A stretch of 34,483 nt of DNA from Akkermansia muciniphila. GTDB taxonomy: Bacteria > Verrucomicrobiota > Verrucomicrobiia > Verrucomicrobiales > DEV007. Below, piece by piece: positions 1 to 34,483 of this stretch. Both the position numbers and the translations under genes were made by a program. The stretch lies in assembly GCA_945883495.1 (NCBI GenBank), contig CAMCXS010000062.1, positions 1 through 34,483 on the forward strand, written 5' to 3'. Numbering within the stretch: position 1 is the stretch's first letter; each line of letters starts with the position of its first letter. The notes under the pieces were generated by a model that searched no databases, was not told the DNA's origin, and saw only the letters and a list, made by a program, of their open reading frames with translations.

Positions 1-124
1 CTCTCACGCTCTCACGCTCTCACGCTCTCACGCTCTCACGCTCTCACGCTCTCACGCTCTCACGCTCTCACGCTCTCACGCTCTCACGCTCTCACGCTCT
101 CACTCTCCCACGCTCTCACGCTCT
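1..124. repeat. Octamer tandem array (CTCTCACG)n
   Basis: Twelve perfect copies of the 8-base unit CTCTCACG run from position 1 to 96. Two variant units (CTCTCACT, CTCCCACG), one more perfect copy and a half unit ending at 124 follow. The array is cut by the left edge, so its true length is unknown. It stops exactly at the stop codon of the M16 peptidase gene, so it forms the immediate 3' flank of that operon. There are no spacers, so it is a microsatellite and not CRISPR. Its length probably varies between strains by slippage (inference). Confidence 0.97.
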
Positions 125-1401
125 TATCCAAGAAACCCATCCAGCGCCAGCTCCGGCACTTCGGAGCCGATGTAGGCGATGGCGGTTGCTTCGGGGCGGA
201 AGACTTCGGCGGCGACTTCGCGCACGGACTCCGGCGTGACCTCGCTCAACCGCGCGAAGGAATCCCGGGGATCGATGATCCGTTGGTAGGAAATGATGCT
301 TTCCCCGATCCACATCATCTGACTCAGGCTGCTTTCCAAAGACATCCGGCTCTGTCCCACGGAGTAGGCCAGCGCTTGGCGGATCAAGTCTGGCGTGGCC
401 TGCTTGCGGCTGAAATCCCGCAGACATCCGGCGGTTAATTCCAAGGCGCGCGGCACGTTGTCCACATCGAGACCGGCGTAAATACTGATCAACCCGCAGT
501 CTTCCAAAGTCACTGCGTCGCTCGAAACGCTGTAACAGAGCCCGCTTTCCTCGCGCAGCAATTGGAAGAGCCGGCTGCTCATGTTCTCTCCCAAGAGCAC
601 GTTGAGAATCTTCAGGGCATAGCGGCGGCTGTCATGCCGGCCGAAGGTGTGGAATCCGATGCAAAGGTGCGCCTGCTCCACGTCCCGGGTCTCGTCCATC
701 CTCCGGGGACCACTCTGGCGCATGTGCGGGGGCACGGTGGAAAAGGGGATGGTCTCGCCCGGATCCATCGACTCCAGCTTGGGCGCGATCAGATCCACCA
801 CGGCATTGTGCTCCACCCGGCCAGAAACCGTCACCACGGTGTTCACGCCGGAGTAGCGTTGCCGGTGGTAAGAAAAGATATCGCCCCGCTTGATGCGTTT
901 CACGGACGCCTCGGAACCGGTGATCGGCAACCCGAGCGGATGGCCCGGCCAAGCGGCGGCCGCGAGCAAGTCCTCCACGTGCTGGGACGGATTGTCCCGA
1001 TACATTGAGATCTCCTCAATCACCACTTCCCGCTCGCGCTCGATCTCCTGGGGATCGAAACTGGCGTTGCAGTAAATATCAATAAGCACGTCCGCCATGG
1101 CCGCCAGCGTCTCGGCGGGACCGCGGCTGTAATAGCAGGTGTGATCCTCCGTCGTGAAGGCGTCCAGGCTGGCGCCAATTCCCTCGATTTGGCGGCTGAT
1201 TTCGTAGGCGTTCCGGGTCGGGGTTCCTTTGAAAAGCAGATGCTCGACGAAATGAGCGATCCCGTTGCGCTTGACCTCCTCATGACGGCTGCCGGTGAGG
1301 GCCCAAAGCCCCACGCAGGCGCTTTCCATGTGGGGCATTTCAGCGGTGGCGATCGTGACGCCGTTGGCCAGGCGAGTGATTTGGTAACGAGGGGTATTCA
1401 T
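124..1401 (-). CDS. M16 family zinc metallopeptidase (processing-peptidase-like)
   Basis: The product is 425 residues, the usual size of single-unit bacterial M16 peptidases related to the mitochondrial processing peptidase beta subunit. The inverted zinc motif HFVEH is at residues 50-54 (His50, Glu53, His54). The third ligand Glu130 lies 76 residues after His54 in a [12 protein letters not shown] block, as in the family. The C-terminal half holds the second, inactive M16 domain ([17 protein letters not shown]). I chose the ATG at 1401 because the conserved start ([17 protein letters not shown]) begins there; upstream sequence in frame reads as antisense of ispD. The start overlaps the ispD stop by 4 bases (ATGA), so translation is probably coupled. 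The likely role is peptide or signal-peptide degradation, but the substrate is unknown. Confidence 0.95.
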
Positions 1402-2057
1402 GGCATGCCGCGCAACAGAGCCTGGGCGATGCCGAGGTCGGGCGGGAAAGTAATCTTCAGGTTCGGGAACCGGTTTTCCACAAGATAAATGGATTCTCCA
1501 AGCGCCTCGACCGCGGAGACCTCGTCCGTGACGATTTCGTTGCGGTCGAGAACACGTTGATACGCGCGCCGCAGAAGGTCGAGCGCAAAACACTGGGGCG
1601 TTTCCATGGCCCACAGGCCTTCGCGATCCACCGCACCGGTGACGCGGCCGGAGTCGTCGGCTCGTTTGACCGTTTCCGTAATCCGCCGGGCGCAAGCCGC
1701 GGCGCCGCGTTCCCGGGCTCCGGCGAGGCAGGCGGAAATGGCGGACGCCGCGATCAGGGGCCGGGCCCCGTCGTGCACCGCCACGATCTCCGTCCCCGGC
1801 GCCACCGCGTCCAAGCCTGCTTGCACGGAGAGATGCCGGAACGCGCCCCCGAGCACGACCTGATGAGCCAAGCCAAGCGCGGTGATCCGCTCCAGATTTT
1901 CCGGAGACGTCACCGCAATGACTTGCCCAATCTCCGGATGATGGCGAAACGCCGCCAAGCTCCGCGCCACCACGGGCAGCCCGTCCAAGTCCGCAAAGAG
2001 CTTGTCAAAACCCATCCGCCGGCTGCCGCCAGCCGCCACCACGATCGCCGCGATCAT
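1398..2057 (-). CDS. ispD: 2-C-methyl-D-erythritol 4-phosphate cytidylyltransferase
   Basis: The 219-residue protein matches IspD, which joins CTP and MEP to give CDP-methylerythritol in the MEP isoprenoid pathway. The N-terminal CTP-binding signature AAGGSRRMGFDKL is at residues 8-20, with the catalytic Lys at 19. VHDGARP is at 94-100, and a TDEVSAVE block lies near the C-terminus. Its length is close to the usual 220-235 residues. It is the middle gene of a minus-strand operon: yqeY ends 22 bases upstream and the M16 peptidase start overlaps its stop. No other MEP pathway gene is adjacent. Some enzymes of this fold act on other polyol phosphates, but the signatures favour IspD. Confidence 0.93.
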   Translation of the reverse strand: MIAAIVVAAGGSRRMGFDKLFADLDGLPVVARSLAAFRHHPEIGQVIAVTSPENLERITALGLAHQVVLGGAFRHLSVQAGLDAVAPGTEIVAVHDGARPLIAASAISACLAGARERGAAACARRITETVKRADDSGRVTGAVDREGLWAMETPQCFALDLLRRAYQRVLDRNEIVTDEVSAVEALGESIYLVENRFPNLKITFPPDLGIAQALLRGMP

Positions 2058-2079
2058 CCAGATCCGCCGGGATGTTCCC

Positions 2080-2535
2080 TTACTTGAGGCGTTCCCCGAC
2101 CAAGCCGGAGACGATCTTGTTATCCGCCCGTCCCGCGATGCGTTCTTGCAGAACCTTCATCACGCCGCCCATGTCCTTGCGGGTGGTGGCGCCCAGTTCC
2201 GCGATCGCGTCGTCCACCATCTTCTGGATTTCCGCTTCGCTCAAAGCGGCGGGCAAGTAGCGTTCCAAGATCGCGATTTCCGCTTTTTCATTCTCCGCCA
2301 GCTCCGGACGTCCGCCGGCTTCAAAGCTGGCCACGGAATCTTGGCGCTGCTTGATCGCTTTGCGGATGACGGCCACCGATTCGGCTTCGTCGAGTTCGCC
2401 CGCCGCGCCGTATTTCTCAATGGTGGCCATCTGGATGGCGGATTTCAGGGAACGAACGGCATTCAAGGCGGCTTGGTCCTTGTTCTTCATCGCCTCTTTG
2501 ATATCCGTGGTGATCCGCTGGGTCAGACTGCTCAT
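2080..2535 (-). CDS. yqeY: GatB/YqeY domain protein
   Basis: The 151-residue all-helical protein has the layout of YqeY: an N-terminal segment with MKNKD and LNAVRSLKSAI, a KAIKQRQDSVASFEAGGRPELAENEKAE core, and a C-terminal tail with GxxxRKDMGGVMKVL. YqeY is a free-standing homologue of the tail domain of GatB and is thought to interact with tRNA or aminoacylation factors; its exact role is not settled. The gene heads the yqeY-ispD-M16 operon. Its start lies only 16 bases from the start of the divergent DUF3592 gene, so the promoter of each probably lies in or very near the other gene. Confidence 0.93.
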   Translation of the reverse strand: MSSLTQRITTDIKEAMKNKDQAALNAVRSLKSAIQMATIEKYGAAGELDEAESVAVIRKAIKQRQDSVASFEAGGRPELAENEKAEIAILERYLPAALSEAEIQKMVDDAIAELGATTRKDMGGVMKVLQERIAGRADNKIVSGLVGERLK

Positions 2536-2551
2536 GGCACCATTCTAGCCG

Positions 2552-3067
2552 ATGCCCGAAACAGCACAAACTCCGATTCTCATGGCCGCTCCCCTCTCCG
2601 CCCGCCTCTGGAAGATTTTCCTGGGCTCGGCGCTCGTCGCTTCAGGATCGTTTTTCTGTTGGTGGCTCTTCGCGACTTGGCAAAAGGCCGCTCAAATGGA
2701 CGCCTGGACGCCCGTGCAGGCGCTGATCCTCTCCTCGGAGGTGGTTCCCTGGCAGTTCAACGAATTCAGCCAGACCCATTACCAACCGAGGATTCGCTAC
2801 CGCTACCATTCCGCCGGCACCGCCCGGGAATCCGAACGCATCCGGCGGGTCACGATTCGCAGCGCCCACCCCGAAAAGGCGTCGGCCTGGGTCGATAAGT
2901 TCCCCGCCGGAGCCTTGGTCACGGCCTGGGTGAATCCGGCGAACCCGGATTTTGCGGTGCTGAAGCGGGATTCCAAAGCCGCGCTCTACTCGATCTGGTT
3001 CCCCGCCCTCTTCGTCGCCGGAGGATTCGGGATCATTTGGACCGCGCTCCGCCCTTCCCGCCCTTGA
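2552..3067 (+). CDS. DUF3592 membrane protein
   Basis: The 171-residue protein has two hydrophobic segments, one near residues 19-43 (LWKIFLGSALVASGSFF onward) and one near the C-terminus (SIWFPALFVAGGFGIIW). Between them is a soluble beta-rich domain with YQPRIRYRYHSAGTARES and VTAWVNPANPDFAVL, the hallmark of DUF3592. Function is unknown. An alternative ATG at 2582 (MAAPLSARLWKIF) would remove ten residues and fits the membrane segment equally well; neither start has a clear ribosome-binding site. The 3' end overlaps the convergent DUF3108 gene by 35 bases. Confidence 0.85.
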   Translation: MPETAQTPILMAAPLSARLWKIFLGSALVASGSFFCWWLFATWQKAAQMDAWTPVQALILSSEVVPWQFNEFSQTHYQPRIRYRYHSAGTARESERIRRVTIRSAHPEKASAWVDKFPAGALVTAWVNPANPDFAVLKRDSKAALYSIWFPALFVAGGFGIIWTALRPSRP

Positions 3068-3929
3068 AGCTCACCGCTTGGGCGACGGCCTCCTCTTTCA
3101 ACAGCTCAAACTTGGTCAACTGGACGCGGATGCTCCCCACGAAAATCTCCGCCCTGATCTCCAATGGCAGTCGCAGTTCGTCATCGCTGATCCAGAAATG
3201 GGCGGATTTCATCTGCTTGCTGATCGGTTCCAAGGTTCCGTTTTTGCGGATCTTGGAAATCGCCAGATCGAACTTCATGGCATCGATCTTCTTCCCCGCA
3301 TGGTTGCGCTCCTCGCGCCCCAGCAACCGCGCCGTGACCAGGTAAGGATCCCGGAAGGGAAAGACCACGATCGATACCGGCTCCGCCCCTTTTTCCCAGG
3401 GAAAGCTGCGGAGGTAGAGCACGCCGGAAATAAGATCATGCACTGGCTGCTGATCGAAGACCCGCTCGCGTTCCTCGCACGGTTTGCCCGCTTTTTTGGG
3501 TTTGGTGGCCCAGTAACTGCGCACCTCAGCCCCCTCGAAGACGGTGCGGTAGACGTTTTCTTCCTCGCGATCCGCTTCCCATTGATTCACCTCGACGGGC
3601 AGGAGACGGCCCGCATGGACCTGAGATTCCACGGTGGCGTCATACGGCCATAGAACCCGTGCCGGTCCGGCGCTCCGGGTGGTGCCGCGCGTCTCGATCT
3701 GCCCATTGCGCCCCGAGGCGAAGACGATATCCGCCTGTCCCGCCTTGAGCACGCCGTTCCAGCTCACGTTGTAGGTGAACGTGGCGGGCCCCAGCATCGG
3801 AAATTCACCCGGCGGCGCCACCGTGAGATTGGACTTCCACTCGGGCTCCTCTTTTCCCTTCGCCTGAGCGCTGCTCCAACCCAAAACCAGGAGCATCGCC
3901 AACACACGGCTTATCCAAAGTGTCGCCAT
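3033..3929 (-). CDS. DUF3108 exported protein
   Basis: The 298-residue product begins with a signal peptide (MATLWISRVLAMLLVLGWSS, then AQA) and continues with a beta-rich domain containing TFTYNVSWNGVLKAGQADI and an FPFRDPYLVTARLLGRE segment, typical of DUF3108. That domain is found in periplasmic or outer-membrane-associated proteins of unknown function. The ATG at 3929 was chosen because the signal peptide starts there; the frame stays open further upstream but that part is not protein-like. The last 35 bases overlap the convergent DUF3592 gene. It could help handle envelope lipids or polysaccharide, but nothing here shows that. Confidence 0.85.
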   Translation of the reverse strand: MATLWISRVLAMLLVLGWSSAQAKGKEEPEWKSNLTVAPPGEFPMLGPATFTYNVSWNGVLKAGQADIVFASGRNGQIETRGTTRSAGPARVLWPYDATVESQVHAGRLLPVEVNQWEADREEENVYRTVFEGAEVRSYWATKPKKAGKPCEERERVFDQQPVHDLISGVLYLRSFPWEKGAEPVSIVVFPFRDPYLVTARLLGREERNHAGKKIDAMKFDLAISKIRKNGTLEPISKQMKSAHFWISDDELRLPLEIRAEIFVGSIRVQLTKFELLKEEAVAQAVSFKGGKGGARSK

Positions 3930-4040
3930 CGCCCTCACCCTAGCGCCGCAACCATCGGTCCGTCTAGCGCGGAATCCGCGAATCCACACATTGCCAAATC
4001 CTTCAATCTCCGCCATTGAATCCGGGTCAAGCTTCGCCCC

Positions 4041-5201
4041 ATGCACCGCGTTCACTACCTTTTCTTCGTCGTTTGCCACCTGACTTTATTCGGCTCCCCG
4101 CTCGCCGCGCAAAACGCAGCCGGGCCGGCCGCGGAGAAGCTCGCGCAAATCCCCACCGCCATGGAGGCAGAGATCGCCGCGCATCACGCCGCGGGCGTTG
4201 TCACGTTGGTGCTGCACGATGGCAAGATCGTCCACCAGAGCGCCACCGGCCTCGCCGACCGGGAACGCAACCGCCCAATGGCCGCCGATTCCGTGTTCTG
4301 GATCGCCTCGATGACGAAATCGATCAGCGCGGCCACGATCCTCTCCCTCGTCGATGAAGGAAAATTGACGCTCGATGAACCAGCCTATCGCTGGATTCCC
4401 GAGCTCGAAAAAGCCGCGCTAGCGGACGGCACGGCCTTGGAACGCCCCGTCACGCTCCGCGATCTCCTCTCCCACTCCTCGGGACTCGCCTTTCCTCCCC
4501 GCAAAGCCTCAAATGGCGCGCAGTCGCTCAAAGGGTATGTGGCGGAACTCGTGAAAGCTCCCTGGACGTTTCAACCCGGCGCGGAATACGAATACGGCTT
4601 CGGGATCACGGTGGCCGGTCGATGCGCGGAGATCGCCAGCGGTCAGTCGTTCGAAGCCCTGGTCCAGTCCCGGATGTTGGATCCGCTGGGGATGAAGGAC
4701 ACCAGTTTTCATCCGGATGAGCGCCTCCGCGAGCGATTCGCCAAAACCTACAAAACCGCGGAAGACGGCCCCGGCTTGGTGCCTGGTTACAATCCGTTCG
4801 TCACCCCGGACCCGACCGTACGCCACATGACGGAGCCTTCGGGCGGTCTGTTTTCCACCGCGGCGGATCTCGCGTCGTTTTACCAGATGATCCTGGATGG
4901 CGGGATGCACCAGGGGAAACGAATTCTCTCGAAGGAAGCCATCGCCGAAATGACCAAACCACATGAGGCTGGGGATCAGCCGGTAAACTACGGGCTCGGC
5001 TGGCAATGCAACCTCCCGGACAAACCGGTGGTCAAGGGATTCCCGGCGAACTCCTTCGGGCACGGCGGCGCGTTCGGCACGCACGGCTGGATCGATCCGG
5101 ACCGGCGCTTGATTGCAATTTACCTGGTGCAAAACGTGCTCGTCACCGGGGGCGGCAAAACGCGGGACTTGTTCCACGGTTTGGTGAACGGCCAACCATG
5201 A
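4041..5201 (+). CDS. Secreted serine hydrolase, class C beta-lactamase family
   Basis: The 386-residue protein has a signal peptide (YLFFVVCHLTLFGSPLAAQ) and the fold motifs of class C beta-lactamases and EstB-type esterases. The nucleophile motif SMTK is at residues 90-93, and SHSSGL is at 144-149. The Tyr motif falls at Y183-E-Y185 where the family usually has YxN, so the Asn is replaced by Tyr. A C-terminal GHGGAFG takes the place of KTG. That mix suits an esterase or D-amino-peptide hydrolase better than a true beta-lactamase (inference). Its stop overlaps the start of the permease gene by 4 bases, making it the first gene of a coupled trio; hydrolysis products could be imported by the permease. 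Confidence 0.92.
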   Translation: MHRVHYLFFVVCHLTLFGSPLAAQNAAGPAAEKLAQIPTAMEAEIAAHHAAGVVTLVLHDGKIVHQSATGLADRERNRPMAADSVFWIASMTKSISAATILSLVDEGKLTLDEPAYRWIPELEKAALADGTALERPVTLRDLLSHSSGLAFPPRKASNGAQSLKGYVAELVKAPWTFQPGAEYEYGFGITVAGRCAEIASGQSFEALVQSRMLDPLGMKDTSFHPDERLRERFAKTYKTAEDGPGLVPGYNPFVTPDPTVRHMTEPSGGLFSTAADLASFYQMILDGGMHQGKRILSKEAIAEMTKPHEAGDQPVNYGLGWQCNLPDKPVVKGFPANSFGHGGAFGTHGWIDPDRRLIAIYLVQNVLVTGGGKTRDLFHGLVNGQP

Positions 5202-6520
5202 AGCCGCTCTCCCCGCTGACCGCCACCTGCATCGTGATCGCCGACATGATCGGCACCGGGATCTTTACGAGCCTTGGCTTTCAGGTCGGGGACTTGCGTT
5301 CTGGTTTCTCGATTCTGGCGCTGTGGACGGTGGGTGGGATCTGCGCGCTGTGCGGCGCCCTTTCCTACGCGGAACTCGGTGCGGCTCTGCCTCGGTCCGG
5401 GGGCGAGTATCACTTTCTGAGCCGGATTTATCACCCGTCGGTTGGTTTTCTGGCCGGCTGGGTTTCCGCCACCGTCGGGTTCGCCGCGCCGGTGGCTCTG
5501 GCGGCGATGGCGTTTGGGCGCTATCTCAGCGGGGTCATCCCTGGGCTGCCCAGCTTGGGGGATGCGTTGCCACCACAAACCTGGCTGGCGCTGCTCATCA
5601 CGGCGTTCGTCACCGGGATTCTCCTCGGCGGAGTACGACCCGGAAGCTTTTTTCAAGACGGGGCCACGTTCCTCAAGCTTGGGATCATGCTCCTGATCGC
5701 CGGAGCTGGATTCCTGCTTTCCCGGGTGCAGCCGGTTTCGTTCCTGCCAGCGCCGGGAGATGGCCAGCTGCTCACAAGCGCTCCGTTCGCGGTGAGTTTG
5801 GTCTACGTGATGTATGCCTATGCGGGTTGGAATGCTTCGACGTATCTCGCCGGAGAAATCCGCGATCCGGCCCGCTCGATTCCTCTTTCCGTTGGGGTGG
5901 GAACGCTGGTGGTGATGCTGCTCTATCTGGCCGTCAACGCCGTCTTCCTCCGTTCCACGCCCATGCCGGAGTTGGCCGGCAAAGTCGAGGTGGGATTGAT
6001 CGCCGGAGCGCACCTCTTTGGGCCACACGGCGCCAGGGTGATGGCGGGTCTGATTTGCGCGGGGCTGATCTCGTCCATTAGCGCCATGATGTGGATCGGC
6101 CCCCGGGTGACGATGGCCATGGGCGAGGATTTTCCCGCCTTGCGCTGGCTCGGGCGCAAGACCGAACAAGGAATTCCGCGAATTGCCACGGTGACGCAAG
6201 GCGTGATCGTCGTGCTCCTGATTTTGACCTCCACGTTCGATGAAGTCCTTACCTATGTGCAGTTCGCGCTGCAAGTCTGCTCGTTCCTGACTGTACTGGG
6301 CGTGCTCGTGCTGCGCCGAACCGAGCCGGATTTGCCACGGCCCTACAAGACCTGGGGCTATCCGTTGACGCCGCTTCTTTTCCTGACGATCAGCACTTGG
6401 ATGCTGATTCATATCTGGCGATCTCACCCCAAAGAAACTCTGTTTGGGTTGGGCACCCTGGCACTGGGATTGCTCGTCTTCTTCCTCTTTCCGGCTCGAA
6501 CCTCCACTCCAGCAAAATGA
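5198..6520 (+). CDS. APC superfamily amino-acid permease
   Basis: The 440-residue protein is almost wholly hydrophobic, with about twelve membrane segments. It starts with MKPLSPLTATCIVIADMIGT followed by GIF, the unwound helix 1 motif of the amino acid-polyamine-organocation superfamily. A GGEYHFLSRIYHPSVGFLAG segment and YAYAGWNASTYLAGEI are typical of the LAT/SteT-like branch (exchangers of neutral amino acids). The ATG at 5198 overlaps the hydrolase stop (ATGA), and its own stop overlaps the next gene's ATG in the same way. Substrate cannot be read from sequence; the neighbour hydrolase suggests a peptide- or amide-derived amino acid. Confidence 0.92.
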   Translation: MKPLSPLTATCIVIADMIGTGIFTSLGFQVGDLRSGFSILALWTVGGICALCGALSYAELGAALPRSGGEYHFLSRIYHPSVGFLAGWVSATVGFAAPVALAAMAFGRYLSGVIPGLPSLGDALPPQTWLALLITAFVTGILLGGVRPGSFFQDGATFLKLGIMLLIAGAGFLLSRVQPVSFLPAPGDGQLLTSAPFAVSLVYVMYAYAGWNASTYLAGEIRDPARSIPLSVGVGTLVVMLLYLAVNAVFLRSTPMPELAGKVEVGLIAGAHLFGPHGARVMAGLICAGLISSISAMMWIGPRVTMAMGEDFPALRWLGRKTEQGIPRIATVTQGVIVVLLILTSTFDEVLTYVQFALQVCSFLTVLGVLVLRRTEPDLPRPYKTWGYPLTPLLFLTISTWMLIHIWRSHPKETLFGLGTLALGLLVFFLFPARTSTPAK

Positions 6521-7530
6521 ACCTTTACATTCTCCTCGCCAGCCTCCTGGCCTTTGCCGCGATGACCTCCGCCGCGCCGTCTCCGGACGAACAGGCGAAA
6601 TTCCTCGCCGGGCTCAAGACCAAAAACCCCGGTTTGGCGAGCCTGAGCAAGGGGCCAGTCTGGGGAAGTCACGCGGCCTCTTTGGAGAAGAAATGGAACA
6701 GCATGGAGAGCCGCCAGCTCGCGGCTGCCCGCAAATGGGCCGGTGGAAACATGGCGCTCAATCGCGGTTCCGGAGCCGTCTTTTATCCGTTCAGCGGACC
6801 GGATTTCGTTTACGCCTACACCTTATTTCCCAAAGCCTCGACCTACCTTCTCTGCGGCACGGAACCAGCCGGCTCCGTCCCCGATATTTCGCGGATGCAG
6901 CCAGATCACGTGACCGCGGATTTGGGCAATCTCCGCACCGCGTTGGATACCATGCTGACGACCCACTATTTCATCACCAAGGACATGCGCGGGGATTTAT
7001 CCAGGGGCACGATCCATGGCACGCTGCCGCTCCTCTATGTCTTCCTGGCCCGCACCGGCTGTACCATTCGCAATGTGGAGGTGACTCCCACCCACGCCAA
7101 GATTCAATTCAGCGGGCGCGGCGGAAAGAACCAGGCGCTGCACTACTTTAAGACGGATCTCTCCAATGGCGGCGGCCATGCTTCGTATCTCTCCTTCTGC
7201 AAACAACATGCCCCCGGCGCCACACTGGTGAAAAGCGCGAGTTATCTCCTGCACACCGATGGCTTCTCCTCGATCCGGAGTTTCCTACTCGCGAATAGCG
7301 CCGTGATCGTCCAGGATGACAGCGGCATCCCGTACCGGTTCTTCGATTCCGCGCATTGGAACGTGAAGCTTCACGGCACCTACCGCGGACCAACCGAGAT
7401 GTTCCACAAGTATCATCAGACCGATCTCGCCTCCGCCTATGCCAACGGCGGCGGAGCGCCCCTCGGGTTTGCGTTCGGCTACTCTTGGCAGGTCTCCAAG
7501 GGAGTGCTGATTCAGGCGACTCGCAAGTAG
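6517..7530 (+). CDS. Secreted protein of unknown function
   Basis: The 337-residue product has a clear signal peptide (MNLYILLASLLAFAAMTSAA) and is otherwise soluble. I do not recognise a domain with certainty. Notable stretches are GSGAVFYPFSGPDFVYAYTL near residue 90, a cluster GTLPLLYVFLARTGCTI, and FRFF/HWNVKLHGTYRGPTEMF near the C-terminus. The repeated aromatic and Gly-rich strands suggest a beta-rich enzyme-like fold. It is the third gene of a trio in which each start codon overlaps the preceding stop (ATGA), so it probably works with the hydrolase and permease. I know similar proteins only as conserved hypotheticals. Confidence 0.85.
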   Translation: MNLYILLASLLAFAAMTSAAPSPDEQAKFLAGLKTKNPGLASLSKGPVWGSHAASLEKKWNSMESRQLAAARKWAGGNMALNRGSGAVFYPFSGPDFVYAYTLFPKASTYLLCGTEPAGSVPDISRMQPDHVTADLGNLRTALDTMLTTHYFITKDMRGDLSRGTIHGTLPLLYVFLARTGCTIRNVEVTPTHAKIQFSGRGGKNQALHYFKTDLSNGGGHASYLSFCKQHAPGATLVKSASYLLHTDGFSSIRSFLLANSAVIVQDDSGIPYRFFDSAHWNVKLHGTYRGPTEMFHKYHQTDLASAYANGGGAPLGFAFGYSWQVSKGVLIQATRK

Positions 7531-7583
7531 GGCGAGTCATTCCAAGAAGATCTGAGGCCCCGATTCCAGCGACGAGGTCCGGC

Positions 7584-7609
7584 GACGCTTCTCGGCTGAG
7601 GCAAGCGTC
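7584..7609. terminator. Hairpin between convergent genes
   Basis: GACGCTT (7584-7590) and AAGCGTC (7603-7609) are perfect inverted arms. Inside the loop, CTC and GAG can extend the stem around a GGCT tip. It sits between the 3' ends of the secreted unknown (+) and the acyltransferase (-), so a bidirectional transcription end is plausible. No T-run follows on either side, which lowers confidence. Confidence 0.4.
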
Positions 7610-7664
7610 ACGCCAAGTTTGCCGGCTCCATTTTGGGGCCAGCGTTTCCCCGCATCGACATCGT

Positions 7665-8669
7665 TCAGTCCCCCACCAAGGCCGCTTCCTGCGCCCCGGA
7701 CTCCACCGTGGATTCTAGTTTGTTGAAGGCCCGGGAGCGATGCGCATAAAATGGATAGCGCTCCGCCTCGGCATCATTTGCCGGACGGAACCGGAAATGT
7801 TTGTACATCCAGAGCCAATGTTCCGGATGCGCCGCGATTTTCGGCTCTACCGCATCCCAGCAAGCCTGAGCAATTTCCTGCGCCGTCGCTTCTTCGGAGA
7901 AACGCAGGGCGGGCAGACCCTCGACAAAATACGTCCCGTCGTGACAAGGAAAACAAAGCCCCGTCAACACGGGAACGCCGGTCCGTTTCACCAAGAACGC
8001 CCCCAGAATCGTGACCGACGCCTTCAGCCCAAAGACCTTGATGATCGTCGCCGCCTGACTGGGCCGCACCGTGAGGTCGGGCAGGAACGCGGCGTTCCCT
8101 CCCCGTCGCAACACCCGGAGGAGCTTTAGCATCGCTTTCTCCTGCGGGATGAGCTGATGCCCATGAAACTCGCGATTCTGGCGGAAGATATCCGTGAGCC
8201 GCTCGTTTTTGAAGTCTTGCGCGATGGCGGTGTAGTGGAAACCCAGAAAGGCGACGTTGTTCGCTCCCCACTCGAAATTTCCGTAGTGCGGCATCATCCA
8301 GATGGCACCGGTCTTGCGGGCCTCTTCAAGGCCTTGAGAATCGGGAAGGTGATACGTCGTGTACTCGCGATAGTTCTCCTCCGTAATCCGACGCGTCCAG
8401 AATTGATCCAGATACGTCCGCGCCCAACTCCGGTAACAGGCCCGCACCGTGCGCTCCAATTCCACCTGATCAAAGCGCCCCGGAAAGGCCGCCGCCAAAT
8501 TCGCAAACGCCGTCCTCCGTCCATCTCCATGCACGTAATACGCAATGGTTCCGAGCCAGGGAGCGATCCCCAGCAAGACCCACCGAGGCAAGGTCGGCAC
8601 GATCTGGAAGGCGAACGCGAGGGCCCCCCATTCAATCAAGTAGCGAATCCGTTTGGCGGCTCCGGGCAT
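7665..8669 (-). CDS. LpxL/HtrB-type lipid A acyltransferase
   Basis: The 334-residue protein has the layout of Kdo-lipid A late acyltransferases. An N-terminal hydrophobic anchor (FAFQIVPTLPRWVLLGIAPW) is followed by the FANLAAAFP segment and the catalytic H-x4-E motif, His128 to Glu133 (HYGNFE). Further on come FLPDLTVRPSQAA and a C-terminal EHWLWMYKHFRFRP block, close to the family's HPEQWxWxHKRFK. It transfers a fatty acyl chain onto lipid A at the inner membrane, and so implies an LPS outer membrane. The ATG at 8669 opens the conserved N-terminus and lies 9-30 bases from the divergent peptidase start. Which acyl position it fills cannot be told. Confidence 0.92.
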   Translation of the reverse strand: MPGAAKRIRYLIEWGALAFAFQIVPTLPRWVLLGIAPWLGTIAYYVHGDGRRTAFANLAAAFPGRFDQVELERTVRACYRSWARTYLDQFWTRRITEENYREYTTYHLPDSQGLEEARKTGAIWMMPHYGNFEWGANNVAFLGFHYTAIAQDFKNERLTDIFRQNREFHGHQLIPQEKAMLKLLRVLRRGGNAAFLPDLTVRPSQAATIIKVFGLKASVTILGAFLVKRTGVPVLTGLCFPCHDGTYFVEGLPALRFSEEATAQEIAQACWDAVEPKIAAHPEHWLWMYKHFRFRPANDAEAERYPFYAHRSRAFNKLESTVESGAQEAALVGD

Positions 8670-8699
8670 GGTGCGAGAATGAATACCCTGAAAGGCTCC

Positions 8700-9683
8700 A
8701 TGAACCACCAGAAACTCGTTTCCATCTTCAGGCGCATCCTCTCTGCCCCGACCGCGCCGTTCCACGAGTACCACGTCCGCCGGACCATCCGCGATCTTCT
8801 GACGGGCCTTCCCCATGTCTCCACTCAAGGAGATGCCTTCGGCAATCTCATCGCCACCTACAAAGCAGGCGATACCCCCGCCCGTTTCTGCTTCGGCGCC
8901 CACATGGATCACCCCGGCTTTGTCCGCTCTCCCCGCAACGGAAAATGGGATTTCCTCGGCGGGATGCCACCGGCGTATCTGGATTCTGGCGCGCCGATCG
9001 AGGAGTTCGGCGATTTCGCGATGTGGCGGCTCCCCGCCTTTGAACTTGATGGCACCCGCATGACCGCGCGCGCCTGCGACGACTTGATCGGCTGCGCCAG
9101 CCTCGTCTGTTTGTTTCACGAATTGGCCCGCCTCGGGGTCGCCACCACATGCCACGCGGTCTTCACCCGGGCGGAAGAAGTCGGGTTCATCGGCGCCATC
9201 CGGCTGGCGGAGTCTTGGCCGTTTTCCAAATCCGTCCGGTTTATCTCCCTAGAGACCAGCCTCCCCATGCCCGGGGCCATGCTCGGTCAAGGTCCGGTCA
9301 TCCGGGTCGGCGACGGCCAGTCCGTGTTCGATCACGTGGTCACCGGTGACATGGCCACGGTGGCCCGGGAATCCGGCATCTGCCACCAACGGGCCTTGCT
9401 CGACCGCGGCAGTTGCGAGGCGACGGCCACCCAATTCTACGGCATCCCCTCCGCCGGCATTTCCGTGCTCATGGGGAATTACCACAACTGCGGCCCCAAC
9501 GGGCGCATCGAAGCCGAGTTCGTTGATCTTTCCGACGTCAAAGGGATGGTCAATCTCATCACCCAACTTGTGGTTCGCTCCGGCAGCGAATCCATCTCCC
9601 AACTCCGGCTTGCCGCCAGGTTCGAAGAGCGGATCAACCAGCATCGCGTCTACGAACGAGCCACCGCCGCTCGGTTTTTGTAG
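8700..9683 (+). CDS. M42-like metallo-aminopeptidase
   Basis: The 327-residue protein follows the M42/M20-type di-metal aminopeptidase pattern. It has AHMDHPG (His68, Asp70), CDDLIG (Asp127-128), AEEVGFIGA (Glu159-160), an acidic SLET position (Glu185) where M42 usually has Asp, and NYHNCGP near residue 260 for the last His. It is a little shorter than most M42 enzymes (340-360). I preferred the ATG at 8700 because AAAGG lies five bases upstream; an in-frame ATG at 8679 would add seven residues. The gene is divergent from the acyltransferase with almost no space between them. The substrate is unknown; cytosolic peptide trimming is the usual role. Confidence 0.85.
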   Translation: MNHQKLVSIFRRILSAPTAPFHEYHVRRTIRDLLTGLPHVSTQGDAFGNLIATYKAGDTPARFCFGAHMDHPGFVRSPRNGKWDFLGGMPPAYLDSGAPIEEFGDFAMWRLPAFELDGTRMTARACDDLIGCASLVCLFHELARLGVATTCHAVFTRAEEVGFIGAIRLAESWPFSKSVRFISLETSLPMPGAMLGQGPVIRVGDGQSVFDHVVTGDMATVARESGICHQRALLDRGSCEATATQFYGIPSAGISVLMGNYHNCGPNGRIEAEFVDLSDVKGMVNLITQLVVRSGSESISQLRLAARFEERINQHRVYERATAARFL

Positions 9684-9770
9684 GGCGCTGGAAACCGCTT
9701 GCTCAGGCCTGTTGCGCGCAAGAGTTGCGGAGAAAAAGGCGCTGCACTGCATCCTTACGGCTTCGGCAGC

Positions 9771-10679
9771 TCACTCCTCGTCCGCCCGCTCCGCCAAAGC
9801 CAATGCCCCACGCACCCCAGCCCAATCTCCCAATCCCGGCGCAACGATGTAGTTCCCCACATCATCAGTGATTTGCGGGACCCGGAGGTAGTTGTTGAGG
9901 AGCCGTTGGAAATGCCGACGGGCCGTATCCAGCAAACCGGGCCCCTTGAGCACCCCTCCACCCACGATAATCCGCCTCGGCGATAGCGTCACTGTGATGT
10001 TGACCAATCCGTGCGCTAGAGTTTCTCCCACTTCCTCCCAAGCCGGGGCTCCCGCTGGCAACGCCGCCGCTTTGGCCACGCCCCAACGTTTCGCGATCGC
10101 CGGTCCGCATACGAACCCTTCCAAACACGATTCGTGGAATGGACATTGGCATCTCGGATCCACCACCCCGGGTGTTTGCGGCGCCGGCACCAGAAGGTGA
10201 CCCATTTCCGGGTGCAGCAACCCATGCAGCGGCCCGCCATTCACGATGACGCCGCCGCCCACGCCGGTGCCCACCGTCAGGTAGACCAACGGATCGATTC
10301 CCTGCCCGGCGCCATACAGATGTTCGCCCAACGCGGCGGCATTTACATCCGTATCGAATCCCACCGGCAACCCAAACCGCTCCTCGAACACCTGCACCAA
10401 CGGCACGTTTTGCCAGCCCGGCTTCGGCGTTGTCGTGATGCTCCCGTAACTCGCCGATTCCCGGTCAAGGTCCACGGGACCAAACGATCCAATCCCGATC
10501 GCCTCAAACCGTCCATGCTCCCGCGAGGCCGCGTCGAGCCAATCGATCACGTTATCGAGCGTTTCCGCCGGCGTCGTGGTGTCGATCGTTTCACAGTCGC
10601 GAATGCCCTCGGAGTTGCCCAGGGCGACGACAAACTTGGTTCCACCGGCCTCAATTCCGGCATAGAGAAGATCGCTCAT
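9771..10679 (-). CDS. ROK family sugar kinase, fructokinase-like
   Basis: The 302-residue protein starts with AGIEAGGTKFVVALG, the fructokinase-type version of the ROK phosphate-binding loop. Catalytic Asp111 is in DTDVNAAALGE, GTGVGGG is at 137-143, and HPEMGH at 156-161 is followed by Cys177, Cys179, His182 and Cys185, the structural zinc site of ROK kinases. The EAGGTK start and HPEMGH motif are characteristic of fructokinases (ScrK/YdhR type), which phosphorylate fructose or a related hexose. Its ATG overlaps the stop of the upstream SDR gene by 4 bases, so the two are co-translated and may act in the same sugar route. Confidence 0.9.
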   Translation of the reverse strand: MSDLLYAGIEAGGTKFVVALGNSEGIRDCETIDTTTPAETLDNVIDWLDAASREHGRFEAIGIGSFGPVDLDRESASYGSITTTPKPGWQNVPLVQVFEERFGLPVGFDTDVNAAALGEHLYGAGQGIDPLVYLTVGTGVGGGVIVNGGPLHGLLHPEMGHLLVPAPQTPGVVDPRCQCPFHESCLEGFVCGPAIAKRWGVAKAAALPAGAPAWEEVGETLAHGLVNITVTLSPRRIIVGGGVLKGPGLLDTARRHFQRLLNNYLRVPQITDDVGNYIVAPGLGDWAGVRGALALAERADEE

Positions 10680-11479
10680 TTGGCTGGGGCGGGTACGGTG
10701 GTGGCGTCCTTCGGCGGATTGCGGCCGATGAATGGATGTTGCTCCAGATCGACGACTTGTCCGCTGATCGGACCGCTCTCGTCGGCCAGCCAGTAAATGG
10801 CGGCGGCGGCAATTTCCTCGGGCCAGAGAATCCGTCCCGCCGGGGCGTAGACGCGGGGCACGTCTTTGTACCAGTCCTCCGCCAACCCGTGTTCGCGCTT
10901 GCGGGCCGCCTCGTTCTCCGTTAGGACCCAGCCGGGGTTGATCTGATTCACTCGCACCCCATCCTCGCGGTGCAGGGTGTCGCCCAGATTGCGAGTCAAA
11001 GTCATGAGGGCGCCCTTGGAAACGCTATAGGGCATCAGGTTCGGCTCCCCGCTGTGCGCATTCACGGAGCCGATGTTAAGGACGCATCCCCGACTCTTGC
11101 GCAGCTCCGGCAAGGCGGCTTGCATCAGGAGATACGGAGCGATCAGATTGATTTCCATCATCTTCCGGAAATACGCCCCATCCGTCGTCTGGATGTTCCC
11201 GGTCGCCACCAAAGCCGCATTGTTAACCACGGCATCGATCCGCCCAAACGCATTTATTGCCGTCTCCACGAGCCGCGCTGGGGCACCGGGATCCGTCAAA
11301 TCCATGATCAGCAACGCTGCTTTCCCGGGTCCAAGTTCAGCGACTACCTGCTCCCCAAGCTCCCGCTCCAGGCCGTGAATCACCACCCGCGCTCCCTCCG
11401 CCACGCACCTCCGGGCGATCGCTCGTCCGATCCCAGTACAACTCCCTGTTACGATCACCACTTTATGCTCAAGCCGCAT
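10676..11479 (-). CDS. SDR family oxidoreductase
   Basis: The 267-residue protein is a classical short-chain dehydrogenase: the cofactor loop TGSCTGIG at residues 11-18, NNA at 86-88, Asn111, and the catalytic Ser138, Tyr151 and Lys155 (YSVSK). A PGWVLTENE segment after the active site and a substrate-loop region ending GPISGQVVDLEQHPFIG complete the fold. The C-terminal tail of about 25 residues is longer than usual. It is coupled by ATGA overlap to the fructokinase-like gene, so a sugar or polyol dehydrogenase is plausible. Its ATG overlaps head to head with the DUF2071 ATG in the tetramer CATG. Confidence 0.92.
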   Translation of the reverse strand: MRLEHKVVIVTGSCTGIGRAIARRCVAEGARVVIHGLERELGEQVVAELGPGKAALLIMDLTDPGAPARLVETAINAFGRIDAVVNNAALVATGNIQTTDGAYFRKMMEINLIAPYLLMQAALPELRKSRGCVLNIGSVNAHSGEPNLMPYSVSKGALMTLTRNLGDTLHREDGVRVNQINPGWVLTENEAARKREHGLAEDWYKDVPRVYAPAGRILWPEEIAAAAIYWLADESGPISGQVVDLEQHPFIGRNPPKDATTVPAPAK

Positions 11480-12278
11480 GCCCCGGAATCTTGAATGCGA
11501 ATTCGACAATGTCGATGAACGATTCACTCTTGAGACCGTGCACCCCGCGCTCTCCCGAGTCGATCATCGGCCTTGGCCAATCCCCAGCCGCCCCTGGATT
11601 GGGCGTCAGCGTTGGTGCGACCTGCTCTTCGCGCATTGGCCGGTCCCGGCCTCGACCTTGCGGCACCTCGTTCCGGAATCGCTGACCATTCAGGAATTCG
11701 AGGGAACCTCGTGGGTTGGCGTGGTGCCGTTCCGGATGGAGGGCGTCAGCTTCCGCGGCCTCCCCGATGTCCCGGGCCTCTCCTCGTTCCTCGAACTCAA
11801 TCTCCGGCTCTACGTGGAATACCAGGGCAAACCCGGCGTCTGGTTCGTCAGTCTCGATTGCTCGAATCCCCCCGCCGTCTGGGCCGCCCGGACCTTTTTC
11901 CACCTCCCCTACTTCCGCGCCCACATGAGCATGGATGAGTTCGCCGGAGATCTCACGTATTACAGTGAACGCGTCGCCGGAGGCATCGCCATGGAAGCCG
12001 TTTATGGCCCCACCGGAGAAGGCTATCAAGCCCCGCCGGGGAGCTTGGATCACTGGCTCACCGAGCGTTACTGCCTCTACGCTCAATCCCGCTCCGGCCA
12101 ACTCTTCCGCGGCCACATCCATCACCACCCCTGGCCCCTCCAACCCGCCAAGGCCGAGTTCCTCTACAATGACCTCACCAAGCCCCACGGATTCGCCCTC
12201 GAAGGGCCTCCGGCGACGCTCCATTTTTCGAGGAAGATTGACGTGGTGATTTGGGGGCTGGAGCGTGTGGCGGGATAG
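11478..12278 (+). CDS. DUF2071 (YqjF-like) protein
   Basis: The 266-residue protein has the DUF2071 signature: HRPWPIPSRPWIGRQRWCDL, then LFAHWPVPASTLRHLVPESL, then GTSWVGVVPFRM, followed by an acetoacetate-decarboxylase-like barrel region (FLELNLRLYVEYQGKPG) and a C-terminal HIHHHPWPLQPA. Function is unknown. The ATG at 11478 shares the tetramer CATG with the divergent SDR start. The first 20 residues look unconserved, so an in-frame GTG at 11538, just before HPALSRVDHRPWP, may be the true start and would leave 58 bases for promoters. Confidence 0.87.
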   Translation: MPRNLECEFDNVDERFTLETVHPALSRVDHRPWPIPSRPWIGRQRWCDLLFAHWPVPASTLRHLVPESLTIQEFEGTSWVGVVPFRMEGVSFRGLPDVPGLSSFLELNLRLYVEYQGKPGVWFVSLDCSNPPAVWAARTFFHLPYFRAHMSMDEFAGDLTYYSERVAGGIAMEAVYGPTGEGYQAPPGSLDHWLTERYCLYAQSRSGQLFRGHIHHHPWPLQPAKAEFLYNDLTKPHGFALEGPPATLHFSRKIDVVIWGLERVAG

Positions 12279-12501
12279 AACGCTCGTCGCCGCGCTTTGC
12301 CTCCCCGCTTTACCTCCTAAACATCGGAGAAATGCGCGAATCCATCGTTGAGGGAATGAGCACTCCGATCGGGGATTGATCCAAGTCGATCCACCTGTGA
12401 GTTCTCTGACTGCGTCCGCTGCCCCCCTTGCGTTCCAGCCATTCCAGGGGCAATGTGGATGCCGCTGGATCGATCCTTGCCAGTCCCTCTCTCACCCCCG
12501 C

Positions 12502-13668
12502 ATGCCCCGCAAAATCACCCGCGAAGCCCTCGGCTGGAACGACCAGTTCGCCGCCGCCTTCGCGGCCTACGCCAAGCAAGGCTGGAAACCCGCCCGCCTG
12601 CTGCGCGACAACAAAATCAGCTACGGCTGCCTCGTCTTCGACGACCGCGACTTCGATGAACTCGACTGCATCCTCAGCGGGAAGGTTTACCACGACGCCG
12701 CGACCGATGCCGAGCTGCCCGCCGTGGGCGATTGGGTCGCGCTCGATGTGACCGACGGGGAAGCGGTGATCCGAGCCCGCCTGCCGCGCCAAACCTGCTT
12801 CTCCCGCAAGGCCCCCGGAGAAAGCGTCCAGGAGCAAGTCCTCGTCGCCAATGTCGATGTGGTCATGGTCATCACCGAACCGGGCGAGGACTTCAGTTTG
12901 CGGCGCCTGGAACGGTATTTCGCCCTGATCCGCCGCAGCGGCGCCCAGCCGGTGGTCGTGCTGAACAAAGCGGATCTCTATTCCAAACCCGATTGCACCC
13001 AAGCCGCCGAGGAGATCCGTGCCCTGAACGCCGACGCCACCGTCCACATCACCAGCGCCCTCGAAGGTCAGGGGATGAAGGCATTGCGCGGCTACTTCAA
13101 AAAGGGTGTCACCGTCGCCCTGATCGGCTCCAGCGGGGTCGGCAAGTCCGCCATTGTCAACGAGATCCTCGGCGAGGAATGGCAGGATGTCGGTGAGATT
13201 AATGAGATCACCGGCAAAGGCCGCCACACCACCACCGCCCGCGAACTCATCCTCCTGCCCAAGGGCGGCATTCTCGTCGACAATCCGGGCATCAAAGAGG
13301 TCCAGATGTGGACCAACGAAACCATCTTGCGCGAGTCCTTCGCCGATATCGCCGAGCTGGCCGCTCAATGCCGGTTTCACGACTGCAAACACGGCACCGA
13401 CACCGGTTGTGCCTTGCGCGAAGCACTCGCCGAGGAGCGCCTCGGCCCCGCGCGTCTCGAAGGGTTCCTCCGCCTGGAAGAGGAGATCGCCAAACTCAAG
13501 CAGCGCCAGAAGAAGCGCCAAATGACGGTAGAACGCATCCGCAAACGCGACCACAAAATCAAGGCCCGCAACCGCGAAGACCGGCTCGACGTCGAACGCG
13601 ACCGCCTCAATCCGCATTTCGCCCGAGGCTATGGCCACATCGACGCGGACGGCGATCGCGAAGATTGA
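12502..13668 (+). CDS. rsgA: Ribosome small subunit-dependent GTPase A
   Basis: The 388-residue protein is a circularly permuted GTPase of the RsgA/YjeQ family, which helps 30S subunit maturation. After an OB-fold region (residues ~55-125, with AVGDWVAL and QEQVLVANVDVVMVI) the G motifs appear in permuted order: G4 NKAD 155-158, G1 GSSGVGKS 209-216, G2 KGRHTT 239-244, G3 DNPG 260-263. A Cys/His zinc cluster (CRFHDCKH...GCAL) follows. The C-terminal tail is rich in Lys/Arg and probably binds rRNA. The ATG at 12502 was preferred to upstream starts because the 220-base region before it is not protein-like. Confidence 0.94.
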   Translation: MPRKITREALGWNDQFAAAFAAYAKQGWKPARLLRDNKISYGCLVFDDRDFDELDCILSGKVYHDAATDAELPAVGDWVALDVTDGEAVIRARLPRQTCFSRKAPGESVQEQVLVANVDVVMVITEPGEDFSLRRLERYFALIRRSGAQPVVVLNKADLYSKPDCTQAAEEIRALNADATVHITSALEGQGMKALRGYFKKGVTVALIGSSGVGKSAIVNEILGEEWQDVGEINEITGKGRHTTTARELILLPKGGILVDNPGIKEVQMWTNETILRESFADIAELAAQCRFHDCKHGTDTGCALREALAEERLGPARLEGFLRLEEEIAKLKQRQKKRQMTVERIRKRDHKIKARNREDRLDVERDRLNPHFARGYGHIDADGDRED

Positions 13669-13680
13669 TCTTCCACCCTC

Positions 13681-13721
13681 CTTCGTAGTCCGCCCGCAAG
13701 GGCGGGACCGACAGGGCGAAG
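13681..13721. terminator. Nested hairpin between convergent genes
   Basis: CCGCCC and GGCGG/GGGCGG (13690-13705) form a perfect 6-bp stem closed by a GCAA tetraloop. Outer arms CTTCG (13681-13685) and CGAAG (13717-13721) can extend it. It lies between the convergent ends of rsgA and the GNAT gene, so a bidirectional terminator is plausible. There is no U-tract; it might equally be a dispersed palindromic repeat. Confidence 0.45.
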
Positions 13722-13734
13722 CGATTTCTTCACC

Positions 13735-14262
13735 TCACCCTTCAACTAACCCGCGCAGCATCCGCTGCATCCAAACCACATCGAGCCACCGGCCGAACTT
13801 AAACCCGACCTCGCGAAGGTGGGACACTTTTGTAAAACCTAGCTTTGCATGAAGGGCGATGCTGGCTTCCTGATCCGCACTGATCCCGCCCAACACCGTG
13901 TGGTGCCCAAACTCGCCCGCCAACCGCACCACCTCCGCGAGCATCGCCGCCCCCACCCCCTTTCGCTGCACATCGTGCCGCACGTAAACCGAATCCTCCA
14001 CTGTGTGCCGATATGCCTCTCGCGGATGAAACCGGCTCAACGAAGCCCAACCGATCACCTCGGCGCCCTGTTCCGCGACAATGACCGGGTGCTCCGGACC
14101 GTGCTGGGCAAACCAATCCTCTCGTTCAGCGAGGGTTGACGGCACGGTCTGATACGTACAGGTGGAGTGGAGCACGTAATGGTTGTAAATGCCATTGATC
14201 GCCACCAAATCGTCGGCCGCAGCGGGACGAAGCTGAAATCGAACGTTGCCCGATATGGCCAT
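13735..14262 (-). CDS. GNAT N-acetyltransferase, phosphinothricin acetyltransferase-like
   Basis: The 175-residue protein has the Pat/YncA subgroup layout of GNAT enzymes: LRPAAADDLVAINGIYNHYV at the start, the TLAEREDWF block, then the acetyl-CoA loop RHDVQRKGVGAAML (Q-x-x-G-x-G/A) and a C-terminal ALHAKLGFTKVSHLREVGFK. Members acetylate phosphinothricin, methionine sulfoximine or the amino groups of amino acids. The last residues (WLDVVWMQR) are also typical. The gene is alone, convergent with rsgA and just downstream of the tRNA-Leu gene on the same strand (28 bases). The natural substrate is not evident. Confidence 0.9.
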   Translation of the reverse strand: MAISGNVRFQLRPAAADDLVAINGIYNHYVLHSTCTYQTVPSTLAEREDWFAQHGPEHPVIVAEQGAEVIGWASLSRFHPREAYRHTVEDSVYVRHDVQRKGVGAAMLAEVVRLAGEFGHHTVLGGISADQEASIALHAKLGFTKVSHLREVGFKFGRWLDVVWMQRMLRGLVEG

Positions 14263-14290
14263 GACCTCCCTACGAAAAAGCCAACTCCGC

Positions 14291-14370
14291 TACCGGGGAC
14301 AGGACTCGAACCTGCACGGTTGCCCACTTGATCCTAAGTCAAGCGCGTCTACCAATTTCGCCACCCCGGC
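14291..14370 (-). tRNA. tRNA-Leu (anticodon UAG)
   Basis: The minus strand folds as a class II tRNA of 80 bases. The acceptor arm GCCGGGG pairs with CCCCGGT, with one G-U pair and discriminator A. The D arm holds GGTAGACGC. The anticodon stem CTTGA/TCAAG encloses loop CTTAGGA, so the anticodon is TAG. A short variable arm (GGGCAACCG) is followed by the T arm GCAGG-TTCGAGT-CCTGT. CCA is not encoded. It reads CUN leucine codons, mainly CUA/CUG. Confidence 0.96.
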
Positions 14371-14449
14371 CTTGCGGATGTTCACCTCAACCCGCGGATA
14401 CTAGCGCAGCCTGCCCCGAAGCTCAACCGGAGATGCATTGAATTGAATC

Positions 14450-14653
14450 ATGCGACTGACCCGCTTTGACACCATGGACCCCTACCTCGTGCTGGGACTT
14501 GCCAACACCGCCCTCCGCAACGATGCCGACGATCTCGATGACCTCGCGGCCACCCACGATTTCGATCCATCCGCGCTTGAAGCCAAGCTGCTAAAGATTG
14601 GCTACCGCTACGATCCCACGCTCCGGCAGTTCCGGGCAGCCGACTTGCCGTAG
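14450..14653 (+). CDS. Small DUF4250-like protein
   Basis: This 67-residue protein carries the pattern DPYLVLGLANTALRN, DLDDLAATHDFD, LEAKLLKIGYRYDP and a final QFR, which resembles DUF4250, a short helical family of unknown function. A second in-frame ATG (MDPYLVLG) eight codons later is a possible alternative start. It sits between the tRNA and the convergent recQ gene and has no partner on its strand. Confidence 0.75.
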   Translation: MRLTRFDTMDPYLVLGLANTALRNDADDLDDLAATHDFDPSALEAKLLKIGYRYDPTLRQFRAADLP

Positions 14654-14742
14654 CCGAGTAGGACAGGGTGTCCTCAACCAGCCGCGAGCCCGAACGCTCC
14701 ACGAACGAACACCTGCTCCCGGCCCAGAAAACGGCAGTGCGA

Positions 14743-16875
14743 TTACCCGATCTTTCGATGCTCCAGGATCACCTCCAGAAACTGCGGCAAATATCTCTCC
14801 GCTTTGGCCGCGCCCACGCCACGGACGGAAATCCCCGCCTCCATCGTGGTCGGCTGCAACCGGGTGAGCAGTTCCAAGGTCTGATTTCCAAACACGGTGT
14901 ACGCGGGTTTTCCGCCCTCGGCAGCAGCGATCTCTGCCCGCTTGCTCTTCAACTTCTCGAACAAAACGGGATCAAAGCCTAAGTCCTTCAACCCGGACAC
15001 AGGCAAAGTCGAAGCTCTCCCGCCCCCCCCAGTGGATTTTTCTCCAGCCGCAACCGCCGGCCAAGCCAATCGATAACTCCCCGCGCCTTTCATCGCCTCC
15101 ACGCCCAGGTTGGTCAAAGTCACCAAACGATACTCCCCGGGTTCCGTCCGGATCAAGCCCGCCTGCTCCAACTCCTTGAACAATGCATACAAATACGCCT
15201 GCCCCGCCTCCTTGAGTATGCCGTAGGTAGACAGCTCATGGAGCCCTTTCTCCAGAATTTCCGCAGATCGGCTGCCGATCAACATCTGAATGATCTTGCC
15301 CTTCCCGAAACGCCCCTCCCAACCATACGCTGACCTTCGCGACATCCGCGCCACTCCGGAGAGCAATTTGCGCACAATGACCGCTTCCTCGTCCGTCGGC
15401 CCCCGCTGGGAGGACGACGACTCAGCCGAACACATGTCGCAGTTCCCGCAAACCTCGGGCGCCGGCTCGCCGAAGTAGCGCAAGATCCATTGCTGCCGGC
15501 ATCGGTCGTCGTAACAAAAGCGGATGATCGCTTCCAGCTTGTTGCGATCCGCCTTCTCCTTGGCCATCAGCCCCGCTTCATCCAGATCCAGCTCGAACGC
15601 ACTGACTTCAGGACGCACCAGCTTCGTACCCCTGATTCGTTGACCAGGCACATCGAATCGCTCCAGATATCGGGCCCGGGTCAGAGTCGAAATCGCGCTC
15701 CCCACCGCCATGCTATTGCGTGCCCCCGCCCAGTCCGCCAAGTCTTGAATCGATGACATCACCACGTGGTTGTCGTCCGCATGACTCAGCAAGGCGCTGT
15801 AGACATTCCGAATGAGGACCGGCCCAGGATTGTTCCCTTCGATGAAAAACTCCTGCGTCGATGTGTCAGCGAAGTTAAAGAGCAACTCACACACCGCCGG
15901 CTCCCGGTCCCGCCCGGCGCGCCCCGCCTCTTGGTAATAGGCCTCCATGCTCCCCGGCACCTCGAAGTGGACCACGAATCGCACGTCGGAACGGTCAATC
16001 CCCATTCCAAACGCATTCGTCGCCACGACGATGTCCGAGGCCCGGCTTAGGAATTCATTTTGCGCCTGCTCGCGGGCCCGGTCATCCATCCCTCCGTGGT
16101 AGGCCGTCACCGATAACCCGAATTCGTTGAGCCGCTCCGCCACTTCCTCCACCCGCTTCCGCGTCGCGCAGTAAACGATCCCCGTCTTCCACTCCTTCAC
16201 CACACGGATCAGGCGCTCATATTTCTCCTTCTGCGACTCTACCTGCCTCACCCGCAAACTGAGGTTCGGACGCTCAAACCCGGTGATGGAGACAAACGGA
16301 TCCCGCAGCTTGAGCGTTTTCAGAATGTCTGACCGGACATGCGGCGTCGCCGTCGCCGTAAACGCCGCCGTCTGCGGATGCCCCAACTCCTCCAGGGTTT
16401 GCTCCAGGCGCAAATAGTCCGGCCGGAAATCATGTCCCCATTGAGAGAGACAGTGCGCCTCATCCACCGCGAACAACGAAATCTCCACGTCCCGGAGCGC
16501 CGCGCGAAAGCCTTCCGCCCGGAAACGTTCTGGCGCCACGTAAACCAGCTTCAACTCCCCCGCCCGCAACTGCCTCAAACGCTCCCGCTGCTCCTCCAGC
16601 GATTGCGTGCTGTTAATCACCGCAGCCGCGATTCCCTTCGCCTGCAACGCATCCACCTGATCCTTCATCAACGCGATCAGCGGACTCACCACCAATGTCA
16701 CCCCCTCCATCACCAGCGCCGGGAGCTGGTAGCAGAGCGACTTCCCTCCTCCAGTGGGCATGACCACCAACGCATCCCGCCCCGAGAGAAGCGCGGAAAC
16801 CACCGGCTCCTGCCCATCCCGGAACTCCTGGAAACCGAAATATCGGTCGAGTGCTGCCAGGGGATCTCGAATCAT
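14743..16875 (-). CDS. recQ: ATP-dependent DNA helicase RecQ
   Basis: The 710-residue protein is a complete RecQ, the 3'-5' helicase of recombination and replication-fork repair. It has FGFQEFRDGQ at residues 13-22 (adenine-recognising motif 0), Walker A TGGGKS 41-46, DEAH 138-141 followed by the aromatic-rich loop HCLSQWGHDFRPDY, and helicase motifs in the second RecA domain (TNAFGMGIDRSDVR; QEAGRAGRD). The zinc-binding domain keeps the C-x16-C-x2-C-x2-C spacing. Winged-helix and C-terminal HRDC domains complete it. I chose the ATG at 16875 because the conserved protein begins there. The TolC-like gene lies 83 bases upstream on the same strand. Confidence 0.95.
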   Translation of the reverse strand: MIRDPLAALDRYFGFQEFRDGQEPVVSALLSGRDALVVMPTGGGKSLCYQLPALVMEGVTLVVSPLIALMKDQVDALQAKGIAAAVINSTQSLEEQRERLRQLRAGELKLVYVAPERFRAEGFRAALRDVEISLFAVDEAHCLSQWGHDFRPDYLRLEQTLEELGHPQTAAFTATATPHVRSDILKTLKLRDPFVSITGFERPNLSLRVRQVESQKEKYERLIRVVKEWKTGIVYCATRKRVEEVAERLNEFGLSVTAYHGGMDDRAREQAQNEFLSRASDIVVATNAFGMGIDRSDVRFVVHFEVPGSMEAYYQEAGRAGRDREPAVCELLFNFADTSTQEFFIEGNNPGPVLIRNVYSALLSHADDNHVVMSSIQDLADWAGARNSMAVGSAISTLTRARYLERFDVPGQRIRGTKLVRPEVSAFELDLDEAGLMAKEKADRNKLEAIIRFCYDDRCRQQWILRYFGEPAPEVCGNCDMCSAESSSSQRGPTDEEAVIVRKLLSGVARMSRRSAYGWEGRFGKGKIIQMLIGSRSAEILEKGLHELSTYGILKEAGQAYLYALFKELEQAGLIRTEPGEYRLVTLTNLGVEAMKGAGSYRLAWPAVAAGEKSTGGGGRASTLPVSGLKDLGFDPVLFEKLKSKRAEIAAAEGGKPAYTVFGNQTLELLTRLQPTTMEAGISVRGVGAAKAERYLPQFLEVILEHRKIG

Positions 16876-16958
16876 CGTAGGTAAGAAAGCGCGCCAAAAA
16901 GATTGTTCAAACGCATACCTATCGTTCCCCAAAAAGGCAAACAACTTTGCGACTTTCC

Positions 16959-18419
16959 CTACGTCCCACCAAAGCCCCCACCAAGCGCCAGATGCAAATC
17001 CACTCGATTCTCCAGCCGCTGCCGCCTGATGTCGATCAACGAGGACCGCCCGTTGATGAGCCGTTGTTGCGCATTTAAAACCGAAACCACGTCTCCCAAT
17101 CCTTCCGCGTATGCACTCCGCGTGCGCCGCATCGCTTCTTCAGCCAGCCGCACCGCCTCCGCCGTCGCTCGTTGCTGCTCGGCGAGGAACCGCTCCCGGG
17201 ACAGCGCATCTTCAACCTCCTGAAAGGCGTTGAGCACCGCTTGCTCATACTCCGCGATGGCAAAGTCCACGTCCGCTTGGCGCGCTTTCACCGTCTGCCG
17301 GAGCCGGCGCCCATCTAACAGCGGCTGTGTGAGATTGCTCGCCAAGTTCCAAACGACGAAATTCCCATTCAAAATCTCGGAGAGTTCTGGGCTCGACGTG
17401 CCGTAGGAACTCGTCAACGAAATCGCCGGCAGCAAACTCCGCTTCGCCTCCATCACACGGTTGTCCGCAGCCGCGAGCCGCCGCTCCGCCGCCAGCAGAT
17501 CCGGACGCCGGTCCAAAAGTTCCGCCGGAATCCCCGCTGCCGGAAGACTCGGAACCTCCGGCAAACGGCTCGCCGCCGCCAGAGCCCCTTGCGGATACTG
17601 GCCCATCAGCACTTCGATCCGCCGGCGCAACCGAGGAAGCTCCGTATCCCTCGCCGCCAGCGCCACCCGCGCATTCGCCACGTCCACCCGCGCCAAACTC
17701 AACTCCGATCCGGCGTCACGGCCCGGCCGGTTGATCCCCTCCCGGAAGTCGCTTTCCACCGCTCTCTCGGTCTCCTGGAAAACCTGCAACGCCTCCTTCG
17801 CCAAACGAATCTGTTCCGAAGCCGCCGCCAATTGAAACCAGGTGCGCGCCGTCTGCCCCGCCAAGGAGAGCCGGGCCGCTTCGTAGTCGCTGCGGGAGGC
17901 GTGCAGTTGCGCCAGCGTCGCCGCCTGACCAGCTCGGACACGCCCCCAAATGTCGAGTTCCCAACGGAGATTCAGCGTGAGATCAAACTGATTGAACAAC
18001 GATGAAAACACCACGCCCTCCTGCCCGGTCAGTCCTTCAAACAGATTCGTCCCAGGCAAGCCGATGAAATTGCTCTGATTCCGGTTCGTATTGAAATTTC
18101 CACTCACCTGAGGACGAGCCGCCGCGCCCGCGATCACCACTTCTGCCTCCGCCGACTGAATCCGCGCCGCCAAGCGTCCGAGATCGCGGTTCTCCTCAAG
18201 GGCGATCGACACCAACTCCTCCAGTGTCGGCTCCCCAAACGAACGGACCCAATTCGCGTCCGCCACCGGCTTAGAAGCGGCATACTCCGCCCAGCCTTCT
18301 GGCACCGGCAAACAGGCCAGAGACGGCTCTCCGTCCGGCGTCGTGACGCAACCGGAGAGCACGAGCACTCCAGCCAAGGCGCCCAGGCACCATCTGACAG
18401 TTACCCGCGATGAATTCAT
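16959..18419 (-). CDS. TolC-like efflux outer-membrane lipoprotein (NodT/OprM family)
   Basis: The 486-residue protein has a lipoprotein signal peptide ending LVLSGC (lipid-bearing Cys24). Two outer-membrane-efflux repeats follow. The first contains IALEENRDLGRLAARIQSAE and FDLTLNLRWELDIWGRVRAG; the second contains LLDRRPDLLAAERRLAAADN and TQPLLDGRRLRQTVKA. These are the usual motifs of OprM/NodT channels, the outer-membrane part of tripartite RND, MFS or ABC pumps. No inner-membrane pump or adaptor gene lies in the window, so its partner must be elsewhere. It is divergent from the DNA methyltransferase gene. Confidence 0.94.
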   Translation of the reverse strand: MNSSRVTVRWCLGALAGVLVLSGCVTTPDGEPSLACLPVPEGWAEYAASKPVADANWVRSFGEPTLEELVSIALEENRDLGRLAARIQSAEAEVVIAGAAARPQVSGNFNTNRNQSNFIGLPGTNLFEGLTGQEGVVFSSLFNQFDLTLNLRWELDIWGRVRAGQAATLAQLHASRSDYEAARLSLAGQTARTWFQLAAASEQIRLAKEALQVFQETERAVESDFREGINRPGRDAGSELSLARVDVANARVALAARDTELPRLRRRIEVLMGQYPQGALAAASRLPEVPSLPAAGIPAELLDRRPDLLAAERRLAAADNRVMEAKRSLLPAISLTSSYGTSSPELSEILNGNFVVWNLASNLTQPLLDGRRLRQTVKARQADVDFAIAEYEQAVLNAFQEVEDALSRERFLAEQQRATAEAVRLAEEAMRRTRSAYAEGLGDVVSVLNAQQRLINGRSSLIDIRRQRLENRVDLHLALGGGFGGT

Positions 18420-18537
18420 TAGGAACTGTGAAATACTTACCTAGCAAAACCACTTTCGCGACTAGAAACTCCGTATTTCTCGCCCCCCGGTAAACCGGTG
18501 CTTGCCTCCCCGGAGCGTCCAGCCCACTGTGCCTGAC

Positions 18538-19362
18538 ATGACCACCACCGCCACGTCGTTCGAGTTGCATCTGGGAGATTGCCTCACAGGGATGAAGCAG
18601 TTGCCGACGTCCTCGGTCGATCTGGTCGTCACCTCCCCTCCATACAATCTCGGCACTTCCTATTCCACCTACATCGACACCCTCGACCGCGCGGATTACC
18701 TGGAATGGACCCGGTGCTGGGCGGCCGAGATCCGGCGGGTCCTCAAGCCTGAGGGCTCTTTCTTTCTCAACGTGGGGGCCGCTCCATCGAACCCGTTGAT
18801 GCCGCATCAAATCCTCCTCGCCCTCGTCCCCGACCTTTTTCACCTCCAGAACACCTTCCACTGGATCAAATCCATCACGGTCGATACCCGGGATGGCGAC
18901 GAAATCTCGGTCGGTCACTTCAAGCCGATCAATTCGCAGCGCTTCGTGAACGACTGCCACGAGTTCATCTACCACCTCACCCCGGACGGACGGGTGCCGC
19001 TGGACCGGCGCGCCGTCGGCGTCGCCTACGTGCACAAAAGCAACATCACCCGCTGGGGGCATACCGGGGGTCAGGACAAGCGCTGCCGGGGAAACAACTG
19101 GTTCATTCCCTACGAAACCATCCAGCGGCGCTCCGCGGAACGCCCCCACCCCGCCACTTTCCCAGTCTCGCTCGCGGCACGCTGCATCGGCATCACTGGC
19201 CTTCCGCCTTCGGAGATGACCATGCTTGAACCCTTTCTTGGAATCGGTCACGCCGCCTTGGCAGCTCGCCAGACGGGCGTTGCCAAGTTCATCGGCTTTG
19301 AAATTGATGAGCAATACTTCGCCGAAGCCGAGGCCAGACTGAACCGTACAAACGATTCATAA
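18538..19362 (+). CDS. DNA (adenine-N6 or cytosine-N4) methyltransferase, orphan
   Basis: The 274-residue protein is an amino-methyltransferase of the beta class: motif IV (TSPPYN, residues 32-37) comes near the N-terminus and the AdoMet motif I (EPFLGIGHAALAA) near the C-terminus. The region between includes WAAEIRRVLKPEGSFFLNVG and FHWIKSI. TSPPY occurs in both N4-cytosine and N6-adenine enzymes, so the methylated base cannot be told. The ATG at 18538 precedes the conserved start; an in-frame TTG at 18502 is possible but its residues are Pro-rich and unlike the family. No restriction enzyme is adjacent, so it may be a solitary methylase with a regulatory role or part of a decayed system. 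Confidence 0.93.
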   Translation: MTTTATSFELHLGDCLTGMKQLPTSSVDLVVTSPPYNLGTSYSTYIDTLDRADYLEWTRCWAAEIRRVLKPEGSFFLNVGAAPSNPLMPHQILLALVPDLFHLQNTFHWIKSITVDTRDGDEISVGHFKPINSQRFVNDCHEFIYHLTPDGRVPLDRRAVGVAYVHKSNITRWGHTGGQDKRCRGNNWFIPYETIQRRSAERPHPATFPVSLAARCIGITGLPPSEMTMLEPFLGIGHAALAARQTGVAKFIGFEIDEQYFAEAEARLNRTNDS

Positions 19363-19381
19363 AATCACTGTTCAAAAATAA

Positions 19382-19414
19382 AGTCATTTGACTGTATGAA
19401 CACAATATGTTCAT
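19382..19414. promoter_or_regulatory. Two adjacent inverted repeats, candidate operator
   Basis: AGTCA-TT-TGACT (19382-19393) is followed two bases later by ATGAACA-CAATA-TGTTCAT (19396-19414). Both are perfect. They lie between the methyltransferase stop and the small unknown gene, in AT-rich sequence unlike the surroundings. If the second palindrome is an operator, translation of the next gene more likely starts at 19423. Binding by a regulator is inference. Confidence 0.5.
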
Positions 19415-19737
19415 ATGTCTGCATGCAAACCGCAGACTACTTCCAAGTGATTCACGACAAAGACCGCAACGAGTGGCGCATCCATGTTTCCGACGCAGCG
19501 AAGCCCCCTCAACTCACGTCGGCCCGCCGCTTCCATGAAGGACGAGGGTCCAACGGCCTCAAAACCGCTGTCCGCTGCTACCAAGCAGTTGCCACCACCA
19601 TCGGCGCAGGCTTCAAAGTGGTCCATCACCTCCCAAACGGCAATCTAATCACCGAAGTCTTCGATGATCGACTCCTTGACTCTTCCAGTGTCCAAGACCC
19701 CACCACCGAACACGACCTCAATTTTTTGGCAAACTAA
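19396..19737 (+). CDS. Small protein of unknown function
   Basis: This encodes 113 residues, or 104 if translation starts at the ATG at 19423, which would place the inverted repeat 19396-19414 in the leader. The core YFQVIHDKDRNEWRIHVSDA, FHEGRGSNGLKTAVRCYQAV and FKVVHHLPNGNLITEVFDD suggests alternating strand-helix-strand, as in small alpha/beta domains. I do not recognise a family. It follows the methyltransferase by 33 bases and may share its transcript. It is too small to be a restriction enzyme and has no visible helix-turn-helix. Confidence 0.6.
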   Translation: MNTICSYVCMQTADYFQVIHDKDRNEWRIHVSDAAKPPQLTSARRFHEGRGSNGLKTAVRCYQAVATTIGAGFKVVHHLPNGNLITEVFDDRLLDSSSVQDPTTEHDLNFLAN

Positions 19738-20089
19738 CCAACAATCAGCCCGCGCAATCAATCCTTTGCTTTCTTAGTCTGCGCCCCAAGCAGATCTTAT
19801 CAAGGCAAGTCAACCGACTCCCCGCCGCATCGCCGCCTGGCATCCGCAGAGTTTCACCCGAAAAACTAGATGGAGAACTCTAGCTCGTCCTAAAGTCAGG
19901 AATGGGATCCTTTCACAGAAATGCGCGGTGCCTCCTGAACGCATCCCGATGTATTCAACTGAATTCCACCCCTTGGGGCCCAAGCGAGCTACATGAATGG
20001 CAGCATTCGACCGCGAAATCACGCAGACTTTCGCGACTCCACGCGGAGGTGTCCACCGGCCAGCACATCTCCCGATTTGTTCGGATTTG
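19738..20089. other. Intergenic stretch without a gene
   Basis: About 350 bases separate the small unknown gene from the convergent squalene-cyclase-like gene. I see no credible coding frame, tRNA or strong hairpin. A short inverted pair CTAGA...TCTAG occurs near 19870-19890. The sequence is less GC-rich than the genes around it and could be a decayed end of a mobile segment, but nothing identifiable remains. Confidence 0.6.
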
Positions 20090-21160
20090 TTAACGTTCCT
20101 CGTCCACGGTCTCGTCCCGCTGGTAAATGGGAAGTTGCCGGTAAGGCACCGCCAGGGAGAGAATTACCATCGCGGTCCCGTAGACTGTCCCACCATCTCG
20201 CCCCTGCCACGAGCCGTCCGCCTTCTGCCGGGGCAGGTAATATCCATACATCCACTCCGCATATTTGCGCCAATACTTGCCTCCGAGTTGGAACATGCCC
20301 TGCGCATTATAATAGTTCCCGTAGAGCTCGTGCGAGCTTTGCGGCAATTTGGTGTGCGTATTGAGAATGAATTCTCCCGCTTTGTAAGTGGATTCGTGCC
20401 CGTGATAACCACACAGTTCCAGACAGAGCAAGCCGCAGCCCGTGAGGGTCTCCGCGTGGGATTCCGTGTTCGTATAGCCGAAACGGCCCATCCGGGTATC
20501 ATGCTTGCTGAACACATATTTCACCGCTTTGGCGATCGCCTCATCCGGCACCGGGGCGCCGTTGAGCTTGGCGGAACGCAACGCCATTAAAGCCCAGCCG
20601 CTGCAGGACAAGTCGCTGTCGTTCGACTCTGGTTTGTAGCGCCAGCCGCCCGCGTGATTTTCGTCCTTGGGCACTGCCTGAGCCCGCAGCAGAAGTTGCG
20701 TGGCACGCGCCAAAGCATCTTCGATCCGGTCCTGACGGTCTGGATCCACCATCCCGGAACACTCAGACAGGAAAAGCGTGCCGATGTTGTGCGAATACAT
20801 CGGACCGTGGCCAGAGTCGTTCCGGTCGAGCAGCCCGTTCTTCTGCTGGGAGGTGAGCACGTAATCGACGCAGCGGTTCAAGGTCTCGCCATACTGCCCC
20901 GTTCCGGGCAAATGCCCTTTGGAGAGAAAAGCCATGCCGACCAACCCGGAAATCCCGCTCGATTTCCCGTATTGATCGTTGAAATGCCCCTCCGGCTGCT
21001 GGCGGCTCGCGAGAAACTCCAAACCGCGCTCTATCGCCTTATCGACCTCAGAACGGTACTGAGCGAAGACGTCGTCCTTGATCTGAGCTTCGCTCAGGCT
21101 GGGAAGAACCAACAGAGCGAATCCCGCCATCCAAAGTAACTTCGGGAACGGATGAATCAT
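20090..21160 (-). CDS. Secreted prenyltransferase/squalene-oxidase-repeat protein
   Basis: The 356-residue protein has a signal peptide (FPKLLWMAGFALLVLPSLSE, then AQ) and repeated alpha-helical units of the alpha/alpha-toroid seen in squalene cyclases and prenyltransferases: AIERGLEFLASRQQPEGHFN, TALDYVL-like CVDYVLTSQQKNGLL, DLSCSGWALMALRSAK, ETLTGCGLLCLELCGYH, and near the C-terminus a QKADGSWQGRDGGTVYGTA block. The catalytic DxDD of squalene cyclase is absent, so it probably is a binding or scaffold toroid in the envelope rather than a cyclase (inference). Its ATG overlaps the stop of the coiled-coil gene upstream by 4 bases, so the two are made together. Confidence 0.88.
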   Translation of the reverse strand: MIHPFPKLLWMAGFALLVLPSLSEAQIKDDVFAQYRSEVDKAIERGLEFLASRQQPEGHFNDQYGKSSGISGLVGMAFLSKGHLPGTGQYGETLNRCVDYVLTSQQKNGLLDRNDSGHGPMYSHNIGTLFLSECSGMVDPDRQDRIEDALARATQLLLRAQAVPKDENHAGGWRYKPESNDSDLSCSGWALMALRSAKLNGAPVPDEAIAKAVKYVFSKHDTRMGRFGYTNTESHAETLTGCGLLCLELCGYHGHESTYKAGEFILNTHTKLPQSSHELYGNYYNAQGMFQLGGKYWRKYAEWMYGYYLPRQKADGSWQGRDGGTVYGTAMVILSLAVPYRQLPIYQRDETVDEER

Positions 21161-24100
21161 TTCTTGGCCTCCGTGGCAATGATGCGGAAGTAGTCGCTCA
21201 CTAGATCGCGATATTCCTTGGGCGCGCCGGAGGCGGCTTGACTGGTCGTTTCCGATCCCAGCGAACTCTTGATCCGGGCCCAATCCGCCATGCTAATGCC
21301 CAGTTTGGCGAGTTCCGGCGGGACGCCATCGCCGGCCACGTTTTCGCTCTTGCGCATCTCCGCCCCCCGGCTCGCTGGCGTGTTCGCGGCTTCATCGTTG
21401 GGTCGGCCATCGTCGGGGGACTGCTGGTTCGCGGAAGCGACATCACTCATCCCGCCCATACTTTGCGCCGCCTCCCGCGCCATCTGGGAGAGAGACTGGG
21501 CTGCCTGACGGGCCTGCGCCGCCGCTTGCGACGGATCGGCTGCCCGGGCTGCCTGGGAGGCTTGGTCGAAACTTTGGGCCAAGCTCTTCGATTCCACCGG
21601 AGCGGCGGGCGCCGCGGACTTGGCATTCGGCTTGGCTTGCTGGGCATTCTTGGCCGCTTGCGCCATGGCCTGGCCCGTCTCGGACAGGCGTTGCGACGCC
21701 ATGGTCAATGCCTCTTGCGCCCGCTGCTGGGCTTGCCGCGCCTGTTCGACTCGTTGTTGTTCCGCCGGACTGGCAGGCGATGCCGGCAGCTGACCCGACT
21801 GTGCTTTGGCCATCGCCTCATCGGAGGGCATCGATGGATTGGCGGCCCGCGCCGCCGTGGCTTGCGCCTGATCCTGCATCATCTGCGCCTGTTCCAAAAG
21901 CTGCCCCGCGGTTTTCGACTGCGAGAACGCCTGCTGAAATTGCCTTCCCGCCTGGTCCGCAAAGCTCTGCGCCTGCTGTTGCCGGGTCAACGACGCACTG
22001 CGCTCCATCGATTCCGCCTGCGCCAGCAACTGCATGGCATCGTCCGTGATCGCTTCCTGCAAGGTCGCCATCGCTTCCTCCGCCTGTCCCCGGTTCAGGG
22101 CGTCGAGCGCCTCGGCGACTTTTTCCTGCCTCTCGGAAAGGTCCGACAGCTTCGCGGCCGTCGCCGGATTCGCCGGTGCTTCAGGGATGGCAGCCGATTG
22201 GGCGTTGGCTTGCCCGGGCGGTTGCATCGCTTGAAGCATTTCCGCAGCTTGACGCCCGGCTTCGGCGATCGATTCCGGGTTCGCTTTGGCCGGGTCCGCC
22301 AACGGGCTGGCCGCTTGCTGGGCAGCTTGCCGGACCTTGTCGAGGGACATCGCTCCGGGAGGAGCCTGCATCGCCTCCTTCGCTACCGCCTCCGAAGCCT
22401 TGCGCAACGCCGCCCGCAATTCGGGCGTGGACTCGGTTTGGGCGGGTAGCGCCTTTTCCAACGCAGCCTCAGCTTCCTGCCGCATCGACTCCGCGGCCGA
22501 AGCCCGCGAGGAAGCCTCCGACGCCTGTTTCAAGTCATTCATCGCCTTGGCCGCCGCGTTGCTGGCCGGGTTGAGACTCGCCTTCTGCATTTGCTTGGCG
22601 GCCTCGGCGGCGCTCTTTGTGGCTTCGGCGAGCAGCTGATCGAACTTCGGAGCGGCCTTGGCCTCATCCTTGGACATCTCCTTGCGCAGCTCGCCGGACT
22701 CCTCGGCGATGGCTTCTTGCACCGATTGCAACTGCTTCATCACCTCGCCCTTCAACGCCTGCGCGGCCTTCGGATCGGTCATCTTGGCCGCCGCATCCTT
22801 GAGCTGGGCCTGCTGTTTGGCGAGTTCCTGCGATTTCTCGGCGATCTTCGCGGCCTCTTTCTGCTGTTCCTGCAGGGCTTCGGCGAGGGCTTCGGGCGAC
22901 TGCTTGAGCATCTCCGCCAGTTTTGCCTCGACCTGCTGCTGCTGCCGTTGCCACTCGCGCATGTCGCGCTCGGCCTGCTGTTCGGCTTGGGCGGCGGCTT
23001 GCGGGTTGTCCGGTGTCATCGCCTCCCGGGCGGTGTTCTTCTCCACTTGCTCGGCGGCGGCATGAGCCAATTCATCTTGGCGCTTGGCCAAGTCGTTCAG
23101 TTGAACCATTTGCCCCGCCACTTTGGCCGCTTGGCCCAACTCGCCGTAGATCTTGTCCACGGACTTGAGCGCCTCGTCGATCTTCTTCGACACTTCGTTC
23201 GAGCTGGCCAAGCGATCCTGTTTGGAGTCGGACAACGGAATCATCTCCAGTTTCTCCATCGCTGGCTGGATCTGTTCGTTGGCGATCTCGGCCATTTTCC
23301 GGGCGGACTCTTGGAACAAGGTTGGCTCCATCTTGGCCGCCAGTTCGGATAGCGCTTCTTCCGCAGCCGCCATGTCCTTGCGGGTTTGATCGAGCCGTTC
23401 CAGCGCGCGAGGCGTCAATCCCTGCGGTTGTTGCATCTCACGTCGCAATTGCTCATTGAGCGCCTTGGCTTCCCGAAGGTCTTGGCGGACTTCGTTGAGC
23501 TCCCGTTGAATCTCCTGCTGCTGGCTTTGGACCACCTGTTCCACCATCGCCCGGGCTCCATTGTCCAACCGGATGACCAGCTTTTCGCTCTCGCCGATCT
23601 GCGGTCCTTGAAGATGTTCCGGCAAGCTGTCGGCCACCCGCACGCGCACCCGGAGCACTTGGCCACTCACCACGCCGAGGTTCGCCAATTCCAAAGTCGC
23701 TACCCCGCGCCAACCTTCTCCGGCCCGCCCCGGAAGCGAAAGCGGCAGGATCACAGGCTCCGGCTTGCCATCGATCTCCACCACCAGTTCGGAACGCACG
23801 AACCCGAAATCCTCGGTCACGCCATAGACCAACGGTAGAATCTCATCGGGCCGCAGCCGCATCTCCTCCGTTTCCGGTGTCGTGATCTGCACCGTAGGAG
23901 CCTGGTCTGGCGTGGCCCGGATCGCCCCACGGGTCGGGTCGTTTCCAAATCCCTCGGCGTCCTTCAGCTCGATCCGCCAATCCGCCTTGAGCCCCTTCAC
24001 CGCGGAGACAATCCAGGAGCGCATGGTCGCATCGGCCGGGTCTTCCATCGGCACCATCTTCTCCGCCAACAGAAACTTCGCCTCCCCGGCATCGCGGTTC

Positions 24101-25131
24101 AATTTCGCCTGAAAGGTGACGTTGGCATACTCCGGGACGACGACTTCTTCCCCTTTCCACTCGATCGTGGATGCCGCCAGCCCCGTATACACCGGCGGCT
24201 CGATCTTCACCGAAATCCCCTCCACCCGGGGAGGTTCCACCGCCGTCACTTGATAAAAGCGGCTCAACGCATTGCCCGCATGGACCCGGTAGGTGAAGTC
24301 TCCGGTCACGTTCGGAAACGTCAGAACGAACTCGCGTCGTTCCCCTTGCCCCGGCCGGAAGGTCATCCGCTCCACGCCCTCCACCTTCGACCCCGCCTCC
24401 ACCCGCCGCACCGTGGCGCGATTCAATCGCGGATGCTTGACGCTCGCGGTGATGTTCAGGTCCGCCCCTTTGGCCACCCGGACATCGCCCGGCTCCACCG
24501 TCAGAGTGTCCGCATAGGCGTTCCCGATCTCCAAAAACGGTGCCACCGCCCGGATCATGAGCCGACGGGCCGGGCTCGGCCAAAACGTGAAGACGAGCGC
24601 CAGCAGCCCCGCCAACGTCAAGGCCGCCATCGCGCTCTTGCGCATCGCCGCCGTATCCACCTCGCGCGCCGGAGAAACCCGGGACGCCTGCTGCTCCGCC
24701 ACTTTGACAACCTCGCCGATCAACTCCCGCGATCCCCGGATTTCGTCCGGATCGTCGCTGGTGAGCAGTTCGATCGCGCTCGACAAGGTTTCCTGGAGTT
24801 CCGGGTGCCGTTGCTCCACAAATCGGGCGATGCTCGCCAGGGTAATCCGTTGCGTCGCCGGGCGGAACACCCACCACCAAGCCGCCGCCGCCGTGATCGC
24901 CAACCCGCTCAAACTCAACGCCCAGCGCAACGCGGGCGAGAAAATCGTCACCGCGGCATCGACCGCCATGATCGCCAGCAAACAGACCAAGCCCGTCGCG
25001 GCCACCGCGAGCACGCCTTTGCAAATCGCGACCCGCCGCACTTGGCGGATCAAGCCATGCATTTTGTGGAGAATGGGCTTCGGCAAACGCCGCAACGCGT
25101 CTCCTTCCCATGCCTGGCTCGCCGTGCTCAT
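21157..25131 (-). CDS. Large membrane-anchored Ala/Gln-rich coiled-coil protein (DUF4175-like)
   Basis: The 1324-residue product begins with a cytosolic stretch and two membrane segments (GVLAVAATGLVCLLAIMAVD and WALSLSGLAITAAAAWWWVF). It then has VEQRHPELQETLSSAIELL, a motif seen in DUF4175-type proteins, and a third membrane segment. Ig-like beta domains follow (EPPVYTGLAASTIEWKGEEV; a VTEDFGFVRSELVVEIDGKP region). From about residue 510 to 1260 it is almost unbroken Ala/Gln/Glu-rich helix, predicted coiled coil. The C-terminus is short and mixed (ISMADWARIKSSLGSE, RDLVSDYFRIIATEAKK). It is coupled to the secreted toroid protein and divergent from the vWA protein. A structural envelope role is likely; biochemical function is unknown. 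Confidence 0.85.
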   Translation of the reverse strand: MSTASQAWEGDALRRLPKPILHKMHGLIRQVRRVAICKGVLAVAATGLVCLLAIMAVDAAVTIFSPALRWALSLSGLAITAAAAWWWVFRPATQRITLASIARFVEQRHPELQETLSSAIELLTSDDPDEIRGSRELIGEVVKVAEQQASRVSPAREVDTAAMRKSAMAALTLAGLLALVFTFWPSPARRLMIRAVAPFLEIGNAYADTLTVEPGDVRVAKGADLNITASVKHPRLNRATVRRVEAGSKVEGVERMTFRPGQGERREFVLTFPNVTGDFTYRVHAGNALSRFYQVTAVEPPRVEGISVKIEPPVYTGLAASTIEWKGEEVVVPEYANVTFQAKLNRDAGEAKFLLAEKMVPMEDPADATMRSWIVSAVKGLKADWRIELKDAEGFGNDPTRGAIRATPDQAPTVQITTPETEEMRLRPDEILPLVYGVTEDFGFVRSELVVEIDGKPEPVILPLSLPGRAGEGWRGVATLELANLGVVSGQVLRVRVRVADSLPEHLQGPQIGESEKLVIRLDNGARAMVEQVVQSQQQEIQRELNEVRQDLREAKALNEQLRREMQQPQGLTPRALERLDQTRKDMAAAEEALSELAAKMEPTLFQESARKMAEIANEQIQPAMEKLEMIPLSDSKQDRLASSNEVSKKIDEALKSVDKIYGELGQAAKVAGQMVQLNDLAKRQDELAHAAAEQVEKNTAREAMTPDNPQAAAQAEQQAERDMREWQRQQQQVEAKLAEMLKQSPEALAEALQEQQKEAAKIAEKSQELAKQQAQLKDAAAKMTDPKAAQALKGEVMKQLQSVQEAIAEESGELRKEMSKDEAKAAPKFDQLLAEATKSAAEAAKQMQKASLNPASNAAAKAMNDLKQASEASSRASAAESMRQEAEAALEKALPAQTESTPELRAALRKASEAVAKEAMQAPPGAMSLDKVRQAAQQAASPLADPAKANPESIAEAGRQAAEMLQAMQPPGQANAQSAAIPEAPANPATAAKLSDLSERQEKVAEALDALNRGQAEEAMATLQEAITDDAMQLLAQAESMERSASLTRQQQAQSFADQAGRQFQQAFSQSKTAGQLLEQAQMMQDQAQATAARAANPSMPSDEAMAKAQSGQLPASPASPAEQQRVEQARQAQQRAQEALTMASQRLSETGQAMAQAAKNAQQAKPNAKSAAPAAPVESKSLAQSFDQASQAARAADPSQAAAQARQAAQSLSQMAREAAQSMGGMSDVASANQQSPDDGRPNDEAANTPASRGAEMRKSENVAGDGVPPELAKLGISMADWARIKSSLGSETTSQAASGAPKEYRDLVSDYFRIIATEAKK

Positions 25132-25213
25132 GTGACCGAACGTTCGACAACCCAGATTCCAGAATGTTGCAAAGTGAACATTTTCTCTTCCATGGCAACC
25201 AAAGCCCTGCCAG
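25132..25213. promoter_or_regulatory. Divergent promoter region of the envelope module
   Basis: The 82 bases between the coiled-coil gene (-) and the vWA gene (+) must hold both promoters. They contain the perfect palindrome CGAACGTTCG (25137-25146) and the inverted pair AATGTT-N8-AACATT (25163-25182). Either could bind a shared regulator. The stretch is AT-richer than the flanking genes. No clear -35/-10 pair stands out. Confidence 0.5.
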
Positions 25214-28200
25214 ATGACCCCCGCCATCAACCGCCATGACCTTCTCCCCGGGACCATTCCCGTGCTGCTCCTGGCCTCGGTGGCTCTGGGCATCCTCTTT
25301 GTTTGGTGGTTGGCCTATCGAATTACGGGAGAACGCACCCAGGGCATCCCTGGCCTGATTTTCCGCGCCGTCCGCGTCGCGCTGGGCTCGGCGGCCATCT
25401 GGCTGGCGTGGCAAGTCCTCGGCCGGTTCTTCCTCTTGGAAACGAGTTGGCCCCTTTGGCTCTGCGCCCTTCTCGGCGGACTCTCGTTTGAGGTCATCCA
25501 GTGGCTCTACCGGTTCGAGCGAGCCTTCGTCACTCCCGGTCGCGGCCGCACCCTGCTCGCCCTTCGCCTAGGCGCCCTCGCCACACTCCTCGTCATCCTG
25601 GTGCAACCCGTCCTCTCCCGGATGACCGAACGCGAGATCAGCCGCGAGGTCGTCGTCGTGGTCGATGACTCGGAATCGATGCAGCTCGTCGATCAGCAAA
25701 ACACGTTGAGCGGCCAACTCGCCGTCGCCAAACTCTTCGCCCCGGAAGCTCTCGCAAATCGCCCCGATCTCCAGCCGCTCCTGCGCTCCGTCCGCGCCTG
25801 GCAAGCCGAACTCGCCGGCCAACGCCAAGCCCTGGCCGCCCCCTCTGGCGCCGATCCCGGCCTCCTCGAACAACTCGTCCAAAGCCACGCCACCAATCTT
25901 TCCAGCTCCTTGGATTCGATCCGCCCCAAGCTCGGGGAATCGATCAATGTCCTCAAAACCGCCGCCGCCGCCGCGCACGGAGACGGCAACCTGCTCCGCC
26001 AAGTCGAGGACCTCCAACGCCCCTTCCAAGAGCAACTCCCCCGCGCCCTCGACGAAGCCCGCCGCCAGGTCGACGCCAAAAACCACCTCGCTGTCACCGG
26101 CCAACTCCAAGCCGCCGAAGACCAACTCTCCATGGTACTCCGCCAGCTGCCCCTCCTCATCGGCCAACTCGACGAAGCCTTTTACCGCAATCTCCCCACC
26201 GATCAACGCGACCGCATCGACAAAGCCGCCGCCCAACCCCGGGCGGAAATCGCGCGCCGCTCCCTGCTCCAGCCCGATGCCGCCGGACGGTCGGTGCTCG
26301 ATGCCCTCAAGGAACGCTACTCCGTCCGCTTCGTCCGCTTCGGCCACGACGTCGCGGATTTCGACGGCGAATCCTGGCTCACCGGAGGAACCCCGCTCAC
26401 GCCCGAAGCCGATGTCACCCACTTCCGCCAGACCACCGATCTCACCGCCGCGCTCGAGGACGCGATCGCCAAAGTCCCCTCGGAAGCCCTGGGGGGCGTG
26501 CTTCTCCTCACCGACGGCCGCCACAACGCCGAAATCCCCGCCGAAGACGCCGCCCGCCAACTCGGCGCCCAAGGTTCCCCGCTTTGCGCGGTGACGATCG
26601 GCAGCTCGATCGGCCCCCGCGATGCCTCGGTCCTCCGCGTCACCGCCCCGCAATCCATCTACCTCGGCGACCGCGTCGGCGTCCGGGCGGAGGTGAAACT
26701 CGACGGCCTCCAAGGGCAGAAAGTCCGCGCCCAACTCTTCGCCGGGGACAAGGCCGTGGCCGAGGAATTCGTCTCCGTCCCGGAATCCCAATACCGCACC
26801 GAACTCCGCTTTTCCCACGCCCCGCCGGAAAAAGGCATCCTCGATTACCGGGTCGAGTTGGAACCGATCCAGGGCGAGCTCTTCTCCAACAACAATCGTT
26901 GGGATTTCAAATGCGCCGTCACCGACGACCGGACCAACGTCCTCCTCGTCGATAACTTCCCGCGTTGGGAGTTCCGCTACCTGCGCAACCTCTTCTACGG
27001 CCGGGACAAATCCGTGCACCTCCAATACGTCCTCCTCAACCCGGACAAAATCACCGGACAGGACGATCGCCCCTCGATCCCCGCCTCCGCCGCTCGCCCC
27101 TTCGGCGCCGCCGAGGCCACCCGGCTCCCCGAGAACGCCGCCGAGTGGCGCAAGTTCGACGCCATCATCATCGGGGATGTCCCGCCCGCCGCCATCGACG
27201 ACGCCACCTGGCGCGCCATCCGCCAAGCGGTCGCGGAACGCGGCAGCCTCCTCGTCTTCGTCGCTGGTCCGCGTTACCTCCCCAATCAGCAGCAAAACGC
27301 CACCTTTGCCGATCTCCTTCCCGTTGCCCGTCCGGACGCGACCTCAGAAGTCGCCTCCGAAGCGTTCCGAGTCGAATTGACTCAAGCCGGCCACACCAGC
27401 CCCATCCTTCAGCAGTCCCTGAGCGGCTCCAGCAACCGGCAAATCTGGGCCAGCATGCCTTCCCTCCCCTGGCGTTCCACGCCCGGCGCCATCAAAGAGG
27501 GGGCGGAAGTCTTGGCCTACGCCGTCCCCGAGTCCGCCCCATCGCTCGACGCCACCAATTCCTTCTCCGGAGCCCCCGGGGACGTCGAAGCCGCCCTCGA
27601 ACAACTCGCCCGCCAGAAGGAATTCGAAAAGAAGAACGCCCTCCTCGTCACCCATCGCTTCGGCTTGGGCCGGGTTGTCCTCCTCAACTTCGACAGCACT
27701 TGGCGCTTCCGTTACGGGATTGGCGATACCTACCACCACAAATTCTGGGGCCAACTCCTCCGTTGGGGCACCGGGGAAAACCTCCGCTCCGGCGGCGAAT
27801 TCGTCCGCCTGGGCACGGATCAACTCTCCTACACGCCCAACTCCCCGATTCAAGTCAGCGCCCGCGTCCTCGATCGCAACCTCCAACCCGTGACCGGCGG
27901 CGGCATCTACGTCAGCCTCTTCCGCGGCACCCAGCGCCTGCAACGCCAGCAGATGACCTATCGCGAGGGCTCCAACGGCATGTTCGACTGCTCCCTCGAC
28001 CCGATCGCCACGGAAGGGGATTACAAACTCGTCCTCGAAGGTGGCCCCGTGGAGCGCGCCCGGCAAGAGTCCGGCCTCAGCTCCATCGAAACGCCCCTGA
28101 TCATCTCCCGCACCCGCAGCCCGGTCGAATTCGCCGAACTCACGGCCGATCACGATTCCCTGGCCCAACTCACCCAACTAGCCGGCGGCAGCTTGGCCTC

Positions 28201-28363
28201 GCTCACCGACGTCCACGGCCTGATCGACCGCTTCGGCGCACCCAAAGAAATCCTGCAGGAACGTCAGGATCTCAAGCTCTGGGACAAATGGCCCCTGCTC
28301 GTCCTCTTCCTGGCCTTCATCGGCCTCGAGTGGATCCTGCGTCGCAACGCTGGGCTGAGCTGA
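25214..28363 (+). CDS. Membrane protein with vWA and class I glutamine amidotransferase-like domains
   Basis: The 1049-residue protein starts with four membrane segments (near residues 15-37, 53-75, 79-99, 113-133). A vWA domain follows, whose MIDAS motif DDSES is at 151-155 (Asp151, Ser153, Ser155). Between this strand and the rest of the domain is a helical, Leu/Gln-rich insert of roughly 200 residues. The vWA fold resumes at RYSVRFVRFGHD and LLLTDGRHNAE. Ig/CARDB-like strands come next, then a GATase1-like region (TNVLLVDNFPRWEFRYLRNL; FDAIIIGDVPPAAIDD), and a last membrane helix at the C-terminus. BatA-type proteins of Verrucomicrobia and Planctomycetes share this plan, often beside MoxR ATPases; none is in the window. 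The final 90 bases are duplicated at 30383-30472. Confidence 0.88.
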   Translation: MTPAINRHDLLPGTIPVLLLASVALGILFVWWLAYRITGERTQGIPGLIFRAVRVALGSAAIWLAWQVLGRFFLLETSWPLWLCALLGGLSFEVIQWLYRFERAFVTPGRGRTLLALRLGALATLLVILVQPVLSRMTEREISREVVVVVDDSESMQLVDQQNTLSGQLAVAKLFAPEALANRPDLQPLLRSVRAWQAELAGQRQALAAPSGADPGLLEQLVQSHATNLSSSLDSIRPKLGESINVLKTAAAAAHGDGNLLRQVEDLQRPFQEQLPRALDEARRQVDAKNHLAVTGQLQAAEDQLSMVLRQLPLLIGQLDEAFYRNLPTDQRDRIDKAAAQPRAEIARRSLLQPDAAGRSVLDALKERYSVRFVRFGHDVADFDGESWLTGGTPLTPEADVTHFRQTTDLTAALEDAIAKVPSEALGGVLLLTDGRHNAEIPAEDAARQLGAQGSPLCAVTIGSSIGPRDASVLRVTAPQSIYLGDRVGVRAEVKLDGLQGQKVRAQLFAGDKAVAEEFVSVPESQYRTELRFSHAPPEKGILDYRVELEPIQGELFSNNNRWDFKCAVTDDRTNVLLVDNFPRWEFRYLRNLFYGRDKSVHLQYVLLNPDKITGQDDRPSIPASAARPFGAAEATRLPENAAEWRKFDAIIIGDVPPAAIDDATWRAIRQAVAERGSLLVFVAGPRYLPNQQQNATFADLLPVARPDATSEVASEAFRVELTQAGHTSPILQQSLSGSSNRQIWASMPSLPWRSTPGAIKEGAEVLAYAVPESAPSLDATNSFSGAPGDVEAALEQLARQKEFEKKNALLVTHRFGLGRVVLLNFDSTWRFRYGIGDTYHHKFWGQLLRWGTGENLRSGGEFVRLGTDQLSYTPNSPIQVSARVLDRNLQPVTGGGIYVSLFRGTQRLQRQQMTYREGSNGMFDCSLDPIATEGDYKLVLEGGPVERARQESGLSSIETPLIISRTRSPVEFAELTADHDSLAQLTQLAGGSLASLTDVHGLIDRFGAPKEILQERQDLKLWDKWPLLVLFLAFIGLEWILRRNAGLS
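28274..28363 (+). repeat. Direct repeat copy 1 (3' end of vWA gene)
   Basis: These 90 bases encode the C-terminal membrane helix and stop codon of the vWA protein. They recur at 30383-30472 with three differences (AA to CC near the left end, G to C near the right end). The copies flank the ATPase-nuclease cassette in direct orientation, as attL/attR do when an element inserts at the 3' end of a gene and restores it. No integrase gene lies between them. Confidence 0.93.
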
Positions 28364-28463
28364 GCCGGTTGATTGACGAGAGACGAATGACGATTTTTGG
28401 TTTCCGATCCGATCCAACCTCAACAATCGTCAACCGGACCTCGTCCCTCCGTCCCTCGTAGCC

Positions 28464-28479
28464 ACGCCGCTTCCGGCGT
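28464..28479. terminator. Hairpin downstream of vWA gene
   Basis: ACGCCG-CTTC-CGGCGT forms a perfect 6-bp stem with a 4-base loop about 100 bases after the vWA stop codon. No U-tract follows directly, although TCTTCCTTC comes next. It may end the vWA transcript or belong to a dispersed repeat. Confidence 0.35.
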
Positions 28480-28523
28480 AGTCTTCCTTCGGCACCGAGC
28501 CGCGTCCGTAATCGGAGCTTAGG

Positions 28524-28551
28524 TCCAACTTACTGAAGAGCGTAAGTTGGA
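28524..28551. repeat. Perfect inverted repeat, 10-bp arms
   Basis: TCCAACTTAC (28524-28533) and GTAAGTTGGA (28542-28551) are exact inverted copies around the 8-base loop TGAAGAGC. It lies in the noncoding stretch between the vWA gene and the nuclease-like gene. It can act as a terminator for the minus-strand cassette, or be the core of a palindromic intergenic repeat. Confidence 0.75.
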
Positions 28552-28576
28552 TCTGTGATCTGACCGTTCTGGTATC

Positions 28577-28591
28577 GATCCCGATCCCGAT
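28577..28591. repeat. Short hexamer repeat (GATCCC)2
   Basis: Two GATCCC units plus GAT follow a TATC start, close to the (GATTCC) array at 32045. It looks like a remnant of the same microsatellite family that recurs on the other side of the cassette. Confidence 0.6.
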
Positions 28592-28633
28592 TTCAGCGAG
28601 CATGCCCCCCCCCGCTCCTTTCACAAGACTCGC

Positions 28634-29074
28634 TCAATCATCCGTGAGCTCATGTCTACCAACCTGTGCCATCACTCGAGTCTCCGCATTCCAGCGCTTT
28701 TTCAGCTGAGTCTGCCGGTTCTGATAGCCCGTCCTTTCCTTCGGAACTTGCGGGTACTTGGAGCAAACGATGAAGCACCAGATCTGCGGTCGAAGGTGGG
28801 GTGCTGTTTCCACCAACTGTGGAATGCTCGCCTCCAACTGATCAAATGCCGCCATCACCTTCCTGCCCTTCAATTCCACGAAGTGATGACGGTTCTTCCA
28901 ATCACGCACGAGGTAGTCGCATCGCTTCCCTTGCATCGGAACACATTTATCGATCTGAATCTTCTCGGCAATCCGCTCCGCCGATTTGTGAAAGATCATT
29001 TTGCGGTGATTCTCCTCACAGACCAACTCCGCCCCTTGATGCTCTTCGATGCACTTTCGCGGAATATCGATCAT
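28634..29074 (-). CDS. Small PD-(D/E)xK nuclease-like protein, partner of ATPase
   Basis: The 146-residue protein has an arrangement typical of the PD-(D/E)xK nuclease core: Glu33 in an N-terminal helix, Asp53 (CDYLV), then Glu67-Leu-Lys69 in HHFVELKG, and Gln78 in FDQLEASI. The stretch PQIWCFIVCSKYPQVP gives the next core strand. The C-terminal third is basic (KKRWNAETR) and could bind nucleic acid. Its ATG overlaps the ATPase stop by 4 bases, so the two proteins are made together and probably form one complex. I do not recognise a named family; the nuclease assignment rests on the motif pattern alone. Confidence 0.7.
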   Translation of the reverse strand: MIDIPRKCIEEHQGAELVCEENHRKMIFHKSAERIAEKIQIDKCVPMQGKRCDYLVRDWKNRHHFVELKGRKVMAAFDQLEASIPQLVETAPHLRPQIWCFIVCSKYPQVPKERTGYQNRQTQLKKRWNAETRVMAQVGRHELTDD

Positions 29075-30309
29075 ATGACGGCGGCTGGAAGCAAGGACAA
29101 GAGATCGTTAAACTGATCCGCAATCGTATCCGAGGTTTGGTCAATCGCATCTGCTTGGATCAAACCCGTCTCCTCATCAATGATCGACCGGCAACCGGAA
29201 CGATCCATGTAAAAGACACCCACATCTTTGGGATCGAGCGCCCGGTCTTCTGGCACGAATGAGGCCAGTCTGCCGCGGTCAACCCCGGGCTCCTGATACA
29301 ACTGGCCGGCCAGCAATAGATTGTTTAGCGCCGTCAGGAGATAAGGGCTGTGGCTCGTGATGAACATGCGGGTCTCACCACGCGACGCACGGAAGGCCAA
29401 GCTGATCAATTCCGTCATCAAGCGCTGAGACTCGGGAAATAAATGCGCTTCCGGCTCTTCAATGAAAAGAGTGTCCGCGCGAACTCGTCCCTCGCAACAA
29501 CGTTCCAAGTACAGAGATAGCGGATGCGCCTCTTGCTGGCCAGAGCTCCAAAAGCGAGCTGCTACTCTCCGCCCATCTCTGGTGACGATTGCGTCCTCAT
29601 GATTCTCCCGGACATAGTCGCCATCCAAAATGGCACGCACCAGATGCGCTGCTTCCAACGCCTCAAATGAATTTGGCCTCGGCAGCTTCGGCCGTTTTTT
29701 GAGTAGACCTAAGGCAAACCCAAATCGGGAGACAAATGGGTCGAAGCTCTCGCTCTTGAAGAAGGTAGCGGCATTCTGTTCGATGAGAGAGTAAACCGCC
29801 CGGGCCGCAGGGATGAATTGGGATCCACTCGGGAGACTGGGAATGCACCGTGAAAGCCGACGTATCGCCATGCCCAGAGATTCCTCCGAGGGTTCACCAA
29901 GACCAGCTCCCGGCCCATTCGATAACAAGCCGACCACATCGCGGTACGGCTTCTGAACCTCCGGAGGAAGATGCACCGCCCAAAGGTCAGAAGGCTCGGC
30001 AGCTAGGCTAATTGAAAGGTTCTCTACAGAATCATATTGAATCGCAGCTTTACCGGCCGCCCCCAGATATTCGTACGCGTATGAAGCAAGAGAACGCTGC
30101 AAATCTCCCTCGCCGTCGGCCTCCTGCTCTGCCAGCCAGACCAACTCTTTGGGGATCGACTTCAGCGTGAACAAAACCTTGGCCACCAGACTCTTCCCAA
30201 CGCTATTCGGACCGATCAGCACGGTGAACGGCTTAACCTCCAGCTCAAGCCGCTCAATCCCGGCAAACCGGTTGATGATCACCCGTTCGCTCTGGTTCCT
30301 CTCCGTCAT
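29071..30309 (-). CDS. AAA15/OLD-like ATPase (no TOPRIM domain)
   Basis: The 412-residue ATPase has an ABC/SMC-type site: Walker A GPNSVGKS at residues 33-40, a signature-like SSGQQ at 255-259, Walker B LFIEEP at 281-286 with the catalytic Glu pair, and the switch His320 in TSHSPYLL. The opening IINRFAGIERLELEVKPFTV and the closing GVFYMDRSGCRSIIDEETGL are typical of the AAA15/AAA21 group. It ends there, without the TOPRIM nuclease domain of OLD or GajA proteins. The partner encoded in overlap is a PD-(D/E)xK-like protein. ATPases of this group act as sensors in several phage-defence systems, which suggests that role here (inference). Confidence 0.88.
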   Translation of the reverse strand: MTERNQSERVIINRFAGIERLELEVKPFTVLIGPNSVGKSLVAKVLFTLKSIPKELVWLAEQEADGEGDLQRSLASYAYEYLGAAGKAAIQYDSVENLSISLAAEPSDLWAVHLPPEVQKPYRDVVGLLSNGPGAGLGEPSEESLGMAIRRLSRCIPSLPSGSQFIPAARAVYSLIEQNAATFFKSESFDPFVSRFGFALGLLKKRPKLPRPNSFEALEAAHLVRAILDGDYVRENHEDAIVTRDGRRVAARFWSSGQQEAHPLSLYLERCCEGRVRADTLFIEEPEAHLFPESQRLMTELISLAFRASRGETRMFITSHSPYLLTALNNLLLAGQLYQEPGVDRGRLASFVPEDRALDPKDVGVFYMDRSGCRSIIDEETGLIQADAIDQTSDTIADQFNDLLSLLPAAVI

Positions 30310-30382
30310 CAGAAACCCTTCGCTGATTCACCCTCTGACGTCCAGAGCGGACCGCCCAAAGAAACTACAGGAAAGGGGCGTT

Positions 30383-30472
30383 AAGCTCTGGGACCCATGG
30401 CCCCTGCTCGTCCTCTTCCTGGCCTTCATCGGCCTCGAGTGGATCCTGCGTCGCAACGCTGGGCTCAGCTGA
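30383..30472 (+). repeat. Direct repeat copy 2 (partial vWA gene 3' end)
   Basis: This is the second copy of the last 29 codons and stop of the vWA gene, 87 of 90 bases identical to 28274-28363. It is a stranded fragment with no start of its own and 73 bases from the ATPase start on the left. It marks the right edge of a 2.1-kb insertion. Confidence 0.93.
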
Positions 30473-30505
30473 ACCGCGCCGGGGTCAGCGTTCGCAGGGC
30501 CACGT

Positions 30506-30622
<117 letters not shown>

Positions 30623-30755
30623 CGTCGGCTTCCCCCCGAACCGCGCCCTGATTTCCGAGAGACGAATGACGATCTTTGATCTCCGATCCGAGCCTGGCTT
30701 GGGAAGCCTGGGAGAAGGCGATTGTGGATTGAAGGTCGTGCGCTACAATGGACCG

Positions 30756-30941
30756 GTGAGCACGATCGCGGAAATCGAAGCGGCCATCGGGAAACTGGCA
30801 CCAGCGGAGCAGATGCAATTGCTCCGTGACTTGCCCACGCTCTTGTCTCCAGAGTTGCAAGACCTGGAGTGGTTGCAGGCGGCGGAGCCATCGTTTGCGT
30901 TTTGGGAAAACGAGGAGGATGCCGTTTACGATGAGCTTTGA
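30756..30941 (+). CDS. Putative antitoxin of MazF/PemK-type pair
   Basis: The 61-residue acidic protein is helical and begins at a GTG. The start is placed there because the helix TIAEIEAAIGKLAPAEQMQL opens directly after it, as in small antitoxins with an N-terminal IAEIExAIxxLxxxE pattern. The C-terminal half (EPSFAFWENEEDAVYDEL) is acidic and would wrap the toxin. The last 11 bases overlap the toxin gene, which is the usual order for antitoxin-toxin operons. An in-frame start at 30666 is possible but lies inside a dispersed repeat. Confidence 0.75.
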   Translation: MSTIAEIEAAIGKLAPAEQMQLLRDLPTLLSPELQDLEWLQAAEPSFAFWENEEDAVYDEL

Positions 30942-31287
30942 TCAGGGAGGGGTCGTCCTGGTTCCGTTTCCCTTCACGGATCTTACCTCCAGCAAACAAC
31001 GACCGGGGCTGATCCTCCGGAGCGATCGCCTGGAACCGGATTTGGTGGTTTGCGCCATTACTTCCCAGATCAGCTTGCCTTTGTCTGCGGCGGAGTTCGT
31101 GGTCCCAAACCAGGAGTTGGCGTATTGGAGGTTGCCCAAACCGTCCAAGGTGAAGCTGGCCAAACTGTTCACCGTTCACCCTTCCCTCATCCGCAAGAAG
31201 ATCGGCTACGTTCCGGTCCGCACGCTCGAACGTGTTCTGGAACAAGTCCGGGCTTTGTTCGAGCTGGAATCGAGCGGGCAATTCTAA
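30931..31287 (+). CDS. MazF/PemK family endoribonuclease toxin
   Basis: The 118-residue protein has the MazF/PemK fold signature: GGVVLVPFPFTDLTSSKQRP with GLIL, then VVCAITSQISLPL, and a long LPKPSKVKLAKLFTVHPSLI segment followed by the C-terminal helix RTLERVLEQVRALFEL. These toxins cleave mRNA at short sites. AGGAGG lies 12 bases before the ATG at 30931; an in-frame ATG at 30919 is too close to it. It overlaps the antitoxin by 11 bases and probably shares its autoregulated promoter. The pair sits in the accessory zone beside the ATPase-nuclease cassette. Confidence 0.9.
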   Translation: MSFDQGGVVLVPFPFTDLTSSKQRPGLILRSDRLEPDLVVCAITSQISLPLSAAEFVVPNQELAYWRLPKPSKVKLAKLFTVHPSLIRKKIGYVPVRTLERVLEQVRALFELESSGQF

Positions 31288-31304
31288 CGGCGGATGACTC
31301 AGGC

Positions 31305-31322
31305 CGGTTCCGGCTGGAACCG
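31305..31322. terminator. Hairpin after toxin gene
   Basis: CGGTTCC-GGCT-GGAACCG is a perfect 7-bp stem with a 4-base loop, 18 bases after the toxin stop codon. A T-run (GATTTTTTG) comes about 20 bases later, too far for a textbook intrinsic terminator, but the position suits transcript ending. Confidence 0.5.
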
Positions 31323-31467
31323 ATCGGTCTGTGGCGCGGATTTGATTTTTTGAAGGTTGGCGCGTTTTCGAGCGACCGCCTTTTTCTCCGTCGGTGGTAT
31401 GATCATCGCATGGCGGCAAGGTTCCGCGGCCGGTCACGGCTCCAAGATGGAACGCTTCCGCGTCCCG

Positions 31468-31485
31468 GCTCGTGCTCGTGCTCGT
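31468..31485. repeat. Short hexamer repeat (GCTCGT)3
   Basis: Three units of GCTCGT repeat here, the same hexamer as in the arrays at 30506 and 31996. The sequence from the toxin stop to this point holds no credible gene. Confidence 0.85.
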
Positions 31486-31634
31486 CGCGCGGGTTGATCG
31501 TTGATGGTTGATGGGCGGAGATCGCTTCAAACTGGCCACTGTGTCCTTGTCCGATGCATGAAGTGCTGAGACTTGTCCTGACCTTTACCTAAAAGTTGGT
31601 AACCATGGTGAGGGCGGATAATCATGACTCCAAT

Positions 31635-31845
31635 AGGCCCGACGGGCCGGGACATGATAGCCCAGGGCTAAGCGAGGAACGAGCGGCGCCCTGGGTTTGC
31701 ACCCGATCTGAACAAAGCCCTGCAAGGGCGAGACAACGCTTGTCCCGCACTTGCAGCGCGGTTGCAAAATTCAACGTCCACCCAGGCCTGCGGTCGCCTT
31801 CGGCTCCCTTCGACCTGGGCTATCTTATCCCGGCCCTCTGGGCCT
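31635..31845. mobile_element. MITE-like element with 34-bp imperfect inverted ends
   Basis: The left end (31635-31668, AGGCCC at its outer edge, TAGCCCAGG within) and the right end (31812-31845) are inverted copies matching at 28 of 34 positions by my alignment. The interior has smaller inverted pieces such as GCCCTGCAAGGGC. There is no gene inside; translated frames look spurious. Similar GC-rich palindromic units with AGGCCC, GCCCAGGG and GCCCT-AAGGGC motifs are, from memory, dispersed in verrucomicrobial and planctomycete genomes. Confidence 0.75.
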
Positions 31846-31994
31846 AAAAAACAAGCAAAACTTGTGGGTAAAGCTCAGGACTCGTCTCAGCCTTCCCGCC
31901 CGAAGCTTGCTGAGGTGCGTCAACCGTTCCAAACCGTCGGCAAGCCTCCTCTGGAAAGCGGCGACAGTCGCGCGCAGTCCACGCCGAATCGGCA

Positions 31995-32074
<80 letters not shown>

Positions 32075-32350
32075 GGCCAGGACGCATCGTCCGGTAGGGC
32101 GCTTGGTCCCACTTACCATTCTGTGTCATTCCGAAGCCTTCTGCTCCACGGGCTCGATTTCAAATCCAATCGAGGGTGTCATGCATTGTCTCGAAGCCTC
32201 GCGCACCCAATTTGTCACGTTCTGTCATGCGCGGGGCGAGGGTTCGCGGGGGCGGGTCCTGCTCGTCGATCAGATCAAAGTCCTCGTCCGGGAACATTTC
32301 GTTTCGGTGCTCGTAGTTGTCGCCTGGTCAGACCAACGACAAGCAATGAA
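32075..32350. other. Intergenic stretch, no supported gene
   Basis: Between the hexamer array and the stop codon of the large unknown gene I see no supported gene. A 45-codon minus-strand frame (32160-32297) ends LGARGFETMHDTLDWI, which looks protein-like but is too short to call. It may be the relic of a decayed gene. Confidence 0.5.
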
Positions 32351-34483
32351 TTACGGAGCGGCGCGGATGGTGAGGTAGAGGCGCCATGCACCCGCCGCGA
32401 ACTGAAATGGCAACGGAGCAGATCGCCCACCAAGTCTCTCACGAAACGCCCTTCCGAGCGGCGGACAGGCGCGGATGAGGCGAGCCGCGAAGTCGGCAAA
32501 CGCGGGTTCATTTGGATTCCCAGCTCTGGGCGACTTGAGCCAATGAGCAGCTTCGACGAGCCTCCAGGCGGTCTGTTCGAAGACTGCTTCACACTTGAGG
32601 TCGCCGAGTTTGCGTTCATGCGCACGACACGCACACGCGGCACACGCGAGTAGCTGCTCCTCAAGCCTTGAATGTAACCTCTCGTCAGAGAAGTGGCGGG
32701 CTTGAGCACATGCGAAGTTGAGCCCGATAGCTGCCTCACTTGGCTCGCGGCGAAGAAGCGGTATAAAATCCACGTCCATGAGCAACGCCAGCAGGCGCTG
32801 GCGCACGGCTGGCCAGATAGGCGCGTCGCCGACGATGCCCCAAAGGACGACCCAACCAGCTGCAGCGAAGGGGGCGTTTTCTAGCTTTGCAATCTGCGCG
32901 AGAGCCAAGGTCTCCGGGGTGGTCGCCATCCAATCCTCGAATAGAAGATCGCCGAGCAGTGCACGGAGCGGCGTCTCCCAAGTCCCCCCCAGAAAACTGC
33001 CTAACGCATTCGGACGAGTGTGTGTTTCCGCTACGAGCGGCAGCGAAGCGGTGTTCTGTTCCTGCTCCTCACTTGCAAAGGCGCTTTTCAAGGTGCTTCC
33101 CTCGACCCTCAGTGCCTGAAGGTGTTCTGGCGAAGTAGAGGAAAGAACGCTTCCTAGACCGCGGCAAAGGAAGACAGACCAACGGACATGAAGGTAGAAC
33201 GCAGCATCATCGAGCACGCCGGCAGGGTTTGGGCGGACAAGCCGCGGCAGTTGACGTACTTCGCGACGAAAATTGTCGCAAATGAGTTGGCGCGGCACGC
33301 CGGAGACGAGGAGAAGATTGTGCAAACGGGCTGCGTGTGCCCAGGCAACGGCAAGAAATACGGATGGGTGCCACGCCGCAGTCTCCGCGTTCAGTCGGAG
33401 GCTCTCGAAGGACCAGCGCAAAATGGCCACGAAGGCGCTGAACTCCTGGCGTCCGGAGGTGGGAGCGAGTAGTTCATCGCGCAGCTTTTGCGACTCCACG
33501 ATGAAGCTAGCGTCCTGAACTGCACGAACGGTTGCTACGTGAAGAAGCTGAAGCTTCGAAACCGGTGTGCAGCAAATCCCGCGTAGGCTCGCAAAAAGGT
33601 TGCCGAATGCTTCGGGATCGAGTGTGCGCACCGCCGCCATCAGTGGCTCCGGCATCATCGTGGGCAGGCCTGAAAGCCGGAGTATCGCGGATTCCAATCC
33701 GACTTCGCGCAGCAGCGCCTCGGAAGCACGATTCAAGTCCGCAGATTTATCCGCTAGCAAGCGAAGATGGAGAGGTAGGGCGGCAATATGCGGCGGAACG
33801 AAGTCTTCAGGCTCCAGCTCTTCTCGAGAGTCCAAGCGTGCTTCGAGCCGTTGGTAGAAACCCTCGCCTGAGAGCTCTCGATAAAGCTCGGCGCGCCTGA
33901 TGCGCTCCTCGCCCACGCTGCCGTCGAGGATGTCCTCGATAGCTTTGGCTCTTTCCTCGGCCGGCAGATCGAGCAACTCTGCCGACCCTTCGAGGAAGAC
34001 ACGGCGCCGTGTGCTGTCTTCCAGCAAGAGAGGCAACAACGGTCCCACGAGAGTATGAGTCTGCTCTTGGCCATCGCGCGCGAGAAGGACTGCGTGCCCA
34101 AAACATCCCGCATCGCCGGGGCGAAAATTGATCTTCTCTCCATCGAGTGCGGCAACGGTTTCTGCTCCCCCGTTGATCGCGGCCGTGATCGCACGCCAGA
34201 AGTCGGACGGCACAAACTCATGCCCGTCGGCCTGCATCAACACGCGCCCTGTTTTAAGACCAAGGACGCGCGAAAGGGTCGGCGGCGGTGGGATTTGCTG
34301 CATCTCTTCCGGAAGATCACGGATCGCCGCCAATACCGTTCGCGCGGCGGCGCGTTCATTTACACCTTCCTTAATGAGTGACAGAGCCAACTCCTCAGCA
34401 TGTGCCGAGAGTTCGACTGATAGCGGGGCGCGAACGTCAGGATTGGATGTAAGCGTCGGTTGAATCAGCCGGCCTGACAGCCA
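32351..34483 (-). CDS. Large protein of unknown function, N-terminus beyond window
   Basis: The frame is open from the right edge to the TAA at 32351, giving the C-terminal 710 residues of a longer protein. A TTG at 34390 is a possible internal start, but in-frame codons continue to the edge without a stop. The sequence is mostly helical, Leu/Ala/Arg-rich, without membrane segments or a catalytic motif I can name. Landmarks are PADGHEFVPSDFWRAI-like (QADGHEFVPSDFWRAI), FLEGSAELLDLPAEERAKAI, GVPRQLICDNFRREVRQLPR, and a Cys-rich LLACAACACRAHERKLGDLK near the C-terminus. It looks like a helical scaffold, as in large accessory or defence loci, but that is only inference. Confidence 0.8.
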   Translation of the reverse strand, partial: WLSGRLIQPTLTSNPDVRAPLSVELSAHAEELALSLIKEGVNERAAARTVLAAIRDLPEEMQQIPPPPTLSRVLGLKTGRVLMQADGHEFVPSDFWRAITAAINGGAETVAALDGEKINFRPGDAGCFGHAVLLARDGQEQTHTLVGPLLPLLLEDSTRRRVFLEGSAELLDLPAEERAKAIEDILDGSVGEERIRRAELYRELSGEGFYQRLEARLDSREELEPEDFVPPHIAALPLHLRLLADKSADLNRASEALLREVGLESAILRLSGLPTMMPEPLMAAVRTLDPEAFGNLFASLRGICCTPVSKLQLLHVATVRAVQDASFIVESQKLRDELLAPTSGRQEFSAFVAILRWSFESLRLNAETAAWHPSVFLAVAWAHAARLHNLLLVSGVPRQLICDNFRREVRQLPRLVRPNPAGVLDDAAFYLHVRWSVFLCRGLGSVLSSTSPEHLQALRVEGSTLKSAFASEEQEQNTASLPLVAETHTRPNALGSFLGGTWETPLRALLGDLLFEDWMATTPETLALAQIAKLENAPFAAAGWVVLWGIVGDAPIWPAVRQRLLALLMDVDFIPLLRREPSEAAIGLNFACAQARHFSDERLHSRLEEQLLACAACACRAHERKLGDLKCEAVFEQTAWRLVEAAHWLKSPRAGNPNEPAFADFAARLIRACPPLGRAFRERLGGRSAPLPFQFAAGAWRLYLTIRAAP

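What the first reader, a model, noticed from the sequence alone, without database searches (positions are those of the whole stretch)
28634..30309. Two-gene ATPase plus PD-(D/E)xK cassette, candidate undescribed defence system
Seen: an AAA15-type ATPase (Walker A GPNSVGKS, Walker B LFIEEP, switch His in TSHSPYLL) that lacks TOPRIM, with its stop overlapping by 4 bases the start of a 146-residue protein with Asp53, Glu67-x-Lys69 and Gln78. Known: related ATPases pair with TOPRIM (OLD, Gabija, PARIS) or HNH (Septu) nucleases. A pair with a small stand-alone PD-(D/E)xK partner is none of those. Inference: an ATPase sensor triggering a nuclease against phage or plasmids.
Basis: partly seen in the sequence, partly recalled or inferred. 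Interest (0 to 1): 0.8.

Follow-up and report, generated by a model that had tools for sequence, protein, structure and literature searches.

The report
ATPase–nuclease pair, likely phage defence
Two overlapping bacterial genes encode an ATP-using switch protein and a small enzyme predicted to cut DNA or RNA; such pairs recur in many bacterial groups and once in a virus genome, and they probably protect bacteria from viruses, though this has not been tested here.

Summary
A 412-residue OLD/PtuA-like ABC ATPase without TOPRIM overlaps by ATGA the start of a 146-residue protein with D53, E67-x-K69 and Q79 (not Q78). The small protein's model is confident (pLDDT 91.5) and has the PD-(D/E)xK order of elements. 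Its residue spacing closely matches the active site of the archaeal nuclease NucS. The pair is a conserved unit: in 70 of 75 homologous loci, from eight phyla by their record titles, the small gene sits beside the ATPase gene. One copy lies in a temperate-phage contig next to the repressor gene. The two congeners held lack the pair. It is not wholly undescribed: PADLOC-DB lists a candidate, PDC-M29, whose A model matches every ATPase tested and whose main B model matches 36 of 50 small proteins, though not this window's. No paper in the library searched names it. The best explanation is an ATPase-gated nuclease that works like Septu or PARIS with a third nuclease fold. Defence is inferred: neighbours show no clear excess of defence genes, and the substrate (DNA or tRNA) is open. 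Verdict: divergent relative of a catalogued, uncharacterised candidate; a new variant of the ATPase–nuclease defence kind.

The parts
29071..30309 (-). OLD/PtuA/AriA-like ABC ATPase gene, 412 aa, no TOPRIM, no HNH
   Evidence: Pfam AAA_15 3.6e-18; PADLOC AriA 2.1e-20 and PDC-M29A 1.1e-19; AF2 pLDDT 89.7, pTM 0.90; Foldseek best hits retron and Septu PtuA
28634..29074 (-). small stand-alone predicted PD-(D/E)xK nuclease gene, 146 aa, ATGA overlap with the ATPase stop
   Evidence: AF2 pLDDT 91.5, pTM 0.88; conserved C52-D53, E67-L-K69-G70, Q79
30190..30213 (-). Walker A GPNSVGKS (ATPase residues 33-40)
   Evidence: G33, G38, K39, S40 in 69 of 71 ATPases, the other 2 gapped there
29452..29469 (-). 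Walker B LFIEEP (residues 281-286)
   Evidence: E284, E285, P286 in 71 of 71
29344..29358 (-). switch histidine, TSHSP (residues 318-322)
   Evidence: H320, S321, P322 in 71 of 71
29012..29014 (-). E21 of the nuclease, candidate counterpart of NucS E127
   Evidence: E or D in 72 of 76; 32 residues before D53, against 33 in NucS
28916..28918 (-). D53 of the nuclease (catalytic Asp)
   Evidence: 76 of 76
28868..28876 (-). E67-L68-K69 of the nuclease (ExK motif)
   Evidence: 76 of 76; 64 of these were found with a pattern containing ELKG, E67 and K69 are also in 12 of 12 found without it
28838..28840 (-). Q79 of the nuclease (Gln on the helix after ExK, as in NucS)
   Evidence: 75 of 76
28274..28367 (+). 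left copy of a 94-bp direct repeat: 3' end of the upstream 1049-aa gene
30383..30476 (+). right copy of that repeat (96% identical): second 3'-end fragment of the same gene, beyond the ATPase gene

Best explanation
The two genes form one horizontally mobile operon that encodes an ATPase-gated nuclease. The ABC ATPase (OLD/PtuA/AriA type, without a TOPRIM of its own) forms a dimer or higher oligomer, binds the small PD-(D/E)xK nuclease and keeps it inactive. An infection signal (a phage product, unusual DNA ends or a fall in ATP) changes the ATP state of the ATPase and frees or activates the nuclease. The nuclease then uses its metal site (E21, D53, E67, K69, Q79) to cut nucleic acid, most likely DNA but possibly tRNA, and stops phage growth directly or by arresting the cell. 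Shown here: gene anatomy, conserved pairing, co-divergence, conserved catalytic residues, predicted folds, one copy in a temperate-phage contig, absence from two congeners. Inferred: complex formation, gating, trigger, substrate and the defence function.
For: Pairing (same strand, within 150 bases) in 70 of 75 homologous loci; 64 of 70 gaps lie between -30 and +10 bases, 32 are the same 4-base overlap. Co-divergence over 71 pairs: Spearman 0.51, above all 999 permutations (maximum 0.18) (shared descent of hosts also contributes). Small protein: model with the PD-(D/E)xK order of elements; NucS/EndoMS, Mus81, XPF, Card1, Can2, Cdn1, FokI and BsoBI are among the top 50 structural matches. Spacing D53-14-E67-2-K69-10-Q79 against NucS D160-14-E174-2-K176-11-Q187 (PMC7343888). 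ATPase: best matches are OLD, retron and Septu PtuA, AriA, Rad50 and SMC heads. Mobility: a copy beside the repressor gene of a contig with primase and terminase genes, copies on plasmid records, neither gene found in the 2 congeners, lower GC than the left flank. PADLOC candidate PDC-M29: A model matches 47 of 47 ATPases, B models 36 and 7 of 50 small proteins.
Against: No activity, complex or phage phenotype has been tested. Structural matches of the small protein are weak (best Foldseek E 0.065; VIA Z at most 6.0) and Rab GTPases score as well as nucleases. The PDC-M29A match is not exclusive: AriA and NsnB models also match 47 of 47, and AriA is the window ATPase's best hit. PADLOC hits among near neighbours are not clearly more frequent than 5.5-9 kb away. 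Some copies sit among glycosyltransferase or ordinary chromosomal genes, and six Flavobacterium copies lie beside one conserved gene. Only one copy came from viral contigs in four scans. One congener genome is only 81% complete.
Confidence: 0.68

Rival explanations
1. Substrate variant of the best explanation (its probability lies within that of the best explanation): the nuclease cuts tRNA or another RNA, not DNA, and the pair is a translation-arresting system like PARIS, Septu and retron PtuAB with a different nuclease fold.
For: Three sister ATPase-nuclease pairs cut tRNA: PARIS AriB (abstract), Septu Ec-B88 (passages), retron-Eco7 PtuAB (abstract). The ATPase is closest to AriA and PtuA.
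Against: The catalytic spacing is that of NucS, a DNA-repair enzyme, and most named PD-(D/E)xK matches are DNA enzymes (recalled).
Confidence: 0.25
2. A housekeeping or accessory DNA-repair pair in the manner of Rad50 with a nuclease.
For: Rad50 heads are among the ATPase matches; NucS, Mus81 and XPF are repair enzymes (partly recalled).
Against: Rare and patchy: 6 of 387 genomes of the phylum, the window's own included; neither gene in the 2 congeners; copies in a temperate-phage contig and on plasmid records; at about 412 aa too short for a Rad50-type coiled coil (recalled).
Confidence: 0.12
3. A selfish toxin-antitoxin-like or anti-plasmid module in which the ATPase restrains a toxic nuclease and protection from phage is not the selected role.
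For: Two-gene overlapping architecture, mobile; Pfam AAA_21 is annotated as a putative AbiEii toxin, type IV TA family. In the window a PemK-type gene lies about 0.6 kb away.
Against: The ATPase is a large enzyme with invariant catalytic residues, as in defence ATPases rather than simple antitoxins.
Confidence: 0.13
4. The small protein has the nuclease fold but is not catalytic (a structural or regulatory subunit), or the fold assignment is wrong.
For: Foldseek matches are weak and mixed with GTPases.
Against: D53, E67, K69 in 76 of 76, Q79 in 75 of 76, including 12 of 12 found without the ELKG pattern.
Confidence: 0.06

Closest known systems
PDC-M29 (PADLOC-DB 2.0 candidate, models PDLC04562 A and PDLC04563/04564 B)
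   Same: Same ATPase family (47 of 47 match A) and same small-protein family (36 of 50 match PDLC04563, 7 of 50 PDLC04564)
   Different: The window's small protein matches neither B model (no hit at E up to 1); its ATPase matches A only partly (69 bits) and AriA slightly better (71.8 bits). No paper in the library contains the name.
Septu (PtuA + PtuB) and retron I-A PtuAB
   Same: ABC ATPase closest in fold; separate small nuclease gene
   Different: PtuB is an HNH nuclease; here PD-(D/E)xK. Septu Ec-B88 and retron-Eco7 act on tRNA-Tyr; substrate here unknown
PARIS (AriA + AriB)
   Same: AriA is the best PADLOC match of the ATPase (71.8 bits); ATPase and nuclease on separate genes
   Different: AriB is a TOPRIM tRNase; the small protein matches no AriB model
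OLD nucleases and Gabija GajA
   Same: ABC ATPase domain
   Different: They carry a fused C-terminal TOPRIM; absent here
DUF4297-HerA
   Same: Two-gene ATPase plus nuclease complex that cuts dsDNA (abstract); DUF4297 as a PD-(D/E)xK-type enzyme is recalled
   Different: HerA is a hexameric ATPase of another class
NucS/EndoMS
   Same: Catalytic residue spacing and a weak fold match over residues 20-138
   Different: Repair enzyme, larger, no ATPase partner (recalled)

Membership tests
PDC-M29 (PADLOC candidate) | ATPase matches model PDC-M29A | tested here: met
   E 1.1e-19, 69 bits, best stretch 283-405; 47 of 47 at E<=1e-5. Not exclusive: AriA and NsnB models also match 47 of 47. PADLOC's own cut-offs were not available
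PDC-M29 (PADLOC candidate) | small protein matches model PDC-M29B | tested here: inconclusive
   P0001: no match at E<=1; 36 of 50 members of the alignment match PDLC04563 and 7 of 50 PDLC04564 at E<=0.01; P0001 is linked by tblastn to L008 (E 3e-12), which matches B at 3.3e-10
PD-(D/E)xK superfamily | D...ExK catalytic residues conserved | tested here: met
PD-(D/E)xK superfamily | core with Asp and ExK on adjacent strands, then a helix | tested here: met
   predicted model: D53 just before strand 54-57, E67 in strand 63-68 with K69 next, helix 73-87 with Q79
PD-(D/E)xK superfamily | significant structural match to a solved member | tested here: inconclusive
   best Foldseek E 0.065 to NucS; Z 5.9 NucS, 6.0 Card1, but 6.0 Rab9A
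PARIS | AriB TOPRIM partner | tested here: not met
   no AriB match; model of another fold
Septu | PtuB HNH partner | tested here: not met
   no HNH family for the small protein in Pfam, PADLOC or NCBIfam
OLD/Gabija | C-terminal TOPRIM fused to the ATPase | tested here: not met
   no TOPRIM among the Pfam matches; only about 90 residues after the switch His. GajA and Old models in PADLOC match, but the stretches shown lie in the ATPase part (best 25 of 108 families)
Anti-phage defence system | protects cells from phage | not testable with these tools
   needs a phage challenge
Anti-phage defence system | clusters with defence genes | tested here: inconclusive
   230 near and 125 far neighbours against PADLOC; some defence hits in both, no clear excess; lists capped at 25 families

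The most novel reading that the evidence does not exclude
An OLD-superfamily ATPase has acquired a third kind of separate nuclease partner, a NucS-like PD-(D/E)xK enzyme, beside TOPRIM (PARIS) and HNH (Septu, retrons). The pair is a widespread two-gene immune system, unnamed in the papers searched, whose nuclease cuts tRNA when the ATPase senses infection. That would make it a PD-(D/E)xK tRNase effector gated by an ABC ATPase.
Probability: 0.22. Interest if true: 0.72.

Novelty: new variant of a known kind. Interest (0 to 1): 0.5.

Why it matters
It gives a catalogued but uncharacterised PADLOC candidate a concrete enzymatic identity (predicted nuclease, predicted active site) and shows that the pair is conserved across eight phyla and occurs in a temperate-phage contig. 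If it works as inferred, the OLD-type ATPase would be a general gate that evolution has fitted with TOPRIM, HNH or PD-(D/E)xK blades. It also raises a directly testable question: do such pairs all cut tRNA, or does the blade decide the target?

Tried and rejected
Weak hits of P0001 in the order survey (L004-L007, E 5e-5 to 1e-2; 4 of the 7 genomes that scored, of 189 searched) were rejected as chance: no HMM match, no D...ExK motif in the matched stretches, and two have in-frame stops. L030 was dropped before counting because its pair is identical to that of L003 (both contigs are 7,654 bases).

Exceptions to pairing (5 of 75): in L032 and L062 the gene starts within 140 bases of the end of the DNA held; L060 and L066 lack the N-terminus and have no ATPase beside them (remnants, by inference); L083 is full-length and solitary. 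Pairing was counted only on the same strand and within 150 bases.

Conservation caveat: 63 counted genome-contig loci were found with the pattern [YH]FVELKGx[DKH] and L013 with a similar one, so E67, L68, K69 and G70 are conserved in those 64 by construction. C52, D53, D42 and Q79 were not part of the patterns.

Sequence searches of the small protein against solved structures found nothing. Pfam and NCBIfam give only matches far below cut-off, PHROGs none. BFVD gave no match at E<=0.001. VIA-align 2 aligned 998 of Foldseek's own top 1000 chains, so a family that is not listed is not excluded.

Defence-island test: 230 of 249 near neighbours (length filter 100-900 aa) and 125 of 163 far genes, from 67 loci. 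PADLOC returned 153, 50 and 73 matching families, of which 25 each are shown. These are families, not proteins, so no rate can be given. Pfam was run on the first 115 near neighbours only.

The records L008 and L012 are labelled 'Bacteriophage sp.', unverified and unannotated; I did not count them as phage evidence.

A profile comparison with NucS was wanted but not made: the window genome has no NucS match and another centre could not be named. The NucS comparison therefore rests on residue numbers in PMC7343888 (one passage) and the aligner's range.

A complex model was not made: the tool folds one protein at a time, and I saw no fused pair among the loci (the long L073 ATPase ORF has an N-terminal extension that looks like read-through).

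Paper searches: PDC-M29, 0 papers. PDC-M47, PDC-M56, HEC-01 or PDC-M07: 15 papers, 12 listed; 11 are off-topic by title, and the twelfth (PMC12724379) only lists HEC-01 among detected systems (passage). Other searches. The library holds open-licence PubMed Central papers and no bioRxiv collection, so a description elsewhere is not excluded. Papers seen: passages of PMC11514479, PMC12988326, PMC7343888, PMC9519451, PMC10568477, PMC10853773, PMC13096335, PMC12724379; abstracts and section lists of PMC11291478, PMC12409363, PMC11555353; all others only in search listings.

I mended one count: 64, not 63, sequences were found with an ELKG pattern.

Full report
What is there. On the minus strand, 29071-30309 encodes a 412-residue ABC ATPase and 28634-29074 a 146-residue protein; stop and start share ATGA. 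The ATPase has Walker A (33-40), SSGQQ (255-259, signature by recall), Walker B LFIEEP (281-286) and a switch His (H320). It matches Pfam AAA_15 at 3.6e-18, and PADLOC AriA and PDC-M29A about equally, 71.8 and 69 bits.

The pair is a real unit. The small protein has no second match in its genome. Searches of the order and phylum, plasmid and phage records, viral contigs and the genome-contig collection gave 75 homologous loci after removing one duplicate and four chance hits. In 70 of 75 the ATPase gene lies just before the small gene on the same strand; two of the five exceptions start at an end of the DNA held, two are truncated, one is solitary. 64 of 70 gaps are between -30 and +10 bases; 32 are the same 4-base overlap as in the window. 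The two proteins diverge together: Spearman 0.51 over 71 pairs against a maximum of 0.18 in 999 permutations. Record titles name Bacteroidota, Verrucomicrobia, Acidobacteria, Chlorobiota/Ignavibacteriales, Cyanobacteria, Nitrospirae, Chloroflexi and Fibrobacter; many are metagenome-assembled. In the window's phylum the pair is rare: 6 of 387 genomes, the window's own included; in a sample of its order 3 of 189, the own included, after rejecting four chance hits.

The small protein is a predicted nuclease. In 76 sequences C52, D53, E67, L68, K69 and G70 are invariant; D42 and Q79 are in 75; E or D at 21 in 72. For 64 of them ELKG was part of the search pattern; in the 12 found without it C52, D53, E67, K69, G70, D42 and Q79 are present in every one. 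AlphaFold2 with an alignment of 50 sequences gives pLDDT 91.5 and pTM 0.88: a strand begins right after D53, E67-x-K69 closes the next strand, and a helix with Q79 follows, the PD-(D/E)xK order. Foldseek finds no significant match (best E 0.065), but the top 50 include NucS, Mus81, XPF, Card1, EndoMS and Can2, beside reductases and GTPases. The VIA alignment puts residues 20-138 on NucS 126-232 at Z 5.9, Card1 at 6.0, Can2 at 5.8 and FokI at 5.5, but Rab9A also reaches 6.0, so the fold match alone would not suffice. The residue spacing is more telling: PMC7343888 lists E127, D160, E174, K176 and Q187 for NucS; here E21, D53, E67, K69 and Q79, that is steps of 32/14/2/10 against 33/14/2/11.

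The ATPase is of the defence type. Its model (pLDDT 89.7, pTM 0.90) matches retron Ec83 and Septu PtuA best, then SMC and Rad50 heads, OLD and AriA; the profile search of solved structures gives OLD, PtuA, AriA and Rad50 first, and ABC transporters lower. Pfam finds no TOPRIM or HNH domain in either protein.

Mobility. Neither gene is found in the two congeners held (they are 96% and 81% complete). In both, the gene that lies left of the pair directly abuts a gene that reads as mutS (named by recall); in the window genome that gene is on another contig with different downstream DNA, so this junction has been broken. A 94-bp fragment of the left gene's 3' end (96% identical) is repeated on the far side of the pair. 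GC falls from 63-70% in the left gene to 52-58% at the pair, and stays at 57-60% to the right. One homologue, L013, lies in a viral contig between a methyltransferase gene and a repressor gene, with primase, HNH and terminase genes following: cargo beside the immunity region of a temperate phage. Two others are on Bacteroidales plasmid records.

Results against. PADLOC scans of 230 near and 125 more distant neighbours found defence families in both (near, among the 25 shown each: mad3, HEC-01A, PDC-S01, PDC-S05, AbiE, BrxL, AriB, DitA/B, spbK; far: Snf2-type helicases, methyltransferases, PDC-S01, mad3), with no clear excess. In six Flavobacterium loci the pair sits beside the same 627-residue gene (92-99% identical; it reads as dnaK, by recall), and in a B. 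finegoldii plasmid record inside a glycosyltransferase cluster. Only one viral-contig copy was found in four scans.

What is known. PADLOC-DB 2.0 has a candidate PDC-M29 with A and B models. A matches 47 of 47 ATPases (but so do AriA and NsnB); B models match 36 and 7 of 50 small proteins, but the window's small protein matches neither at E<=1. PMC12988326 calls PDCs putative candidates from a guilt-by-embedding screen, with validation pending for most of those it treats (passages); it does not mention M29. No paper in the library contains 'PDC-M29'. So the pair is not undescribed, but I found no characterisation, and the window holds a divergent relative. It is not PARIS, Septu, OLD or Gabija: the defining nuclease of each is absent.

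How it most likely works. By analogy with Septu (Walker and HNH mutants both abolish immunity), PARIS and retron PtuAB, the ATPase probably holds and gates the nuclease and releases its activity upon infection. The active site argues for DNA; the kinship of the ATPase argues for tRNA, because PARIS, the Septu system tested and retron-Eco7 act on tRNA. I put the general reading (ATPase-gated nuclease in defence) at 0.68, and within it the tRNA version at about 0.25. Complex, trigger, substrate and protection are inferred, not shown.

Noticed in passing
window 30666-31287 +: A PemK/MazF-type toxin gene (Pfam PemK_toxin 1.2e-11) with a small ORF before it (30666-30941, no Pfam match) lies next to the pair; three further related matches elsewhere in the genome, none in the two congeners.
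   Followed up: partly
window 28274-28367 and 30383-30476: 94-bp duplication of the 3' end of the upstream 1049-aa gene flanks the pair, and a second 46-nt repeat pair (28370-28415, 30649-30694) lies between and beyond. How the insertion came about was not resolved.
   Followed up: partly
window 30506-30540, 31995-32075: CTCGTG/CGATTC hexamer arrays; window 30370-30700 has 78 matches in the genome, itself included, most of them to this repeat part.
   Followed up: partly
window 1-124: Near-perfect CTCTCACG octamer array at the contig end (15.5 copies, 96% matches).
   Followed up: no
L098, L099 and G000:C154 (L104): In both congeners the 1049-aa gene and a gene that reads as mutS (by recall) are convergent and touch; in the window genome they lie on different contigs.
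   Followed up: partly
L010:4707-6411: A homologous pair inside a glycosyltransferase cluster on a Bacteroides finegoldii plasmid record.
   Followed up: no
L083:7346-7819: A solitary full-length small protein between two genes that look like succinate dehydrogenase/fumarate reductase flavoprotein and iron-sulfur subunits (names recalled from sequence).
   Followed up: no
L012:1662-2984: Near the pair lies an ORF that resembles SIR2-type defence proteins by eye (recalled, not searched alone).
   Followed up: no
L051, L058, L061, L071, L077, L079: Flavobacterium genomes carry the pair downstream of the same 627-630-aa gene (92-99% identical to the copy in L051), which reads as dnaK (by recall): a fixed site or hotspot.
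   Followed up: partly
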